64,000 bases of DNA from Actinomycetota bacterium (GTDB taxonomy: Bacteria; Actinomycetota; Nitriliruptoria; Nitriliruptorales; Nitriliruptoraceae). Position 1 is the first letter of the stretch. The number at the start of each line of letters is the position of its first letter. Below, piece after piece: positions 1 through 64,000 of this stretch. The stretch is from the NCBI GenBank assembly GCA_019347575.1, contig JAHWKY010000003.1, positions 1 to 64,000 on the forward strand, given 5' to 3'. The translations under genes and the position numbers were made by a program. The notes under the pieces were generated by a model. That model searched no databases. It saw only the letters and a program-made list of their open reading frames with translations, and was not told the origin of the DNA.

Positions 1-134
1 TGATGCCGGGTGACAACACCGAGATGACGGTGGAGCTGATCGCCCCGATCGCGATGGACGAGGGCCTCAACTTCGCCATCCGTGAGGGCGGCCGCACCGT
101 CGGGGCCGGCAAGGTCACCAAGGTGGTCAGCTGA
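1..134 (+). CDS. tuf: Elongation factor Tu, C-terminal fragment
   Basis: Only the last 44 codons are in the window (codons begin at base 3; TGA at 132-134). The translated end runs [12 protein letters not shown], then [21 protein letters not shown] and ends TKVVS, which is the domain 3 beta-barrel of EF-Tu, the GTPase that delivers aminoacyl-tRNA to the ribosome. Its stop overlaps the rpsJ start (TGATG). The position directly before rpsJ is the usual end of the str operon (rpsL-rpsG-fusA-tuf), so the two operons are probably cotranscribed here. The gene is cut by the window start, not truncated biologically. Confidence 0.95.
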
Positions 135-445
135 TGGCAGCCGACCAGAAGATCAGGATCCGCCTCAAGGCGTACGACCACGAGGTGCTCGATCGGTCCG
201 CACGGGAGATCGTGGACACGGTCGAGGCCACGGGGGCGCACGTCGTGGGGCCGGTGCCACTGCCCACCGAGATCAACCGGTGGTGCGTCATCCGGTCGCC
301 CCACAAGTACAAGGACTCCCGCGAGCACTTCGAGATGCGCACGCACAAGCGCCTGATCGACATCCACATGCCGACGCAGAAGACCATCGACAAGCTGATG
401 GGTCTGTCGCTGCCGGCGGGTGTCGACATCGAGATCAAGCTCTAG
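134..445 (+). CDS. rpsJ: Ribosomal protein S10 (uS10)
   Basis: 103 residues, the normal S10 length. Begins [20 protein letters not shown] and contains the family blocks [30 protein letters not shown] and the ending [11 protein letters not shown]. It is a 30S head protein and also the NusE subunit of antitermination complexes. ATG at 134 overlaps the tuf stop, implying translational coupling. It opens the S10 operon. A 121-bp gap with two hairpin repeats separates it from rplC. Confidence 0.97.
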
Positions 446-477
446 AACGGATCCGTGCCAACCCAGAACCCGCAGAT

Positions 478-548
478 CGCTCTCAAGTAGCCGCCAGGCG
501 GTGGAGCGCAGGAGTAGATCGCTCTCAAGTAGCGACAGCGGTAGAGCG
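478..548 (+). repeat. Two copies of the two-stem repeat before rplC
   Basis: Copy 1 at 478-508 and copy 2 at 520-548. Both have outer arms CGCTCT and (A/G)GAGCG, the strand CAAGTA, an inner stem and the strand GGT. The inner stem is GCC/GGC with loop GCCA in copy 1 and GC/GC with loop GACA in copy 2. The CGCTCT arms differ from the GTGCT arms of most other copies but still pair, which is the strongest local evidence that the structure matters. They fill the rpsJ-rplC gap. Confidence 0.85.
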
Positions 549-566
549 CAAGATGAAGGATGAGAC

Positions 567-1226
567 ATGGCCAGGAGAGGCATCCTCGGCACCAAGCTCG
601 GGATGACCCAGGTCTTCGATGACGAAGCCCGGGTCGTTCCGGTGACGGTGATCCAGGCCGGACCCTGCACGGTCACGCAGGTCAAGACCGTCGACACCGA
701 CGGCTACACGGCGATCCAGCTCGCCTACGGAGAGCGCAAGCGCGTGAACAAGCCGACCGCCGGTCACCTCGCGAAGGCCGGTGTCCAGACCGCCCTGAGC
801 CTCGCCGAGCTGCGACTGGACGAGGGTGACGAGCTACCCGAGCTCGGAGCGACGCTCGGGGTCGCCGAGGTGTTCAACGAGGGTGACATCGTCGACGTAA
901 CCGGCACCAGCAAGGGCAAGGGCTACGCAGGCGTGATGAAGCGGCACAACTTCCGCGGCATGGGCGACGGGCACGGCGTGAAGAAGAAGAACCGCCACCC
1001 TGGAGCCGTCGGCGCCTGCGCCACACCCGGCCGGACCTTCAAGGGCCACCGCATGGCTGGCCGCGCGGGCCACGAACGCGTGACCATCCAGAACCTGCAG
1101 ATCGCCGGCGTGGATGCCGAGCGCAACTTGCTGCTCATCAAGGGTGCGGTTCCCGGCCCCAACGGGTCAGTCGTGTTCGTCCGCTCCGCGATCCGCACGA
1201 TCAAGGCGAAGGGTGGTGACGCCTGA
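567..1226 (+). CDS. rplC: Ribosomal protein L3 (uL3)
   Basis: 219 residues, normal for L3. Starts [19 protein letters not shown] and carries the signature region with [14 protein letters not shown] and [14 protein letters not shown]3 is a primary 23S rRNA binder that reaches the peptidyl-transferase centre and starts 50S assembly. ATG at 567 lies 18 bp after the second hairpin repeat. The TGA overlaps the rplD ATG at 1226, so translation of the two is probably coupled. Confidence 0.97.
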
Positions 1227-1972
1227 TGCCGAGCGTCGATATCAAGAACCTCCAGGGCGAGTCCATCGGGACCGCCGAACTGCCATCCGAGTGGTTCGAG
1301 GGCGAGGTCAACGTCCACGTCATGCACGAGGTCGTGACCGCACAGCTCGCCGCGGCTCGTCAGGGGACGCACAAGACCAAGACCCGTTCCCAGGTGCGTG
1401 GTGGCGGCCGCAAGCCGTGGCGCCAGAAGGGGACCGGACGGGCGCGTCACGGCTCGATCCGCAGTCCCCAGTGGGTCGGCGGCGGACACGCCAACGCGCG
1501 GACACCGCGGGACTACCGCAAGCGAGTCAACAAGAAGGTGCGCCGTGCTGCGCTGCGGTCCGCGCTGATCGACCGCGTCAACAACGGCGCGTTCGTGGTG
1601 ATCCGTGAGTTCGCCTTCGCCGCCCCGAAGACCAAGGACGCGGTCGCGGCACTGACCGCTCTCGACGCGGCCGATCGCAAGGTGCTGGTCGTGCTCGGCG
1701 ATCTGCACCAGCCGACGCTCCGGTCGTTCCGCAACCTGCAGCACGTGCACCTGATCACCGTCGATCAGCTCAACACCTACGACGTGCTGTGGAGCGACGT
1801 GGTCCTGTTCGACGAGACGGCGCTCGAGCTCATCGGGACCGGCAAGCGCACGGGCAACGTCGGTGAGATCGTCCCCACCGCGGCGCCCGCGGCGGAGGCG
1901 CCGACGACCGAGGCGCCCGCGGCGGAGGAGCCGACGACCGAGGCCCCGGACGACACGGGTGAGGAGGAGTAG
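1226..1972 (+). CDS. rplD: Ribosomal protein L4 (uL4) with acidic C-terminal tail
   Basis: The L4 core covers residues 1 to about 210, including the loop [19 protein letters not shown] and the block [11 protein letters not shown]. The last 36 or so residues are a low-complexity tail rich in Ala, Pro, Thr and Glu with a repeated APTTEAP unit, visible at DNA level as a near-direct repeat around 1880-1945. E. coli L4 is 201 residues, so 248 is long. L4 lines the peptide exit tunnel and in some bacteria represses the S10 operon; no leader target for that was identified here. Start overlaps the rplC stop. Confidence 0.96.
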
Positions 1973-1974
1973 CC

Positions 1975-2265
1975 GTGAAGGACCCGCGCGATGTCATCTT
2001 CCGCCCCGTCGTCTCCGAGAAGACGTACGGGCTGCTCGACAACAACAAGTACACCTTCGAGGTCGACCCCCGCGCCAACAAGACCGAGATCAAGATCGCT
2101 GTCGAGAGGATCTTCGGGGTCAAGGTCCTCAACGTGAACACGATGAACCGCCGCGGCAAGCGCAAGCGTCGCGGGTGGGTGGTCGGCCAGCGCAAGGATG
2201 TCAAGCGGGCGATCGTGCAACTCGCCCCGGGTGACGAGATCGAGATCTTCGGCGCTGGGCTGTGA
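1975..2265 (+). CDS. rplW: Ribosomal protein L23 (uL23)
   Basis: 96 residues with the L23 pattern: [20 protein letters not shown] at the start, [17 protein letters not shown], and the basic loop [16 protein letters not shown]23 sits at the exit tunnel and docks trigger factor and SRP. GTG start at 1975 follows a GAGGAGGAG ribosome-binding stretch that lies in the end of rplD. The stop is directly followed by a four-copy hairpin array. Confidence 0.96.
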
Positions 2266-2384
2266 GTGCTCGAGCAGCGAAGCGGTAGCACAGTGAGTGC
2301 TCAAGTAGCGAAGCGGTAGCACAGGTAGTGCTCAAGTAGCGAAGCGGTAGCACAGGTAGTGCTCAAGTAGCGAAGCGGTAGCAC
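2266..2384 (+). repeat. Tandem array of four two-stem repeats before rplB
   Basis: Copies at 2266-2291, 2297-2322, 2328-2353 and 2359-2384, with an exact 31-bp period. Each has outer arms GTGCT/AGCAC, inner GC/GC with loop GAA, and 3' strand GGT. The first copy has CGAGCA in place of CAAGTA. Linkers are only 5 bp. The exact period indicates tandem duplication of element plus linker. The array fills the whole rplW-rplB gap apart from 21 bp that hold the rplB ribosome-binding site (GGGAGGAGG). Confidence 0.9.
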
Positions 2385-2405
2385 AGGTGTAGGGAGGAGG
2401 CGACG

Positions 2406-3242
2406 ATGGGTATCCGCAAGTACAAGCCGACGACCGCGGCCCGCCGTGGCGCGTCCGTCAGCGACTTCGAGTCGGTCACCAAGGGCCGCCCCGAGAAGTC
2501 GCTGGTCGGACCGTTGCCGCGCAAGTCCGGTCGCAACACGCACGGCCGCATCACGTCGCGTCACCGCGGCGGGGGCCACAAGCGCAAGTACCGCGTCATC
2601 GACTTCCGTCGCAACAAGGACGGCGTGCCCGCGACCGTCGCCGCGGTCGAGTACGACCCCAACCGGTCCGCGCGGATCGCCCTGCTGCACTACCACGACG
2701 GCGAGAAGCGCTACATCCTCGCGCCCAAGAACGTCGCGGTCGGCAGCAAGCTCGAATCCGGCCCCGAAGCCGACATCATCCCCGGCAACGCCCTGCCGCT
2801 CATGAACATCCCCGTCGGAACCACGGTGCACGCCGTCGAGCTGCGTCCCGGAGGGGGCGCCAAGATGGGGCGCAGCGCCGGGGCGTCGATCCAGCTCCTC
2901 GCGAAGGAAGGCAAGACGGCCGCGCTGCGACTCCCCTCGGGCGAGATCCGACTCGTGGACTCTCGCTGCCGGGCGACGGTCGGCTCGGTGGGTAACGAGG
3001 AGCACGAGCTCATCAAGCTGGGCAAGGCCGGCCGCAAGCGGTGGAAGGGCGTGCGGCCACAGACCCGTGGCGTCGCCATGAACCCCGTCGACCACCCCCT
3101 CGGTGGTGGTGAGGGCAAGAGCTCCGGCGGCCGCCACCCGGTCGACAAGCACGGCAACCCCGAACGACGGACGCGCAAGCCCAAGAAGGCGTCCGACAAG
3201 ATGATCATCCGCCGCCGTGGTCGCGGCAGGAGGCGCCGCTGA
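2406..3242 (+). CDS. rplB: Ribosomal protein L2 (uL2)
   Basis: 278 residues, typical of L2. Begins [20 protein letters not shown] and contains the motif [19 protein letters not shown] and the C-terminal block [20 protein letters not shown] with the conserved His near the peptidyl-transferase centre. L2 is needed for subunit association. ATG at 2406 follows GGGAGGAGGCGACG. The TGA overlaps the rpsS ATG. Confidence 0.97.
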
Positions 3243-3529
3243 TGCCCCGCTCACTGAAGAAGGGCCCGTTCGTCGACGACCACCTCATGAAGAAGGTGGA
3301 GCAGCTCAACAGCTCGGGTCAGAAGCGCGTGATCAAGACGTGGTCACGTCGCTCGACCATCTTCCCCGAGATGGTCGGTCACACGATCGCCGTCCACGAC
3401 GGGCGCAAGCACGTGCCCGTGTACGTCACCGAGTCGATGGTCGGCCACAAGCTCGGCGAGTTCGCCCCGACCCGCGTCATCAAGTGGGGCGGCGCCGGTG
3501 AGAAGGCCGCCGCCAAGCGGCGCATGTAG
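3242..3529 (+). CDS. rpsS: Ribosomal protein S19 (uS19)
   Basis: 95 residues. Starts [20 protein letters not shown] and has the conserved [20 protein letters not shown] and [12 protein letters not shown] segments of S19, a 30S head protein that forms a complex with S13. The start overlaps the end of rplB. Standard length, nothing unusual. Confidence 0.97.
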
Positions 3530-3548
3530 CGGAGAGGACAGTCCCACC

Positions 3549-3935
3549 ATGCAAGTCAGAGCGACCGCGAAGTTCGTCCGGGTCTCGCCCACGAAGGCGA
3601 GGCAGCTGACGCGCCTCATCTCCGGCGAGCACGTCGAGGAGGCGCGTCGGATCCTCGCGTTCTCCGACAAGGGCGCCGCCGAGCCGATCCTGAAGGTGCT
3701 CACGTCCGCCATCGCCAACGCGGAGAACAACGAGGGTCTCGACCCCGACGAGCTGTGGGTGGACAACGCCTTCGCCGACGAGGGACCGACCCTGCGTCGC
3801 TACCAGCCCCGCGCGCTCGGTCGCGCGTACCGGATCCGCAAGCGGACCAGCCACATCACGATCGTGGTGGCCACGCGCGAGCCCGAGCTCGCGGCGCAGG
3901 CCCCCGCACCAGCCGACACCGGCGACGAGGAGTAG
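3549..3935 (+). CDS. rplV: Ribosomal protein L22 (uL22)
   Basis: 128 residues. ATG at 3549 was chosen because the family start [20 protein letters not shown] follows directly and AGCGGAGAGGAC lies just upstream. Conserved blocks include SAIANAENN and [13 protein letters not shown] at the tunnel-lining hairpin. The C-terminus adds a short Ala/Pro/acidic tail ([14 protein letters not shown]), much shorter than but similar in style to those on L4, S3 and L17. Confidence 0.96.
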
Positions 3936-3940
3936 AACCG

Positions 3941-5137
3941 ATGGGCCAGAAGATCCACCCCTACGGGTTCCGGCTGGGTGTCACCACGGACTGGAAGTCC
4001 AAGTGGATCGCCGACAAGAAGGACTACTCGGCGTACCTCCACGAGGACGAGCGCGTCCGCGAGTACATCCGTGAGCGCGTCCGCCACGCGGGCATCTCGC
4101 GGATCGACATCACGCGCACCGGTGACAACATCGAGACCAGCGTCCAGGCAGCGCGTCCCGGCATCGTCATCGGCCGCCGGGGCACCGAGGCCGACGCCAT
4201 CCGCGGGGCCCTCGAGAAGCTGACCGGCAAGCGCATCAAGCTCAACATCATCGAGATCAAGCAGCCCGACCTCGACGCGCAGGTCGTCGCCTTCAACGTC
4301 GCCGAGCAGCTCCGCGGCCGTGTCTCGTTCCGGCGCGCCATGCGCCGCGCAGTGCAGTCGGCCATGAAGGCCGGTTCGAAGGGGATCCGTGTCCAGGTGT
4401 CCGGCCGCCTCGGCGGCGCGGAGATGAGCCGCACCGAGTGGTACCGCGAGGGCCGCGTGCCCCTCCACACGCTGCGTGCCAAGGTCGACTACGGCTTCGA
4501 CGAGGCACGGACGACCTTCGGTCGCATCGGCGTGAAGGTCTGGATCTACACCGGTGACCAGATCGGGTCGGGCGAGGAGCGAGAGGCCCTGCGCGCCATG
4601 GAGCGCGCCAAGGCGGTCGCTGAGGGCCGTCCCGCCGACGACCGTCCTCGCCGCCAGGCCGCGCGCAAGGCGGCGAAGGTGGCCCAGAAGGTGACGGGTA
4701 TCGGCCGTCGCCCGCAACCGCAGCCGCCCGCCGAGCCCGCACCAGCCGAAGCGGCACCGGCCGAGGCGACAACGGCTTCCGAGCCGTCCGCCGAGCCCGC
4801 CCCGACCCCATCCGAGGCCGAGGCGACCGCACCGCCGACCGCGGCGACCCCGACCGACCAGTCCGCGACCGGCGGCGAGGAACCCGCGACCGTCAGCGAG
4901 CCCGGCGAGACTGCCAAGTCGGACGTCGAGCAGGCCACCACGGAGTCGGCTCCCGGTCAGTCCGGGGCGATGGCTCCAGAGGACGTCGCAGACGCACCTG
5001 CGCCAGCCGACGCTCCGGAGCCCGGCGTCGACGCGGCAGAGGAGCCGCGTGAACCGCAGATCGAGACCAAGCCAGACCGCGCGGCAGCCGTCGAGGAAGA
5101 GGCGTCGCCGGAAGCGGACGAAGAAGGAGGTGCGTGA
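3941..5137 (+). CDS. rpsC: Ribosomal protein S3 (uS3) with very long low-complexity tail
   Basis: ATG at 3941 gives [20 protein letters not shown], the family start. The KH-domain signature [16 protein letters not shown] and the C-terminal block [19 protein letters not shown] are intact. S3 forms part of the mRNA entry pore. The protein is 398 residues against 206-275 in most bacteria. After about residue 245 it is a basic linker, then some 150 residues dominated by Ala, Pro, Glu, Thr and Ser with no predicted fold. The reading frame is open throughout and rplP overlaps its stop, so the tail is real coding sequence and not a missed frameshift. Confidence 0.95.
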
Positions 5138-5556
5138 TGCTCGCTCCCAAGCGCGTCAGGTACCGCAAGCAGCACCGGCCCCGCCCCATGAGCGGGTTGT
5201 CGAAGGGCCACACCGAGGTCTACGTCGGTGAGTACGGCCTCAAGGCGACCACACCAGGGTGGATCACCGCGCGGCAGATCGAGGCTGCGCGTGTCGCGAT
5301 GACCCGCGCCATCAAGCGTGGCGGGAAGGTGCGCATCACCATCTTCCCCGACCGCTCGATCACCCGGAAGCCACTCGAGACCCGCATGGGATCGGGGAAG
5401 GGCGCTCCGGACCACTGGGTCGCTCCGGTCAAGCCGGGCCGGATCATGTTCGAGCTCTCGGGCGTGAGCGAGGAGCTCGCGCGCGAGGCCATGCGCCGGG
5501 CCGCCCACAAGCTGCCGGTCAAGACCAAGTTCGTGAAGCGGGAGGGAGCCGAGTGA
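5137..5556 (+). CDS. rplP: Ribosomal protein L16 (uL16)
   Basis: 139 residues. ATG at 5137 gives [20 protein letters not shown], matching the family start; a GTG one codon earlier would add only one residue. Conserved segments include [18 protein letters not shown]-type text and [17 protein letters not shown]16 organises tRNA binding on the 50S. The ribosome-binding site GAAGGAGGTG lies in the end of rpsC, and the start overlaps that gene's stop. Confidence 0.96.
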
Positions 5557-5759
5557 CCGCCGCCGAACTACGAGAACTGGCCGACGACGAACTCGCGCAG
5601 CACCTGCGCGAGCAGAAGGAGGAGCTGTTCAACCTCCGCTTCCAGGTCGTCACGGGCCAGCTGGACAACACCACCCGTCTGAAGCAGGTCCGGCGCGAGA
5701 TCGCGCGCGTCCTGACCGTCATGCGCGAGCGTGAGCTCGCTGCCGAGATCGCGAGGTGA
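5553..5759 (+). CDS. rpmC: Ribosomal protein L29 (uL29)
   Basis: 68 residues from GTG at 5553, overlapping the rplP stop by 4 bp (GTGA). Translation starts [20 protein letters not shown] and includes [19 protein letters not shown] and [20 protein letters not shown], the two-helix hairpin of L29. The protein sits at the exit tunnel near L23. It also overlaps rpsQ by 4 bp. Confidence 0.95.
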
Positions 5760-6034
5760 ACGACGTGAACGACACGACCGGAGCGCGCACGACACGCAAG
5801 GAACGCGTCGGCGTCGTTGTCAGTGACGCGCGCGACAAGACCATCACGGTCCGCATCGAGCGCCGCACCACGCACGCGCTGTACAGCAAGACGATGGAGC
5901 GCACCAAGAAGTACCACGCGCACGACGAGGCCAACGACGCCAACGTCGGTGACACCGTCCGCATCGTCGAGACACGCCCCCTCAGCAAGAGCAAGCGCTG
6001 GCGTCTGGCGGAGGTGTTGGAACGTGCGAAGTAG
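5756..6034 (+). CDS. rpsQ: Ribosomal protein S17 (uS17)
   Basis: 92 residues from GTG 5756; a second in-frame GTG at 5765 would shorten it by three residues. The OB-fold signature [20 protein letters not shown] and the later [20 protein letters not shown] and [18 protein letters not shown] are present. S17 is a primary 16S rRNA binder. The gene is followed by a 120-bp gap with two hairpins before rplN, a point where the spc operon begins in other bacteria. Confidence 0.95.
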
Positions 6035-6048
6035 CGTTGGCTTTTCCA

Positions 6049-6107
6049 GGAAACCACCGGATGCGGTGGTTTCCATGACCCTCGCAAACCACCGCATCCG
6101 GTGGTTT
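6049..6107 (+). repeat. Two inverted hairpins of the GGAAACC family before rplN
   Basis: The hairpin at 6049-6074 has 11-bp arms GGAAACCACCG and CGGTGGTTTCC with loop GATG. The hairpin at 6086-6107 has arms AAACCACCG/CGGTGGTTT with loop CATC, the reverse complement of the first loop, so it is an inverted copy. The two can also pair with each other over more than 20 bp. There is no T-run after either, so an intrinsic terminator is not obvious. Unrelated in sequence to the CAAGTA family. Confidence 0.85.
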
Positions 6108-6154
6108 CCGAAGAACACCGTTCCAGCAAGCTCCAACGCAGGAAAGCTCAAGCG

Positions 6155-6523
6155 ATGATCCAGCAGGAGTCGCGGCTGAAGGTCGCGGACAACTCGGGGG
6201 CCCGGGAGGTGCTGTGCATCCGGGTCCTGGGGGGCTCGGGGCGGCGGTACGCCTCGGTCGGTGACGAGTTCGTCGGCACGGTCAAGGACGCCATCCCCGC
6301 CTCGAACGTGAAGAAGGGCGAGGTCGTGCGCTGTGTCGTCGTGCGGACGGCCAAGGAGAAGCGGCGCCCCGACGGCAGCTACATCCGATTCGACGAGAAC
6401 GCCTGCGTCCTGATCCGACCCGACGGCACCCCACGCGGCACGCGCATCTTCGGGCCCGTCGCGCGTGAGCTGCGGGACCGCAGGTTCATGCGCATCGTTT
6501 CGCTGGCTCCGGAGGTGCTGTGA
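6155..6523 (+). CDS. rplN: Ribosomal protein L14 (uL14)
   Basis: 122 residues, the exact usual L14 length. ATG at 6155 gives [20 protein letters not shown] with the signature [20 protein letters not shown], and ends [18 protein letters not shown]14 forms part of the subunit interface. The ribosome-binding site is AGGAAAG about 8 bp upstream. The stop overlaps the rplX ATG (TGATG). Confidence 0.97.
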
Positions 6524-6852
6524 TGAAGCGCATCCGTAAGGACGACCGCGTCCGCGTGATCTCCGGCAAGGACTCCGGCAAGGAGGGCCGCGTCGTGAAG
6601 GTCTGGCCCGACCGTGACCGCGTGCTGGTCGAGGGCGTCAACTACGTGAAGAAACACCAGTCCATGCGCCAGAACCAGCGGGGTGCCCAGGAGGGTGGGA
6701 TCATCGAGACCGAGGCGCCGATCCACATCAGCAACGTGATGCCGGTCTGCCCCAGCTGCGATCAGGCCGTCCGGGTCGGGTTCACCCTGACCGAGGAGGG
6801 TGAGCGCCGCAGCAAGATGCGTGAGTGCCGCAAGTGCGGCGCCACGTTCTGA
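6523..6852 (+). CDS. rplX: Ribosomal protein L24 (uL24), zinc-ribbon form
   Basis: 109 residues from ATG 6523. The KOW motif [20 protein letters not shown] is at the N-terminus, with [17 protein letters not shown] following. The C-terminus has a four-cysteine ribbon, C76-x2-C79 and C102-x2-C105, so this copy can probably bind zinc. L24 is an early 50S assembly protein at the tunnel exit. Confidence 0.96.
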
Positions 6853-6877
6853 TGGCAACCAGCCAAGAGGGAACGAG

Positions 6878-7459
6878 ATGAGCGACACCGACACGATCTA
6901 CGTCCCGCGCTTCAAGCTGCGGTACCACGATGAGATCGTCCCCGCGCTGAAGGAACAGCTCGGGATCGACAACATCATGCGTGTCCCGAGGCTCGAGAAG
7001 ATCGTCGTGAACGTCGGACTCGGCGAGGCGATCTCCGAGCCGAAGGCGGTCGAGGGTGCCCTGCGCGACCTGGCGACCATCACGGGACAGAAGCCGCGGC
7101 TCAACCGGGCACGCAAGTCGATCGCGGGCTTCAAGCTCCGCGAGGGCATGCCCGTCGGCGCCAAGGTGACGCTGCGCGGCGACCGCATGTGGGAGTTCCT
7201 CGACCGGCTCCTGTCGATCGCGCTCCCCCGGATCCGGGACTTCCGGGGCCTCAACCCGCGTTCGTTCGACGGGGGCGGCAACTACACGTTCGGGGTGACG
7301 GAGCAGCTCATCTTCCCCGAGATCGACTACGACGACATCGATGCGGTCCGCGGCATGGACATCACGATCGTGACGACCGCAGAGAGCGACGACCATGCCC
7401 GAGCGTTCCTGACCGCGTTCGGCTTCCCGTTCGCGAAGTCCCCTGAGGAGGTGAGCTGA
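6878..7459 (+). CDS. rplE: Ribosomal protein L5 (uL5)
   Basis: 193 residues from ATG 6878, with GAGGGAACGAG just upstream. Family blocks are [55 protein letters not shown] and [21 protein letters not shown]5 binds 5S rRNA and contacts the P-site tRNA. An upstream in-frame codon would extend it into the rplX end, but no family homology supports that. Confidence 0.96.
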
Positions 7460-7460
7460 C

Positions 7461-7646
7461 GTGGCGAAGAAAGCCCTGATCGCGAAAGCCAAGCGCAAGT
7501 CGAAGTTCGGCGTGCGCGAGTACACCCGCTGCCAACGCTGCGGTCGTCCGCGAGCGGTCTACCGCAGGTTCATGCTGTGTCGGATCTGCTTCCGGGAGAT
7601 GGCCCACCGGGGCGAGCTCCCGGGCATCACGAAGGCGAGCTGGTGA
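7461..7646 (+). CDS. rpsZ: Ribosomal protein S14 type Z (uS14), zinc-binding
   Basis: 61 residues from GTG 7461, one base after the rplE stop. Short S14 with zinc ligands C24-x2-C27 and C40-x2-C43 (CQRCGRP and MLCRICFRE), ending [11 protein letters not shown]. This is the C+ short form rather than the 89-100-residue zinc-free form; actinobacteria often carry both and switch under zinc limitation. No second copy is in this window. A hairpin-filled gap follows. Confidence 0.96.
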
Positions 7647-7686
7647 GCGTTGCCGCGTCGGCACTTCGACTGGAACCGTGCTTCCC

Positions 7687-7831
7687 GGAAACCAGCGCAT
7701 GCGCGGGTTTCCCGACTGCAACGGAAACCCGCGTCAGCGCGCGGGCCGCTCACTTCGACTTGACCGCAGCTTCCCGGAAACCACCGTCGCCCGGTGGTTT
7801 CAGGACCGAAACCACCGGAGACGGTGGTTTC
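7687..7831 (+). repeat. Four hairpins of the GGAAACC family before rpsH
   Basis: Hairpins at 7687-7712 (GGAAACC/GGTTTCC around a GCGC/GCGC inner stem), 7728-7745 (CCCGCG/CGCGGG; the outer right arm is lost), 7777-7801 (GAAACCACCG/CGGTGGTTTC, loop TCGCC) and 7808-7831 (same arms, loop GAGA, a GNRA tetraloop). The first two have GCGC- or CCGCG-type inner stems instead of ACCG/CGGT, with pairing kept. They fill most of the 211-bp rpsZ-rpsH gap. Same family as 6049-6107. Confidence 0.8.
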
Positions 7832-7857
7832 CGAGAGACACCCCAAAGGCACCACTC

Positions 7858-8256
7858 ATGACTATGACCGACCCGGTGGCTGACATGCTGACCCGTCTCA
7901 GGAACGCGTCGTTGGCGTACCTGGATGACGTGGTGATGCCGTCGTCGAAGATGAAGGCATCGATCGCGGACATCCTCAAGGGTGAGGGGTACATCCAGGA
8001 CTTCTCGGTCGAGGACACCACCCCCCAGAAGACGCTGCACATCCGGCTCAAGTACGGACCCAACCGCGAGCGTGTGCTGGGCGGGCTCAAGCGCATCAGC
8101 AAGCCCGGCCTGCGCGTGTACGTGAAGCGCCACGAGGTGCCGCGGGTCCTCGGAGGGCTCGGTACCGCGATCCTGTCGACCAACGCCGGACTCATGTCCG
8201 ACCGCGAGGCCCGCAAGCAGGGCCGCGGCGGCGAGGTCGTCGCCTACATCTGGTAA
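7858..8256 (+). CDS. rpsH: Ribosomal protein S8 (uS8)
   Basis: 132 residues from ATG 7858 ([20 protein letters not shown]); the second ATG at 7864 is an equally possible start. Has [40 protein letters not shown] and the ending [10 protein letters not shown]8 is a central-domain 16S binder and the spc operon repressor in E. coli. No clear upstream purine run beyond CCCCAAAGGCACC is visible, and the leader is hairpin-rich. Confidence 0.96.
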
Positions 8257-8265
8257 GGAGCACCC

Positions 8266-8808
8266 ATGTCCCGGATCGGCAAGCTCCCCGTCCCGGTACC
8301 GGACGGCGTCGAGGTGACCCTCGAGGGCCTCGATGTGACCGTTAAGGGCCCCAAGGGTGAACTCGTACGCACGATGCCCGAGGGTGTCGCCATCGCGCGG
8401 GACGACGAAGGGGCGATCACGGTCACCCCTCAGGGCGAGACGCGCATGCACCGCTCGCGGCACGGTCTGGTCCGCAGCCTCATCGCCAACATGGTCGAGG
8501 GCGTGACCAACGGCTACAGCAAGACCCTGGAGCTGGTCGGCGTCGGTTACCGCGCGGTTCCCAGCGGGAAGGATCTCGAGCTGCAGGTCGGGTACAGCCA
8601 TCCGGTGGTGATCGAGGCTCCCGAAGGCATCACGTTGGAGGTCCCGGTACCCACCCGTATCGTCGTCTCCGGCATCGACAAGGTCCTCGTCGGCCAGGTG
8701 GCCGCCAACATCCGCAAGGTTCGTCCACCGGAGCCGTACAAGGGCAAGGGCATCAAGTACGAGGGCGAGTACGTCCGCCGCAAGGCCGGCAAGACCGCGG
8801 GCGTCTGA
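8266..8808 (+). CDS. rplF: Ribosomal protein L6 (uL6)
   Basis: 180 residues. [20 protein letters not shown] at the start, [18 protein letters not shown] in the middle and [20 protein letters not shown] at the C-terminus are the L6 family blocks. Ribosome-binding site TAAGGAG is 9 bp after the rpsH stop region. L6 sits at the base of the L7/L12 stalk. Confidence 0.97.
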
Positions 8809-8836
8809 CGCCGACGACCGCTACAGGAGCACGACC

Positions 8837-9196
8837 ATGGATCCCAAGAGGAAGCGAGCGGGGCTCGAGCGCCGTCACCGTCACCTGCGCAAGCGGGTAC
8901 GGGGGACCGCGCAGCGACCCCGGCTGGCCGTCTACCGCAGCAACACCCACATCTACGCCCAGGTGATCGACGACGAGCAGGGTCACACCCTGGTGGCCGC
9001 ATCGTCGCTCGACGAGGGCGTGGACCGGGGCGACGACGGCAAGGTCGGGGCCGCTCGCCAGGTCGGGGAGCTGATCGGCAAGCGCGCCACCCAGGCCGGC
9101 ATCGACCAGGTGGTCTTCGACCGTGGTGGACGCCGCTACGCCGGCCGCCTGAAGGCTCTGGCCGAGGCGGCACGTGAAGCCGGCCTCGATTTCTGA
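8837..9196 (+). CDS. rplR: Ribosomal protein L18 (uL18)
   Basis: 119 residues. Core blocks are [38 protein letters not shown] and [20 protein letters not shown] with the ending GLDF. L18 carries 5S rRNA into the 50S with L5. Ribosome-binding site is ACAGGAGCACGACC before ATG 8837. Followed by the second four-copy repeat array. Confidence 0.96.
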
Positions 9197-9214
9197 CCGA
9201 CCTACACACAGACA

Positions 9215-9340
9215 GTGCTCAAGTAGCGAAGCGGTAGCACACAGACAGTGCTCAAGTAGCGAAGCGGTAGCACACAGACAGTGCTCAAGTAGCGAAGCGG
9301 TAGCACACAGACAGTGCTCAAGTAGCGGAAGCGGTAGCAC
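9215..9340 (+). repeat. Tandem array of four two-stem repeats before rpsE
   Basis: Copies at 9215-9240, 9248-9273, 9281-9306 and 9314-9340, with an exact 33-bp period and a constant 7-bp linker ACAGACA. Arms are GTGCT/AGCAC, strand CAAGTA, inner GC/GC, 3' strand GGT. The first three have a GAA loop; the last has GGAA, a GNRA tetraloop, and is one base longer. The linker is constant, so this is a tandem repeat and not a CRISPR array. Confidence 0.9.
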
Positions 9341-9367
9341 ACCCATAGAGACAGAAGAGGTTCCAGC

Positions 9368-9940
9368 ATGGCGAAGCCAAGAGGTGGTCCGGGTCGCGGA
9401 CCCCGTCGCGGACGCGAACAGGACCGTGAGCAGTACGACGAGCGCGTGGTCTCGATCAACCGCGTCGCCAAGGTCGTCAAGGGTGGCCGGCGGTTCCAGT
9501 TCACGGCCCTGGTGGTCGTCGGTGACGGCAAGGGCCAGGTCGGCGTCGGGCACGGCAAAGCCAAGGAGGTGCAGTCCGCCATCCAGAAGGGCGTCGAGGA
9601 GGCGAAGAAGAGCTTCTTCCGCGTCCCGATGGTGGGCACGACCATCGTGCACCCCGTGATCGGCGAGCTCGGAGCGGGACGCGTGCTGCTCAAGCCCGCA
9701 GCTCCCGGTACCGGGGTCATCGCCGGTGGCCCGGTCCGGGCCGTCGTCGAGGCCGCCGGGATCCAGGACCTGCTGGCCAAGTCGCTCGGTAGTTCCAACC
9801 CGGTCAACGTCGTCGGAGCCACGATCGAGGGTCTCAAGGCGCTCCGCAGCCCGGAGGAGATCGCCGCGCTGCGTGACAAGCCGCTCGAGGACGTCGCTCC
9901 GCGCGCGATGATCGAGACCTTGCGCGGAGGTGCGGCGTGA
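9368..9940 (+). CDS. rpsE: Ribosomal protein S5 (uS5)
   Basis: 190 residues. Contains the S5 double-stranded-RNA-binding signature around [20 protein letters not shown] and [17 protein letters not shown], then [20 protein letters not shown] and [20 protein letters not shown]5 is at the mRNA entry channel and affects decoding fidelity. ATG 9368 follows AGACAGAAGAGG. Confidence 0.97.
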
Positions 9941-10131
9941 GCTCGCTGCGCATCACCCAGACCCGGTCGACGATCGGCCGACCGGCTGACCAGCGGGCCA
10001 CGGTGCGTTCGCTCGGTCTCAAGCGGATCCGTCACACCGTGATCCAGCCCAACCGCCCGGAGATCCGCGGGATGCTCGCGAAGGTGTCGCACCTCGTCGA
10101 GTGGACCGAGGTCGAGGAGGATCAGTCGTGA
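9937..10131 (+). CDS. rpmD: Ribosomal protein L30 (uL30)
   Basis: 64 residues from GTG 9937 (4-bp GTGA overlap with rpsE). [20 protein letters not shown] and [20 protein letters not shown] are the L30 blocks. A 50S surface protein present in most but not all bacteria. It overlaps rplO in the same way. Confidence 0.95.
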
Positions 10132-10565
10132 AGCTGCACCACCTGAAGCCCGCTGAGGGCAGCAAGAGCAAGCGCATCCGCGTCGGTCGCGGTGATCGTG
10201 GGCGGCGTGGCAAGACCGCCGGTCGAGGCACCAAGGGCACCGGGGCGCGCGGACAGGTACCTGCCGGTTTCGAAGGTGGTCAGGTCCCGCTCAAACGGCG
10301 CCAGCCCAAGCTCGCGGGGTTCGTCAGCCACGTGCAGCGGGTGGAGTACTCGATCATCAACGTCGGTCGGCTCGACGACCACTTCGAGGCCGGTGACGAG
10401 GTGTCGTTCGACAGCCTCTTCGCGCGCGGGCTGGTGAAGAAGGGCCGTCCCGTCAAGGTGCTGGGACACGGTGACGTCACGAAGTCGCTGACGGTGAAGG
10501 TCGATCGGATCTCCGCCACGGCGCGTGAGAAGATCGAAGCCGTCGGAGGTAGCGTCGCCAGCTAG
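10128..10565 (+). CDS. rplO: Ribosomal protein L15 (uL15)
   Basis: 145 residues from GTG 10128, with the family start [20 protein letters not shown]. Glycine/arginine-rich N-terminal segment (GRGDRGRRGKTAGRGTKGTG) and GFEGGQVPLKRRQPKLAGF identify L15, a late 50S assembly protein. Ends with a beta domain VDRISATAREKIEAVGGSVA. Last ribosomal gene before secY. Confidence 0.96.
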   Translation: MKLHHLKPAEGSKSKRIRVGRGDRGRRGKTAGRGTKGTGARGQVPAGFEGGQVPLKRRQPKLAGFVSHVQRVEYSIINVGRLDDHFEAGDEVSFDSLFARGLVKKGRPVKVLGHGDVTKSLTVKVDRISATAREKIEAVGGSVAS

Positions 10566-10627
10566 CCTGCCGCGACGGGGAACGGTCGGCTTGTGACCAC
10601 GTACCCTCCGCCACCGCGATCCAAGGA

Positions 10628-10657
10628 GCCCTCGAGCAGCCCGGAGGGCGGTAGGAC
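10628..10657 (+). repeat. Single two-stem repeat before secY
   Basis: Arms GCCCT/AGGAC (one mismatch), strand CGAGCA, inner stem GCCC/GGGC with loop GGA, 3' strand GGT. Belongs to the GTCCT subgroup seen later at 19.1-19.6 kb. It ends 15 bp before the secY ATG, close to its ribosome-binding site (TGAGGGAG). The rest of the 107-bp gap shows nothing I can name. Confidence 0.8.
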
Positions 10658-10672
10658 AACCTGAGGGAGAAC

Positions 10673-11950
10673 ATGTTCCGCGCTTTCGTGAACGCGTTCA
10701 AGGTCCCCGACCTGCGCAAGAAGCTGCTCTTCACCCTGCTGATCATCGGGGTCTACCGCATCGGCTCGTGGATCCCCGTGCCCGGGGTCGACGTCGATCT
10801 GCTGCGGGACGCGGTCGCGCAGGGCACCGCCAACACCTTCGTCAGCGTCATCAACCTGTTCTCGGGCGGGGCGCTGGCCGCGATGGCGGTGTTCGCGCTG
10901 GGGATCATGCCCTACATCACCGCGAGCATCATCATGCAGCTGTTGGCGGTCGTGATCCCGCGCCTCGAAACGCTGCAGCAGGAGGGCGAGCAGGGCCGCC
11001 GCCGCATCACCCAGTACACGCGCTACACGACCGTGGTCCTCGCCGTGCTGCAGTCGACAGGTCTGACCGTGCTAGCACGCAACGGCCAGCTCTTCGGTGC
11101 CAACGTGATGCCGGAGGCGACCACGGCAACCGTCGCGCTGATCGTCCTGACGCTGACCGCCGGGACCTCGATGATCATGTGGCTCGGTGAGCTGATCACC
11201 CAGCGTGGCGTGGGCAACGGGATGTCGCTGATCATCATGGTCGCGATCCTCGCCAGCGTCCCCTCCGACGGCAACCTCGTCCGCATCTCCAACGGCTACG
11301 ACGCGGTCACGATGGTGCTGGTCCTGGGCATCCTCATCACCGTGGCGGTGGTGTTCATCGAGCAGGGTCAACGGCGCATCCCGGTCCAGTACGCCCGCCG
11401 GCAGGTGGGACGCCGCGTGTACGGGGGACAGTCGACCTACATCCCGCTCAAGGTCAACCAGTCCGGGGTGATCCCGGTCATCTTCGCGTCGTCGCTGATG
11501 TACCTGCCGGTCCTGGCGGCCTCGATCACGGGCTGGCCGTGGTTGCAGGACCTCAACGACCGCTACCTCACGAACGCGCGCAGCCCGGTGTACATCCTCG
11601 TCTTCGCGCTGCTGACGATCTTCTTCGCGTACTTCTACACCGCGATCACCTTCAACCCCGTCCAGGTTGCCGACAACATGAAGAAGTACGGCGGCTTCGT
11701 CCCCGGCATCCGACCCGGTAGGGCGACGGCCGAGTACCTCGACCGCATCTTGACCCGGATCACGCTGCCGGGCTCGCTGTACCTCGCGGTCGTGGCGGTC
11801 ACGCCGTTCGTGGCGTTGGCGGTCGCCAACATCCAGGCCTTCCCCCTCGGCGGCGTGTCGCTGCTGATCATGGTGGGGGTCTCGCTCGAGACCATGAAGC
11901 AGGTCGAGAGCCAGCTCATGATGCGGAACTACGAGGGCTTCCTGACGTGA
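10673..11950 (+). CDS. secY: Protein translocase subunit SecY
   Basis: 425 residues, about ten membrane segments. Starts MFRAFVNAFKVPDLRKKLLF; has the plug-region and TM2 blocks LLRDAVAQGTANTFVSVINL and ALGIMPYITASIIMQLL, the cytoplasmic loop RRIPVQYARRQVGRRVYGG, and the motif NPVQVADNMKKYGGFVPGIR. It forms the Sec channel with SecE and SecG in the cytoplasmic membrane. The stop overlaps the adk start by 4 bp. Confidence 0.98.
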   Translation: MFRAFVNAFKVPDLRKKLLFTLLIIGVYRIGSWIPVPGVDVDLLRDAVAQGTANTFVSVINLFSGGALAAMAVFALGIMPYITASIIMQLLAVVIPRLETLQQEGEQGRRRITQYTRYTTVVLAVLQSTGLTVLARNGQLFGANVMPEATTATVALIVLTLTAGTSMIMWLGELITQRGVGNGMSLIIMVAILASVPSDGNLVRISNGYDAVTMVLVLGILITVAVVFIEQGQRRIPVQYARRQVGRRVYGGQSTYIPLKVNQSGVIPVIFASSLMYLPVLAASITGWPWLQDLNDRYLTNARSPVYILVFALLTIFFAYFYTAITFNPVQVADNMKKYGGFVPGIRPGRATAEYLDRILTRITLPGSLYLAVVAVTPFVALAVANIQAFPLGGVSLLIMVGVSLETMKQVESQLMMRNYEGFLT

Positions 11951-12684
11951 CCGCAGACGCGACCATGGCCGCCGACGAGCTTCCGCCGGAGGAAGGGACC
12001 GCGCCGGTGCGTGTCATCCTGTTGGGACCCCCCGGGGCCGGGAAGGGGACCCAAGCGGTCCGTATCGCCGGCGCCTACGGGGTCCCCCACATCTCCACCG
12101 GCGACATCTTCCGCAGCAACGTCAAGAACGAGACCGAGCTGGGCTCGAAGGCCAAGAGCTACATGGACGCCGGCGAGCTCGTGCCCGACGACGTCGTGAT
12201 CGCCATGGTCGAGGATCGCCTCGCGCAGTCCGACACCGCCCCCGGCTTCGTGCTCGACGGCTTCCCGCGCACGGTCCCACAGGCACAGGCGCTCGAGACC
12301 TTGCTGTCGGGGCTCAGCCGACCCATCGACGTCGTGCTGCGACTCGCCATCACCGAGGACGAGATCGTGCGCCGACTCACCGGCCGCCGCACGTGTCGCA
12401 ACTGTGGCGCGATCTACCACGTCGAGAGCTCGCCTGCCGCGGACGAGGACGTGTGTGATCGCTGCGGGGGCGAGCTGTACCAGCGCGACGACGACAAGGA
12501 GGCGGTCGTGCTCAACCGCCTCGACGTGTACCACCGCCAGACCGAGCCCCTGGAGTTCTTCTACTGGCAGCGGGGTCTACTCCGTGACGTCGAGGCGATC
12601 GGTTCCCTCGACGAGGTGACCCATCGTGCCCTCGGGGTCCTCAGCGAGTACGAGGAACCCCGTCACGACACCTCCGGCCGGTGA
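11947..12684 (+). CDS. adk: Adenylate kinase, zinc-LID type
   Basis: 245 residues from GTG 11947; an ATG at 11965 would remove a six-residue acidic leader and is a plausible alternative. P-loop GPPGAGKGT at about 27-35, AMP-binding TGDIFR and the block VLDGFPRTVPQAQALE. The LID carries four cysteines (CRNCGAIYH and CDRCGGELYQRDDD), so it likely binds structural zinc. Converts ATP plus AMP to 2 ADP. The extra N-terminal residues before the P-loop are unusual for Adk. Confidence 0.97.
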   Translation: MTADATMAADELPPEEGTAPVRVILLGPPGAGKGTQAVRIAGAYGVPHISTGDIFRSNVKNETELGSKAKSYMDAGELVPDDVVIAMVEDRLAQSDTAPGFVLDGFPRTVPQAQALETLLSGLSRPIDVVLRLAITEDEIVRRLTGRRTCRNCGAIYHVESSPAADEDVCDRCGGELYQRDDDKEAVVLNRLDVYHRQTEPLEFFYWQRGLLRDVEAIGSLDEVTHRALGVLSEYEEPRHDTSGR

Positions 12685-13493
12685 TCGTCCGCAAGACCAG
12701 CGCGGAGCTCGACAAGATGGCGCGTGCGGGTCGCGTCGTCGCCGATGTCCTCGAGGCGCTCGTGCGCCTCGCCCTCCCCGGTGCTACCACGCTGGAGCTC
12801 GACGCGTTCGCCGAAGAGAAGATCCGGGCCCGTGGGGCGACACCATCGTTCAAGGGTTACCGGGGCTTTCCCGCGACCCTGTGCACGTCGCCTAACGCCG
12901 GTGTGGTCCACGGCATCCCGTCGGTCGCCACGGTGCTGTCCGAGGGTGACGTCCTGTCGATCGACTGCGGCGCGATCGTGGACGGCTACCACGCCGATTC
13001 GGCCATCACCGTGATCGTGGGTGGCGACGCCGCGGCTCCGGAGCCGGTCCGCGCGCTCGTCGAGGACACCCGATCGGCGCTGTGGCAGGGGCTGGCGCAG
13101 GTGCGGTCGGGTCGCGCCCTCGGCGACATCGGGGCGGCGATCGAGCAGGTCGCGGTCGCGGGCGGCTACGGACTCGTGCGCGAGTACGTCGGCCACGGCA
13201 TCGGCCGCGCCCTCCACGAGGACCCGTCGGTACCCAACTACGGGACCGCCGGGTGTGGGGCACGGGTGGCCGACGGCTGGGTCGTGGCCGTCGAGCCGAT
13301 GTTCAACCTCGGCGGCGCCGCGACGCGCAGACTGGCTGACGGCTGGGGCGTCGTGACGGTCGACGGGTCGCCCTCGGCGCACTGGGAGCACACCGTCGCC
13401 GTCACTCCTGACGGGCCGCGCGTCCTCACCGCCCGTTCGGACGAGCCCGTCGATCCGGCGCAGTGGGCCCGTGCTCAAGTAGCGAAGCGGTAG
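12681..13493 (+). CDS. map: Type I methionine aminopeptidase
   Basis: 270 residues from GTG 12681 (4-bp overlap with adk). Begins IVRKTSAELDKMARAGRVVA. Metal ligands are recognisable: Asp in DVLSIDCGAIVDGYHADSAI, His in YVGHGIGRALHEDP, Glu in VAVEPMFNLGG and the final Glu in WEHTVAVTPDG. Removes initiator Met from nascent proteins. The last codons and the TAG stop lie inside a two-stem repeat (13471-13496), so the C-terminal residues AQVAKR are encoded by the repeat. Confidence 0.96.
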   Translation: MIVRKTSAELDKMARAGRVVADVLEALVRLALPGATTLELDAFAEEKIRARGATPSFKGYRGFPATLCTSPNAGVVHGIPSVATVLSEGDVLSIDCGAIVDGYHADSAITVIVGGDAAAPEPVRALVEDTRSALWQGLAQVRSGRALGDIGAAIEQVAVAGGYGLVREYVGHGIGRALHEDPSVPNYGTAGCGARVADGWVVAVEPMFNLGGAATRRLADGWGVVTVDGSPSAHWEHTVAVTPDGPRVLTARSDEPVDPAQWARAQVAKR

Positions 13494-13496
13494 CAC
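13471..13496 (+). repeat. Two-stem repeat overlapping the map stop codon
   Basis: Arms GTGCT/AGCAC, strand CAAGTA, inner GC/GC with loop GAA, 3' strand GGT. The TAG at 13491-13493 within it is the stop codon of map. The arms are perfect despite the overlap with coding sequence. Confidence 0.88.
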
Positions 13497-13512
13497 GAGG
13501 TAGGTCGTGCGG

Positions 13513-13541
13513 TGGACGCCACGGGAGGGGGCTGGTAGCCT
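13513..13541 (+). promoter_or_regulatory. Candidate promoter upstream of infA
   Basis: A TGGACG hexamer at 13513-13518 and TAGCCT at 13536-13541 are separated by 17 bp, a fair match to an actinobacterial housekeeping promoter with a TANNNT -10 box. It lies in the 212-bp map-infA gap, where the alpha operon would start. Supported by sequence only. Confidence 0.35.
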
Positions 13542-13549
13542 CTCCGGGC

Positions 13550-13572
13550 GGCCCTGCCGTACCGGCGGGGCC
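13550..13572 (+). terminator. GC hairpin in the map-infA gap
   Basis: Arms GGCCCTGCCG and CGGCGGGGCC (one mismatch) around a 3-base loop, followed by TTCGTC rather than a T-run. It could be a weak terminator of the spc transcript or, if the upstream candidate promoter is real, a leader hairpin of the infA transcript. Confidence 0.35.
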
Positions 13573-13672
13573 TTCGTCACGTCCCCTACTCCAACGGGCT
13601 CCGCGCAGCCCGCGCGAGCGGCGCCGTGACCCCGAGGCCGGACCCGGCCCGGAGACCGAACACCCGATAACA

Positions 13673-13698
13673 GTGCTCAAGTAGCGAAGCGGTAGCAC
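13673..13698 (+). repeat. Two-stem repeat before infA
   Basis: Perfect GTGCT/AGCAC copy with CAAGTA, GC-GAA-GC and GGT, ending 7 bp before the annotated infA ATG. It would sequester most of the leader next to the start codon if it folds in RNA. Confidence 0.88.
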
Positions 13699-13705
13699 GA
13701 AGCGA

Positions 13706-13945
13706 ATGGGAAGAACGAACGCGTTGGCCGAGAAAGAGGAAGCGATCCAGGTGGAGGGCACGGTGATCGAGCCGTTGCCGAACACCATGTTTCGGGTCGA
13801 GCTGGAGAACGGGCACAAGGTGCTCGCACACATCTCCGGCAAGATGCGGATGCACTACATCCGCATCCTCCCCGGCGATCGCGTCGTCGTCGAGCTGTCC
13901 CCCTACGACCTCACCCGCGGCCGCATCACCTACCGCTACAAGTGA
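13706..13945 (+). CDS. infA: Translation initiation factor IF-1
   Basis: The S1-like OB fold is complete: [40 protein letters not shown] and the ending [13 protein letters not shown]-1 blocks the A site during initiation. From ATG 13706 it is 79 residues. A TTG at 13724 would give the normal 73-residue length ([12 protein letters not shown]) and has GGGAAG about 9 bp upstream, while the ATG has only the repeat before it. I list the longer form but the TTG start is at least as likely. Confidence 0.93.
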
Positions 13946-14012
13946 GTGCTCAAGTAGGCCGGAGGCCGGTAGCACAACCGAGAAGCTCAAGTAGGCCGGA
14001 GGCCGGTAGCAC
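13946..14012 (+). repeat. Two two-stem repeats between infA and rpmJ
   Basis: Copy at 13946-13975: arms GTGCT/AGCAC with inner stem GGCC/GGCC, loop GGA. The second, about 13984-14012, keeps the same inner stem but its left outer arm is eroded (AAGCT against AGCAC). A third remnant, CCGAGAAGCTCGG, follows at about 14015-14027. The GGCC inner stem replaces GC or GCCC of other copies with pairing kept. Confidence 0.8.
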
Positions 14013-14054
14013 AACCGAGAAGCTCGGTAGGGGAGCGATACTGAGGAGCGAACC

Positions 14055-14168
14055 GTGAAGGTCCATCCCTCCGTGAAGAAGATGTGCGACCGGTGCAAGA
14101 TCATCCGGCGCAAGGGCCGCGTGCGCGTGATCTGCACTAACCCCCGCCACAAGCAACGCCAGGGCTGA
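14055..14168 (+). CDS. rpmJ: Ribosomal protein L36 (bL36), zinc form
   Basis: 37 residues from GTG 14055, with GAGGAG 5 bp upstream. Reads [20 protein letters not shown], continues GRVRVIC and ends NPRHKQRQG. The zinc ligands C11, C14, C27 and H32 are all present (C+ form). Length is exactly that of L36. Lies between infA and rpsM as usual for the alpha operon. Confidence 0.95.
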
Positions 14169-14196
14169 CCCCTCCACCGACAGGAGAACCCCCCAC

Positions 14197-14580
14197 ATGG
14201 CACGTATCGCCGGCGTCGATCTCCCGCGAGAGAAGCGGGTCCTGATCGGCCTGACCTACATCTACGGCATCGGCCGCACCCGTGCCGAGCAGACCCTCGA
14301 TGCCGCCGCCGTCGATCCCGACACGCGCGTCGGTGCCCTGTCGGACGACGAGGTGCAGCGTCTGCGCCAGCACATCGAGAACAACTACCGCGTCGAGGGT
14401 GACCTCCGCCGCGAGGTCGCCAACAACATCAAGCGCAAGATCGAGATCGGCTCCTACCAGGGCATCCGCCACCGCCTGGGGCTGCCGGTCCGCGGTCAGC
14501 GCACGCACACCAACGCCCGCACCCGCAAGGGTCCGCGCCGCGCCGTCGGCGGGATCCGCAAGCGCACCCGGAAGCACTGA
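14197..14580 (+). CDS. rpsM: Ribosomal protein S13 (uS13)
   Basis: 127 residues. [37 protein letters not shown] and the C-terminal [20 protein letters not shown] identify S13, which forms inter-subunit bridges from the 30S head. Ribosome-binding site ACAGGAGAACC. Ends four bases before rpsK. Confidence 0.97.
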
Positions 14581-14583
14581 CCC

Positions 14584-14973
14584 ATGGCACAGAAGAAGCA
14601 ACGACCCCGCAAGAAGGAACGCAAGAACGTCCTGCACGCGCAGGTCCACGTGCGCGCGACGTTCAACAACACGCTGATCACCTTCACCGATCAGCAGGGC
14701 AACGTGCTGTCGTGGAGCTCCGGCGGTGCCGCGGGCTTCAAGGGCAGCCGCAAGAGCACGCCCTTCGCGGCTCAGCTCGCCGCTGAGCAGGCGACCAAGG
14801 CCGCGTTCGAGCACGGTGTCCGCAAGGTCGACGTGCTCTGCAAGGGTCCCGGTGCCGGTCGCGAGACCGCCATCCGTACCCTGGCAGCCATGGGCCTCGA
14901 GGTGCTCTCGATCCGCGACATCACCCCCGTCCCCCACAACGGCTGCCGCCCCCCCAAGCGGCGCCGCGTCTGA
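14584..14973 (+). CDS. rpsK: Ribosomal protein S11 (uS11)
   Basis: 129 residues. Contains [40 protein letters not shown] and the C-terminal [19 protein letters not shown]11 is part of the 30S platform near the Shine-Dalgarno helix. The ATG follows the rpsM stop by 3 bp. Confidence 0.97.
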
Positions 14974-14984
14974 CCCCGTCCGAT

Positions 14985-15018
14985 GGGGTCTACCGCCCTC
15001 CGGGCTACTTGAGACCCC
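14985..15018 (-). repeat. Two-stem repeat in reverse orientation before rpsD
   Basis: Read on the minus strand: arms GGGGTCT/AGACCCC, strand CAAGTA, inner stem GCCC/GGGC, loop GGA, 3' strand GGT. The 7-bp outer stem is the longest in the set and is unlike any other arm, yet fully complementary. Its orientation is opposite to transcription of the operon. Confidence 0.85.
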
Positions 15019-15098
15019 TGGAACCCCCCGCCCGCTCGGCCCCGACCCGCCACGGATCGCCCGACCACCCGCGCTAGCGCCGTACCGAGGAAGACCAA

Positions 15099-15725
15099 AT
15101 GGCTCGTTACACCGGCCCCGACTGCAGGCTCTGCCGTCGTGAGCGCCAGAAGCTGTACCTCAAGGGCACCAAGTGCGACTCCGCCAAGTGTCCGATCGAG
15201 CGCCGTCCGTACCCGCCCGGTGAGCACGGCCGCGGCCGCATCAAGGAGTCGGAGTACCTGCTCCAGCTCCGCGAGAAGCAGAAGGCTCGGCGCATCTACG
15301 GCGTGCTCGAGAAGCAGTTCCGCAACTACTACGAGGAGGCGAACCGCCGCACCGGTCTGACCGGCGAGACCCTCCTCCAGCTGCTCGAGATGCGCCTCGA
15401 CAACGTCGTCTACCGCGGCGGCCTCGCGCGCTCACGTGACGAGGCGCGCCAACTCGTGCGCCACCGTCACGTGGCCGTGAACGGACGCACCGTCTCGATC
15501 CCCTCGTACCGCGTCCGTCCCGAGGACGTGATCACGTTCCGGGAGAAGTCGCGCAACATCACACAGGTGATCGGGTCGCTCGAGATCTTCGGACGCCACC
15601 CCGTGCCGGACTGGCTCTCGACCGATACCGAGGCGCGCCAGATCACGGTCCGCTCGCTGCCCGCCCGTCAGATGATCGACGTGCCGGTGCAGGAGCAGCT
15701 CATCGTCGAGCTCTACAGCAAGTAG
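15099..15725 (+). CDS. rpsD: Ribosomal protein S4 (uS4), zinc-binding form
   Basis: 208 residues. N-terminal zinc knuckle with C9, C12, C26 and C31 (DCRLCRRE and TKCDSAKCP) followed by [12 protein letters not shown]. The S4 RNA-binding domain is around [18 protein letters not shown] and [14 protein letters not shown]4 starts 30S 5'-domain assembly and regulates the alpha operon in enterobacteria. C+ form, as for S14 and L36 here. Confidence 0.97.
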
Positions 15726-15797
15726 CCCCGGAGGACCGCCCGCGCCAACTGGACGTGGGAGGTCGCGGACGTACCTAGCCAGCGAAGGAACAGCCAC

Positions 15798-16835
15798 ATG
15801 TCGGACTTCGGTTTCTACGAGGAAACAGAGGAGATCTCCCTGGGCACGACGCCGGGAGGCTCGCCGTTCATCGCCTACCGTCCGCGTCTCGAGGAGGAGG
15901 AGCTCGAAGACGGTCAGCGATCGCGTTTCGCGATCGAACCGCTCGAGCCCGGCTTCGGGTACACGCTCGGTAACGCGCTGCGGCGCACGCTGCTGTCGTC
16001 GATCCCCGGTGCCGCGGTCACCCGCATCCGCTTCACCTCGGCGCAGGCGGCCGGCCCCGAGGGCGGCGCGGTCCTGCACGAGTTCAGTGCCATCGAGGGC
16101 GTCAAGGAGGATGTCACCGACATCATCCTGAACATCAAGGACCTCGTCGTGAGCTCCGACGCGGACGAGCCGGTCGAGATCTTCCTCGGTGGTGACGGTC
16201 CGGGTGTGCTGACAGCCGAGAACATCTTCGCGCCGTCGCAGATCGAGGTCATCAACGAGGACCTGCACATCGCGACGTTGAACGCCAACGGTCATCTCGA
16301 GATGTACCTGACCGTCGAGCGCGGCCGCGGCTACCGCACCGCGGACGAGAACAAGGCCGGCAACGAGCCCATCGGCGTCATCCCGGTCGACTCGGTCTTC
16401 AGCCCCGTCCGGCGGGTGTCGTACCGGGTCGAATCGACCCGGGTCGAGCAGATGACCAACTACGACCGGCTCGTGATCGATGTCGAGACCGACGGTTCGG
16501 TCACGCCGGCACAGGCCCTGTCGTCCGCCGGTGAGACGCTGAAGGTGCTCTTCGAGCAGTTCGCCGAGTTCGAGGTCACGGGCCCCGGCGGGATCGTCGT
16601 CTCGCCCGAGGACGCGTTCGAGGCGTTGGGTTCGCCCGACGACTCCCTCCCGATCGAGGATCTCGATCTGTCGGTGCGGTCCTACAACTGCCTCAAGCGC
16701 GAGGGGGTCGGCACCGTCGGAGAGCTGCGGCGCAAGACCGAGCAGGACCTGCTCGAGATCCGCAACTTCGGGGCGAAGTCGATCGACGAGGTCAAGGAGA
16801 AGCTGGCCGAGCTCGGACTGTCGCTCGCGGAGTGA
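15798..16835 (+). CDS. rpoA: RNA polymerase alpha subunit
   Basis: 345 residues. N-terminal dimerisation domain with [20 protein letters not shown] and [31 protein letters not shown] in the middle; C-terminal DNA/activator-contact domain [40 protein letters not shown]. Starts [18 protein letters not shown], slightly longer at the N-terminus than usual. Ribosome-binding site GCGAAGGAACAGCC. Confidence 0.97.
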
Positions 16836-16868
16836 TCCCGCCCCTCGTTACTTGAGCACCACCCGATC

Positions 16869-16931
16869 GTGCTACCGCTGTCGCTACTTGAGCACCAGCA
16901 GACCGTGCTACCGCTGTCGCTACTTGAGCAC
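16869..16931 (-). repeat. Two (plus a half) reverse two-stem repeats before rplQ
   Basis: On the minus strand, complete copies at 16869-16895 and 16905-16931 (36-bp period) have arms GTGCT/AGCAC, CAAGTA, GC/GC with loop GACA, and GGT. A half copy ending TTGAGCAC lies at about 16846-16859. Loop GACA is otherwise seen only in the copy at 520-548. Orientation is opposite to the operon. Confidence 0.85.
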
Positions 16932-16948
16932 CACCAGGAGGCACGTCC

Positions 16949-17689
16949 ATGCCCCAGCCGAAGCGAGGGCCACGGCTCGGCGCCGGTCCGGCGCACCAGC
17001 AGCTCATGCTGAGCAACCTGGCGTCGGACCTGTTCGTACACGGTCGCCTCACGACGACCGTGGCGAAAGCCAAGACGCTGCGCCCCTACGCCGAGCGCCT
17101 GATCACGAAGGCCAAGCGTGGTGATCTGCACGCTCGCCGACAGGTGCTGTCGACGCTGCGCGATCGCGATGTCGTCGCGTACCTCTTCGAGGAGGTCGGC
17201 CCCCGTTTCGTCGACCGCAACGGCGGCTACACCCGCATCCTCAAGCTCGGTCCGCGCAAGGGCGACAACGCTCCCATGGCGCTCATCGAGCTGGTCGAGC
17301 AGGGTGCCGAGGGTGCCGGCGAAGAGTTCGTCGAGGCGGGGCGCGAGCGGCGTGCCCGTGGGCTGTTGGGTCGCCTGCGCCGCCGCCGCGAGGAGCCGGA
17401 GCTCGGCTACTACGACGACGAGGATCTCGAGGACTTCGGCGAGGAGGACGAGGAGCTCGTTCCCGACCTGCCGGATGAGATCGTGGAGGCCGACGAGGAT
17501 GCTCAAGCAGCGGAAGCGGTAGCACGCACAGACGTGCAGGACGTGGGCGGAGACGACGTTCCGGACGACGTCGCCGAGGACACCGCGCCCGACTCCGCCC
17601 CGGACGAGCCGACCGTCGGCGACCCCGTCGACGAGGTCGCGGACGAACCCGATGCCGGTGGCGCCACCGGCAAGGATGCGGGCGCCTGA
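16949..17689 (+). CDS. rplQ: Ribosomal protein L17 (bL17) with long acidic tail
   Basis: Core L17 (about residues 1-115): [58 protein letters not shown] and [21 protein letters not shown]17 lies at the bottom of the 50S near the exit. The remaining 130 or so residues are highly acidic (runs of Glu/Asp, Val, Ala, Pro), against 116-190 residues total in most bacteria. A two-stem repeat lies in frame within the tail at 17499-17525 and encodes [11 protein letters not shown]-type sequence. Confidence 0.95.
17499..17525 (+). repeat. Two-stem repeat inside the rplQ coding sequence
   Basis: Arms ATGCT/AGCAC (terminal A-C mismatch), strand CAAGCA, inner GC/GC with loop GGAA, 3' strand GGT. The reading frame passes through it without a stop, because TAG of the usual CAAGTAG is CAG here. 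This suggests selection for an open frame after insertion into the tail. Confidence 0.75.
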
Positions 17690-17691
17690 CG

Positions 17692-18498
17692 GTGGAGGCG
17701 CCGCCGATCAGGCTGCGCATCGACCTCGCCTACGACGGCACGCCGTTCCACGGTTTCGCGCGGCAACCGCGGTACGAGACCGTCCAGGGCTCCCTCGAGG
17801 CCGCGCTCGAGCGGCTCCTCGGGCAGGCCGTCCCCACGACCTGTGCCGGACGGACCGACCGGGGGGTCCACGCGCTCGCGCAGGTCGTGCACCTCGACGT
17901 CGATCCGTCGGTCCCGCGTGCCAGCCGCGTGCTCGGCTCGTTGCACGACCTCCGCAACCGTCTCGACGCGCTGGTGGGTGAGGCCATGACGATCTGGTCG
18001 ATCCGGCAGGTCCCCACCGACTTCGACGCCCGGTTCTCGGCCACCGAGCGGCGCTACCGCTACGCGATCTCGGACGTGCCGGCCATCGATCCGCGCGATC
18101 GGTACCGCTACTGGCACGTGCGTGACGCGCTCAACATCGGGACGATGCGCACGGGGGCACGGGTGCTCGTGGGCGAGCACGATTTCGCGTCGTTCTGTCG
18201 CCGCTCGCAGGAACGCCACCGCATGCGGCGCCTCGACGCGATCACGGTGGCGCGCACGTCGAAGGGGGTGGTCGACGTGCGCCTCCGTGGTCCGGCGTTC
18301 TGCCACCAGCAGGTCCGCTCGATCGTGGGCAGCCTGGTCCTCGTCGGACGGGGCGAGCGGCCGCCGGAGTGGATGGCGCAGGTGCTGGCGGCGCGCGACC
18401 GCTCCGCGGCGGGGCCCGTCGCTCCTGCTCACGGGCTGACGCTCGAGGGCGTGGGGTACGGACGCAGGTTCCCGGCGGCACCGCTACGGGTCGGTTGA
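17692..18498 (+). CDS. truA: tRNA pseudouridine synthase A
   Basis: 268 residues from GTG 17692, two bases after rpl[18 protein letters not shown] and the catalytic Asp in [18 protein letters not shown] are diagnostic, with [17 protein letters not shown] and the C-terminal block [15 protein letters not shown]. Makes pseudouridine at positions 38-40 of the anticodon arm. rplQ-truA-rplM-rpsI order is standard for actinobacteria. Confidence 0.96.
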
Positions 18499-18524
18499 CC
18501 CCTCCACGAGGCACCCGGTACCCT
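18495..18524 (+). promoter_or_regulatory. Candidate promoter for rplM-rpsI
   Basis: TTGACC at 18495-18500 and TACCCT at 18519-18524 with an 18-bp spacer, a good match to the housekeeping consensus. The -35 box overlaps the truA stop. It lies about 140 bp before rplM, with one two-stem repeat in the predicted leader. Confidence 0.55.
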
Positions 18525-18617
18525 CGATCCACGCGGTCCCCTGTGGACCGCGCGTTCACGCTCCAGGCCTCCACCGCTCCCGCCGGAGCCGGTCCGCGCC
18601 TCGCGAGCCCACCACGA

Positions 18618-18643
18618 GTGCTCAAGCAGCGAAGCGGTAGCAC
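18618..18643 (+). repeat. Two-stem repeat before rplM
   Basis: Arms GTGCT/AGCAC, strand CAAGCA, inner GC/GC with loop GAA, 3' strand GGT. Ends 19 bp before the rplM ATG. If the candidate promoter at 18495-18524 is used, this element is in the rplM leader RNA. Confidence 0.85.
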
Positions 18644-18662
18644 AACACTAGGAACCGGCAGC

Positions 18663-19088
18663 ATGCGCACCTTCTCCCCGCGCCCGCAGGACATCGAGCG
18701 CGAGTGGTTCGTCGTCGACGCCGAGGGCCAGACCCTCGGGCGTCTTGCGAGCCGCGTCGCCCAGGTGCTGCGCGGCAAGCACAAGCCGATCTTCGCTCCC
18801 CACGTCGACGTCGGTGACCACGTCATCGTCGTGAACGCTGCCAGGGTGGCGGTCTCGGGCAACAAGCTCGAGGACAAGAAGTACCACCGCCACTCCGGCT
18901 ACCCGGGCGGGCTCACCTCCGTCCCGTTCCTCCGCCTCCTGGAGGAGTCGCCGGAGAAGGTCATCGAGCGGGCCGTCCGCGGGATGCTGCCCAAGAACCG
19001 GCTCGGCCGGCAGATGATCAACAAGCTCAAGGTCTACGCGGGCCCCGAGCACCCCCACCAGGCTCAGCAGCCCAAGCAGCTGCCGTAG
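18663..19088 (+). CDS. rplM: Ribosomal protein L13 (uL13)
   Basis: 141 residues from ATG 18663 ([20 protein letters not shown]). Family blocks are [53 protein letters not shown] and [16 protein letters not shown]. An early 50S assembly protein. Ribosome-binding site ACTAGGAACC. The stop TAG falls in the first base of a repeat. Confidence 0.96.
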
Positions 19089-19156
19089 TCCTCAAGCAGC
19101 CCGAAGGGCGGTAGGACAACATGAAGGTCCTCAAGCAGCCCGAAGGGCGGTAGGAC
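19088..19156 (+). repeat. Two two-stem repeats between rplM and rpsI
   Basis: Copies at 19088-19117 and 19127-19156, 39-bp period. Arms GTCCT/AGGAC, strand CAAGCA, inner stem GCCC/GGGC with loop GAA, 3' strand GGT. The outer pair C-G at the third position replaces G-C of the GTGCT copies, a compensatory change. The array starts on the last base of rplM and ends 15 bp before rpsI. Confidence 0.88.
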
Positions 19157-19171
19157 GGAACAGAGGCAACC

Positions 19172-19558
<387 letters not shown>

Positions 19559-19573
19559 CCTCGGCAACCGGCC

Positions 19574-19642
19574 GTCCTCAAGTAGCCCGGAGGGCGGTAG
19601 GACAACAGGGCCGTCCTCAAGTAGCCCGGAGGGCGGTAGGAC
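19574..19642 (+). repeat. Two two-stem repeats between rpsI and glmM
   Basis: Copies at 19574-19603 and 19613-19642, 39-bp period. Arms GTCCT/AGGAC, strand CAAGTA, inner GCCC/GGGC with loop GGA, 3' strand GGT. These are the last copies on this strand; beyond here only one degenerate copy (32708-32733) was found. Confidence 0.88.
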
Positions 19643-19681
19643 AGGACACGTTGGGGTAGCTCGCGGTCACACGGAGGCACC

Positions 19682-21022
19682 GTGGGTCGGTTGTTCGGTA
19701 CGGACGGCGTTCGCGGTGTCGCGAACGTCGATCTCACCCCCGAGCTCGCGCTCGCTCTGGGTCGTGCGCTCGTGGCGGTCCTCAAGGACGATGAACGACG
19801 TCCCAGCGTCGTCATCGGCCGTGATCCGCGCTGGTCCGGTGAGGTGCTCGAAGCGGCGCTCGTTGCCGGCATCACGTCCGCGGGTGGTGACGCCGTCACC
19901 GTCGGCGTCCTACCGACTCCCGGCGTCGCCTTCATCACGCCCGCCACCGGGGCAGCCGCCGGGGCAGTCATCAGCGCGTCGCACAACCCCGTCGGTGACA
20001 ACGGCATCAAGTTCTTCAACCACGAGGGCTTCAAGCTCACCGACGAGCAGGAGGATCGGCTCGAGGGACTGCTGGGACGCGACGACCTGCCCCGGCCGAG
20101 GGGGATCGACATCGGTCGCCGCTACAGCGACCACGGGGCGGTCGCCCGCTACGTATCCCACCTCACCGGCGCCGCCGAGACGGACCTGTCGGGCCTGCGC
20201 ATCGTCGTCGACGGGGCCAACGGGGCGGCGAGCAGCATCGGTCCCCAGGTCTACCGTCAGCTCCGTGCCGACGTCGTGACTATCAACTGCGCCCCGGACG
20301 GTGCCAACATCAACCGCGAAGCGGGCTCGACCCATCCCGAGGTCCTGCAGGCAGCGGTGCAGGACTCCGGGGCGGACGTGGGCGTTGCCCACGATGGTGA
20401 CGCGGACCGCGTCATCGCCGTGACGGGGGACGGCGCGCTCGTCGATGGCGACGTGATCCTCGCCATCCTCGCCCGCCACCGCAAGGAGTCGGGAGCCCTC
20501 CGTGAGGACACGGTGGTCACGACGGTGATGACCAACCTCGGCTTCAAGAAGGCCATGCGTGAGCTCGACGTCGAGGTGCTCGAGACCGCTGTCGGTGACC
20601 GCTACGTGCTGGAGGCGATGCGCGAACGACGGTTGGTGCTCGGCGGCGAGCAGTCGGGCCACATCATCCAGCTCGACGAGGCGACCACTGGCGATGGTCT
20701 GCTGTCCGCGGTCAAGCTGCTGTCCGTCGTCAAGCACAGCGGGCAGGACCTGGACGGTCTCAGCCAGGTCATGACGCGGCTGCCGCAGGTCCTCGTGAAC
20801 ATCGCGGTCAGCGATCGCGGTGCACTCGAGGACGCGGACGACGTGTGGGCAGCGGTCGCGGCCGAGGAGGGCAAGCTCGGCGAGGACGGGCGGGTCCTCG
20901 TCCGTCCCTCGGGCACCGAGCCGCTCGTGCGGGTCATGGTCGAGGCTCCCACCGACGAGGACGCGCAGGCGTCAGCCGACCGCATCGCCGCGGTCGTCCG
21001 CGAGGTGCTCAACCCGGCGTAG
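19682..21022 (+). CDS. glmM: Phosphoglucosamine mutase
   Basis: 446 residues from GTG 19682, with CACGGAGGCACC upstream. N-terminal GRLFGTDGVRGVANVDLTPE; active-site Ser100 in ISASHNPVGDNGIKFF; Mg-binding DGDADRVIAV; sugar-binding GGEQSGHII; phosphate-binding VRPSGTEPLVRVM. Converts glucosamine-6-P to glucosamine-1-P on the way to UDP-GlcNAc. glmS, the preceding step, is 2.7 kb downstream. Confidence 0.97.
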   Translation: MGRLFGTDGVRGVANVDLTPELALALGRALVAVLKDDERRPSVVIGRDPRWSGEVLEAALVAGITSAGGDAVTVGVLPTPGVAFITPATGAAAGAVISASHNPVGDNGIKFFNHEGFKLTDEQEDRLEGLLGRDDLPRPRGIDIGRRYSDHGAVARYVSHLTGAAETDLSGLRIVVDGANGAASSIGPQVYRQLRADVVTINCAPDGANINREAGSTHPEVLQAAVQDSGADVGVAHDGDADRVIAVTGDGALVDGDVILAILARHRKESGALREDTVVTTVMTNLGFKKAMRELDVEVLETAVGDRYVLEAMRERRLVLGGEQSGHIIQLDEATTGDGLLSAVKLLSVVKHSGQDLDGLSQVMTRLPQVLVNIAVSDRGALEDADDVWAAVAAEEGKLGEDGRVLVRPSGTEPLVRVMVEAPTDEDAQASADRIAAVVREVLNPA

Positions 21023-21039
21023 GTACTCAGGAGCGCCGT

Positions 21040-22140
21040 GTGAACGGTGAACGATGGACAAGGCGACGGGGGGACCGGTCGTGCTTGAGCCGACGCCTCG
21101 CTGTCGCGACGCTGCTGTGTCTGCTGCCCGCCGTGCCAGCGAGTGGCAATGAGCAGGTCCGTGTGGAACGGCTGGGTGGCGCGGACCGGTACGAGACCGC
21201 GGCGATCGTCGCCCGCGCGACGTTCCCACCGGGTCCTGATCGCAGGTACGACGTCTACGTCGCGCGGGGGGACGTCTTCCCCGACGCCCTGGCTGCGAGC
21301 TTCGTCGCTGGCTACTACAACGGGGGTGGGCCACTGCTGCTGACTCCGACGCATGAGCTGCACTCGGCGACGCGCGCAGCCATCGAGGATCTCGCTTGGA
21401 GGGTGGCCATCTTGGGCGACGAGATCGCCGTCTCGCACCGGGTCGAGGAGGAGATCCGGGCCATACCCAGCGTCGAGGATGTGTACCGGATCGCGGGGCC
21501 GGACCGGTACTGGACCGCCCGGCACATCGTCGGTAAGGCCCCTCAGGATCACAGCACGACGGGGATCGTGGCCACCGGCGCTGACTTCGTCGACGCGCTC
21601 GTGGCCGGACCGCTGGCCTACACGCTGGCCATGCCGCTTCTGCTGACCACGCCCGACCGCCTCCACGAAGCCGCCCGCGACGGGCTCGAACAGGAGAGTT
21701 CCATCAGCGAGGTCATCGTGGTCGGGGGCCGCGCTGCGGTCTCGGATGTGGTGGTGCGCGAGATCGAGGCCATCTGCCGTGACGACACGGGGTGCATCAC
21801 GGCCGAGCGGATCGGTGGCGCTACGCGGACCGAGACCGCGACGCTGCTAGCAAACGAGTACCTGGAACGCCTCGGTGAACTGGGTCAGCCGGTCGAACAC
21901 GTCAACCTCGCGCGGGGCGACGTGTTCGCCGACGCGGCCGCTGGCGCTCCCCACGCCGGCGAGGAAGCCGAACTCGCGCCGATCCTGCTAACCCGTGACC
22001 CGAACACGCTCAGCAGCGACACCCGACGGTGGCTCGAGGCGCACCGCGAGACCCTGGAGAGCATCCACGTGTTCGGGACGAGCGACGCGGTGTCCGACGA
22101 GGTGGTCGACGAGGCGCGCCAGGCCGCCACGTCACGGTGA
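21040..22140 (+). CDS. Secreted protein with three cell-wall-binding-2 repeats
   Basis: 366 residues from GTG 21040. The N-terminus (RRRGDRSCLSRRLAVATLLC then LLPAVPASG) is a signal peptide. Three cell-wall-binding repeat 2 (PF04122-type) units follow: about 38-145 (RLGGADRYETAAIVA, YVARGDVFPDALAASFVAG), 146-245 (RIAGPDRYWTARHI, DFVDALVAGPLA, EVIVVGGRAAVSD) and 250-360 (RIGGATRTETATLLA, LARGDVFADAAAG). The family anchors proteins to Gram-positive wall polymers; here no catalytic domain is attached, so the role is unknown. Follows glmM by 17 bp and converges with the next gene with no spacer. Confidence 0.85.
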   Translation: MNGERWTRRRGDRSCLSRRLAVATLLCLLPAVPASGNEQVRVERLGGADRYETAAIVARATFPPGPDRRYDVYVARGDVFPDALAASFVAGYYNGGGPLLLTPTHELHSATRAAIEDLAWRVAILGDEIAVSHRVEEEIRAIPSVEDVYRIAGPDRYWTARHIVGKAPQDHSTTGIVATGADFVDALVAGPLAYTLAMPLLLTTPDRLHEAARDGLEQESSISEVIVVGGRAAVSDVVVREIEAICRDDTGCITAERIGGATRTETATLLANEYLERLGELGQPVEHVNLARGDVFADAAAGAPHAGEEAELAPILLTRDPNTLSSDTRRWLEAHRETLESIHVFGTSDAVSDEVVDEARQAATSR

Positions 22141-22755
22141 CTACCCCGCGGTGTTCGCGCCAACCTCACGTCGGTAGATCGGCCGTGCGGGCTTGCGGCG
22201 CTCCACCTCACGGAACCCGGCGGCCTCGAACATCGCGGCGACTCCGGTGAAGCTGTCGGCGTTCGACCGTCGCTGCACGTCGGGATCTATCGGGTAGGCC
22301 TCCACCCACCGCGCCCCGCCCTCCGCCGCGTGCCGGACCCCCGCGTCCAGCAGGGCGGTGGCGACCCCGGTGCCACGGTGCCGACGGTCCACGTAGAAGC
22401 AGTTGACGGACCACACGGTGTCATCGACGGCGTCCTCGGACGTGGGCCCGAGCAGGGGCGACCGCAGCAACCGGCCGAACTGGGGTCGCGGGGCGACGCT
22501 CACCCACCCCACGGGCACTCCCTCGAGGTAGCCGAGCAGGCCCGGACGACGGTCTCTGGACACGAGCTCGTGGAACGCCGCCCGGTTGCCGCGGTTGCCG
22601 TGGGCTTCGAACTCGCGGCCGCTGAGCCGCCACCACATGCACCAGCAGCCGCTGTACGCCCCGCGGTCCCCGAAGAGTGCGACGAGGTCGTCCCACCGCT
22701 CCGGGGTCAGGACCTGGATGTCGAGTTCCACCGGCGTGGCCACGACGCGGGTCAC
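22141..22755 (-). CDS. GNAT-family N-acetyltransferase
   Basis: 204 residues from GTG 22755. Acetyl-CoA-binding motif A is visible as VNCFYVDRRHRGTGVATALL, followed by a motif B region with AAMFEAAGFREVERRK. The N-terminal half contains a Cys/Trp-rich stretch (GAYSGCWCMWWRLSG) seen in a subgroup of GNAT proteins of unknown substrate. Its start overlaps the stop of the upstream small gene by 4 bp, so the two form a two-gene operon. Substrate cannot be told. Confidence 0.8.
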   Translation of the reverse strand: MTRVVATPVELDIQVLTPERWDDLVALFGDRGAYSGCWCMWWRLSGREFEAHGNRGNRAAFHELVSRDRRPGLLGYLEGVPVGWVSVAPRPQFGRLLRSPLLGPTSEDAVDDTVWSVNCFYVDRRHRGTGVATALLDAGVRHAAEGGARWVEAYPIDPDVQRRSNADSFTGVAAMFEAAGFREVERRKPARPIYRREVGANTAG

Positions 22756-22964
22756 GTCGCGGTCTCGTAGCGGTGCTCGGAGACGGTCAGACGCTCCCCG
22801 ACGCGGATCATCCAGCTGCCGACGCGGAGCCGGACGCGCTGACGCCGCACCCGGATCGGATGCAGCGGACGGGTGGCGTCGGCGTCCCGGAGCCGGTCCT
22901 CATGCTGCAAACGGCTGATCATCTCCGCGGTCACCGGGTGCACCGTTGTCGCCTCCTCGAGCAT
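22752..22964 (-). CDS. Small conserved-looking hypothetical protein
   Basis: 70 residues, ATG at 22964, starting MLEEATTVHPVTAEMISRLQ and rich in Arg and Val towards the end. No domain recognised. The 4-bp overlap with the GNAT gene and the palindrome directly over its start argue that it is a real gene. It is divergent from the CGNR regulator. Confidence 0.6.
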   Translation of the reverse strand: MLEEATTVHPVTAEMISRLQHEDRLRDADATRPLHPIRVRRQRVRLRVGSWMIRVGERLTVSEHRYETAT

Positions 22965-22997
22965 GTAACCGATGTAGCAGTTGTACTGGTTTCATGC
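22961..22997. promoter_or_regulatory. Inverted repeat between divergent genes, candidate operator
   Basis: Arms GCATGTAACC (22961-22970) and GGTTTCATGC (22988-22997) match in 9 of 10 positions around a 17-bp spacer. A nested pair GTAGCA (22974-22979) and TGCTAC (22995-23000) is also present. The site overlaps the start of the small minus-strand gene and precedes the CGNR gene by 60 bp, as expected for an autoregulatory operator. Confidence 0.5.
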
Positions 22998-23056
22998 TAC
23001 CCTGTCAAGAGCGAACGATGGTTACGTCGCCGGCTCATCACGGAGGAGGTGCGAGG

Positions 23057-23602
23057 TTGGCTTCCCGATCCGCTCCGGACGAGCTCGAGGTCGTGCGCGA
23101 CTTCATCAACACCTACGACGTGGAGGACGACGAGGAAGCGCTGACCGACCTCGAGGCTGTGGAGGCATGGTTCGTGACGCACGGGTTGGTCGCCGTCTCG
23201 GATCGTGCGGGCGAAGCTCAGGTCGTGACGGAGGTCCGGGCGGTCCGGGAGGCCTTCCGTCGTCTCCTGGATCGCGGTCACGGGGGAGGGGAGGACGCCG
23301 ACGCGTTCGGGGTCCTCACTCACGCCGCCGAACGCACCGGCCTGGCCGTGCGCTTCGAGCCGACGGGCGTGGGCCTGGCGCCGACGGCGGCGGGTCTCCG
23401 CGGTGGCCTCGGCGTGCTGCTCGCGCGCGCTTTCGAGGCGATGCGCGACGGATCGTGGGAGCGGCTGAAGCTGTGCGAACGGCACACCTGCCGGTGGGCG
23501 TTCTACGACCACTCGCGCAACCGGTCGGGCAAGTGGTGCTCGATGGAGGTGTGCGGCAACCGCACGAAGGTCGAGACGTACCGGGAACGGCACGGCTCGT
23601 GA
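23057..23602 (+). CDS. CGNR zinc-finger (ABATE-type) regulator
   Basis: 181 residues from TTG 23057, chosen because GGAGGAGGT ends 6 bp upstream; an ATG at 23018 would add 13 residues without a clear ribosome-binding site. N-terminal helical ABATE-like region starts with LEVVRDFINTYD. The C-terminal CGNR finger has C140, C145, C161 and C166 with CGNR at 166-169 (WAFYDHSRNRSGKWCSMEVC). Such proteins are thought to be small-molecule-responsive transcription regulators. It probably controls the divergent GNAT operon through the palindrome at 22961-22997 (inference). Confidence 0.85.
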   Translation: MASRSAPDELEVVRDFINTYDVEDDEEALTDLEAVEAWFVTHGLVAVSDRAGEAQVVTEVRAVREAFRRLLDRGHGGGEDADAFGVLTHAAERTGLAVRFEPTGVGLAPTAAGLRGGLGVLLARAFEAMRDGSWERLKLCERHTCRWAFYDHSRNRSGKWCSMEVCGNRTKVETYRERHGS

Positions 23603-23704
23603 GGCCGTCCGACCTGCCGGCGAGCGTCCGGGTCGACCGCACGGCGACCGTTACCCTCCTCCTGATCGGCCGCCCCTCGGGCGCCACCTCCAGAGAGGAC
23701 ACCC

Positions 23705-25552
23705 ATGTGCGGCATCGTGGGCACCACCGGACGTGAAGATGCGCTCCACGTCCTCATGGAGGGACTGGCGCGTCTGGAGTACCGCGGCTACGACTCGGCT
23801 GGCGTCGTGCTCCACCACGACCGTGACCTGCGTGTGGTCAAGCGCGCGGGCAAGCTCGAGAACCTGCGGCGGGCGCTGGACGGGCAGGCCATCGTCTCCA
23901 CCGTCGGACTCGGCCACACCCGGTGGGCCACGCACGGCGAGCCCAACGACCGCAACGCCCACCCCCACCTCGACGCGTCCGGGCGCGTGGCGGTGATCCA
24001 CAACGGCATCATCGAGAACTACCAGACGCTGCGCGCCACCTTCGGCCCCGATCATCGCTTCGAGTCCGACACCGACACCGAGGTCGTGGCGCACCTCGTG
24101 GCACGGAGCTACGACCAACTCGCGGAGGCCGGGGAACCCGACCTGCTCGAGACCGTCCGTCGCGTGGTGAACCAGCTCGAGGGAGCGTTCGCGCTCTGCG
24201 TGACGCACGCCGACCAACCCGGCGTGCTCGTCGTCGCCAAGCGCGAGGCTCCGCTGCTCGTCGCCCACGCCGACGGTGTCGGCTACTGCGCGTCGGACGC
24301 CGCAGCGCTCATCGCCCACACGCGCGACGTCGCCGCGCTGCTCGACGACCAGATCGCACGGATCACCCCCGAGGCCGTCGAGGTGATCGACCTGGAGGGG
24401 GAGCCGGCGAAGCCGCACGAGTACGAGGTCACCTGGGACCTGTCCGCCGCCGAGAAGCAGGGCTACGCCCACTTCATGCTCAAGGAGATACACGAGCAGC
24501 CCGAGGCGGTGCGAGAGACGCTGCGGGAGCGACTCACAGGCGGGTCGTTGCACCTCGACGAGCTGCGCATCGACGCCCACGAGATGGCCGCGGTCGACAA
24601 AGTGTTCATCGTCGCGTGCGGGACATCGCTGCACGCCGGCATGGTCGGCAAGCTCGCCATCGAGCACTGGGCCGGGATCCCGGTCGAGGTCGAGGTCGCG
24701 AGCGAGTTCCGCTACCGCGACCCCATCCTGAACCCGCACACGCTCGTCATCGCGATCAGCCAGTCGGGAGAGACCGCCGACACGATCGCCGCTGCGGCGC
24801 ACGCTCGCGATCAGCGCGCCCCGGTCCTCGCGGTCTGCAACGTCGTCGGCTCGACCCTGGCCCGTGAGGCCGACGCCGTGCTCTACACCCACGCCGGCCC
24901 CGAGATCGGCGTCGCCGCGACCAAGACGTTCGTCACCCAGATCGTGGGCTGTCTCCTCGTGGGGCTGTTCCTGGCCCAGCAGCGCAACGCCAAGTACCCC
25001 TCCGAGTGCGAGGACATCCTGCGCCGGCTCCAGGCCCTGCCCGACCAGGTCCAGCAGGCGCTCGAGAGCGATGCTCAGCTGGCGGAGCTGGCGGAGCGGT
25101 ACAAGGACACCGGGTACACGATGTTCATCGGCCGGCACGCGGGCCTGCCCATCGCCTACGAGGGCGCGCTGAAGCTCAAGGAGATCAGCTACCTGCACGC
25201 CGAGGCGTTCCCGGCCGGCGAGATGAAGCACGGCCCCATCGCCCTGATCGAGGAGGGCAGCCTCGTCGTCGCCGTCGCAACGCAGGGACACGTGCTGTCC
25301 AAGATCGTGAGCAACATCCAGGAGGTCAAGGCCCGCGGGGCGCACGTGATCGCCATCGGCACCGAGGGCTCGCTGGCCGAGCTCAAGGAGCACGCCGACC
25401 ACATCGTCGCGATCCCCGAGGCGAGTCACGAGCTGGCGGTGCCGATCCTGGCGGTCGTGCCGCTGCAGCTGTTCGCCTACCACGTCGCGACGCTGCGGGG
25501 CGCGGACGTCGATCAGCCCCGCAACCTCGCCAAGACGGTGACGGTGGAGTGA
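23705..25552 (+). CDS. glmS: Glutamine-fructose-6-phosphate aminotransferase
   Basis: 615 residues. Catalytic Cys2 in MCGIVGTTGRED (class II glutaminase domain, about 1-220, with HTRWATHGEPNDRNAHPH). Two SIS isomerase domains follow: VACGTSLHAGMVGKLAIEHW, ISQSGETADTIAA, then GRHAGLPIAYEGALKLKEIS and EMKHGPIALIEEG. Ends DVDQPRNLAKTVTVE, the conserved C-terminus. Makes glucosamine-6-phosphate for the wall. Upstream TTACCCT at 23651-23657 may be a -10 box but has no good -35. Stop overlaps nnr. Confidence 0.97.
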   Translation: MCGIVGTTGREDALHVLMEGLARLEYRGYDSAGVVLHHDRDLRVVKRAGKLENLRRALDGQAIVSTVGLGHTRWATHGEPNDRNAHPHLDASGRVAVIHNGIIENYQTLRATFGPDHRFESDTDTEVVAHLVARSYDQLAEAGEPDLLETVRRVVNQLEGAFALCVTHADQPGVLVVAKREAPLLVAHADGVGYCASDAAALIAHTRDVAALLDDQIARITPEAVEVIDLEGEPAKPHEYEVTWDLSAAEKQGYAHFMLKEIHEQPEAVRETLRERLTGGSLHLDELRIDAHEMAAVDKVFIVACGTSLHAGMVGKLAIEHWAGIPVEVEVASEFRYRDPILNPHTLVIAISQSGETADTIAAAAHARDQRAPVLAVCNVVGSTLAREADAVLYTHAGPEIGVAATKTFVTQIVGCLLVGLFLAQQRNAKYPSECEDILRRLQALPDQVQQALESDAQLAELAERYKDTGYTMFIGRHAGLPIAYEGALKLKEISYLHAEAFPAGEMKHGPIALIEEGSLVVAVATQGHVLSKIVSNIQEVKARGAHVIAIGTEGSLAELKEHADHIVAIPEASHELAVPILAVVPLQLFAYHVATLRGADVDQPRNLAKTVTVE

Positions 25553-27147
25553 CGGCGGTCCGCGCGACGCCTGCACCGTCCGTTCCTCTGCTCGACGCCG
25601 CCGCGGCGCGCCAGGGTGACGAGGCTGCGGTCGCCGGCGGGGCGACGTGGCAAGGCCTCATGGAGCAGGCCGCAGGGCACCTCGCCCGGGGCGTCGTCGC
25701 GCTCGCGGGGAGGGCCTACGGCCTCCGCGTCGCCATCCTCGTCGGCAAGGGCAACAACGGCGGTGACGGCTGGGCGGCTGCCCGACGGCTTGCCAGGCTG
25801 GGTGGCTGCTCCTGGGTGATCGCCCCGCACGGCACGGACGTCGACACGACCAGCGAGGCGGGCGAGAACCGCGATCGGTTCCTGCACCGTGGCGGTCGGG
25901 TCGGCGATCTTTCGGAGCTCGACGCGGCACTCGCTTGGTGCGACGTCGCGGTCGACGCGCTGCTGGGCACCGGGATCTCCGGCTCGCCCCGCGATCCCAT
26001 CGCTCCTGCCACCGCTGCGCTCCTCGCCGCGCACGACCGCGGTGTGCCGATCGTGGCCTGCGACATCCCGAGCGGGGTCTCGTCCGACGACGGGTCCGCT
26101 CCCGAGGGCGCGGTCCGGGCCGACCTCACCGTCACGTTCGGTGGCGTGAAGCGCGGCCTTGTGCTGCACCCGGGTGCCGCCCACGCGGGGCGCGTCGTGG
26201 TGGGCGACCTCGGCCCCGGCTACGCCCCGCCCGACGTGTCGTGGGCAGCCCTCACCGCGGCGGGCGCCGCCCCGCCGGTGCTCGCCCCGGCCGCGGACAA
26301 GCGCACGCGTGGCCGCGTGCTCGTGGTCGCCGGATCGACGCACATGCCGGGCGCGACCGTGCTGACCGCGCAGGGTGCGGCGGCTGGCGGGGCGGGTCTG
26401 GTGACCGTCGCCGCGACGGCGGCAGCCCGTGCGGCCGTCACCGCGCAGGTCCCCGAAGCGATGACGCTGCCGCTGCCGGACGACGGGGGCTGGATCGCGA
26501 CGGATGCCGCTGGGGCCGTCAGGGAAGCGGCACACGACAGCGACGTGGTCGTCGCGGGACCTGGGCTGGGCCACGGTGAAGGAGCGGCTGCGGTCGTCTC
26601 GGCGATCCGGCGAGGAGCGCGGCGCGCCGTCCTCGACGCGGACGCCTTGAACGTGCACCGGGACGACCCCGCCGCGTTGGGCCAGCACGACGGCGACCTC
26701 GTACTCACCCCGCACGAGCGCGAGCTGGCGCGTATCGGAGGCGGCACGGATGGCGCCGACGCGTGGGCGAACCGCACCCAGCGGGTACCCGAGCTCGCGG
26801 CGCGGTACGGCGCGACCATCGTGGCGAAGGGCCCCGGCACCCTGGTCGCCGCCCCCGACGGGCGGGTCTGGGTGACGCCGACCGGCGGCCCGGCACTCGG
26901 TGCGGGCGGCACCGGCGACGTGTTGGCCGGCGTGATCGCCGCCGCCATCGCCACCGCCGACGACGTCCCGCTCGCAGTGGCCCGTGCCTGCTGGTGGCAC
27001 GGCCTGGCCGGTGAGCTCGCCGGCGCTCGTGCGGCCCAACGCCCGAGCAGCTCGGCGATCCTGGCCTCGGTGCCTGCCGCGCTCGCCCGAACCGCCGAGC
27101 TGGCATGCAACGATCCCGGGTGGCCGCTGGAAGGTCGTCGCCGGTGA
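25549..27147 (+). CDS. nnr: Bifunctional NAD(P)H-hydrate epimerase/dehydratase
   Basis: 532 residues from GTG 25549 (4-bp overlap with glmS). N-terminal YjeF epimerase domain, about 1-220: VAILVGKGNNGGDGWAAARR and DALLGTGISGSPRDPI, DIPSGVSSDDG. C-terminal ADP/ATP-dependent dehydratase (ribokinase fold), about 240-520: VLDADALNVH, DLVLTPHERELARI and GAGGTGDVLAGVIAAAIAT with the catalytic Asp. Repairs hydrated NADH/NADPH. acpS, which often lies just before it in actinobacteria, is absent. Confidence 0.95.
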   Translation: MTAVRATPAPSVPLLDAAAARQGDEAAVAGGATWQGLMEQAAGHLARGVVALAGRAYGLRVAILVGKGNNGGDGWAAARRLARLGGCSWVIAPHGTDVDTTSEAGENRDRFLHRGGRVGDLSELDAALAWCDVAVDALLGTGISGSPRDPIAPATAALLAAHDRGVPIVACDIPSGVSSDDGSAPEGAVRADLTVTFGGVKRGLVLHPGAAHAGRVVVGDLGPGYAPPDVSWAALTAAGAAPPVLAPAADKRTRGRVLVVAGSTHMPGATVLTAQGAAAGGAGLVTVAATAAARAAVTAQVPEAMTLPLPDDGGWIATDAAGAVREAAHDSDVVVAGPGLGHGEGAAAVVSAIRRGARRAVLDADALNVHRDDPAALGQHDGDLVLTPHERELARIGGGTDGADAWANRTQRVPELAARYGATIVAKGPGTLVAAPDGRVWVTPTGGPALGAGGTGDVLAGVIAAAIATADDVPLAVARACWWHGLAGELAGARAAQRPSSSAILASVPAALARTAELACNDPGWPLEGRRR

Positions 27148-28277
27148 CCTCGGATCAGCACCGTCCGACCCGCGCCGTGGTCGACCTCGCGGCGATCCGG
27201 CACAACGTCACGGTGCTGCGTGACATCGCTGCTCCTGCCGAGGTCTGCGCGGTGGTCAAGGCCGACGGGTACGGGCACGGCGCTGCCGTCGTGGCCACCG
27301 CCGCGGTCGACGCCGGGGCCACGTGGCTGGCGGTCGCGCTGGTGGAGGAGGGCCAGGCGCTGCGCGCTGCGGGCATCGATGCGCCCATCCTCGTCCTCGC
27401 CGAGCCGCCGGCGTCGAGCTTCGGCGCGGCGATCGCTGCCGACCTGGCCATCACCATCTACACACCAGAGCGCGTCGAGCAGCTCGACCACGCGGCGCGA
27501 GACGCTGGAACCCGCGCCCGCGCCCACCTCAAGGTCGACACCGGGATGCACCGGGTCGGCGTCCCACGCGGCGACTGGGACGCGATCCTCGCCGCTCGGC
27601 CCGGATGGTCCCACGTGGAGGTCGAGGCCGTCTGGACGCACCTGGCCTGTGCCGACGAGCCCGGCAACCCCGTCACCGACGAGCAGCTCGATCGCTTCGA
27701 CGAGTTCCTGACCCGAGCCGCCGCGACGGGCCTGCGCCCCGCCATCACCCACGCCGCCAACTCCGCCGGGGCGCTCATCCACCCCCGCGCGCGACGCGAC
27801 CTCGTCCGCGCCGGCATCGCCGCGTACGGGCTGTCCCCGAGCGACGCGGTCGCGGCGGCCGACCACGAGCTGCGACCCGCCCTCGAGCTGATCACCGAGG
27901 TGAGCTTCGTCAAGCGCATCCCGGCAGGCAGCGCGGTGTCCTACGGCCACACCTGGGCCGCCCCGGACGAGGGTTGGCTGGCGACGCTACCCATCGGCTA
28001 CGCCGACGGCGTGCCGCGGCTGCTGTCGAACCGCGCCGCCGTGATCCTCCGCGGGCGTCGCCGCCCCATCGTGGGCACCGTGTGCATGGATCAACTGCTC
28101 GTCTGGTGCGGTGACGACCGACCTGACGAGGGCGACGAGGTCGTGCTGCTCGGCCGCCGCGGGGACGAGGCGGTCACGGCGGAGGAGTGGGCCGGCCTCG
28201 TGGGAACCATCACCTACGAGATCGTCTGCGGCCTCGGGGCGAGGGTGCCGCGCGAGTACCGGGACAGCGATGGCTGA
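27144..28277 (+). CDS. alr: Alanine racemase
   Basis: 377 residues from GTG 27144 (4-bp overlap with nnr). PLP lysine K39 in VCAVVKADGYGHGAAVVA; second catalytic base Tyr in SAVSYGHTWAAPDEGWLA; GYADGVPRLLSNRAAVIL and TVCMDQLLV are family blocks. Supplies D-alanine for peptidoglycan. Overlaps the hydrolase by 8 bp. Confidence 0.96.
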   Translation: MTSDQHRPTRAVVDLAAIRHNVTVLRDIAAPAEVCAVVKADGYGHGAAVVATAAVDAGATWLAVALVEEGQALRAAGIDAPILVLAEPPASSFGAAIAADLAITIYTPERVEQLDHAARDAGTRARAHLKVDTGMHRVGVPRGDWDAILAARPGWSHVEVEAVWTHLACADEPGNPVTDEQLDRFDEFLTRAAATGLRPAITHAANSAGALIHPRARRDLVRAGIAAYGLSPSDAVAAADHELRPALELITEVSFVKRIPAGSAVSYGHTWAAPDEGWLATLPIGYADGVPRLLSNRAAVILRGRRRPIVGTVCMDQLLVWCGDDRPDEGDEVVLLGRRGDEAVTAEEWAGLVGTITYEIVCGLGARVPREYRDSDG

Positions 28278-29283
28278 CCCACGCCCGCTGGCGATCCCGG
28301 TGCTGACCGCAGCCCTCGGCGCGCTCGTCGGCTACGGGGCGGAACGGCGGTGGCTGCGGCCACGGCTCGCGGCGACACGGGGAGCCGGGCTCGACACCGT
28401 CCCCGAGGGCGAACGCTCCACCGTGCACGGACCCGACGGCGTCGAACTCTCGGTCGAGGCCTTCGGGCCCGACACCACCGCGCCGACCATCGTGTTCGCC
28501 CACGGGTGGACGATGACGCGCCGAGCGTGGATCGAACAGGTCCGGGGACTGCGCGAGCGCTACCGGCTCGTCACCTACGACCAACCCGGCCACGGCCGCA
28601 GCAGCGGGCCCGAAGGCGACTACAGCTTCGATCTCCTCGGCGACGCGCTCGCCGCGGTGGCGGCTGGCACGGACGACCACGACCTCGTGCTCGTCGGTCA
28701 CTCCCTCGGCGGCATGACCGTGCTGAACGCCCTGCGACGGCACCCCGAGCTCGCCCGCCGCGTGCGCTCGGTGATCCTGTCCTCGACCGCCTCCAGCGCC
28801 GCCGTGGAGGCTGGCCTGGGCTTCGGGTTGCTCCAGCTGGCGCGGTTCGAGCGGCTCATCGCTGGCTTCGCGACGCGCTATGGGCAGCGCACGATCACGC
28901 TCTCGCGGCGGGTCTACCGTGCGAGCAGCGACCTGTCGTACCTGTTGGTGCGGTCCATCGGTCTCTGTGCCGCGGCGGCACCTCACCACGTCGACCTGAC
29001 CGAACAGCTGCTCCTCGACAGCAACCCCGAGGCGTTCCTCGGCTTCGCAGCCCGGGTGCTCGGCATGGACGAGGACGAGGCGCTGGCGTGCCTGCAGGTC
29101 CCGACCTGGGTCGTTGTCGGCGACCGCGACCGGGTCACCCCAGGCGGGTACGCACGACGCATGGCGGCCGCCTGTCCCCACGCCGAACTCGTGGAGCTGC
29201 CCGGGGTGGGCCACATGGTGCCGCTCGAGGCTGCCGACGCGTTCAACGCGCTGGTGGAACGCGCGGCGAGAGAGGCGGCCTGA
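28270..29283 (+). CDS. Alpha/beta-hydrolase, probably membrane-anchored
   Basis: 337 residues from ATG 28270. A short N-terminal hydrophobic stretch (LAIPVLTAALGALVGYG) is a possible anchor. Oxyanion segment IVFAHGWTMTRRAW, DQPGHGRSS, nucleophile elbow GHSLGG (Ser about 160), acid in VVVGDRDRVTP and catalytic His in ELPGVGHMVPLEA: a complete triad. Substrate unknown; the position between alr and tsaE is where actinobacteria often keep such a hydrolase. Confidence 0.9.
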   Translation: MADPRPLAIPVLTAALGALVGYGAERRWLRPRLAATRGAGLDTVPEGERSTVHGPDGVELSVEAFGPDTTAPTIVFAHGWTMTRRAWIEQVRGLRERYRLVTYDQPGHGRSSGPEGDYSFDLLGDALAAVAAGTDDHDLVLVGHSLGGMTVLNALRRHPELARRVRSVILSSTASSAAVEAGLGFGLLQLARFERLIAGFATRYGQRTITLSRRVYRASSDLSYLLVRSIGLCAAAAPHHVDLTEQLLLDSNPEAFLGFAARVLGMDEDEALACLQVPTWVVVGDRDRVTPGGYARRMAAACPHAELVELPGVGHMVPLEAADAFNALVERAAREAA

Positions 29284-30221
29284 TGGCGCTGGGACTGGAC
29301 GATCTGCGTGTGGGGGTGTGGACCTCACCCCACGCCCCGACCGGCACCACGGTCTTGCTCCCTCCAGAGGGCAGCCTCGGGGCGATGGCCGTGCGGGGCG
29401 CCTCGCCGGGGACGCGGGAGGCGATGGCGCTCGGGCCCAACGGCAAGCTCACCACCATCCACGCCGCCGTCCTCAGCGGCGGGTCGGCGTTCGGGCTCGC
29501 GACCGCGGACGGGGTCGTGTCGTGGCTGGCCGCTCGCGGCATCGGCTACGACATCGGCGTCGCGAGGGTTCCGATCGTCGGCGCCGCGATCATCCTCGAT
29601 CAGGGGATCGCCTTCCCCGAGCACCGGCCCGATGCCGCTGCAGGGGTTGCTGCCTGTGACGCCGCGAGTGCCGACGACCCTCCTGAGGGCGCGGTCGGGG
29701 CGGGGACCGGCGCGACCGTCGCCAAGACCGGCGGCCTCGAGCACTGCTGGCGCGGAGGACAGGGGTGGGCGGTGCGCGCATCAGGCGAGGTCGTCGTCGG
29801 GGCGCTCGTGATCAACAACGCGGTCGGCGAGGTCATCGCCGAGGACGGCCAGGTCCTCGCTGCCAGCCGCGCTCCGGCGGACGTGGTCCGTTTCCCGGAG
29901 GCGCTGCCGTTCGAGGTGGCGCGCGAGAACGGCCCCACCGCCAGCACCGTGATCGGTGCCATCGTGACCAACGCCCGGCTCGACAAGCTCGGGGCGTACC
30001 GCGTCGCCGACCTCGGCCACTCCGGGATCGTGCGCGCCGTCCGCCCCGCCCACACCCAGTACGACGGGGACGCGCTGTTCTGCCTCGCCACCCAGCGTGT
30101 CGAGACCCACGTCGACCTCGTCGCCGCGCTCGCGGCGGACGCGGTGGCCGAGGCCGCCCGGCATGGCCCCCTCGCCGCACACGGTGCAGCGGACATCCCG
30201 GGCCTCGCCGACGCGCGGTGA
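29283..30221 (+). CDS. P1-family (DmpA/NylC-like) self-processing peptidase
   Basis: 312 residues. ATG at 29283 overlaps the preceding stop. Family blocks: SGGSAFGLATADGVVSWLAA, VPIVGAAIILDQG, GAVGAGTGATVAKTGGLEH and VVGALVINNAVGEV. The expected autocleavage site, where a Thr/Ser becomes the N-terminal nucleophile, lies in the segment NGPTASTVIGAIVTNARLDK. The family includes D-aminopeptidases and nylon oligomer hydrolases; the natural substrate here is unknown. Confidence 0.88.
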   Translation: MALGLDDLRVGVWTSPHAPTGTTVLLPPEGSLGAMAVRGASPGTREAMALGPNGKLTTIHAAVLSGGSAFGLATADGVVSWLAARGIGYDIGVARVPIVGAAIILDQGIAFPEHRPDAAAGVAACDAASADDPPEGAVGAGTGATVAKTGGLEHCWRGGQGWAVRASGEVVVGALVINNAVGEVIAEDGQVLAASRAPADVVRFPEALPFEVARENGPTASTVIGAIVTNARLDKLGAYRVADLGHSGIVRAVRPAHTQYDGDALFCLATQRVETHVDLVAALAADAVAEAARHGPLAAHGAADIPGLADAR

Positions 30222-30412
30222 CCGGCCAGCGGGTCACGGCCTCCGCTGCATCCCGGTACCCTTCCGGTCCGTCCCGGCGCTCGTCGTCGGACGCTTCCAG
30301 CTGCTGCGGCGTGGCCCTGAGCGGCGTGGCTCGAGCGGGATGCTGACCGGCTGCTGACGACCTCTCCGGACGGATCCGCACGAACGATCGCGTACCACAG
30401 GAGCCCAGTCCC

Positions 30413-31087
30413 GTGTCCGACTCCTCCCGCCGCCTCTCCGCTGCCGGTACCGGCGCCCCGTGGCTCGAGCCGCGACGGACGTGGCGTGAGCTCGAACGCG
30501 ACGCAGCGTCCTGCACCGGGTGTGCCCTCCACGGCGATCGCACCAAGGTCGTGTTCGGCGCGGGTGATCCCGAGGCGGACCTGCTGATCATCGGCGAGGC
30601 GCCGGGCCGCCCCGACGACCTGCAGGGCAAGCCCTACCTCGGCGCGCTGGGCAACCTGCTCGACAGCCTGTTGAGCGAGGTCGGCTACGCGCGGGATCAG
30701 GTCTACGTGACCACGGCGGTCAAGTGCCATCCGAGTGGCAACCGATCGGCGAACCCCGAGCAGCTGCGTGCGTGCGTCCCGTACCTGCTCGAGCAGATCG
30801 GCCACCTCCGGCCGTGCGTGATCCTGACGCTCGGTGAGCCCGTGACGCGGCTGCTGTTGCGCCGCGACATCCCTCTGTCGCAGGTCGCCGGCTACCGCCT
30901 CGACGTGTTCGAGACCACCCTCATCCCCACGTTCTCGCTGAACGACGCCCTGCGCGGCAGCCAGCCCGCCCTGAACGGTCTGCGGCGCGACTTCCACGCC
31001 GCGCGTGCCGTGATCGACGGCGAGCTGCCGGGCGGGGCGGAGACGGCGGCCCTGGCCCGCGAGCAGCTGGCGGGGCGCGACAGCTGA
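30413..31087 (+). CDS. Uracil-DNA glycosylase superfamily, divergent family 4
   Basis: 224 residues from GTG 30413. Fe-S cysteines C34-x2-C37, C105 and C121 match family 4 (CTGCALHGDRTKVVFG, VTTAVKCHPSGNRSANPEQL). GEAPG (61-65) is kept. Two active-site features differ: Tyr75 in GKPYLG where family 4 has Phe, and TFSLND (173-178) where the HPS/HPA motif is expected. It may excise uracil with altered specificity or do something else. Preceded by a 191-bp gap (30222-30412) in which I see no clear element. Stop overlaps tsaE. Confidence 0.82.
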   Translation: MSDSSRRLSAAGTGAPWLEPRRTWRELERDAASCTGCALHGDRTKVVFGAGDPEADLLIIGEAPGRPDDLQGKPYLGALGNLLDSLLSEVGYARDQVYVTTAVKCHPSGNRSANPEQLRACVPYLLEQIGHLRPCVILTLGEPVTRLLLRRDIPLSQVAGYRLDVFETTLIPTFSLNDALRGSQPALNGLRRDFHAARAVIDGELPGGAETAALAREQLAGRDS

Positions 31088-31575
31088 TGTGCCGCCTGTC
31101 GTGTGTGACCTCGGGTCCCGACGACACGCGCTCACTCGGTGAGGCGGTCGCGGCTCAGCTCCGACCCGGCGATGTGGTCTCGTTGAGCGGTGAGCTCGGG
31201 GCGGGCAAGACGTGCTTCGTCCAGGGCGCCGCGCGCGGTCTGGGCGTCACCGGGCGTGTGACGTCGCCGACTTTCACGTTGGTGCGGCCCTACGAGGGGG
31301 ACGTCGGCGTCGTGCACGTCGACGTCTACCGGCTCAACCAACTGCACGAGTTCGAGGATCTGAGCGACGACGTCCTCGATCCCGAACGGGTCACCTTCGT
31401 CGAGTGGGGCGATGCGGTCGCGCGGCTGCTCCCACCCGACCGTCTGGAGGTCGAGCTCCAGTGGCTCGACGACGATGCTGAGCGTGCCGTGGCCTTCCGC
31501 TGCCACGGATCGTGGAGTACGCGACAGGCGAGCCTCGCCGACTCCCTCGCGCCATGGTTGCAGGCGGAGGGCTAG
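31087..31575 (+). CDS. tsaE: tRNA t6A biosynthesis ATPase TsaE
   Basis: 162 residues. Walker A GELGAGKT at 35-42, switch-like [10 protein letters not shown] and Walker-B-type VHVDVYRL, then [19 protein letters not shown], the TsaE signature. Works with TsaB and TsaD to make N6-threonylcarbamoyladenosine at A37 of ANN-decoding tRNAs. ATG overlaps the upstream stop. Confidence 0.95.
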
Positions 31576-32289
31576 GTGCTCATCCTCGGGATCGAGACGT
31601 CGACGCCGCGGTCCTCGGTGGCGCTCACCTCGCGTGACCGGGTCGTGGCGTCCGCCGCGCTCGGCGTCAGCCGGCGACACGGCGAGTTCATCGCCCCGGC
31701 GATCCGCTTCTGCCTCGAGCAGTCCGGTTCCACGATTGCGGACCTCACCGGCGTGGCGGTCGGCCTCGGCCCCGGCCTCTACACGGGTCTGCGTGTCGGC
31801 ATCGTCATGGCCCAGACGATCGCGCGGGTCCGCGGCCTGCCCGCCGTCGGGCTGTCCGGTCTCGATGTGCTCGCGTTCCGCCACCGCCACACCCGCCGGC
31901 TGCTGTGCGTCGCGCTCGACGCGCGGCGCGGCGAGGCGTTCTGGGCCTTCTACCGCTGCTCACCCGGCGGCGTGCAGCGCGCGAGCGACCTGCGCGTCGG
32001 GTCGCCACGCAAGCTCACCGGCGAGATCGAGGCGGCGGGCGAGGAGGTGCTCGTCGTCGGCGACGCGGGCGAGCTCTACCGCGACGAGCTGCTCGGGGTC
32101 GATGCCGAGCTCGCGGGCACCGAGACCTCACGCCCCGAGGCCGCCGATCTGACGATCCTCGCTCGTCCCAGGTTCGAGCGCGAGGAGACCTCGCGCCCCG
32201 AGGAGCTGCGCCCGATCTACCTGCGACAGGTCGACGCCAAGGTCGGGTGGGATACCCGCGGCAGGTTCCAGGGTGGGGTCGTCGCGTGA
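31576..32289 (+). CDS. tsaB: tRNA t6A biosynthesis protein TsaB
   Basis: 237 residues from GTG 31576, abutting tsaE. ILGIETSTPRSSVALTSRDR, GVAVGLGPGLYTGLRVGIVM and CVALDARRGEAFWAFYR are TsaB blocks: an ASKHA fold lacking the metal ligands of TsaD, for which it is the partner. The C-terminus RPIYLRQVDAKVGWD is also typical. Confidence 0.94.
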   Translation: MLILGIETSTPRSSVALTSRDRVVASAALGVSRRHGEFIAPAIRFCLEQSGSTIADLTGVAVGLGPGLYTGLRVGIVMAQTIARVRGLPAVGLSGLDVLAFRHRHTRRLLCVALDARRGEAFWAFYRCSPGGVQRASDLRVGSPRKLTGEIEAAGEEVLVVGDAGELYRDELLGVDAELAGTETSRPEAADLTILARPRFEREETSRPEELRPIYLRQVDAKVGWDTRGRFQGGVVA

Positions 32290-32786
32290 CCACACGTCTC
32301 GCGACGCTCGGGGCACGCCACCTCGACGACGTCGTGGCGCTCGAGGCGTTCGCCCGCGATCGCCCTTGGTCCGTGCGGACCTTCGCGGAGGAGCTCGTCC
32401 GCGACGACCGCTGCTACGTAGGTGCGTGGGAGGGTGACCGGCTGGTGGGGTTCGGGGGGCTGCATATCGGTCCCGACGAGGCGGACGTGCTCACCCTCGT
32501 CGTCGCCCCCGAACAGCGACGCCGCGGCATCGGTCGGCTGCTCGTCGAGCGTCTCGCCGACGAGGCGGTCACGCGGGGTGCGACCTCGCTGATCCTCGAG
32601 GTCGCCGCGACCAACCACGCCGCCGAGGCGTTGTACCGGTCGGTCGGGTTCACCGACGTCGGCCGCCGCCCTGGGTACTACCCGGACGGCGGTGACGCGG
32701 TCATGTTGTGCCACTGCCTCGCTGCTCGAGCACCGGTCCTGCAGCGGAGGGTGGCCCGCGCCGCAGGTAACGTGACCCGGATGTAG
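32286..32786 (+). CDS. rimI: Ribosomal-protein-alanine acetyltransferase RimI-like
   Basis: 166 residues from GTG 32286 (4-bp overlap with tsaB). Acetyl-CoA site VLTLVVAPEQRRRGIGRLLV and ILEVAATNHAAEALYRSVGF, then RRPGYYPDGGDAVML, the RimI ending. Probably acetylates the N-terminus of S18 and other proteins. The last 20 or so codons extend beyond the usual end and contain a degenerate two-stem repeat (32708-32733). Confidence 0.92.
   Translation: MTTRLATLGARHLDDVVALEAFARDRPWSVRTFAEELVRDDRCYVGAWEGDRLVGFGGLHIGPDEADVLTLVVAPEQRRRGIGRLLVERLADEAVTRGATSLILEVAATNHAAEALYRSVGFTDVGRRPGYYPDGGDAVMLCHCLAARAPVLQRRVARAAGNVTRM
32708..32733 (-). repeat. Isolated degenerate two-stem repeat at the rimI 3' end
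   Basis: On the minus strand: arms GTGCT/GGCAC (with a G-T pair), strand CGAGCA, loop region GAGG, 3' strand AGT. It is the only copy found outside the first 20 kb and it lies in the coding sequence of rimI, in reverse orientation. Arms still pair. Confidence 0.6.
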
Positions 32787-32795
32787 GAGCGACGC

Positions 32796-33800
32796 GTGCT
32801 GGTCCTGGGTATCGAGACGTCCTGCGACGAGACCGCCATCGGTCTGGTCGAGGACCGCTTCCAGATGCGCTCGAACGTCATCGCGTCGCAGATCGACCTG
32901 CACGCCCCGTACGGGGGCGTGGTCCCCGAGGTCGCGGCCCGGGCCCATCTCGAGCTGCTGCTGCCCACGCTCGACCGCGCGCTCGTCGAGGCGGGGGCGC
33001 GATTCGACGACGTCGACGCCATCGCGGTCACGTCGGGACCGGGACTCGCCGGAGCTCTCCTTGTCGGGGTATCCGCGGCCAAGGGCCTCGCCCTCGCGGC
33101 CGATCTGCCGCTCGTCGGCGTCAACCACCTCGAGGCCCACGTCGTTGCGGCCCAGCTCGAGTACGGCGAGCTGGCCTGGCCGGTGCTGGCGCTCGTGGTC
33201 AGCGGCGGCCACACCAGCCTCGTCGTCGTCGACGCGAGCGGGTTCCGGCAACTGGGCGCGACGATCGACGACGCCGCGGGGGAGGCGTTCGACAAGATCG
33301 CCCGGTTCCTCGGCCTGGGCTACCCGGGCGGTCCTGAGATCGACCGGCTGGCGACGCGTGGCGATCCCGACGCCATCCCCTTCCCGCGTCCCCTCCGCGG
33401 CGACGGCACCTACGACTTCTCTCTGTCGGGCCTCAAGACCGCCGTGATCCGCTACCTGCGAGACCTGGAGTCGCGGGGCGAGGAGCCCGACCTCGCCGAC
33501 GTCGCCGCGTCGTTCCAGGAGTCGATCGTGGACGTGCAGGTCGAGAAGACCATCGCCGCCGCGGGTGCGGAGGGGATCGAGCAGGTGGTCATCGCCGGCG
33601 GAGTCGCGGCCAATACGCGTCTGCGGGAACGCATGGCGACGATCTGCGAGGAGCACGACCTGCGCCTGCTCGCACCCAGCATCCCGCTGTGCACCGACAA
33701 CGGCGCGATGGTCGCCGCGCTCGGGGCGAACCTGCTGGTGGCCGGTGACCGCTCGCCTCTCGAGCTCGGTGTCGACCCCAACCTCCGTCTCGGCTCGTGA
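32796..33800 (+). CDS. tsaD: tRNA N6-threonylcarbamoyladenosine transferase TsaD
   Basis: 334 residues from GTG 32796, with TAGGAG 7 bp upstream. VLGIETSCDETAIGLVE start, GVVPEVAARAHLE, metal ligands H111 and H115 in VNHLEAHVVAA, VSGGHTSLVVV, and the C-terminal metal Asp in PLCTDNGAMVAALG. It transfers threonylcarbamoyl to tRNA A37 with TsaB and TsaE encoded just upstream. Confidence 0.96.
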   Translation: MLVLGIETSCDETAIGLVEDRFQMRSNVIASQIDLHAPYGGVVPEVAARAHLELLLPTLDRALVEAGARFDDVDAIAVTSGPGLAGALLVGVSAAKGLALAADLPLVGVNHLEAHVVAAQLEYGELAWPVLALVVSGGHTSLVVVDASGFRQLGATIDDAAGEAFDKIARFLGLGYPGGPEIDRLATRGDPDAIPFPRPLRGDGTYDFSLSGLKTAVIRYLRDLESRGEEPDLADVAASFQESIVDVQVEKTIAAAGAEGIEQVVIAGGVAANTRLRERMATICEEHDLRLLAPSIPLCTDNGAMVAALGANLLVAGDRSPLELGVDPNLRLGS

Positions 33801-34666
33801 GCGCCGTCCCGCGCCTGCGGACCCCTCGACCCACGCGCTGGTCGAGGCTGCGGCCCGAGGACGTGGGTGACGCGGTCGAACGCCTCACCAGCTGGCCGTG
33901 CGAGGTCGGTGGCGCCACGCGCTACATGTTCGCCCTGGCCGCACTCGAGCGGTTCGGTGCCGACGTGGCACGGGTCGCCCGTCGCGGGGCTGCGTGGTCG
34001 TGCTGTGTCGTGCTCCCCGGCAAGGTCGTGGTGCCCTGCGGCGACCCCGAGGTGCTCGCGTCGGCCCGCAGCCCGGTGCGACGGTGGCGGCTCGTGGTCA
34101 GCGATGCCGCCGCCGTCGACGCCATGATCGGGGCGGCCGACCGTGATCCCGGGGTGCGGGTGCACCACCAGAGGCTGCTCCAGGTCGATCCGGAGCGCGT
34201 GCCCGACGCGACGAGCCTGCCGAACCCGGGTCTGCGTCGTGCCACGCTCGTCGATCTGGATGCGCTCGCCGCGCTGGCCGTCGATCTGCACGTCGACGAT
34301 GGCTTCGGACCCGACCCTGGTCCCTCCGGCTTCCGCGGGTACGCCGCCCGGATCGAGGAGTCCATCAAGCGCGGCGTGGTCTGGTGCGTGGGTCCCCACG
34401 GTCGGCCGGTCGCGAAGGTGGAGCGGTCCGTGTCCTCCGACCGCTACGGGGTCCAGCTGTCGGGCATCGTCGTGTCCCGCGAGGTCCGCGGCCAGCACCT
34501 CGGACGGGCGGCCGTGGCCGCTGCGGTCCGGGCCGCCTTGGCCGAGGGGGAAGCGGGACGGGTCGTCTCGCTCCACGTGCGCGCGGCCAACACCTCGGCG
34601 CTACGCGCCTACGAGGCTGCGGGCTTCGTCGACCGCGAGGAGTGGCGCCTCGCCGTCCGGCCGTAG
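33797..34666 (+). CDS. GNAT acetyltransferase with DUF4081-like N-domain
   Basis: 289 residues from GTG 33797 (4-bp overlap with tsaD). The C-terminal GNAT domain spans about 155-289 with SGIVVSREVRGQHLGRAAVA and SLHVRAANTSALRAYEAAGF. The N-terminal 140 residues resemble the DUF4081 region that precedes a GNAT domain in many actinobacterial proteins. Substrate unknown. Ends 15 bp from the convergent bldD. Confidence 0.85.
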   Translation: MSAVPRLRTPRPTRWSRLRPEDVGDAVERLTSWPCEVGGATRYMFALAALERFGADVARVARRGAAWSCCVVLPGKVVVPCGDPEVLASARSPVRRWRLVVSDAAAVDAMIGAADRDPGVRVHHQRLLQVDPERVPDATSLPNPGLRRATLVDLDALAALAVDLHVDDGFGPDPGPSGFRGYAARIEESIKRGVVWCVGPHGRPVAKVERSVSSDRYGVQLSGIVVSREVRGQHLGRAAVAAAVRAALAEGEAGRVVSLHVRAANTSALRAYEAAGFVDREEWRLAVRP

Positions 34667-34681
34667 CGCGCCAGGGGTAGC

Positions 34682-35170
34682 TCAGCCGTTGATGAGGACG
34701 TCCTCGTCGCGGAGCTGGTCGATCAGGGCGCTCGGTTCGACGTCGCACACGGCGGACAGCGCCCGCACGTCGTCCTGGCGCAGGGTCAGCACACGCCCGT
34801 TGTAGTCACCGCGCTCGAGCTGGATCCGGCGCGTGTAGCGGTTGATCAGGCCGAGGTCCTCCCGGCCCGACGCGGCGTGCTCGAGCCGGGTCAGGTCGAG
34901 GACGGTGCGGGGCAGACCGGCCTCGGAGTCCGGTGGGGCGGCGTGGGTGGGGCGCGGCAGCAGCTCGCTCAGCGGCACGCCGTAGAACCGTGCCAGCTCG
35001 GCGAGCTTGGCGATGGACACGGCGCGGTCCCCCCGCTCGTAGGAACCCACGACCACCGCCTTCCAGGCGCCGCCGGTGCGGGTCTCGATGTCCTGCAAGG
35101 TCAGGTCCTGCTGCTGGCGGATGGCGCGCAGGCGCTCACCGAGCTCCTGCTGGTACGTCGAGGATGCCAA
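34682..35170 (-). CDS. bldD: BldD-like c-di-GMP-responsive transcription regulator
   Basis: 162 residues from TTG 35170, with GGAGGA upstream on the minus strand. The helix-turn-helix (about 10-70) contains WKAVVVGSYERGDRAVSIAK, a near-exact BldD block. The C-terminal domain has R120-G121-D122 and R131-Q132-D133-D134, i.e. the RGD-x8-RQDD c-di-GMP-binding signature complete. In Streptomyces, BldD dimerises around tetrameric c-di-GMP and represses development genes. Here it likely links c-di-GMP to a different regulon. A weak promoter candidate (TTGCTG-17-TACACC) lies at 35235-35207. Confidence 0.9.
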   Translation of the reverse strand: MASSTYQQELGERLRAIRQQQDLTLQDIETRTGGAWKAVVVGSYERGDRAVSIAKLAELARFYGVPLSELLPRPTHAAPPDSEAGLPRTVLDLTRLEHAASGREDLGLINRYTRRIQLERGDYNGRVLTLRQDDVRALSAVCDVEPSALIDQLRDEDVLING

Positions 35171-35296
35171 CGCTGCTCCTCCGGACGGACGATGACACCA
35201 CCACTGGGTGTAGCACCCCTGGGGAGGGCCAGCAACCAGGCACTCCGGACGTGTCGTGTGCGTTCAGCGCACGTCGACTACAGGTGAACGCGCGGG

Positions 35297-35323
35297 TTTG
35301 CACTCGACCCTGACGAGTGCTAG
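35297..35323 (+). promoter_or_regulatory. CIRCE operator 1 upstream of groES
   Basis: Arms TTTGCACTC and GAGTGCTAG around a 9-bp spacer, the HrcA-binding CIRCE layout (consensus arms TTAGCACTC and GAGTGCTAA). The core GCACTC/GAGTGC is perfect. It lies between the -35 and -10 boxes of the candidate groES promoter, so HrcA binding should block RNA polymerase. Confidence 0.8.
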
Positions 35324-35326
35324 CTT
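35298..35326 (+). promoter_or_regulatory. Candidate groES promoter
   Basis: TTGCAC at 35298-35303 and TAGCTT at 35321-35326 with a 17-bp spacer. The promoter overlaps CIRCE 1 fully and is followed at once by CIRCE 2. It is the main content of the 341-bp bldD-groES gap; the leader to groES would be about 180 bp and is GC-rich with no further element recognised. Confidence 0.65.
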
Positions 35327-35353
35327 CTGGCACTACAGGGTGGAGAGTGCCAA
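35327..35353 (+). promoter_or_regulatory. CIRCE operator 2 upstream of groES
   Basis: Arms CTGGCACTA and GAGTGCCAA around a 9-bp spacer; seven of nine left-arm positions match the complement of the right arm. It begins right after the -10 box and covers the likely start site. Two adjacent HrcA sites suggest tight heat-shock control. Confidence 0.7.
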
Positions 35354-35511
35354 CGCGGGGTTCCCGCACCGGGCCGTCGGCTCGGAGGGACCGCGAGGAC
35401 CGCGCTCGCCGAGGGAACCGGGCCGATCGCTGGCCCCGAGGACCTCGCCACCCTCGTAACCCGACCACCGTCCCTGCCCCGCCGGGGACACGACGCTAGG
35501 GAGGATGCACG

Positions 35512-37492
<1,981 letters not shown>

Positions 37493-37513
37493 GTACGAGG
37501 TGCCCACCCACCC

Positions 37514-37541
37514 GCGAGGCCCCGCTCCGGCGGGGCCTCGC
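37514..37541 (+). terminator. Intrinsic-type terminator after groEL
   Basis: A perfect 12-bp stem (GCGAGGCCCCGC with GCGGGGCCTCGC) and a 4-base loop, starting 22 bp after the groEL stop. It lacks a T-run, as is common for high-GC actinobacterial terminators. Confidence 0.75.
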
Positions 37542-37590
37542 TGCGTCGCACCTGTCCTTGCGCGTCTGAGCCGGGGCTTACGCTCCCCGC

Positions 37591-38397
37591 GTGGCAGAGA
37601 CCAAGACCCCGCCCGTGCCGCCCGCCGAACTGGTCGACGGGCTCTCCCTGCCCTCCTGGCGCACCTCCGAGACCATCGGTGCCGCCGAGGAGCAGTGGCG
37701 CAACGGCCTGCTGTGGGCGTACGCGGGCCGCTACGACCGTGCCTGGGCGTGGTGGGACCGCATCACCGACCCCGCCTACGCCGCACGGATACGCGCGGCA
37801 CGCGCACAGACCCTGCGCGACCTCGCCCTGCACGAACGGGCCGAGGCCGAGGATCGCGCCGGGCTCGCGGTCGCGGCGCGGCAGGAGGACCGTGCGGGTC
37901 TGCTGATCGGCTTCGTGGCGGACGCCATCGGGCTGGGCAACGGCCCCGAGGCTCGTCATCGCTTCCGACAGGCCAGCCGTGAGTTAGCGCTGCTGGGCGA
38001 GAGCGTCGATGCCGAGATCGAGCGCATCCGCTTCGGCTGGGTCGCGGCCGAGATCCAGCTGCTCACCGGCGAGGGCGCCACGCTGTCGATGCTCCCCAGC
38101 TTCAGCGACGACCGCGAACAGGTGATGATCCCCGAACGCTACGAGGTCGGGGGCGAGTACCACCTCGCCAAGGGCCTGCTGTTCGCCGGCGTCCTCACCC
38201 GCGACGTCGAGCTGCTCGAGGAGGCCGCGGTCCGCGCCCCGCCGGGCCTCGCCTGGGCCGTCCACCTCGCCCGGGAATCGATGGGGGTCGAAGGTGCGCT
38301 GGCGGAGGCTCGGGCGGCGTGGAAGGAGGTCGTGCCGCCGCCGCGCCACGCTCCCGAGGCGGGGCGGACGTCGACCGCTCTGCGTCTCGCCCGCTGA
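37591..38397 (+). CDS. Hypothetical helical (TPR-like) cytoplasmic protein
   Basis: 268 residues from GTG 37591. No signal or membrane segment. Alternating helices with Ala/Arg/Glu heptads (EEQWRNGLLWAYAGRYDRAW, RAARAQTLRDLALHERAEAE) look like tetratricopeptide or alpha-solenoid repeats, but no known family is recognised. TACGCT at 37579-37584 lies 6 bp before the GTG, so the transcript may be leaderless. Ends 6 bp from the convergent dehydrogenase gene. Confidence 0.75.
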   Translation: MAETKTPPVPPAELVDGLSLPSWRTSETIGAAEEQWRNGLLWAYAGRYDRAWAWWDRITDPAYAARIRAARAQTLRDLALHERAEAEDRAGLAVAARQEDRAGLLIGFVADAIGLGNGPEARHRFRQASRELALLGESVDAEIERIRFGWVAAEIQLLTGEGATLSMLPSFSDDREQVMIPERYEVGGEYHLAKGLLFAGVLTRDVELLEEAAVRAPPGLAWAVHLARESMGVEGALAEARAAWKEVVPPPRHAPEAGRTSTALRLAR

Positions 38398-38403
38398 CTC
38401 GCC

Positions 38404-39306
38404 TCAGCGCAGGTCGCTGGGCTCGTCCAGACGGGAGCCGTCGTCGGCGTAGCGGTACACGCCCCGCCCCACCTTCCGCCCGAGGCGGCCAGCAGCGACC
38501 AGGTTGCGGTGCACGGTCGTGGGGCGGAACCGTTCTCCCAGCGTGTCGGCCAGGTGCTCGAGCACCGCGAGGCGGACGTCGAGGCCCACCAGGTCGGCCA
38601 TCTCCAGAGGCCCCATGGGGTGATTGAGCCCGAGCCGCGCGGCGCGATCGATGTCCTCGGGGCGTGCGACCCCCTCCTCCAGCATGCGGAAGCCCTCGTT
38701 GCCGATGAGCGCGTTCAGACGTGACGTCGCGAAGCCGGGGACGTCCTCGACCCGCACGGTCTGCTTGCCCATCCGCTGAGCGGAGGCTTCGGCTGCGTCC
38801 ATGGTGTCCGTACTGGTCTGCAGACCGCGGATCAGCTCGCACAGCTTCATCTTCGGCACCGGGTTGAAGAAGTGCATGCCGACGCCACGTGAGGGGTCCT
38901 CCAGCGCCGCCACGATCTCGGTGATCGACAGGGCGCTGGTGTTGGTGGCGATCACGGCGTGGTCGGCAGCCGTGGACTCGGCGACGCGGAACACCTCGTG
39001 CTTGACGTCGATGCGCTCCACCACCGCTTCGATGACGAGGCTCGCACCCTCGCAGGCCGTCGCGATGTCCGTGGTCGTCGTCACGCGGTCGGGCACCGCC
39101 GCGGCGTGCTCCGTGGTCACCTTCCCCCGGTCGACACCCGCCTCGAGATCACGCTCGATCGTGCGACGTGCCTGGTCGAGCTGGTCCTGTGACACGTCCG
39201 CGAGCCGGACCTCGGCGTCCGCGACCGCCGCGACGTACGCGATGCCGCGCCCCATCGCGCCGGCGCCGACGATCGCCACCGGGCCGGGCCAGGTGGTGGT
39301 GGTCAT
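38404..39306 (-). CDS. 3-hydroxyacyl-CoA / 3-hydroxybutyryl-CoA dehydrogenase
   Basis: 300 residues. NAD-binding VAIVGAGAMGRGIAYVAAVA; catalytic His and Glu in GVGMHFFNPVPKMKLCELI; C-terminal dimerisation region PGFATSRLNALIGNEGFRML and HPMGPLEMADLVGLDVRLAV. Oxidises 3-hydroxyacyl-CoA in fatty-acid or butyrate metabolism; chain-length preference cannot be read. Its ATG (39306) and G-rich ribosome-binding site lie inside a 65-bp tandem repeat shared with the upstream gene's stop. Confidence 0.93.
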   Translation of the reverse strand: MTTTTWPGPVAIVGAGAMGRGIAYVAAVADAEVRLADVSQDQLDQARRTIERDLEAGVDRGKVTTEHAAAVPDRVTTTTDIATACEGASLVIEAVVERIDVKHEVFRVAESTAADHAVIATNTSALSITEIVAALEDPSRGVGMHFFNPVPKMKLCELIRGLQTSTDTMDAAEASAQRMGKQTVRVEDVPGFATSRLNALIGNEGFRMLEEGVARPEDIDRAARLGLNHPMGPLEMADLVGLDVRLAVLEHLADTLGERFRPTTVHRNLVAAGRLGRKVGRGVYRYADDGSRLDEPSDLR

Positions 39307-39432
39307 GCCTCCCCCCTGGAGGAGGGAGGGGCCGGCGTTGCCGGCCTGGGGGGTGAGGCCTGATGTGTCATGCCTCCCCCCTGGAGGGGGGAGGGGCCGG
39401 CGTTGCCGGCCTGGGGGGTGAGGCCTGATGTG
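39303..39432 (-). repeat. 65-bp tandem repeat (2 copies) carrying start/stop overlaps
   Basis: Copies at 39303-39367 and 39368-39432 differ by one base. Each contains a hairpin GGCCGGC/GCCGGCC and a CCTCCCCC/GGGGGAGG stem. On the minus strand each unit encodes a 22-codon open frame beginning MTHQASPPRP. Its ATG overlaps the preceding stop (ATGA), it has GGGGGAGG near the start, and its TGA overlaps the next ATG. The chain runs from the stop of the upstream membrane protein to the dehydrogenase start. Expression of the tiny frames is unproven. Confidence 0.8.
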
Positions 39433-40353
39433 TCATCCCCGCTCCTGTTCCGTCGCCTCGGAGTCAGCGTAGGCGTGACGTCGGCGACGCCGAGCGGTGA
39501 TGACGAGCGCCGTCGAGGCCAACAGCAGCAGGCCCAGCGCGACGGCGAGCGAGACCCCGCGCTGCCACAGCCACACGGTCGTGGTGAGCTCGACCGCGGC
39601 GTCGGCGATGTCGAGGGCGGCATCCACGCGGTACCCACCGGGGAGCGCCGGAACGTCGAACGGCTGGCGGATCGTGCGAGGTACGCCGGGCAACACGACC
39701 GTCGGCCCGAGCGTGACGTCCACCGCGCGGGTACGCAGCCACGACGTGACCGCGAACCGAGCCGAGGAGACCACCGCTCCTGCCGGCGCGTCCAGGGTGA
39801 CCTCCACGGCCGCGGTGTCGGCACCGGACGGCACCTCGATGTGCGCTCCGACGTCGTCGGATCCGGTCGCGACTCGCACGATCACGGTCGCCGCCACCTC
39901 GACCGCAGGCTCGGTGGCGACGCTCGTAGCCACCACCTGTGCCACGTACCCGCCCGACGCGGTCGCAGGCGGCACCCTCACCGCGAGCGGCAACAGGGCG
40001 CGCTCGCCGGGTCCCAGGTGGAGGGTCGCCGTGGGGAGCTGCAGCCACCGTCCGGCCGAGGGAAGCGCCCCGGCGTCGGCAGGCCGTGGGGCCCCGGCCG
40101 CATCCGCCGCGACGTCCCTCACCGTCAGCGCCAGCTCGAGCCGGAGGTCCCCACCGTTCTCCACATCGAGGTCGAGTCGGCGACTCCGCTGGGGCCCGAG
40201 GTCGACCACGGCGCCAACGGGTGAGATGCGCAGCTCACCGTGCAGCCCACCGTCGTCGTCGACGGCGGCGGGCCCGGGGACCGCCACGCTCGGGGCGGCC
40301 ATGGACATCGACAACAGCATGACGGCGAGCGCGACGGCGCAGCATCGGAACAC
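39433..40353 (-). CDS. Secreted, C-terminally membrane-anchored protein
   Basis: 306 residues from GTG 40353. Signal peptide VFRCCAVALAVMLLSMSMAA; beta-rich extracytoplasmic region with SPVGAVVDLGPQRSRRLDLD and GPGERALLPLAVRVPPATAS (resembling DUF916-type or NPCBM-like beta domains); C-terminal membrane helix VSLAVALGLLLLASTALVIT followed by an RRRRR stop-transfer. Probably presents a beta-sandwich outside the membrane. Function unknown. Divergent from the lipoprotein gene at 40387, with 33 bp between. Confidence 0.75.
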   Translation of the reverse strand: MFRCCAVALAVMLLSMSMAAPSVAVPGPAAVDDDGGLHGELRISPVGAVVDLGPQRSRRLDLDVENGGDLRLELALTVRDVAADAAGAPRPADAGALPSAGRWLQLPTATLHLGPGERALLPLAVRVPPATASGGYVAQVVATSVATEPAVEVAATVIVRVATGSDDVGAHIEVPSGADTAAVEVTLDAPAGAVVSSARFAVTSWLRTRAVDVTLGPTVVLPGVPRTIRQPFDVPALPGGYRVDAALDIADAAVELTTTVWLWQRGVSLAVALGLLLLASTALVITARRRRRHAYADSEATEQERG

Positions 40354-40386
40354 CGCGCGAGCGTAGACCCCACCTACGCTGGGCCC

Positions 40387-41253
40387 GTGCTCACCGATCG
40401 TCGCCCGGCCGCCCTCCTCCTCGTGGTCCTCGCGCTCACCGCGTGCAGTGACCAGGCCGGCTCGGACTCGGACGGCGGCCCCTCCGCGGAGCGCGTCGCC
40501 GCGGTCGCGGCCGCGCGCCAGCAACTCGGACCGCCGGCGGCCGAGCTCGCCTCGGCGGTGACGACCATCGGCAGCAGCCTGCTCGAGGTCTACGCCGACG
40601 GCGACGACCCGAACGAGCGACTGGCGGCGATCGATGGGATCCGTGCGGAGCTCCTGCCCCGCTTGCGTGAGGAGATCGACGGCGCTCGTGACGTCGATCT
40701 CACCGCCGACCCATCCCAGACGGAGGCGATCACGGCCGCCTGGGATGTCCTGATCTCGAACGCCGCCGGCGTCCCGGGTGCCGTGCAGGACGATCTCGAC
40801 CACCTCGAGCGCCTGCTCGAGGCTGAGGTGGCGCTGTTGGAGCTCGCTGAGACGTGGCAGGAGTCGGGCTCGCGCAACGAGCAGATCGCACGCCTCGAGG
40901 CCACGGCTGCGGCGGCAGCCGACCTCGAGACGTCGCTGACACAGCTGCAACAACGGACGGAGTGTTCACGCGCCATCGCGCATCGGTTGGCTGCAGCCCG
41001 CCACGTGAGCGCGGCCTCCACCGAGCTGCGCGACCTCGTCGCCTCGCAACGGGGCAACGAGTTCGACCAGCGACGAGCCGAGCTCGCACAGGATCCGCTC
41101 GGCCTCGGAGCCAGCCTGGCGGACCTCGACGGCGACGACGTGTCGTGCTGGGAGGACGAGTTGCCCACCTCGGTCGCGGTCGGGGCCGTCCTCTCCGCGG
41201 TCGATCGCCTCGAGGCGGCGCTCAACCCGCCCGACGTGACCGATGGGAGCTGA
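40387..41253 (+). CDS. Putative lipoprotein, helical
   Basis: 288 residues from GTG 40387. N-terminus LTDRRPAALLLVVLALTACS is a lipobox signal (LTAC, Cys about 19). The mature part is almost entirely helical with acidic and alanine-rich heptads and two other cysteines (about positions 197 and 253). No family recognised. TACGCT at 40375-40380, seven bases before the GTG, suggests a leaderless transcript. Confidence 0.75.
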   Translation: MLTDRRPAALLLVVLALTACSDQAGSDSDGGPSAERVAAVAAARQQLGPPAAELASAVTTIGSSLLEVYADGDDPNERLAAIDGIRAELLPRLREEIDGARDVDLTADPSQTEAITAAWDVLISNAAGVPGAVQDDLDHLERLLEAEVALLELAETWQESGSRNEQIARLEATAAAAADLETSLTQLQQRTECSRAIAHRLAAARHVSAASTELRDLVASQRGNEFDQRRAELAQDPLGLGASLADLDGDDVSCWEDELPTSVAVGAVLSAVDRLEAALNPPDVTDGS

Positions 41254-41330
41254 CGTCACGGTTCCGTGGGGGCAGCCGGCCCTCTCGGTACGCTCGACCT
41301 GCTCGGAACCGGCAGCGCCACGCCGAGCCG

Positions 41331-41390
41331 GAGTCCCTGACTGGGTGGCTGACCGGGTGGCTGACCCAGTGGCTGACCGAGCGACTGAGC
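41331..41390 (+). repeat. Five-unit 12-bp tandem repeat
   Basis: Units of 12 bp: two identical GGGTGGCTGACC units at 41343-41366, then CAGTGGCTGACC, with degenerate units on each side. The array ends 4 bp before the ATG at 41395 and so lies in its leader. The rest of the 141-bp gap shows only a TACGCT hexamer at 41289-41294, possibly a -10 box. Confidence 0.8.
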
Positions 41391-41394
41391 GGAG

Positions 41395-42654
41395 ATGGAC
41401 GAGGCTGTCATCGACGACGTGACCACGCCCTCGACGCTGCGCGCGGACCTGCCATCGTGGGGCGCGGAGCTCGTGCAGATCCTCCGTGCGCGTCGGGGTG
41501 TGCTCGTGGCGACCGCCATCGCGCTGAGCCTCCTCGGTGTGCTGGTCACGCTCATCGCCCCGGGACTGCTTCCGCCCGAACCGCTCGTCGGGGCTGCCGT
41601 CGGGATCGCGGCAGTGCTGCTCGCGACCGCTGCCGCCGTGGCCGTCGATGCCGGTGACAGCTACGTTCGCGGGCCGCGTCACGTCCGCGCGACGGGCGCG
41701 GTCCTCGCAGGCTGGGTCCCGCCGCCGGGTGGCCCACAGGCGCTCGGGTCGCTCGTCCGCGACCTGAACCGCGCCTACGCGGCGCACGGTGGTCAACGGG
41801 TCTGGTTCGTCCCCACCACGGATGCAGCCGTCGACGTCGTCATCACCGCCGACGCGTTGGCGACCGGTCTGTGTCAGGTCGGGCGCCGGGTCCTGCTCGT
41901 GGATCTGGTCTCGACCGCCGAGGAGGCCGGTATCAGCGACGTGGTGCGGGGCGTCCACTCGCTGGGCGAGGTGGTGCGGTTCGACCCCGAGCTGTTGCTG
42001 GCCCGCGTCGGGACCGGTGCCGAGCCCGAGACCGCTCTGCAGCACGTGTCGGCGGTGATCGATCGTGCGCCCGGTGACGTCGACGTCCTCATCGTGGCGC
42101 TCCCCGCCGTCGATCGTCCCGGCGTGCTCGCCGCCGTGGCGGGGGCGCAGGAGACCTACCTGCTCGCCCGAGCAGGGACCACGGGGCGCGTCGAGCTGCT
42201 CGCCGGACTCGAGGCGCTCGAGTCGTCGGGTACCGAGGTATCGGTCGTGCTTCTCGACGATGCGGCACCAGCGGCTCCCCTCCCGGTCCCACGGTCCTCG
42301 GCGGCGGGGCCGGACGCCGTGACGACGGCCTACGCCCAGGAGGGGGAGCTCGATCACGTCCCCTCCTCGGGAGCGTCGGTCGAGATCGCGCCGGCGCCCG
42401 TGACTGGTGAGGCGGACGTGGTGGTACCGGACGTCCCCGCCGCTCCCGGCGCACCCACCGCGGACGAGGGCGTCGTGGAGCCGGAACCGGCGAGCCCACC
42501 CGAGGGCCCCCCGCGGTCGACCGGGGCCGATGCCCTGTTGGAGCTGGACGCGGCGCCCGCCCCCGCGGATCGGTTCCGGACCGCGGTGGCGCTGGAGGCG
42601 CTCGCACAGGACCACTGGCGCCCCGACACCGAGCGCCACCACGACGGAACCTAG
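41395..42654 (+). CDS. Membrane protein with Rossmann-like domain, unknown role
   Basis: 419 residues from ATG 41395; GGAG abuts the ATG with no spacer, so the true start is uncertain. Two membrane helices (about 36-58 VLVATAIALSLLGVLVTLIA and 66-85 LVGAAVGIAAVLLATAAAV) precede a domain with QVGRRVLLVDLVSTAEEAG and GDVDVLIVALPAVDRPGVLA that recalls the P-loop fold of Wzz/BY-kinase-type polysaccharide proteins. No Walker A motif is visible, so it would not be an active kinase. The C-terminal third is Pro/Ala/Glu-rich and disordered. Confidence 0.7.
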   Translation: MDEAVIDDVTTPSTLRADLPSWGAELVQILRARRGVLVATAIALSLLGVLVTLIAPGLLPPEPLVGAAVGIAAVLLATAAAVAVDAGDSYVRGPRHVRATGAVLAGWVPPPGGPQALGSLVRDLNRAYAAHGGQRVWFVPTTDAAVDVVITADALATGLCQVGRRVLLVDLVSTAEEAGISDVVRGVHSLGEVVRFDPELLLARVGTGAEPETALQHVSAVIDRAPGDVDVLIVALPAVDRPGVLAAVAGAQETYLLARAGTTGRVELLAGLEALESSGTEVSVVLLDDAAPAAPLPVPRSSAAGPDAVTTAYAQEGELDHVPSSGASVEIAPAPVTGEADVVVPDVPAAPGAPTADEGVVEPEPASPPEGPPRSTGADALLELDAAPAPADRFRTAVALEALAQDHWRPDTERHHDGT

Positions 42655-42700
42655 GGCACCTTGGTGGCCTAGGCGCGCTACCCGCGAACCGAGGGCTTCC

Positions 42701-43252
42701 CTGTCCCGCATCCGCATCGGCCTGCTCGCGATCCCGGTTGTGATCGCCTTCGCGGCCTGCTCGGACGACGGAGGCGAGCACCGTTGGCGTGACGCGCGCA
42801 TCACCGCTCCGGACGGTTGGGTGGTCCACGAGGAGGCGGCGACCCACTTCGCCCTCACCGACGCCCCGCTGGGTACCGGCGAGGAACCAGGCCCCGGAGT
42901 CGTCGGGGCGTTCTTCACCTACGAGCCCTCGACGACGCCCGATGACTGGCGTGAGCTTGCGTCGGATCAGGGCTGGGCGATCCTCGAGGATGAGGCCATC
43001 GAGGTCGGCGGGGTCCCCGCCACGCGGCTCGTCATCGACCAGTCCGAGCAGCAGGTGCCGACCCGGGAGATGGTGGTGGTGATCCCTTCCAAGGGGATCG
43101 TGGTGCTCTTCCAGCCGACGCCGACGGTGGACCAGACGGACGGGGTCGAGCGTTTCGAACGCTGGCGAGCCACCTTCGACACGATCCTGTCGGACCTGAG
43201 GTTCGGGGCGCCGGTTCGTGACGGAGCGCTCGCGCGGGGGGGCGAGCGGTAG
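42701..43252 (+). CDS. Putative lipoprotein, possible CTG start
   Basis: The frame encodes SRIRIGLLAIPVVIAFAACS, a clear lipobox signal peptide, then a beta-rich domain of about 160 residues with VVVIPSKGIVVLFQPTPTVD. No ATG, GTG or TTG lies between the upstream frame and the signal peptide. CTG at 42701 has GAGGG 5 bp before it and is the best candidate start (183 residues). Otherwise the signal would be internal to a longer product. Function unknown. Confidence 0.6.
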   Translation: MSRIRIGLLAIPVVIAFAACSDDGGEHRWRDARITAPDGWVVHEEAATHFALTDAPLGTGEEPGPGVVGAFFTYEPSTTPDDWRELASDQGWAILEDEAIEVGGVPATRLVIDQSEQQVPTREMVVVIPSKGIVVLFQPTPTVDQTDGVERFERWRATFDTILSDLRFGAPVRDGALARGGER

Positions 43253-43281
43253 CGTGGCCGCGTTCCGTGGGAGGTGGGACG

Positions 43282-45249
43282 TTGGCCCGGCGTCGACCAG
43301 AGCGCGTGGGGTTCGACCTGCTGCGCCAGCTCGCCCTCGGTCTGTCCACGTACCGTCTCTACCCCGGTGAGGTCGAGCAACCGGCGTTCGTAGCCGCGAG
43401 CGAGCGGATCCGTGAAGCGGCCGAGACCGCCCTCGCCGCTCGGGTCGTCCACTTCGATCTGCGTGCGGGTCACTTCCAGACGGCCGACGGCGAGATCCTG
43501 GAGGACGATCACGTCGCGCGCCTAGCCGATGCGGCCTACGTCCGTGGGATCGAGCACCTGCACCTGAGAGCGGTGCCGACCGTCGAGGAGCTCGATGGCC
43601 TCTTCGAGGTCCTCTCGCTGCCGGAGGAGGACGTCGTCGCAGCACCCGGAGGCGCCGAGGCGCTCACCCGGGCACGCGGCATCGCCTCCGTCAGCGTCGG
43701 AGTGGTCGCGCCACGGCCGGGTGACGCCGGGGCGTTGTCGCTCGACCTGCTGGGGCCCGAGCAGCTCGCGCTGTGGGACGAGATGCTGCAGCCCGACGAG
43801 CTCGTCTCGGCCGTGCTCGAGGGGTTCGAGGGCTCCACCGCGACGAAGGCCGATCAGGTCTACCGGCGTCTCAAGCGGATCGAAGCCGAACTGCCCGACA
43901 CGCTCGGCAGGAGCGCCGAGTTCGTGGATGCGGTGGAACGGGTCGTCTCGGCACTCCCCGACGAGCTGAGGCGTGAGTTCGCCGCGCTCGCGATGATGCG
44001 GGCGGGGTCCGACGCTCTCGCGGAGCGCTTCCTCAGCCACCTCACCGACTCTGACCTGACCGATCTGCTGGAGTTGGTGGCTCAGGGAGGGGCTGACCCG
44101 ACCGATCTCGCGCGCCGCCTCCAGCAGGTGGTCGGGCGGCAGAGCACGTTCGTCGATCTCGTCGACGCGATGTTCGGACAGCGCGAACCTGCGGGGCTGG
44201 ACGAGGGCGAGGGTCCGACCCTCGCCACGGTCACCGCGGCTTCCGCTGCCAACGATGTGCGACCGGCCGTCGCGGACCTGGTCTCGCAGCGAGTCGCCGC
44301 GGGCTACGCCCCGAACGCCGCCGCGATCCGAGCCGTCTTCCCCGAGAGCTTCGAGGAGCAGAACGCGGTCGCGCTCACCGCGTTCCGCGATTACCTGCAG
44401 GTCCTCGATCCCGGGCCGCTCTTCGACGGGGCGCTCGAGAGTTGGCGCACGGCCCTGCGTGATGTGCTCTCGCAGCGGGACGTGGCGGGAGTGTCGAGGT
44501 TCGTCGACGCGGTCGTGACCGCGGACGTGGGACCCGACAAGCAGCGGGCCGTGCGCACGGCCCTCAAGGGCGTGCTCGACCCTGAGCTGGTCGCGGACAT
44601 GGCCCAGTGGGCCCGTGAGGACGGCGATGTCGATCAGGTCCGCTCGCTGTTGGCGATCTTCGACACCGTCGCCGTCGACGGTCTGCTCGATGCCCTGGCG
44701 GCGGAGGTGGACCGCGGTCGCCGCGCCGTCATGCTGGGCATGGTGACCGAGCTCGGCGAGGGCCACGCCGATCTCGTGGCCGAGCGGCTCGATGACAACC
44801 GCTGGTACGTCGTGCGCAACGCCGTGACGATCCTCGGCCGCATAGGGGGGGAAGGGGCACTCAGCGCCTTGGTGAAGGCGGCCAGCCATCCCGACTCGAC
44901 GGTGCGCCGTGAGGTCGTGCGCAGCCTCGTCGGCAGCGCGGGCGTCGACGCGGTTCCCTATCTCGCGCGGCTGGGCGCCGACGACGACGGCGGCGTCGCC
45001 AAGGCGGCGGTCGGCGCACTCGCCGCGATGCGTGCGCCGGCGGCGACGGCGGCGCTGGTGCAGTTGGCGCGCAACGCCGATGCGATGGAGACGCGCCGGC
45101 GGGCGCTCGAGGCGCTCGCGGTGTCCCGCGATCCGGAGGTGACCGTCACACTGCGGACGCTCGGAGCACGCTCGAGCCGTCCGCGCTTGCCGTGGTCGCT
45201 GCGGCGCCTCGCGCGAAGGCTCGCGCGGCGTCGGGAGCGTCGACCGTGA
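43282..45249 (+). CDS. HEAT-repeat protein with N-terminal domain shared with next gene
   Basis: 655 residues from TTG 43282, with GGGAGGTGGGA 5 bp upstream; GTG 43267 is an alternative. N-terminus LLRQLALGLSTYRLYPGEVE resembles that of the HD protein that follows (LRALSSARQTFALYPGGHPE). Middle is helical. C-terminal HEAT repeats from about residue 500: VRNAVTILGRIGGEGALSAL, VRREVVRSLVGSAGVDAVPY, VAKAAVGALAAMRAPAATAA. Probably a scaffold working with the HD protein, whose gene overlaps it by 4 bp (inference). Confidence 0.75.
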   Translation: MARRRPERVGFDLLRQLALGLSTYRLYPGEVEQPAFVAASERIREAAETALAARVVHFDLRAGHFQTADGEILEDDHVARLADAAYVRGIEHLHLRAVPTVEELDGLFEVLSLPEEDVVAAPGGAEALTRARGIASVSVGVVAPRPGDAGALSLDLLGPEQLALWDEMLQPDELVSAVLEGFEGSTATKADQVYRRLKRIEAELPDTLGRSAEFVDAVERVVSALPDELRREFAALAMMRAGSDALAERFLSHLTDSDLTDLLELVAQGGADPTDLARRLQQVVGRQSTFVDLVDAMFGQREPAGLDEGEGPTLATVTAASAANDVRPAVADLVSQRVAAGYAPNAAAIRAVFPESFEEQNAVALTAFRDYLQVLDPGPLFDGALESWRTALRDVLSQRDVAGVSRFVDAVVTADVGPDKQRAVRTALKGVLDPELVADMAQWAREDGDVDQVRSLLAIFDTVAVDGLLDALAAEVDRGRRAVMLGMVTELGEGHADLVAERLDDNRWYVVRNAVTILGRIGGEGALSALVKAASHPDSTVRREVVRSLVGSAGVDAVPYLARLGADDDGGVAKAAVGALAAMRAPAATAALVQLARNADAMETRRRALEALAVSRDPEVTVTLRTLGARSSRPRLPWSLRRLARRLARRRERRP

Positions 45250-46793
45250 CCCGTGTGCCGGCCCCTGGTCTCGCGGCGCTCAAGGCGGTCCGTCCGCTCC
45301 TGCGGGCACTGTCGTCAGCGCGCCAGACCTTCGCGCTCTATCCCGGTGGGCACCCCGAGCGAACAGCCGTCGTGCGCCAGCTGCGTGACCACATGCGGAA
45401 GTTGCTCGACAGCGTCGATGAACCGGTGCTCTTCGTCGCGCGCCGCAGCCTGTACCTGGGTCCCACGCTCCTCGCGCGCGAATCGCTCGCGTCCGCCGAC
45501 CTCGTGAAGCGCTTCGAGGACGCCGGGATCTTCGCGGTCGAGATCCTGCCGGGCGTGGACGAGGACGACGTCCTCGCCCTGATCCAGATGCTCGAGGGTG
45601 ATCGACCCGCTGACCAGCTGCACGGCGGCCTGCGCATCAACCGGGTGAAGCCGACCCTCGACGTGGTAGCCGAGCAGCAGCTGCAGTTGCAGGAGCTGCG
45701 TGCTCTGTACGGCGAGGGGCTGGAGGTCCTGCGTCAGGCGGCGGTGCGGGTCGCATCCGGCGACGCGGTCGACCTCGGAACCGCGGTGTCACTGGTCGAG
45801 CGGCTGGCCGACGAGGTCGTCCGCGACCCCACCAACGCGCTGTTGCTCACGACCGTGAAGTCGTACGACGAGTACACCTACTACCACATGATCAACGTGT
45901 GCATGCTGTCGGTCGCGTTGGGCAACGCCGTCGGTCTGCACCGCGAGCAGGTCGTCGCGCTCGGGATCGGCGGGCTGTTGCACGACGTCGGGAAGGTCAA
46001 CGTCCCCAGCGAGATCCTCACGCACGTCGGCAAGCTCGACGAGGAACAGTGGCGCCTGATCCAGCGCCACCCGATCGAAGGCGCGGGGCTGCTGTTCTCC
46101 ACGACCGAGGGGCTCTACCACCCCGCCGCCGCGGTCGTGCTCGAGCATCACGCAGCCTACGACCTCAAGGGCTACCCCAGCCTCACGGGGCGGCCCCATC
46201 CATCCATACCGGCGCGACTCGTCTCGGTCGCCGACTGCTTCGACGCCGTCACCTCCAAACGCGCGTACCGGGCCGCGGCGGGACGTCAGCAGGCTCTGAG
46301 CATCCTGGAGTCCGCGGCCGGCAAGGGCTTCGACCCGCGCATGGTGAACGTGTTCATCGGTGTCCTCGGGGTGTTCCCGATCGGCTCGCTCGTCCGCCTC
46401 GACAGCGGCGAGGTCGCGCTCGTGGTCGACTACGTCGACGATCACCACACGGCGCGGCCGCGGGTCCGCCCCGTCCTCGACGCCGGCGGGAACGCGGTCG
46501 TGGGTGAGGATCGCGACCTCACCGCCACACGACCGGATGGAACCTACCTGTGGAACGTGACCGGCACCGTCGATCCCGGCGAGCTCGGGTTCGATGTCGT
46601 CGAGTTCCTCTCGACCGGCGACCTCGACGCCGCGTTCGCCACCACCGACGAGACCCCCCAGGGCCTCGTCCACGAGCCCTCGCCGGGCGAGAGCGTGCCC
46701 GAGGGCTACGTCGACACCCACCGCGACAACCACGGGGCGGTGCCGGTCACTCTCGACCCGGACGTGGCGCCTCCGTTCGAGCCCGAGGGCTGA
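45246..46793 (+). CDS. HD-GYP-type metal-dependent phosphohydrolase
   Basis: 515 residues from GTG 45246. Residues 1-200 form the N-terminal domain shared with the HEAT gene. The HD-GYP core has H214, the HD pair H246-D247 in GGLLHDVGKVNVP, H275 in QRHPIEGAGLL, H301-H302 in EHHAAYDLKGYPS (the HHExxDGxGYP motif in altered form) and D330 in VADCFDAVTSKRAYR. All metal ligands remain, so it may cleave c-di-GMP or a related nucleotide. The altered GYP motif makes the substrate uncertain. An acidic tail follows. Confidence 0.82.
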   Translation: MTRVPAPGLAALKAVRPLLRALSSARQTFALYPGGHPERTAVVRQLRDHMRKLLDSVDEPVLFVARRSLYLGPTLLARESLASADLVKRFEDAGIFAVEILPGVDEDDVLALIQMLEGDRPADQLHGGLRINRVKPTLDVVAEQQLQLQELRALYGEGLEVLRQAAVRVASGDAVDLGTAVSLVERLADEVVRDPTNALLLTTVKSYDEYTYYHMINVCMLSVALGNAVGLHREQVVALGIGGLLHDVGKVNVPSEILTHVGKLDEEQWRLIQRHPIEGAGLLFSTTEGLYHPAAAVVLEHHAAYDLKGYPSLTGRPHPSIPARLVSVADCFDAVTSKRAYRAAAGRQQALSILESAAGKGFDPRMVNVFIGVLGVFPIGSLVRLDSGEVALVVDYVDDHHTARPRVRPVLDAGGNAVVGEDRDLTATRPDGTYLWNVTGTVDPGELGFDVVEFLSTGDLDAAFATTDETPQGLVHEPSPGESVPEGYVDTHRDNHGAVPVTLDPDVAPPFEPEG

Positions 46794-46863
46794 GCTGTGA
46801 CGGGTGAGCGGACACCTCACGCCCGGTAAGGTTCCTCCCTCTCCCCGTCAGTCCGGAGGACGT

Positions 46864-49572
46864 ATGCGCGTCGCCGTGATCGGTGTCGGCCACGTCGGCC
46901 TCGTCAGCGCCGCCTGCCTCGCCAGGTGGGGGCACGATGTGGTCGGCATGGACGACGACAGCGCCAAGATCGAGACGTTGCGATCCGGCACGATGCCGTT
47001 CCACGAGCCGGGGCTCGCCGAGCTCGTCGACGAGGGTGTCGCTGAAGGGCGGCTGACCTTCACCGACGACCTGACCGCGGCCCTCGACGGCGCCGCGGCA
47101 GCGTTCGTGTGCGTCGGCACACCCTCGCTGCCCGGGGGGGCGCCGAACCTGAGCTACGTCGAGCGCGTCGGTCGTGAGGCCGCCGTCCACGCTACCGACT
47201 CGCTGGTGCTGATCGAGAAGTCCACCGTCCCGGCCAACACGGGTGTCCGCCTTCAGCAAGTCATCGCGCGCGAGCAGGCCCGGGCCGGTCACGAGGTCCA
47301 CGTCGAGGTCGCGTCCAACCCCGAGTTCCTCCGCGAGGGCTCGGCGGTCGAGGACACGCTCTACCCCGACCGCATCGTCATCGGGGCGGGCAGTGAGCGT
47401 GCCGGCGAGGTCGTGCGGGCCATCTACGAGCCGCTCCTCGCCGAGCACGACGTCCCCGTCATCCAGACCGACCTGCAGACCGCGGAACTCATCAAGCACG
47501 CTTCGAACGGCTTCCTCGCGATGAAGATCTCCTTCATCAACGCGGTTGCCCACATCTGCGATGCGGTCGGCGCTGACGTCGAGGCGGTCGCCGATGGCAT
47601 GGGCTACGACCACCGCATCGGTCGGTCGTTCCTCCACGCGGGCCTTGGTTGGGGCGGGAGTTGCCTCGTCGGCGAGGAGACCGTCCTCGTGCGCCGTGAT
47701 GGGGCACCCCGCCACATGACGATCGCGGACTTCTGGGCGCACGTCACCGAGCATGGTCTGGACGGGTGGGAGGTGCTCGCGTGGCACCCGGAGCGCCGTC
47801 GACCGGAGTACCTGCCAGTGGGTGCAGCCACAGCTCGTCCCTACCAGAGTGATCTCATCGAGGTACGGACGAAGACGGGGCGCCGACTCCGTTGTACGAC
47901 GGACCACCCCTTCGTGGTTGGCGACGGGGCGACAGTGGCGACCACCGTGAAGCTCGCGGAGGAGTTGACGACCACCGACTGGCTGCCCCTCGCCTGCGGG
48001 AGGCAGACGCCGGACTTCCCGGACCCGGTGGCGGTGAGCACTCTCGCAGCCGTCGGCGCAGGGAAGGTGTCGGAGGGTGACGTGATCCAACGACTGGATC
48101 CCGCCCAGGTCGACGAGGTACGCGAACGTGCTGCGGCCATCCCCACACCTCGACGGTACGACGTCCTCCGCAACGGGACGATCCGACTCGATGAGTCGCG
48201 CGGACTCGGCCACCTGCCGCCAGGCGGGACGTACGGCACGGCCACGAACGGCACCTACGTTCCGGATCTGGTACCGCTTGATGAGGACTTCTGGCGCATG
48301 ATCGGCCTGTTCCTCGCAGAGGGTCACGTCTCCACCGATGGTCGCCGGATGCGTGTGAGCTGGTCGTTCCACCCCACCGACGAGGGAGACCTGGTCGAGT
48401 TCGTGCACGCCTACTGGGAGCAGCAGGGTGTGAAGGTCTCGAACTACCGCGCCCCTACGGCGGCGAACGTGTCGATCTCATCGAGGTTGCTGGCGTCTTG
48501 GTTCATCGACGTCCTGGAGCTGGGCGCTGATGCGTACACGAAGCGGGTGCCGGACCTCATCTGGGACGCGCCCTACGAGCACAAGCGCGCGTTGCTGCGC
48601 GGCCTCTGGGACGGAGACGGCAGCTGGTCGCTGGTCAACGATGGGCCGAGCGTCATCCTCGAGTACGGGACCGTGTCACCGATGCTGGCGGACGGCATCC
48701 TTCGTCTCCTCAGCGATCTCGGCTTCGTCGCGAGCCTGCGCGTCGGGCGGACCGCGAAGTCCACCGTCGACACGTACTGGATCCGGCTCAGTGGCGCCGA
48801 TCAGATCGAGGCGGCGCTATGGCTGTTCCCGCCGGGCGAAGCCGCCGAGATCCAGGCGAACATCGGCCGCCAGAGCAAGCGGATCGCTCCGACGGGTCAC
48901 CGATGGTTGGGTGATGGCAGCACATGGGTCCGCGTCACGGAGACGCGCCGGGAGCACTTCGATGGTCTCGTGTACTCCCTCGAGGTACCCGATGCGCACA
49001 CGATCGTGACGACGGGCGGTCTGGTCACCCACAACTGTTTCCCGAAGGATGTCGATGCGTTCGTTCACCTGGCCAGCAGCGTGGGTTACGAGTTCAAGCT
49101 GCTCGAGGAGGTCCGCGCGATCAACCTCGGACAGCTCGACCACGTCATGCACCTGCTGGCCAGCGAGCTGTGGCACCTCGAGGGCAAGACGGTGACCCTG
49201 CTCGGGGCGGCGTTCAAGCCTGGCACCGATGACCTGCGCAACGCTCCCGCGATCGACCTCGCGCATCGTCTCCTCGAGGCTGGGGCCGATGTTCGGATCT
49301 ACGATCCGGTGGCCACGTCCGGCGTGAAGGAGGTCCTGCCGGACGTCGAGGTGTTCGAGGAACCTGTGGCGGCCTGCACCGGGGCGCACGCGGTGGTCGT
49401 CTGCACCGAGTGGGACGAGATCCGTCAGCTCGAACCGCACGATCTCGTCGCGGCGCTCGCCTACCCGGTGCTCATCGACGGGCGCAACGTGTTCGATCCG
49501 GCTGCGATGGTCGCGGCGGGGTTGGCGTACCACAGCATCGGCCGACCCGTCCCCGGACGCGATCCGGCGTGA
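46864..49572 (+). CDS. ugd: UDP-glucose 6-dehydrogenase precursor with intein
   Basis: 902 residues from ATG 46864. The N-extein (1-266) has [20 protein letters not shown] (NAD site) and [20 protein letters not shown], ending GLGWGGS. The intein is 267-724. The C-extein (725-902) starts with catalytic Cys725 in CFPKDVDAF and has [20 protein letters not shown]. Spliced product is 444 residues, normal for UGDH, which oxidises UDP-glucose to UDP-glucuronate. Catalysis should depend on splicing, because the nucleophile is the +1 extein residue. uxs, using its product, overlaps the stop by 4 bp. TAAGGT at 46827-46832 is a possible -10 box. Confidence 0.95.
47662..49035 (+). mobile_element. Intein in ugd with LAGLIDADG homing endonuclease
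   Basis: 458 residues. Block A starts at Cys267 ([14 protein letters not shown]). Block B has the TxxH motif in [12 protein letters not shown]. Two LAGLIDADG-type motifs are at about 480 ([10 protein letters not shown]) and 580 ([11 protein letters not shown]). Block F is [17 protein letters not shown] and block G ends THN before Cys725. Both endonuclease acidic residues are present, so it looks intact. It sits exactly before the UGDH catalytic cysteine, a conserved site typical of intein insertion. Confidence 0.95.
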
Positions 49573-50531
49573 GCTTCGACCTCGCCAGCCACGTCTCCGG
49601 GCGCCACGCCGTGGTCACCGGTGCGGCCGGCTTCCTCGGCTCCCACCTGTGTCGCAACCTCGTGGAGGCTGGGGCGCGCGTGACCGCGATCGACAACCTC
49701 ATCACCGGCAACGTCGACAACATCGAGCACCTGTTCGGACGGGCCGGGTTCGTGTTCCTCGACCACGACGTCACGAACTACCTCCACGTCCCAGGAGACG
49801 TCGACTTCGTCCTGCACTTCGCGTCACCGGCCTCGCCGATCGACTACCTGCGCTTGCCCATCCAGACGCTGAAGGTCGGGGCGCTCGGCACGCACAAGGT
49901 CCTCGGGCTGGCGAAGGACAAGGGTGCGCGGGTGCTGCTGGCCTCGACCAGCGAGGTCTACGGTGACCCGCAGGTCCACCCTCAGCCCGAGACGTACTGG
50001 GGCCACGTCAACCCGATCGGACCGCGGGGCGTGTACGACGAGGCGAAACGGTTCGCGGAGGCTCTCACCTACGCCTACCACCGCGCCCACGGTGTGGACG
50101 TCCGCGTCGCCCGCATCTTCAACACGTTCGGACCGCAGATCCGGCGTGACGACGGGCGGGCCGTCCCGACTTTCATCAAGCAGGCGCTCGCCGGCGAACC
50201 GCTCACCGTCCACGGCGACGGGTCGCAGACCCGGTCCCTCGCGTACGTCGACGACACCATCGAGGCCCTGCTGCGTCTGCTCGTCTCCGACTACACGGAT
50301 CCGGTCAACATCGGCAACGCCGACGAGGTCACGATCCGCGAACTGGCGGAGACGGTCGTGGACGTCGCGGGCTCCTCATCGACCATCACCTACGTCGAGC
50401 GCCCCGTCGACGATCCCGAGGTGCGCCGTCCCGACACGACGGTCGCCGAGCGCGAGCTGGGTTGGAAGGCGCAGGTGTCGCTACGTGAGGGCCTGGAACG
50501 GACCGTCGCCTGGTTCCACGGCCAACCCTGA
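49569..50531 (+). CDS. uxs: UDP-glucuronate decarboxylase (UDP-xylose synthase)
   Basis: 320 residues from GTG 49569 (4-bp overlap with ugd). SDR fold: [40 protein letters not shown] (typical of UXS), catalytic Tyr-x3-Lys in [33 protein letters not shown]. Converts UDP-glucuronate to UDP-xylose (or the 4-keto-pentose). Its pairing with ugd gives a two-step route from UDP-glucose. Ends 3 bp from convergent fcl. Confidence 0.93.
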
Positions 50532-50534
50532 CGA

Positions 50535-51500
50535 TCAGGCGACACCGCGAGCCTCGTCGACGTGCTCGAGGTACCACGCGTAGGTGCCCTCGATCCCCTC
50601 GCGGAGGCCGATGGACTCTCGCCACCCGAGTCCGTGCAGCCGTGACACGTCGAGGAGCTTGCGGGGCGTGCCGTCCGGCATCGACGTGTCGTGGACGAAC
50701 TCGCCGTCCCAGCCGACCACCTCGGCGATGAGGTCGGCGAGCTCGCGGATCGAGATGTCCTCGCCCACGCCGACGTTGAGGTGCTCCTCGCCGGCGTAGT
50801 GCCGCAGCGCAAAGACGGTGGCGTCTGCCAGGTCGTCGACGTGGAGGAACTCGCGACGGGGGGTGCCGGTTCCCCAGAGCGTCACGGTGTCGTCCCCGGC
50901 CACCTTGGCCTCGTGGACCTTGCGCAGCAGCGCGGGCAGGACGTGGCTGGTCTCGAGGTCGAAGTTGTCGCCGGGCCCGTACAGGTTGGTCGGCATCAGG
51001 CTGATGGCGTCGAGGCCGTACTGCCGCCGGTACATCTTCGTCAGCTCGAGCGCCGCGATCTTGGCGATCGCGTAGCCCTCGTTCGTCGCCTCGAGCGGCC
51101 CGGTGAGGAGGTGCTCCTCCTTCATGGGCTGCGGGGCCTCGCGGGGGTAGATGCACGACGACCCGAGGTTGACGATCTTCTCGACCCCGTTGACCCGCGC
51201 CACCTCGATCGTGTTCGCCGCGATAACAAGGTTGTCGTAGAGGAACTCACCCTGCGCCGACCGGTTGGCGTGGATACCACCGACCTTCGCGGCGGCGAGG
51301 ACGAGCACGTCGGGGCGCGTGTCCGCCACGAACCGTTCGGTCGGCTCCTGGCGGGTCAGATCGAGCTCCGCCGAGGTCGCGGTGATGAGGTCGCTGATGG
51401 GTTCGTCGGCGAGCCTCCGCACCACCGCGGACCCGACGAGCCCCCGATGGCCCGCCACCCAGACGCGCTTGCCGCTGAGGTCGTAGACGGGGTCAGGCAC
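50535..51500 (-). CDS. fcl: GDP-L-fucose synthase
   Basis: 321 residues from GTG 51500. [60 protein letters not shown] and the catalytic Tyr-x3-Lys in [20 protein letters not shown] are GMER signatures. It epimerises and reduces GDP-4-keto-6-deoxymannose to GDP-L-fucose. Overlaps the gmd stop by 8 bp, last gene of a minus-strand three-gene set. Confidence 0.95.
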
Positions 51501-52527
51501 GCTGGTCTCCGTCGAACCGCTCGGCGACGATGGCGCGCGCTCCGTCGATCGATAGGTCACGGCCGGCGAGGTCGGACTCGACCATCTCGTGGATGAGCTC
51601 CTCGAAGGCCACCTTCGGCTTCCAGCCGAGTTCGGCCTCCGCCTTGCCGGGGTCGGCCCGGAGCTTCTCCACCTCGGTCGGCCGGTAGTACTTCGGGTCG
51701 ATCTCGACGAACCGCTCCCAGTCGAGGCCCACGTGCTGGAACGCGACACGACACAGGTCCCGCACGGTCTGCGACGTCCCGGTGCCGATGACGTAGTCAC
51801 GAGGCTCGTCCTGCTGGAGCATCATCCACATCGCCTCGACGAAGTCGCGCGCGTGCCCCCAGTCCCGCTCAGCGTCGAGGTTGCCGAGGTACACCCTCTG
51901 CTGGTTCCCCGCCACGATGTCCGCGACCGCCCGGGTCACCTTCCGCGTCACGAACGTCTCTCCGCGACGTGGTCCCTCATGGTTGAACAGGATGCCGGTG
52001 ACCGCGAAGAGGCCGTAGGCCTCCCGGTAGTTGCGGGTCATCCAGTACGCGTAGAGCTTCGCCGCGGCGTACGGCGAGCGGGGATGGAACGGCGTGTCCT
52101 CGTTCTGGGGCGGCGGCGACGCCCCGAACATCTCGGAGGTGCCCGCCTGGTAGAGCCGTGTCTCGACACCCGCCTCGCGGATCGCCTCGAGCAACCGGAC
52201 GGTGCCGAGTCCGTCGACATCGCCGGTGTACTCGGGCTGCTGGAAGCTGACGGCGACGTGCGACTGAGCGGCGAGGTTGTAGATCTCGTCCGGCTCCTTG
52301 GTGCGGATCAGCCGCGCGAGCTGGGAGCCGTCCGTCAGATCCCCGTAGTGCAGGAAGAGGCGCACGTCCTCCTCGTGGGGGTCCTGGTAGAGGTGGTCGA
52401 TGCGCTCGGTGTTGAAGCTCGATGCGCGCCGGATGAGCCCGTGCACCTCGTACCCCTTCGACAGCAGCAACTCGGTGAGATAGCTGCCATCTTGGCCGGT
52501 GATCCCGGTGATCAGTGCGCGCTTCAC
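51493..52527 (-). CDS. gmd: GDP-mannose 4,6-dehydratase
   Basis: 344 residues from GTG 52527. [60 protein letters not shown] and [20 protein letters not shown] are diagnostic of GMD, and [20 protein letters not shown] follows. It makes GDP-4-keto-6-deoxymannose for Fcl. Family numbering of the catalytic residues is kept (Tyr and Lys in YAAAK). Confidence 0.96.
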
Positions 52528-52552
52528 GTGGCTCCGATCCGCTGCGACGAGT

Positions 52553-53626
52553 CTACGAACGACTGGCCGCGAGGTCTTGTTCGAACAGCTCGGCCATGTG
52601 CTCGAAGAACGGGTCGCCGGTGATCTCGTGCAGCGCGCGCTGTTGACGGATCGTCCGTTCGGGTCCGTAGTCAGCAACTGGCGGATCGAGTAGGTCGTAG
52701 CGGTTGACCTCGCCGGGACGCCGGAACGACTCCACGTAGCGTTTCACGCTGGCCATGCCACCTAGCAGCGTCCGCTCGACGTCTGCGGCCGGATGGCCCC
52801 ACTCGTAGGCGTAGTACAGGGCGAACACGGTCGTCACGTGGCCGTTCAACACCATCGGGCTGGGGTGGCCCACGAGTGGAGCCTCCTCGAACCACAGGTA
52901 ACCGTCGGGGGTGACGAACGCGATCGATCTCGGCCGGCCGTCGGGGTCGCTGCGCGTCAACGGGCCCGTGAGGTCCGCTGCCAGATCGCGGTACCGGTCT
53001 TCACCGAGGCAGCGCGCGAGCACGAGTAGACCCTGGATGGCACGAGCGTTCGCGTACGCGCTGGCCCAGCCGGGCTCGAGGACGGCGGAGCGGTACTCCC
53101 GCTCGAACCGGTAGACGACCACCTGGCCACCGATGGAAGGTTCGAGGTAGGCCTCCAGCCTCTCGACGAGGAGCGCCGCCAGCCGCTCGATGGACGCGCG
53201 GTCGGCAGGGTTCTCCTCGAGCCAGGAGCAGAACGAGGCGGCGTTCTTCATGAAGACGTGCGGGGCGAACGGTTGCTCGAAGCGGTCGATGTAGTCCTCT
53301 GGCCAGGGATGCGGGAGGTGGGGGTCCAGTTCATCGACCGGTGATGCGGGCGCGGCCCATCCGGTCGGGGGATCGATCTCCAGGAGCCGGTCGGGATCCT
53401 GGCCGGGCACGACCACGTAACTCGTGACACTCCACGGCTCGGCCTCGATGAGCTGCGCGGCCGCGAGGTCACTCGGATCGACGATGCCTGAACGCTCGAA
53501 CGGTGCCAGGCCAGGGTGGACCTCGGTCTCCCCAGGTACGAGCGCCGCGATCACGGCGATGACCATCACCGCAGCTAAACCGACGGCGACGATCCGGCTC
53601 GGAGGCCAGGCCCTGCCCTTCGACAT
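52553..53626 (-). CDS. Membrane-anchored D-glucuronyl C5-epimerase-like protein
   Basis: 357 residues from ATG 53626, with GGGGAGG 6 bp upstream; the frame is open 27 codons further but without a better site. N-terminal signal anchor ([20 protein letters not shown]). The catalytic domain matches the C5-epimerase C-terminal family: [30 protein letters not shown] and [19 protein letters not shown], where the NGH and the Tyr residues are typical. The family inverts C5 of uronic acids in polymers. Its neighbours make UDP-glucuronate, so a uronate-containing exopolysaccharide modified outside the membrane is plausible. Confidence 0.82.
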
Positions 53627-53828
53627 CGCGTACCTCCCCGTAGGTCCAGCGGACCTCGTGCGCGCTGAGCGGGCAGCCTCGTCGGGGAGGCTACCGAGGC
53701 GTGGCACCCACCGGAGCGGCTGTGGTCGAGCACGGTCGAGCCAGCAGCCTGGATCGCCCTCCGAGACGTCTCGCCTTCACTCGCGCGAGCATGTGCGAGA
53801 CTCCCCCCACCCGTTCGGAGCTACGCGC

Positions 53829-55121
53829 GTGCAGGGACACACCGAGTTCTTCCGCACCGAGTCCTGGACCTCCGGGATCGTCGGTCTCGGCTACGTCGGC
53901 CTCCCCTTGGCGGTCACCGCCAGCCGGCGCGGATTGCGCGCCATCGGGTTCGACATCGATGCAGAACGGGTCGAGCGCATACGCCAGGGCGAGTCTCCCG
54001 TCGAGGACATCACGGATGCCGAACTGAAGCAAGCCCTGGCGGATGGCCTGGACATCACCGATGACGAGTCGCGGCTCGCCGAGGCCGATGCCCTGTTCCT
54101 GTGTGTGCCCAGCCCGCTCGGCCGCAACCGCCAGCCCGATATGAGCTACATCGAGCGTGCGGTCGAGACCGTCACGCGAGTGGCCCGTCCCGGCCAGCTC
54201 GTGTCCCTCGAATCCACCTCGTACCCCGGAACTACCGAGGAGATGGTCGTGCCCGCGGTGGAAGCCGCGGGGCTCCGGGTCGACGAGGACGTTGCCGTCT
54301 GCTTCTCGCCCGAGCGTGTCGACCCCGGGAACCTGCTCCGGACCGGGCAGATCCCCAAGGTCATCGGTGGCGTGACCGCGTTGTCCGGCGAGGTCGGCGC
54401 CGCCGCGTACGCACGACTCGTCGATCGCGTTCACGTCGTGAGCTCCGCACGCGCCGCGGAGCTGACGAAACTTCTCGAGAACACGTACCGATCGGTGAAC
54501 ATCGCGTTGGTGAACGAGATGGCCTCGCTCGCCCACGCCCTAGACATCGACATCTGGGAGGTCATCGAGGCCGCGGCGACGAAGCCGTTCGGGTTCCAGC
54601 CGTTCTGGCCGGGACCTGGCGTGGGAGGTCATTGCATCCCGTTGGATCCGCAGTACCTGGCCTGGCGGGCTCGCGAGCTGCGCTTCGCCACCCGGTTCAT
54701 CGACCTCGCGGACCAGGTCAACACGCAGATGCCCGAGTACGTCGTGCACCGGATCTGGGATGAACTGAACAACCGCGGGCTACCCGTCTTCGGCACGGCC
54801 GTGCTCGCCGTCGGCCTCGCCTACAAGCGCAACGTCTCCGATGATCGTGAATCACCGGCGCTCGACGTTCTCCATCACCTCGCGCGGCGCGGCGCCGAGA
54901 TCAGCGTTCTCGATCCGCACGTCCCTCCTTCCAGGATCCAGCATCACGGCTTCGGCGTCGCCGATCCCTCTTCTCTCGAGGGCTTCGAAGCGGCAGTGAT
55001 CCTGACGGATCACGATTCGATAGACCTCGCACGTATCGCCGATTCCGTGCCGTTCGTCTTCGACACCCGAGGGGCGTACCGCCGACTCGGCATCGAACGG
55101 GCGAACGTTGTCCCCCTGTGA
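53829..55121 (+). CDS. Nucleotide-sugar 6-dehydrogenase (WecC/WbpA-type)
   Basis: 430 residues from GTG 53829, with GGAG 8 bp upstream; GTG 53793 is an alternative. NAD site SGIVGLGYVGLPLAVTASRR; LESTSYPGTTEEMVVPAVEA and CFSPERVDPGNLL; catalytic Cys269 in GVGGHCIPLDPQYLAWRARE; VAYKRNVSDDRESPALDVLH-type C-domain. The PGTTEE and GHCIPLDP forms point to UDP-N-acetyl-hexosamine substrates rather than UDP-glucose, so it is distinct from the ugd gene here. The 202-bp gap before it (53627-53828) has no element I can name. Confidence 0.88.
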   Translation: MQGHTEFFRTESWTSGIVGLGYVGLPLAVTASRRGLRAIGFDIDAERVERIRQGESPVEDITDAELKQALADGLDITDDESRLAEADALFLCVPSPLGRNRQPDMSYIERAVETVTRVARPGQLVSLESTSYPGTTEEMVVPAVEAAGLRVDEDVAVCFSPERVDPGNLLRTGQIPKVIGGVTALSGEVGAAAYARLVDRVHVVSSARAAELTKLLENTYRSVNIALVNEMASLAHALDIDIWEVIEAAATKPFGFQPFWPGPGVGGHCIPLDPQYLAWRARELRFATRFIDLADQVNTQMPEYVVHRIWDELNNRGLPVFGTAVLAVGLAYKRNVSDDRESPALDVLHHLARRGAEISVLDPHVPPSRIQHHGFGVADPSSLEGFEAAVILTDHDSIDLARIADSVPFVFDTRGAYRRLGIERANVVPL

Positions 55122-55168
55122 TCCGTGCGGATCCACACGCTCCCCTGGTCCGAGATCGGAGGATCGGG

Positions 55169-56290
55169 ATGACCGTTCGCATGGTCGATCTCGCCGCCCA
55201 GTGGCGGTCCGTGGGTGACGATGTCCTGCGGGCCACGGCGCGCGTAGGCAACAGCGGCTGGTACATCCTGGGTCCGGAGGTGACCTCGTTCGAGCAGGAG
55301 CTCAGTGGATGGTTCGGCCGCGCCCATGTGGCGGGCTGTGCGAGCGGACTCGACGCCCTGGAACTGGGTCTGCGCGCAGCTGGCCTGCGACCGGGGGATC
55401 ACGTGCTCACCACGCCCTTGAGCGCGTTCGCTACGACGCTGGCCATCATCAGAGCAGGCGGCGTACCCGTGTTCGTGGATACCGACGCGCGCGGCGCGAT
55501 CGATCTCGAGCGCTGTGCTGATCTGCTCTCACGCGATGAGCGGATCCGCTTCCTGCTCCCGGTTCACCTCTACGGGTGCCCGGTCGACCTTGACGGTGTC
55601 GAGCGTCTCGCGACCGCGCACGACGTCACCGTCGTGGAGGACTGTGCTCAGGCGATCGGCGCCGTCAGCGGAGGGCGCCCGGTCGGCACAGTCGGATCTG
55701 CGGCCGGTGTGAGCTTCTACCCGACCAAGAACCTCGGTGCCCTGGGCGACGCGGGCGCCGTGGTCGCCGGCGATCCCTCCGTCGCCGACCTGGTTCGCTC
55801 CCTCCGCGACTACGGACAGACCGCGAAGTACCGACACGACCACCTCGGGGCGAACAGTCGCCTCGACGAGCTTCACGCCGCGATCCTTCGATCGTGCATG
55901 CTGCCGCGCCTGTCCAGCTGGACCGCCAGGCGAACGCAGCTCGCCGACCGGTACCGGGAACTCCTCACAGGTTCCGCGCTGGAGCTCCTGGATGTCCCCG
56001 AGGGCGCCACGTGCGTCTGGCACCTGTTCCCGATCCTCGTTCGCGATGCCCGCTCGCGTGATGACTTCAGGCGACATCTCCGGGATGCCGGCGTCGAGAC
56101 CGCGGTGCACTACCCGACCCTCATCCCGGACCAAGCAGCCTTGCGCCACGTGGCAGGATGGCGGGTCGTGGGAAGACTGACGAGAGCAACAGATCGCGCG
56201 GCGAGATCGGTATCTCTGCCCCTTCACCCCTTCATGAGCACCGAGGATGTCGACGTCGTTGTCGCTGCGGTGAGAAGTTGGCAGCCGTGA
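55169..56290 (+). CDS. DegT/DnrJ/EryC1 sugar aminotransferase
   Basis: 373 residues from ATG 55169 with GGAGG 6 bp upstream. MVDLAAQWRSVGDDVLRATA start; HVAGCASGLDALELGLRAAG, VEDCAQAIGAVSGGRPVGTV and PLP-binding K187 in VSFYPTKNLGALGDAGAVV. Adds an amino group to a keto sugar nucleotide. With the downstream acetyltransferase/ketoisomerase it resembles FdtB, the 3-keto-6-deoxygalactose aminotransferase of the dTDP-Fuc3NAc pathway. A WbpE-type role is the alternative. Confidence 0.9.
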   Translation: MTVRMVDLAAQWRSVGDDVLRATARVGNSGWYILGPEVTSFEQELSGWFGRAHVAGCASGLDALELGLRAAGLRPGDHVLTTPLSAFATTLAIIRAGGVPVFVDTDARGAIDLERCADLLSRDERIRFLLPVHLYGCPVDLDGVERLATAHDVTVVEDCAQAIGAVSGGRPVGTVGSAAGVSFYPTKNLGALGDAGAVVAGDPSVADLVRSLRDYGQTAKYRHDHLGANSRLDELHAAILRSCMLPRLSSWTARRTQLADRYRELLTGSALELLDVPEGATCVWHLFPILVRDARSRDDFRRHLRDAGVETAVHYPTLIPDQAALRHVAGWRVVGRLTRATDRAARSVSLPLHPFMSTEDVDVVVAAVRSWQP

Positions 56291-57234
56291 GCCTCGCGTC
56301 GATCATCGTTCCTGTGTACGCCAACGAACCGTCGTTGCCGACCCTGCTCGACGAGCTGACGCGACTCCAACAGGGTTGGGTCGATCGGGGACTCGAAGCC
56401 GTGTTCGTCGTCGATGGCAGTCCGGATCGGAGCGTCGAGGTACTGCGGGAGCAGCTGCCTGACTGTCCCTTCGCGGCGCAATTGGTCCTCCTGTCGAGGA
56501 ACTTCGGCAGCTTCCAAGCGATACGCGCCGGGCTCGAGGTCGCCGAAGGTGACCACTTCGCGACCATGGCGGCGGATCTGCAGGATCCCGTCGAAGCGGT
56601 CGAGCGCTGCCTCGATGCGGTGTCCTCGGGCGGGCATGATGTGGCCGTAGGGACCAGGGAGTCGCGCAACGATCCGCTCCTGTCACGGCTCACCTCTGGT
56701 CTCTTCTGGAGGCTCTACCGGCGTCTGGTCCATGCTGGGGTGCCACGCGGCGGAGTCGACATGTTCGCCTGTAACGACCGTTTCCGTCGGCACCTGCTCG
56801 CCCTGCCGGAGAGGAACTCGTCACTCATCGGCCTGCTCTTCTGGCTCGGGTTCAACCGAGCCGAGGTCTCGTATGTCCGTCGCGCCCGTGTGCACGGTCG
56901 GAGCGCCTGGAGTTTCAGGCGGCGCGTGACCTACTTCGTAGACAGTCTCTTCGGCTTCTCGGACCTGCCGATCCGTCTCCTCGTGCTCATCGGGGTCCTC
57001 GGTGTGGCCGCTTCTACCTTGTACGGCGCCACAGTCGTGATCGGTCGTCTCACCGTCGGCTATCCCGTCCCGGGCTACGCAGCGACCGTCACGGTCGTGC
57101 TGTTCTTCGCGGGGTTGAACTCCCTCGGCCTCGGCATCATCGGCGCGTACGTCTGGCGGGCCTTCGAGAACACGAAGAGTCGCCCCGGGTACGTCGTCAT
57201 GGAGACGTGGCGGTACGACGAGGCTCGATCGTGA
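56287..57234 (+). CDS. GT2 glycosyltransferase with two C-terminal membrane helices
   Basis: 315 residues from GTG 56287 (4-bp overlap). ASIIVPVYANEPSLPTLLDE, DGSPDRSVE and FATMAADLQDPVEAVERCL (DxQDP acceptor/metal motif) are of the DPM1/ArnC/GtrB group. Two C-terminal helices (LLVLIGVLGVAASTLYGAT and VTVVLFFAGLNSLGLGIIGAYV). Such enzymes move a sugar from a nucleotide to undecaprenyl phosphate. Sugar unknown, possibly the amino sugar made by its neighbours. Confidence 0.9.
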   Translation: MSLASIIVPVYANEPSLPTLLDELTRLQQGWVDRGLEAVFVVDGSPDRSVEVLREQLPDCPFAAQLVLLSRNFGSFQAIRAGLEVAEGDHFATMAADLQDPVEAVERCLDAVSSGGHDVAVGTRESRNDPLLSRLTSGLFWRLYRRLVHAGVPRGGVDMFACNDRFRRHLLALPERNSSLIGLLFWLGFNRAEVSYVRRARVHGRSAWSFRRRVTYFVDSLFGFSDLPIRLLVLIGVLGVAASTLYGATVVIGRLTVGYPVPGYAATVTVVLFFAGLNSLGLGIIGAYVWRAFENTKSRPGYVVMETWRYDEARS

Positions 57235-58196
57235 CGGGCCCGTCGATCCACGCCAACGCGATCTGCGAGTCCCGCCACGTGGGGGGCGGCACTCGCATCT
57301 GGGCCTTCGCACACATCCTCCCCGGCGCGCGGATAGGTGCCGACTGCAACATCTGCGACCACGTGTTCATCGAGAACGATGTGATCGTGGGGGACCGCGT
57401 GACCGTGAAATCGGGAGTCCAGCTGTGGGATGGGGTCAGGATCGAAGACGACGTCTTCATCGGACCGAACGCGACCTTCACGAACGATCCCTTCCCCCGT
57501 AGCCGACGGCACCTCGACGCTCACCCCGTGACGACGGTGGAACGGAACGCTTCGGTAGGCGCCAACGCCACGCTGCTTCCAGGCGTCACCGTCGGCCGTG
57601 GAGCGATGATCGGGGCCGGCGCGGTGGTCGTGGCAGATGTCCCTCCGCACGCCATCGTCGTCGGGAACCCCGCACGCATCCGGGGTTACGCGAGTGGCCA
57701 CGTCAGCGTGCGATCATCGGTTCCGACTGTGGAACCCGAGAGCCGAGTTCCACTCGTCGGCGGGGCGATGTTGATGCGACTCCGCGTCGCGGAGGACATG
57801 CGGGGTCGCCTTTCGGTTGCGGAGATCGGCAACGGCCTGCCGTTCCCTGCGCGCCGTCTGTTCATCGTCCACGACGTCCCATCGGAAGAGGTGCGCGGTG
57901 AGCACGCGCACCGGGCATGTCATCAGTTCCTGGTCTGCGTGAGCGGCCGGATCAAGGTCATGCTGGACGATGGACAGGAGCGGGCTGAGGTGACGCTGGA
58001 CGATCCTGCTCTGGGGCTGCACGTTCCCCCCCTGGTGTGGGCGTCCCAGTACCGGTACGAGTCGAACGCGGTGCTGCTCGTGGCGGCGTCGGAGAGGTAC
58101 GACCCGGACGATTACATCCGTGACTACGCCGAGTTCCTCGCCATCGTCGCGTCTCACGGCGGCGAGGACGTCAACGGCTCCCCAGCAGATCGCTGA
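57231..58196 (+). CDS. Fused sugar N-acetyltransferase / 3,4-ketoisomerase (FdtD/WxcM-like)
   Basis: 321 residues from GTG 57231. Residues 1-155 are a left-handed beta-helix acetyltransferase (hexapeptide repeats ILPGARIGADCNICDHVFIE, MIGAGAVVVADVPPHAIVVG) of the FdtC/WbpD type. Residues about 178-318 are a cupin of the FdtA/WxcM-C type (LPFPARRLFIVHDVPSEEVR, GEHAHRACHQFLV, YDPDDYIRDYAEFLA) with the conserved HAH. Together with the DegT gene it would make dTDP-3-acetamido-3,6-dideoxyhexose if RmlA/RmlB are elsewhere. Its end overlaps the convergent gene by 26 bp. Confidence 0.88.
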   Translation: MTGPSIHANAICESRHVGGGTRIWAFAHILPGARIGADCNICDHVFIENDVIVGDRVTVKSGVQLWDGVRIEDDVFIGPNATFTNDPFPRSRRHLDAHPVTTVERNASVGANATLLPGVTVGRGAMIGAGAVVVADVPPHAIVVGNPARIRGYASGHVSVRSSVPTVEPESRVPLVGGAMLMRLRVAEDMRGRLSVAEIGNGLPFPARRLFIVHDVPSEEVRGEHAHRACHQFLVCVSGRIKVMLDDGQERAEVTLDDPALGLHVPPLVWASQYRYESNAVLLVAASERYDPDDYIRDYAEFLAIVASHGGEDVNGSPADR

Positions 58197-60465
58197 CCGC
58201 GAACACCTCTAAGGACCCGTTGGTGAACCGGGGCTCTGCCAGTTCACGCAGAGCGTGCGGTGGAGCCGCGTGCCGGAGATCCGCGACCAACAGCGTCACG
58301 CCTGCCGACGCCAGACGGCGGATGCTCTCGCGATGTCCCTCGAAGGCTGCGCTGTTCAACGCTGCGCGAACCGGGAACGGCTGGACCCGTGCTCGCCCTG
58401 TCGCCGCCCGCAACTCGACGTACTCATCCGTGAAATCCCACGCTTCCAAGAAGACGCGCCGGCGTGTGAAAGCGGAGTAGTAGAAGTAGCGCGCCCTTCC
58501 CTGGAGTTCGGTCCGGTGGTTGTTCACCGCTATTACGTCCGTCGCCTCGGTGTTGGACGCGACCCACTCCAGTCCGCCGAGGAGCTCGGCGTCGAGTCCC
58601 CGTTGTCTGTCGGGCTGCGCCTCGTTGTACACGGGGGTGGCGCTCGCTAGCGCCGCCACCGTCGGAGCAGCGTCCAGCGGTGCGTCGATCGCTACGAGCC
58701 CTGGGAGGAGCAACAGGAGCGCCGCCTCGTGGTGTCGGAGGAGGCTCCTGAGCACGGCCACGGCGATGATCAACGCCGCAGCGACCCAGAGGTGGCCGGC
58801 CAGGCCATCCCTCGGGCGCCAGTCCGTCGAGACGAACGCGAGACCGGCGACGATCGCCACGAGTGCCACGGATATCGACGCGGCGAGCCCGATGCGGCGA
58901 CGCCGTTGCGTACCCCAAGCCCCCACGAACCCGGCCGCGCTCAACATGATCAACGCGACGTAGCCGTAGTGCAGGAAGAAGACCTGGCTCCCCCCGAGGT
59001 GGTCGAAGGTGTAGTAGGCACCGACTCCGGCTACCCCGACCGCGACGAGCCACGCGGTAGGGGCGGTCGCTGCGAGCGGCCAGCGCCGTAGGGCGAGGAC
59101 GCCGGAGATTGGAGCCAAGAGCAGCGCCACGCTCAGCAGAGCAGCGAGCGCGACGATCAGTGGTCGTCCAGCTCCGGTGATCTCATCGACCAGCAATGGC
59201 CGGAGGTTCGAGCGACGGAGCGACGCGAGAGGATCGAACACCAGCGAGCCGGAGCCTCCGCCGTAGAGGGTCACCAGGCTGGCTGAGAGCACGACCGCCG
59301 TGAGCGCCGCTGCGATCGGTACCCAACGAGGGACGAAGACCTTCCGCACGACACGCCAGGTCGCGTACAAGACCAGCCCGCCGAGCAGGACAGGCAGGAT
59401 CGTAGCCTTCGCTCCGGCGGCCCCGATCAGGAGCAGGACGGTGGTCGACCCCTGCCGGCCACGCCACGGGCCACGGAGCCGATCGAGCAGAGGGACGGCG
59501 AGGACAAGTCCGAGCGTGAAGGTCGGGCTCGACCACAGGTGCGTTCGTAGGGTTCCGTTCGCCACGTACTCGATCGCGGGGCTGGGGTCGATCTCTCCAG
59601 CGAGGAACAGGAGGGCGCCCGCGACTGGACCCGACATCTCGCGGAGGGTCAGTCGCGTCGTCGTGGCGGAGATCTGCAGTGCGGCGAGAACCGTCAGCGT
59701 GATGGGGGCGAGACGAGTGAGGATCACCCAGGGATCCAGCCCGGTGACGGTGGCTGCGGCACCCATGTAGGCGTGCACGAACCAGTGGTAGTGGAGTGGT
59801 TCGCCCGCGAGCTGCGGCACCTGGGGAGGCCACCGAAGCGAGACCTCGCTGATCAACCCCGCGTGGTAGACGAGATCGGGCGCGTACGACACCGATCTCG
59901 CAGGGGTGACCGGTGGTGTGACGAGGAAGAGATCGAAGGCGACGAGGGCAGCAGCACCTCCAGCGACGAGGAACGTCACACGCCACCACCTGTCACCTCG
60001 GACGGTGGTTCCTGCTCGCGTCTCGTGTCGCGATGGCGCAACGCGAGGTCGGAAGCGTTGGAGGAGGCCGATCGTCGCGAGAGCAGCTGGCGGGTAAGCC
60101 CATACGAGACCGGGATGGCCGAGGGCAGCCGACAGGGCGGTCGCCCCGACGGTCATGACGGTGCCGGTGGCCCAAGCGAGGGTGAACCGGCCGAGCGGAT
60201 CACGGAGGTCTACGGACGACCACCACACCAACGCCCACCCCGGAACGAGGGCGAAGGTGGCCTCGAACCCGACGTAGCGGATCCAATCCATGGGTGCGAG
60301 ACCGCCCCAGGTCCACAGGGCGACGACAGCACCCGCCAGGCCCGCGATGGTCCACACGAGACCACGCCGCGTCGGAACGACGGACAATGATCGGGCTCCG
60401 CGAAGGGGCCGGTAGCGTAGCCACGGCCAGCGAGCGCCCAGGGCCTCGTCACCGCGAACCGTCAC
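58171..60465 (-). CDS. Large polytopic membrane protein, putative GT-C glycosyltransferase
   Basis: 764 residues from GTG 60465. About 13 membrane helices, starting with VWTIAGLAGAVVALWTWGGL and ATFALVPGWALVWW. The first long outer loop contains APDLVYHAGLISEVSLRWPP and LAGEPLHYHWFVHAYMG, with Asp and His residues placed as in GT-C enzymes. The C-terminal 110 residues are soluble. It likely transfers a sugar from a polyprenyl donor in the polysaccharide pathway, but no defined family was recognised. Only 15 bp separate it from the divergent GT4 gene, so promoters must overlap coding sequence. Confidence 0.78.
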   Translation of the reverse strand: MTVRGDEALGARWPWLRYRPLRGARSLSVVPTRRGLVWTIAGLAGAVVALWTWGGLAPMDWIRYVGFEATFALVPGWALVWWSSVDLRDPLGRFTLAWATGTVMTVGATALSAALGHPGLVWAYPPAALATIGLLQRFRPRVAPSRHETRAGTTVRGDRWWRVTFLVAGGAAALVAFDLFLVTPPVTPARSVSYAPDLVYHAGLISEVSLRWPPQVPQLAGEPLHYHWFVHAYMGAAATVTGLDPWVILTRLAPITLTVLAALQISATTTRLTLREMSGPVAGALLFLAGEIDPSPAIEYVANGTLRTHLWSSPTFTLGLVLAVPLLDRLRGPWRGRQGSTTVLLLIGAAGAKATILPVLLGGLVLYATWRVVRKVFVPRWVPIAAALTAVVLSASLVTLYGGGSGSLVFDPLASLRRSNLRPLLVDEITGAGRPLIVALAALLSVALLLAPISGVLALRRWPLAATAPTAWLVAVGVAGVGAYYTFDHLGGSQVFFLHYGYVALIMLSAAGFVGAWGTQRRRRIGLAASISVALVAIVAGLAFVSTDWRPRDGLAGHLWVAAALIIAVAVLRSLLRHHEAALLLLLPGLVAIDAPLDAAPTVAALASATPVYNEAQPDRQRGLDAELLGGLEWVASNTEATDVIAVNNHRTELQGRARYFYYSAFTRRRVFLEAWDFTDEYVELRAATGRARVQPFPVRAALNSAAFEGHRESIRRLASAGVTLLVADLRHAAPPHALRELAEPRFTNGSLEVFAVSDLLGSR

Positions 60466-60480
60466 CTGTCAGGCCACTCC

Positions 60481-61617
60481 TTGCGTGTGCTCATGATCGT
60501 CCTGAGCGACATCGCTCACGACACGAGGGTGCGACGTGAGGCCTCCGCCCTCGCGACCGCCGGGCACGAGGTCGTCATCGTCTGTCGGAACGCCAAGGGG
60601 TGGGACGATGCACCTAGCGGCGTGTCCGTGCGGGCCGCCTCCGCGGCCTCGCCCTTCCCTGCGGCATCGTCCCGACGGCTCGGACCGACGGGCCGGCTGG
60701 CGAGGTGGCTGCTGCTCCCTCGCCACCGCGAGGCGGTCGAGATGACCTTCCGGCGTTCCGCCGGTGCGCTCGTCGCCGCATCGGCGGACTTCGATGTCGT
60801 GCACGCGCACGATCTACCCACCCTCCCGGTCGCCGCCTCCGTGGCGCGCGACGGCGGGGCGGCGCTGGTCTACGACGCCCACGAGTGCTGGACCGGCCGA
60901 CCTCGCTACGGCCGTCCTACACCCTGGAAGCGGTATCGCCAGCGGACCCTCGAGTCGCGTCTGGGCGGAGCCGCGCGAGCGGTGCTGACCGTGAGCGATG
61001 GCCTCGCCGAGTGGTTCGACCGCACCTACGGGTGGCGTGACGTGGTGGTGGTGCGCAACACCTTCCCTTCGGTGGCGCCCCGACCGGTTCCGCCACCCAC
61101 GGGCGTTGTCTACGCCGGTCGACTGGGTCCCGGCCGGGACCTTCCGACGGTCGTCTCGGCGATGCGTCGACGGATGGACCTACGACTGATCCTGGTCGGA
61201 CCGGTGGATCGAACGTGGCTGCGGGGCGCGGACCTGGCCGGGGTCGACGTCCGCGAGCCGATCCTGGTCGACGAGGTGGGCTCGCTCTACCGCGACAGCG
61301 GCATCGCGGTCGTGCCGATGGAGGACGGTCCTCTGAACCACCGGGTAGCACTCCCGAACAAGCTCTTCCACGCGATCCAGGTCGGGGTCCCGGTCGTCGC
61401 GGCAGACCTACCTGAGATCCGTCGGGTCGTGGTGTCGCACGGACTCGGTGCTCTGTACCGACCAGGCGACGCGGAGTCCTTCCTTGCTGCGCTCCACCGC
61501 GTGGCGAGCGATCATGCCTCCTACGTCGAACGCATCGGCGCGGTCCGCCAGGAGTTCTCGTGGGAAGTAGACTCCCGACGGCTCCTCGATGTGTACGACC
61601 GACTCGGAGCCTCCTGA
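60481..61617 (+). CDS. GT4-family glycosyltransferase
   Basis: 378 residues from TTG 60481. RVLMIVLSDIAHDTRVRREA (acceptor-domain start), DFDVVHAHDLPTLPVA, GVVYAGRLGPGRDLPTVVSA, GIAVVPMEDGPLNHRVALPN and KLFHAIQVGVPVVAADLPEI, the last replacing the E-x7-E loop. A GT-B fold cytoplasmic enzyme; donor unknown. It shares its N-terminal style with the partial gene at 62988. Confidence 0.88.
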   Translation: MRVLMIVLSDIAHDTRVRREASALATAGHEVVIVCRNAKGWDDAPSGVSVRAASAASPFPAASSRRLGPTGRLARWLLLPRHREAVEMTFRRSAGALVAASADFDVVHAHDLPTLPVAASVARDGGAALVYDAHECWTGRPRYGRPTPWKRYRQRTLESRLGGAARAVLTVSDGLAEWFDRTYGWRDVVVVRNTFPSVAPRPVPPPTGVVYAGRLGPGRDLPTVVSAMRRRMDLRLILVGPVDRTWLRGADLAGVDVREPILVDEVGSLYRDSGIAVVPMEDGPLNHRVALPNKLFHAIQVGVPVVAADLPEIRRVVVSHGLGALYRPGDAESFLAALHRVASDHASYVERIGAVRQEFSWEVDSRRLLDVYDRLGAS

Positions 61618-61644
61618 GGATGATCCCTCGGTTCGGAGTTCGTC

Positions 61645-62991
61645 TTGGTGACGCGCGTGCTCTACGCGCCCCGCAACATCTCGGGGCAGGCCAGTGAGTA
61701 CGCCGCCGCCGTAGCGCCGCACGGCTTCGCGGGTGAGATCTGGAGCTACGGCGATGTCGCCTACGGCTTCTCGGCGGACCGGATCATCGACAAGGTCAGG
61801 CTGCGAACCGACCCCGCCTTCCGCTTCGAAGTCCTGCACGAGGCCGTGACTCGGTTCGACGTCTTCCACTTCCAGTACGGTCGCTCGCTGCTCGATCCCG
61901 TCGGAGCGGTCCTGCCGGACCTGTGGGATCTGCCCCTACTGCGCTCGCTGGGCAAGAAGGTCTTCATGCATTGGCGTGGCTCGGACATCCGACTCCCGTC
62001 GGAGCACCGGACCCGCGAACCGGACTCGTACTTCAACGATGTCGACCTGGAGGTCGATGAGGACCGGGTGCGTGGCAGGATCTCGATCTGCCGCCGCTAC
62101 TGCGATGCGATGTTCGTGTCGACTCCTGGGCTGCTCGACTACGTGCCGGACGCGGACTGGGTACCTCACGTCATCGACACACAGGAGTGGGCGTACGTCG
62201 ACCGTGTCGAGCCCGACGTCCCCCTCGTCGTGCACATCCCGTCGAACCGGGGCATCAAGGGCTCCCACCACGTGGAGACGGCCGTCGCCCCGCTCGTGGA
62301 GCAGGGCCTGATCCGGTACCAGACCCTGAACGGACTCGATCGGGTCAGCCTGCGCGGTGCTCTCGAGAGAGCGGACATCGTCGTGGACAGCATCACCATC
62401 GGCGATCACGGGCTCATCTCGGTCGAGGCGATGTCGCTCGGTGCGATCCCGGTCGCGCACATCCACCCCCAGAACCGGGAACGTAACCCGGGGGTACCCG
62501 TCGTCGAGGCTCAGCCGGCGACCCTCGAGCAGGTCCTGCGCGACCTGGCCCGAGACCGCGACCGTCGCGCCGATCTGCGCATGGTCGTCCGAGCGTGGGC
62601 GGAGAACCGCCACGATCGCCGCACGGTCGCGCCCCTGCTAGTCGGCGCCTACCGACGTCGCTCTGCACCCGTCGTCGCCGCGTACCCCGATTGGCCGCGA
62701 TCGGCCGCGCAGGTGAACCTCGCCGCGTTGGAGGACGAGATCGAGCGCCTGAGGACGTCCGTCGATCCGGTGGTCGGCAGCCTGTCGCTGTTCACCACTG
62801 GCAGCACGAGGTTCGCGGTGGACCGCCTGCTCGCCCGCATCGTCGAGCTCGAGGCCGCGGTCGAGGCGAGACAGCCGCGTTCGCGGCTGCTCAGACGCCG
62901 CCAGCTTCGGCGCACCTTCCGGGAGTTCGTCAAGCGCCACCCGGTTCTCCACCGTTGGGCCCGCCGCGTCTCACGGATAGTCGGCGGGTGA
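61645..62991 (+). CDS. GT4-like glycosyltransferase with C-terminal coiled coil
   Basis: 448 residues from TTG 61645 (GTG 61648 is nearly equivalent). Rossmann-like region with RVLYAPRNISGQASEYAAAV, DVFHFQYGRSLLDPVGAVLP and FMHWRGSDIRLPSEH. The second domain has VVHIPSNRGIKGSHHVETAV and DSITIGDHGLISVEAMSLGA, which matches a GT-B donor site. A basic helical tail (ARIVELEAAVEARQPRSRLL) follows from about 385. The family is not sharply defined; the enzyme role is inferred. Confidence 0.75.
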   Translation: MVTRVLYAPRNISGQASEYAAAVAPHGFAGEIWSYGDVAYGFSADRIIDKVRLRTDPAFRFEVLHEAVTRFDVFHFQYGRSLLDPVGAVLPDLWDLPLLRSLGKKVFMHWRGSDIRLPSEHRTREPDSYFNDVDLEVDEDRVRGRISICRRYCDAMFVSTPGLLDYVPDADWVPHVIDTQEWAYVDRVEPDVPLVVHIPSNRGIKGSHHVETAVAPLVEQGLIRYQTLNGLDRVSLRGALERADIVVDSITIGDHGLISVEAMSLGAIPVAHIHPQNRERNPGVPVVEAQPATLEQVLRDLARDRDRRADLRMVVRAWAENRHDRRTVAPLLVGAYRRRSAPVVAAYPDWPRSAAQVNLAALEDEIERLRTSVDPVVGSLSLFTTGSTRFAVDRLLARIVELEAAVEARQPRSRLLRRRQLRRTFREFVKRHPVLHRWARRVSRIVGG

Positions 62992-64000
62992 GCGTCACGG
63001 ACCTCTCTCCCCGCGTGCTCATGCTGGTCATCAACCCGATGACGGCGGACACGCGCGTCGACAAGCAGGCCACCGCTCTGGGAGCGGCCGGCTACGACGT
63101 GACCGTCCTGGCGACGGCCGGGGAGGGACTGCCGAGCTCCGAGGATCGCGGCGACTACGCCGTCACCCGCCTGTCGTACCGCCGGGTGATCAAGGACCGT
63201 GTCGTCGACCGGCGCGTACGTGAGAAGTCACGGCACCGTGACGCCCGGTACCTCGTCCGCGCCGCCATCATCAACCGGCCGGTCACGGACCGCGGTCTGC
63301 TGTCGTTGGTCGTCGGTTGGCTGCACCTGCTCGCGATCGTCGGGCGTGAGATCGTCTCGCGGTTGCGATGGGCCGTCGCGGGAGCGGTCTTGAAGCTCGT
63401 GCGCAGCCGCATCCTGGTCGCCGAGTACGACGCCGGCATGCTCTCGCGGGTGCCCGCCATCATGCGACGGTGCGACGTCGTGCATGCCCACGACCTCGGG
63501 CCTTTGAGGGGTGCGATCCGCCTCGCTCGGCACTGGTCCGAACAGCATCCTGACCTTCCGAGGCCTCGTGTGATCTACGACGCGCACGAGTTCTACGTGG
63601 AGCAGACGACGAAGTGGAAGCGCCTCGAGAGCGGGCTGTGGCGTCTCCACGCTCAGCGGTGGATCCGGAAGGCCGATGCCGTGATCACGGTGTCGGACGG
63701 GATCGCCGATGCGATGCAACGCCGGTACCGACTCCGGACACGACCGATCGTGATCTACAACGCTCCTCACGACGATCCCTCCGAGGTGGCCCCATCGGAC
63801 CTGCGTCGTGACGTCGGGATCGGGTCCGACGAGGCGCTGGCGGTGTACGTCGGGGCGGTCAAGGAGGGGCGGGGGATCGACCGGCTGCTGCCCGCCCTCG
63901 GGCAGGGCCGGTGGCATCTCGCGCTCGTCGGGCCCGGAACCGATCCGCAACTGCACACCGTGATCGCGGAGGCCCGACGAGTCGGGCTCGACGACCGGCT
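62988..64000 (+). CDS. GT4-family glycosyltransferase, 3' end outside window
   Basis: GTG at 62988 overlaps the previous stop by 4 bp; the frame is open to the last base. N-terminus SPRVLMLVINPMTADTRVDK, then CDVVHAHDLGPLRGAIR, RVIYDAHEFYVEQTTKWKR, ADAVITVSDGIADAMQRRYR and LAVYVGAVKEGRGIDRLLPA. This is the same architecture as the gene at 60481, with a region of about 50 residues inserted after the first strand. About 337 codons are visible; the C-terminal donor-binding part is cut by the window end. Confidence 0.88.
   Translation, partial: MSVTDLSPRVLMLVINPMTADTRVDKQATALGAAGYDVTVLATAGEGLPSSEDRGDYAVTRLSYRRVIKDRVVDRRVREKSRHRDARYLVRAAIINRPVTDRGLLSLVVGWLHLLAIVGREIVSRLRWAVAGAVLKLVRSRILVAEYDAGMLSRVPAIMRRCDVVHAHDLGPLRGAIRLARHWSEQHPDLPRPRVIYDAHEFYVEQTTKWKRLESGLWRLHAQRWIRKADAVITVSDGIADAMQRRYRLRTRPIVIYNAPHDDPSEVAPSDLRRDVGIGSDEALAVYVGAVKEGRGIDRLLPALGQGRWHLALVGPGTDPQLHTVIAEARRVGLDDR

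Follow-up and report, generated by a model that had tools for sequence, protein, structure and literature searches.

A 65-bp tandem repeat ahead of a dehydrogenase gene belongs to a genome-wide family of start-codon-targeting repeats in a Nitriliruptoraceae-like actinobacterium

What are two tandem 65-bp units, each holding a frame of 22 codons, doing between two genes of an actinobacterial genome? The question arises at positions 39302-39436 of the window, by which we mean the whole 64,000-nucleotide stretch of DNA analyzed here. A preliminary description, made from the letters of the window, saw in this tract a chain of coupled micro-ORFs and proposed either a translational relay or a leader-peptide attenuator rich in Pro codons. 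We find that the tract is not a local regulator but one member of a genome-wide repeat family that targets start codons.

The tandem tract and its flanking genes

Tandem Repeats Finder reports a tandem at 39302-39436 with a period of 65, 2.1 copies, and 98% matches, and a repeat search of the window resolved two unit copies (39302-39366 and 39367-39431) with a single mismatch between them. Read on the minus strand, GAG CGG GGA TGA closes the upstream frame, and the ATG within GGATGA (39436) opens the first micro-ORF. The features are as follows.

39433..40953, minus strand: upstream gene (longest open frame), with its stop TGA (39435-39433) overlapping the micro-ORF 1 ATG
39433..39436, minus strand: ATGA junction 1, upstream gene stop and micro-ORF 1 start, from the sequence
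39368..39436, minus strand: unit 1, 22-codon micro-ORF (MTHQASPPRPATPAPPPSRGEA, then stop), covariance-model match of 95.1 bits
39395..39411, minus strand: unit 1 hairpin 1, GGCCGGC AAC GCCGGCC, from folding, with two compensated pairs family-wide
39373..39394, minus strand: unit 1 hairpin 2, CCTCCCCCC TCCA GGGGGGAGG, which pairs the G-rich Shine-Dalgarno-like run preceding the next ATG
39368..39371, minus strand: ATGA junction 2, micro-ORF 1 stop and micro-ORF 2 start, from the sequence
39303..39371, minus strand: unit 2, 22-codon micro-ORF (MTHQASPPRPATPAPPSSRGEA, then stop), from the sequence and the covariance model
39330..39346, minus strand: unit 2 hairpin 1, GGCCGGC AAC GCCGGCC, from folding
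39308..39329, minus strand: unit 2 hairpin 2, CCTCCCTCC TCCA GGGGGGAGG, with one pair turned U-G, from folding
39303..39306, minus strand: ATGA junction 3, micro-ORF 2 stop and dehydrogenase gene start (ATG at 39306), from the sequence
38404..39306, minus strand: downstream gene, 3-hydroxyacyl-CoA dehydrogenase of 300 aa (PF02737, E=2.8e-60; PF00725, E=4.1e-31)

Each of the three junctions around the micro-ORFs is a 4-nt ATGA overlap. The chain of 65-bp units with 22-codon frames had been described correctly, base for base, including its two ends, where the first micro-ORF begins in the stop of the upstream gene and the second ends in the start of the dehydrogenase gene. The accompanying arithmetic, that 65 equals 69 minus 4 so that duplication of a unit spares the coupling, is true across the whole family presented below. 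The true start of the upstream gene is probably further in than that of the longest open frame, and a Pfam search with this frame (at most 506 aa) gave no match. The nearest matches of the dehydrogenase are mostly from Nitriliruptoraceae MAGs; the host lies in or near the Nitriliruptoraceae.

Elsewhere in the window (2265-2388, 9205-9342, 13948-14025, and 16845-16937), there is another tandem palindromic repeat, GCTCAAGTAG n CGGTAGCAC, unrelated to the 65-bp unit, with a 31-37-bp period and set between ribosomal-protein-type genes. Its pattern has 95 exact matches in the genome and contains GTAG, like the GTAG-tagged REPs (PMC3733652); no Y1 transposase was found in the genome.

A dispersed family on start codons

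The preliminary description had suggested looking for the unit next to other genes. A sequence search of the window's own genome (4.89 Mb, 120 contigs) matched the tract at 44 places, which after fetching of the flanks resolved to 40 loci with 1-3 units each, beside unrelated genes; a covariance model counts 64 units at these loci. With 40 loci that share, almost without exception, one architecture, the tract is far beyond chance, and a purely local duplication is ruled out. All copies share one ancestor, so that agreement between units is not independent evidence. The assembly of this genome breaks on the element. Four contigs (C9, C41, C49, and C61; loci L019, L028, L009, and L041) end inside copies of it, and array lengths are therefore lower bounds; three of the 40 loci are cut by contig ends.

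Across units, a core of about 50 bp (TCACCCCCCA-GGCCGGCAACGCCGGCC-CCTCCCCCCTnnAGGGGGGAGG-C) is almost invariant and folds into two hairpins. The first 15 or so nucleotides past RTGA show 45% identity between loci versus 76% within an array, as expected if one unit arrives and then duplicates in place. Outside this genome, sequence and covariance-model searches found no 65-bp unit in 60 relatives, 34 of them of the same family; weak matches in two relatives (G001 and G010) were set aside as chance likeness to part of the core, as they lack the surrounding repeat architecture. A sequence search of 396 genomes drawn from the phylum did not find the unit, and the plasmid and phage collections searched held nothing similar to it. 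A 25-mer of the core has no exact match in 84,980 GTDB species genomes or in viral contigs; these collections may omit the window's own genome. Rfam matches (whalefall-1 and others) scored far under their gathering scores and were rejected. By sequence, then, the element is confined to its own species among the genomes searched, and our literature search found no paper on such repeats in relatives of Nitriliruptor.

The copies share the orientation of the downstream gene, whose start codon is where they end. By Pfam, the downstream genes are unrelated and have no common pathway; their products include NuoJ, NuoG, GatB, aspartate-semialdehyde dehydrogenase, MoaE, PrmA, a UbiA-family protein, a RecD-like helicase, SelA, a beta-ketoacyl synthase, and an ATP sulfurylase/APS kinase, among more. 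An RTGA overlap joins the upstream stop to the first unit's start at 22 of the 37 resolved loci (20 clear, 2 marginal), versus at most 18/58 (31%) of co-directional neighbor pairs in the window (binomial p 3e-4 for 22 and 3e-3 for 20). At loci without an overlapping upstream gene, the first start usually lies behind a Shine-Dalgarno-like sequence (for example, GGAGAGGACGCATG at L014, GGAGGAGGCATG at L019, and GGAGGACCCATG at L020 at 5696), and there the unit appears to have captured the gene's own initiation site. At two loci (L011 around 2312 and L037 around 2009, oriented coordinates) the -10-like hexamer TAGGCT stands upstream of the element's first start codon, separated from it by only a few bases; this may point to leaderless transcripts beginning on the micro-ORF.

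Relatives preserve empty sites. At nuoI-nuoJ, the two genes simply overlap by RTGA (typically GCATGACCGG) in 20 of 24 relatives, nuoJ starting one base ahead of the nuoI stop; the window's genome reads GGGATGACCGATC...GGGATGACCGGCC, where two units put the start 129 nt past the stop, that is, 2 x 65 - 1. The gatA-gatB junction is RTGA or TGATG in 21/29 relatives and measures 64 nt (65 - 1) here. Junctions are also short in most relatives at lysC-asd and nuoF-nuoG, where in the own genome the upstream gene reads into the element. The recurrence and these empty sites together identify the unit as a dispersed element placed exactly on start codons, and the simplest reading of the sequences is insertion on the start codon with duplication of the RTGA. 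Empty sites were seen only at other loci, as the upstream neighbor at the window's own junction is not conserved in relatives; insertion here is deduced from the family.

A longer target-site duplication was considered and ruled against. The first 16 or so nucleotides of the unit match the start of the downstream gene only a little more often than shuffled pairs do (146 matches versus 130 +/- 8, at positions 6-16; 335/10,000 shuffles reach as high), and this excess likeness comes from a few loci, only RTGA being general. The loci that drive it (L022, L024, L025, L030, and L033) may hold remnants of a further unit.

Reading frames, hairpins, and the proposed passage of ribosomes

We traced the frame through the element at 32 loci. 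In 26 of them, the first start reaches the gene by successive stop/start overlaps, as in the L022 chain, which runs from 44 codons to 13 codons to the gene; five read in frame straight into the gene (L023, L025 at 1948, L031, L037, and L039), and one (L025 at 2012) overlaps the gene start by about 8 nt. The genes with a fused element peptide include those for an AMP-binding enzyme (L023), the UbiA-family protein (L025), and SelA (L037). At L016, L040, and L043, the frame of the upstream gene continues into the element and stops at the element's RTGA. Counting stop/start overlaps, in-frame fusions, and these upstream read-ins together, the frame reaches the gene in 34 loci; a clean lead is missing at L025 at 2012, L020 at 1986, and L044, in the last two of which the element is not joined to a gene. 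For annotation, the runs of 22-codon ORFs in this genome are to be regarded as parts of a repeat, and some N- or C-terminal extensions (e.g., of SelA, NuoF, and the lysC product) as derived from it. At one locus (L025:6314-6362, minus strand), the downstream UbiA-family (ctaB-like) gene begins MTDSVSTPQAGAPTRERG, a sequence that looks like the remnant of a further unit fused to the protein.

The core is stop-free in every forward frame and is read in three different frames, PPRPATPAPPPS, TPQAGNAGPSPL, and HPPGRQRRPLPP, at different loci, which argues that the peptide is not the thing kept. This bears directly on the proposed Pro-rich leader peptide that would stall ribosomes to control the downstream gene. 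The commonest frame does encode PPRPATPAPPPSRGEA, with several Pro codons, but other loci use TPQAGNAGPSPL and HPPGRQRRPLPP, some copies are fused to a gene or read into, the downstream genes share no pathway, and the sequence has no T-run terminator after the hairpins. We consider such an attenuator very improbable and abandon it.

We also simulated single-base indels, after which 42% of arrays were still coupled and 34% fused, together about 77%. Against this simulation, the observed frame maintenance has a p of about 0.16; robustness is largely built into the element, so that indel compensation, which we had considered as proof of selection, is weakened and frame maintenance is not by itself such a proof. 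The built-in continuity would fit a more generic reading, in which a REP- or MITE-like palindromic repeat merely prefers RTGA as a DNA target, the micro-ORFs are incidental, and genes use their own starts. GC-rich hairpins and scattered copies would fit this as well, and three stop-free forward frames are not very unlikely at 70% GC. Plain TGA targeting, however, would not give co-orientation and an end at the start codon, and four loci that no upstream gene overlaps (L014, L019, L020 at 5696, and L042) still have the element on a start codon preceded by a Shine-Dalgarno-like sequence. The genome moreover lacks a Y1 (RAYT-type) transposase: Y1_Tnp (PF01797) had no match in it, and control genomes gave matches. 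We regard the generic reading as quite unlikely.

The tract folds more stably than its shuffles (z = -3.5). Hairpin 1 (GGCCGGC AAC GCCGGCC) has modest support from two independent compensated pairs among 30 distinct units, G-C to A-U at L040 and G-C to C-G at L042. In hairpin 2 (CCTCCCCCC n4 GGGGGGAGG), the purine-rich run before the next start is predicted to be paired with a probability of about 1, and the ATG after it to be mostly free. With the G-run paired, we infer that the downstream start would be poorly accessible unless a ribosome has just read the micro-ORF; coupling would then be nearly obligatory. The same structure could suggest a domesticated translation regulator, in which hairpin 2 would pair up the downstream gene's ribosome-binding site and unit number would tune the passage of ribosomes from upstream to downstream gene in operons. 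The stable hairpin across the G-rich run, the compensated pairs of hairpin 1, and a unit number of 1 to 3 depending on locus would agree with this, as would the proposal that MIRU copy number regulates downstream expression (PMC2734929, PMC3599157). We nevertheless judge a regulator unlikely: the genes downstream are unrelated to one another, the same operons are expressed in relatives that lack the element, and in-frame fusion to the gene lets some copies bypass any hairpin-gated start. The relay of the preliminary description is supported in outline, with translation itself presumed; a local regulatory role is not.

Taken together, the sequences make it quite likely that the tract is a non-autonomous, MIRU-like repeat with start codons as its target, which duplicates RTGA on insertion and leaves the gene expressed through termination-reinitiation. 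The 134-bp tract would be a two-unit copy of a small (about 61 bp plus RTGA) non-autonomous interspersed repeat; the element has no terminal inverted repeats, and no partner transposase was identified. It would insert exactly on RTGA start codons, mostly where the upstream stop overlaps, and duplicate the RTGA; the insert is 3n+1 long, giving with the 4-bp duplication 65 = 3n+2. Because of this length and the stop-free core, a ribosome could restart and be relayed through the element. Once done with the upstream gene, it would reinitiate at the first RTGA and translate the element's 22 codons. In doing so it would open hairpin 2, in whose stem the G-rich ribosome-binding-like run is otherwise paired. 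It would then terminate at the second RTGA and begin again on the gene proper. Our analysis demonstrates the sequence, its dispersal and co-orientation, the junctions, the empty sites, and hairpins that can fold; movement, translation, reinitiation, and the opening of hairpin 2 by the ribosome are what we infer from them. Tandem duplication in 65-bp steps would preserve the arrangement, and the peptide would be a by-product; what is kept would be access to the downstream gene, as has been suggested for the MIRUs of mycobacteria. The 40 insertions, some with clear empty sites in relatives, offer a direct test bed for ribosome hand-over.

A bolder proposal, which we regard as rather doubtful, is that the element represents an independent, recently active class of mobile DNA, combining RTGA start targeting with a length-tuned, stop-free, double-hairpin insert that relays ribosomes. 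If so, elements of the MIRU type would be a repeatedly used way of inserting safely into compact operons, and the targeting step might see translation or the mRNA.

Comparison with known systems

The junctions are of the same ATGA type as the gene overlaps for which experiments in Haloferax volcanii and E. coli have demonstrated coupled translation (PMC6728339); those overlaps join two real genes, whereas here a repeat inserts one to three extra micro-ORFs between them. Unlike leader-peptide attenuators, the element has no conserved peptide tied to a pathway. Rickettsia palindromic elements are small palindromic repeats compatible with translation and sometimes fused in frame to unrelated genes (PMC10969869), and the present element shares the compatibility and some in-frame fusions. 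Those elements, however, measure about 150 bp, have a conserved peptide, and lie inside ORFs, whereas ours stands mostly between genes on a start codon and its peptide frame is not conserved, the 5 in-frame N-terminal fusions and 3 upstream read-ins using differing frames. With REPs and BIMEs it shares GC-rich scattered hairpins in tandem clusters, but it differs from those with a RAYT in having a core without the GTAG tag, a tight tie to start codons and orientation, and no Y1 transposase.

MIRUs are widely used for typing tuberculosis strains, and to our knowledge their origin, movement, and effect on translation are poorly understood. They are the closest parallel. PMC12548453, citing Supply et al. 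1997, describes them as short, apparently mobile repeats inserting on start codons, whose internal ORF shows coupling at -4 nt; they measure 40-100 bp and occupy 41 locations in M. tuberculosis H37Rv (PMC2734929). The present family likewise consists of short, often tandem repeats (a 65-bp unit, 64 units, 1-3 per locus) at about 40 loci, sits co-oriented on start codons with an internal ORF overlapping its neighbors by -4 nt, and is inserted relative to related species, which have few bases at the same junction (nuoI-nuoJ, gatA-gatB). It differs in its Nitriliruptoraceae-like rather than Mycobacterium host, in its two strong hairpins, and in having no detectable shared sequence, as judged from the exact 25-mer core search of species genomes and the unit search of the 396 genomes from the phylum. 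By these features the element apparently works like a MIRU, while not being one by descent as far as tested. The same architecture in a distant actinobacterial lineage, with no detectable sequence relation, suggests that start-codon insertion with a coupling micro-ORF arose more than once.
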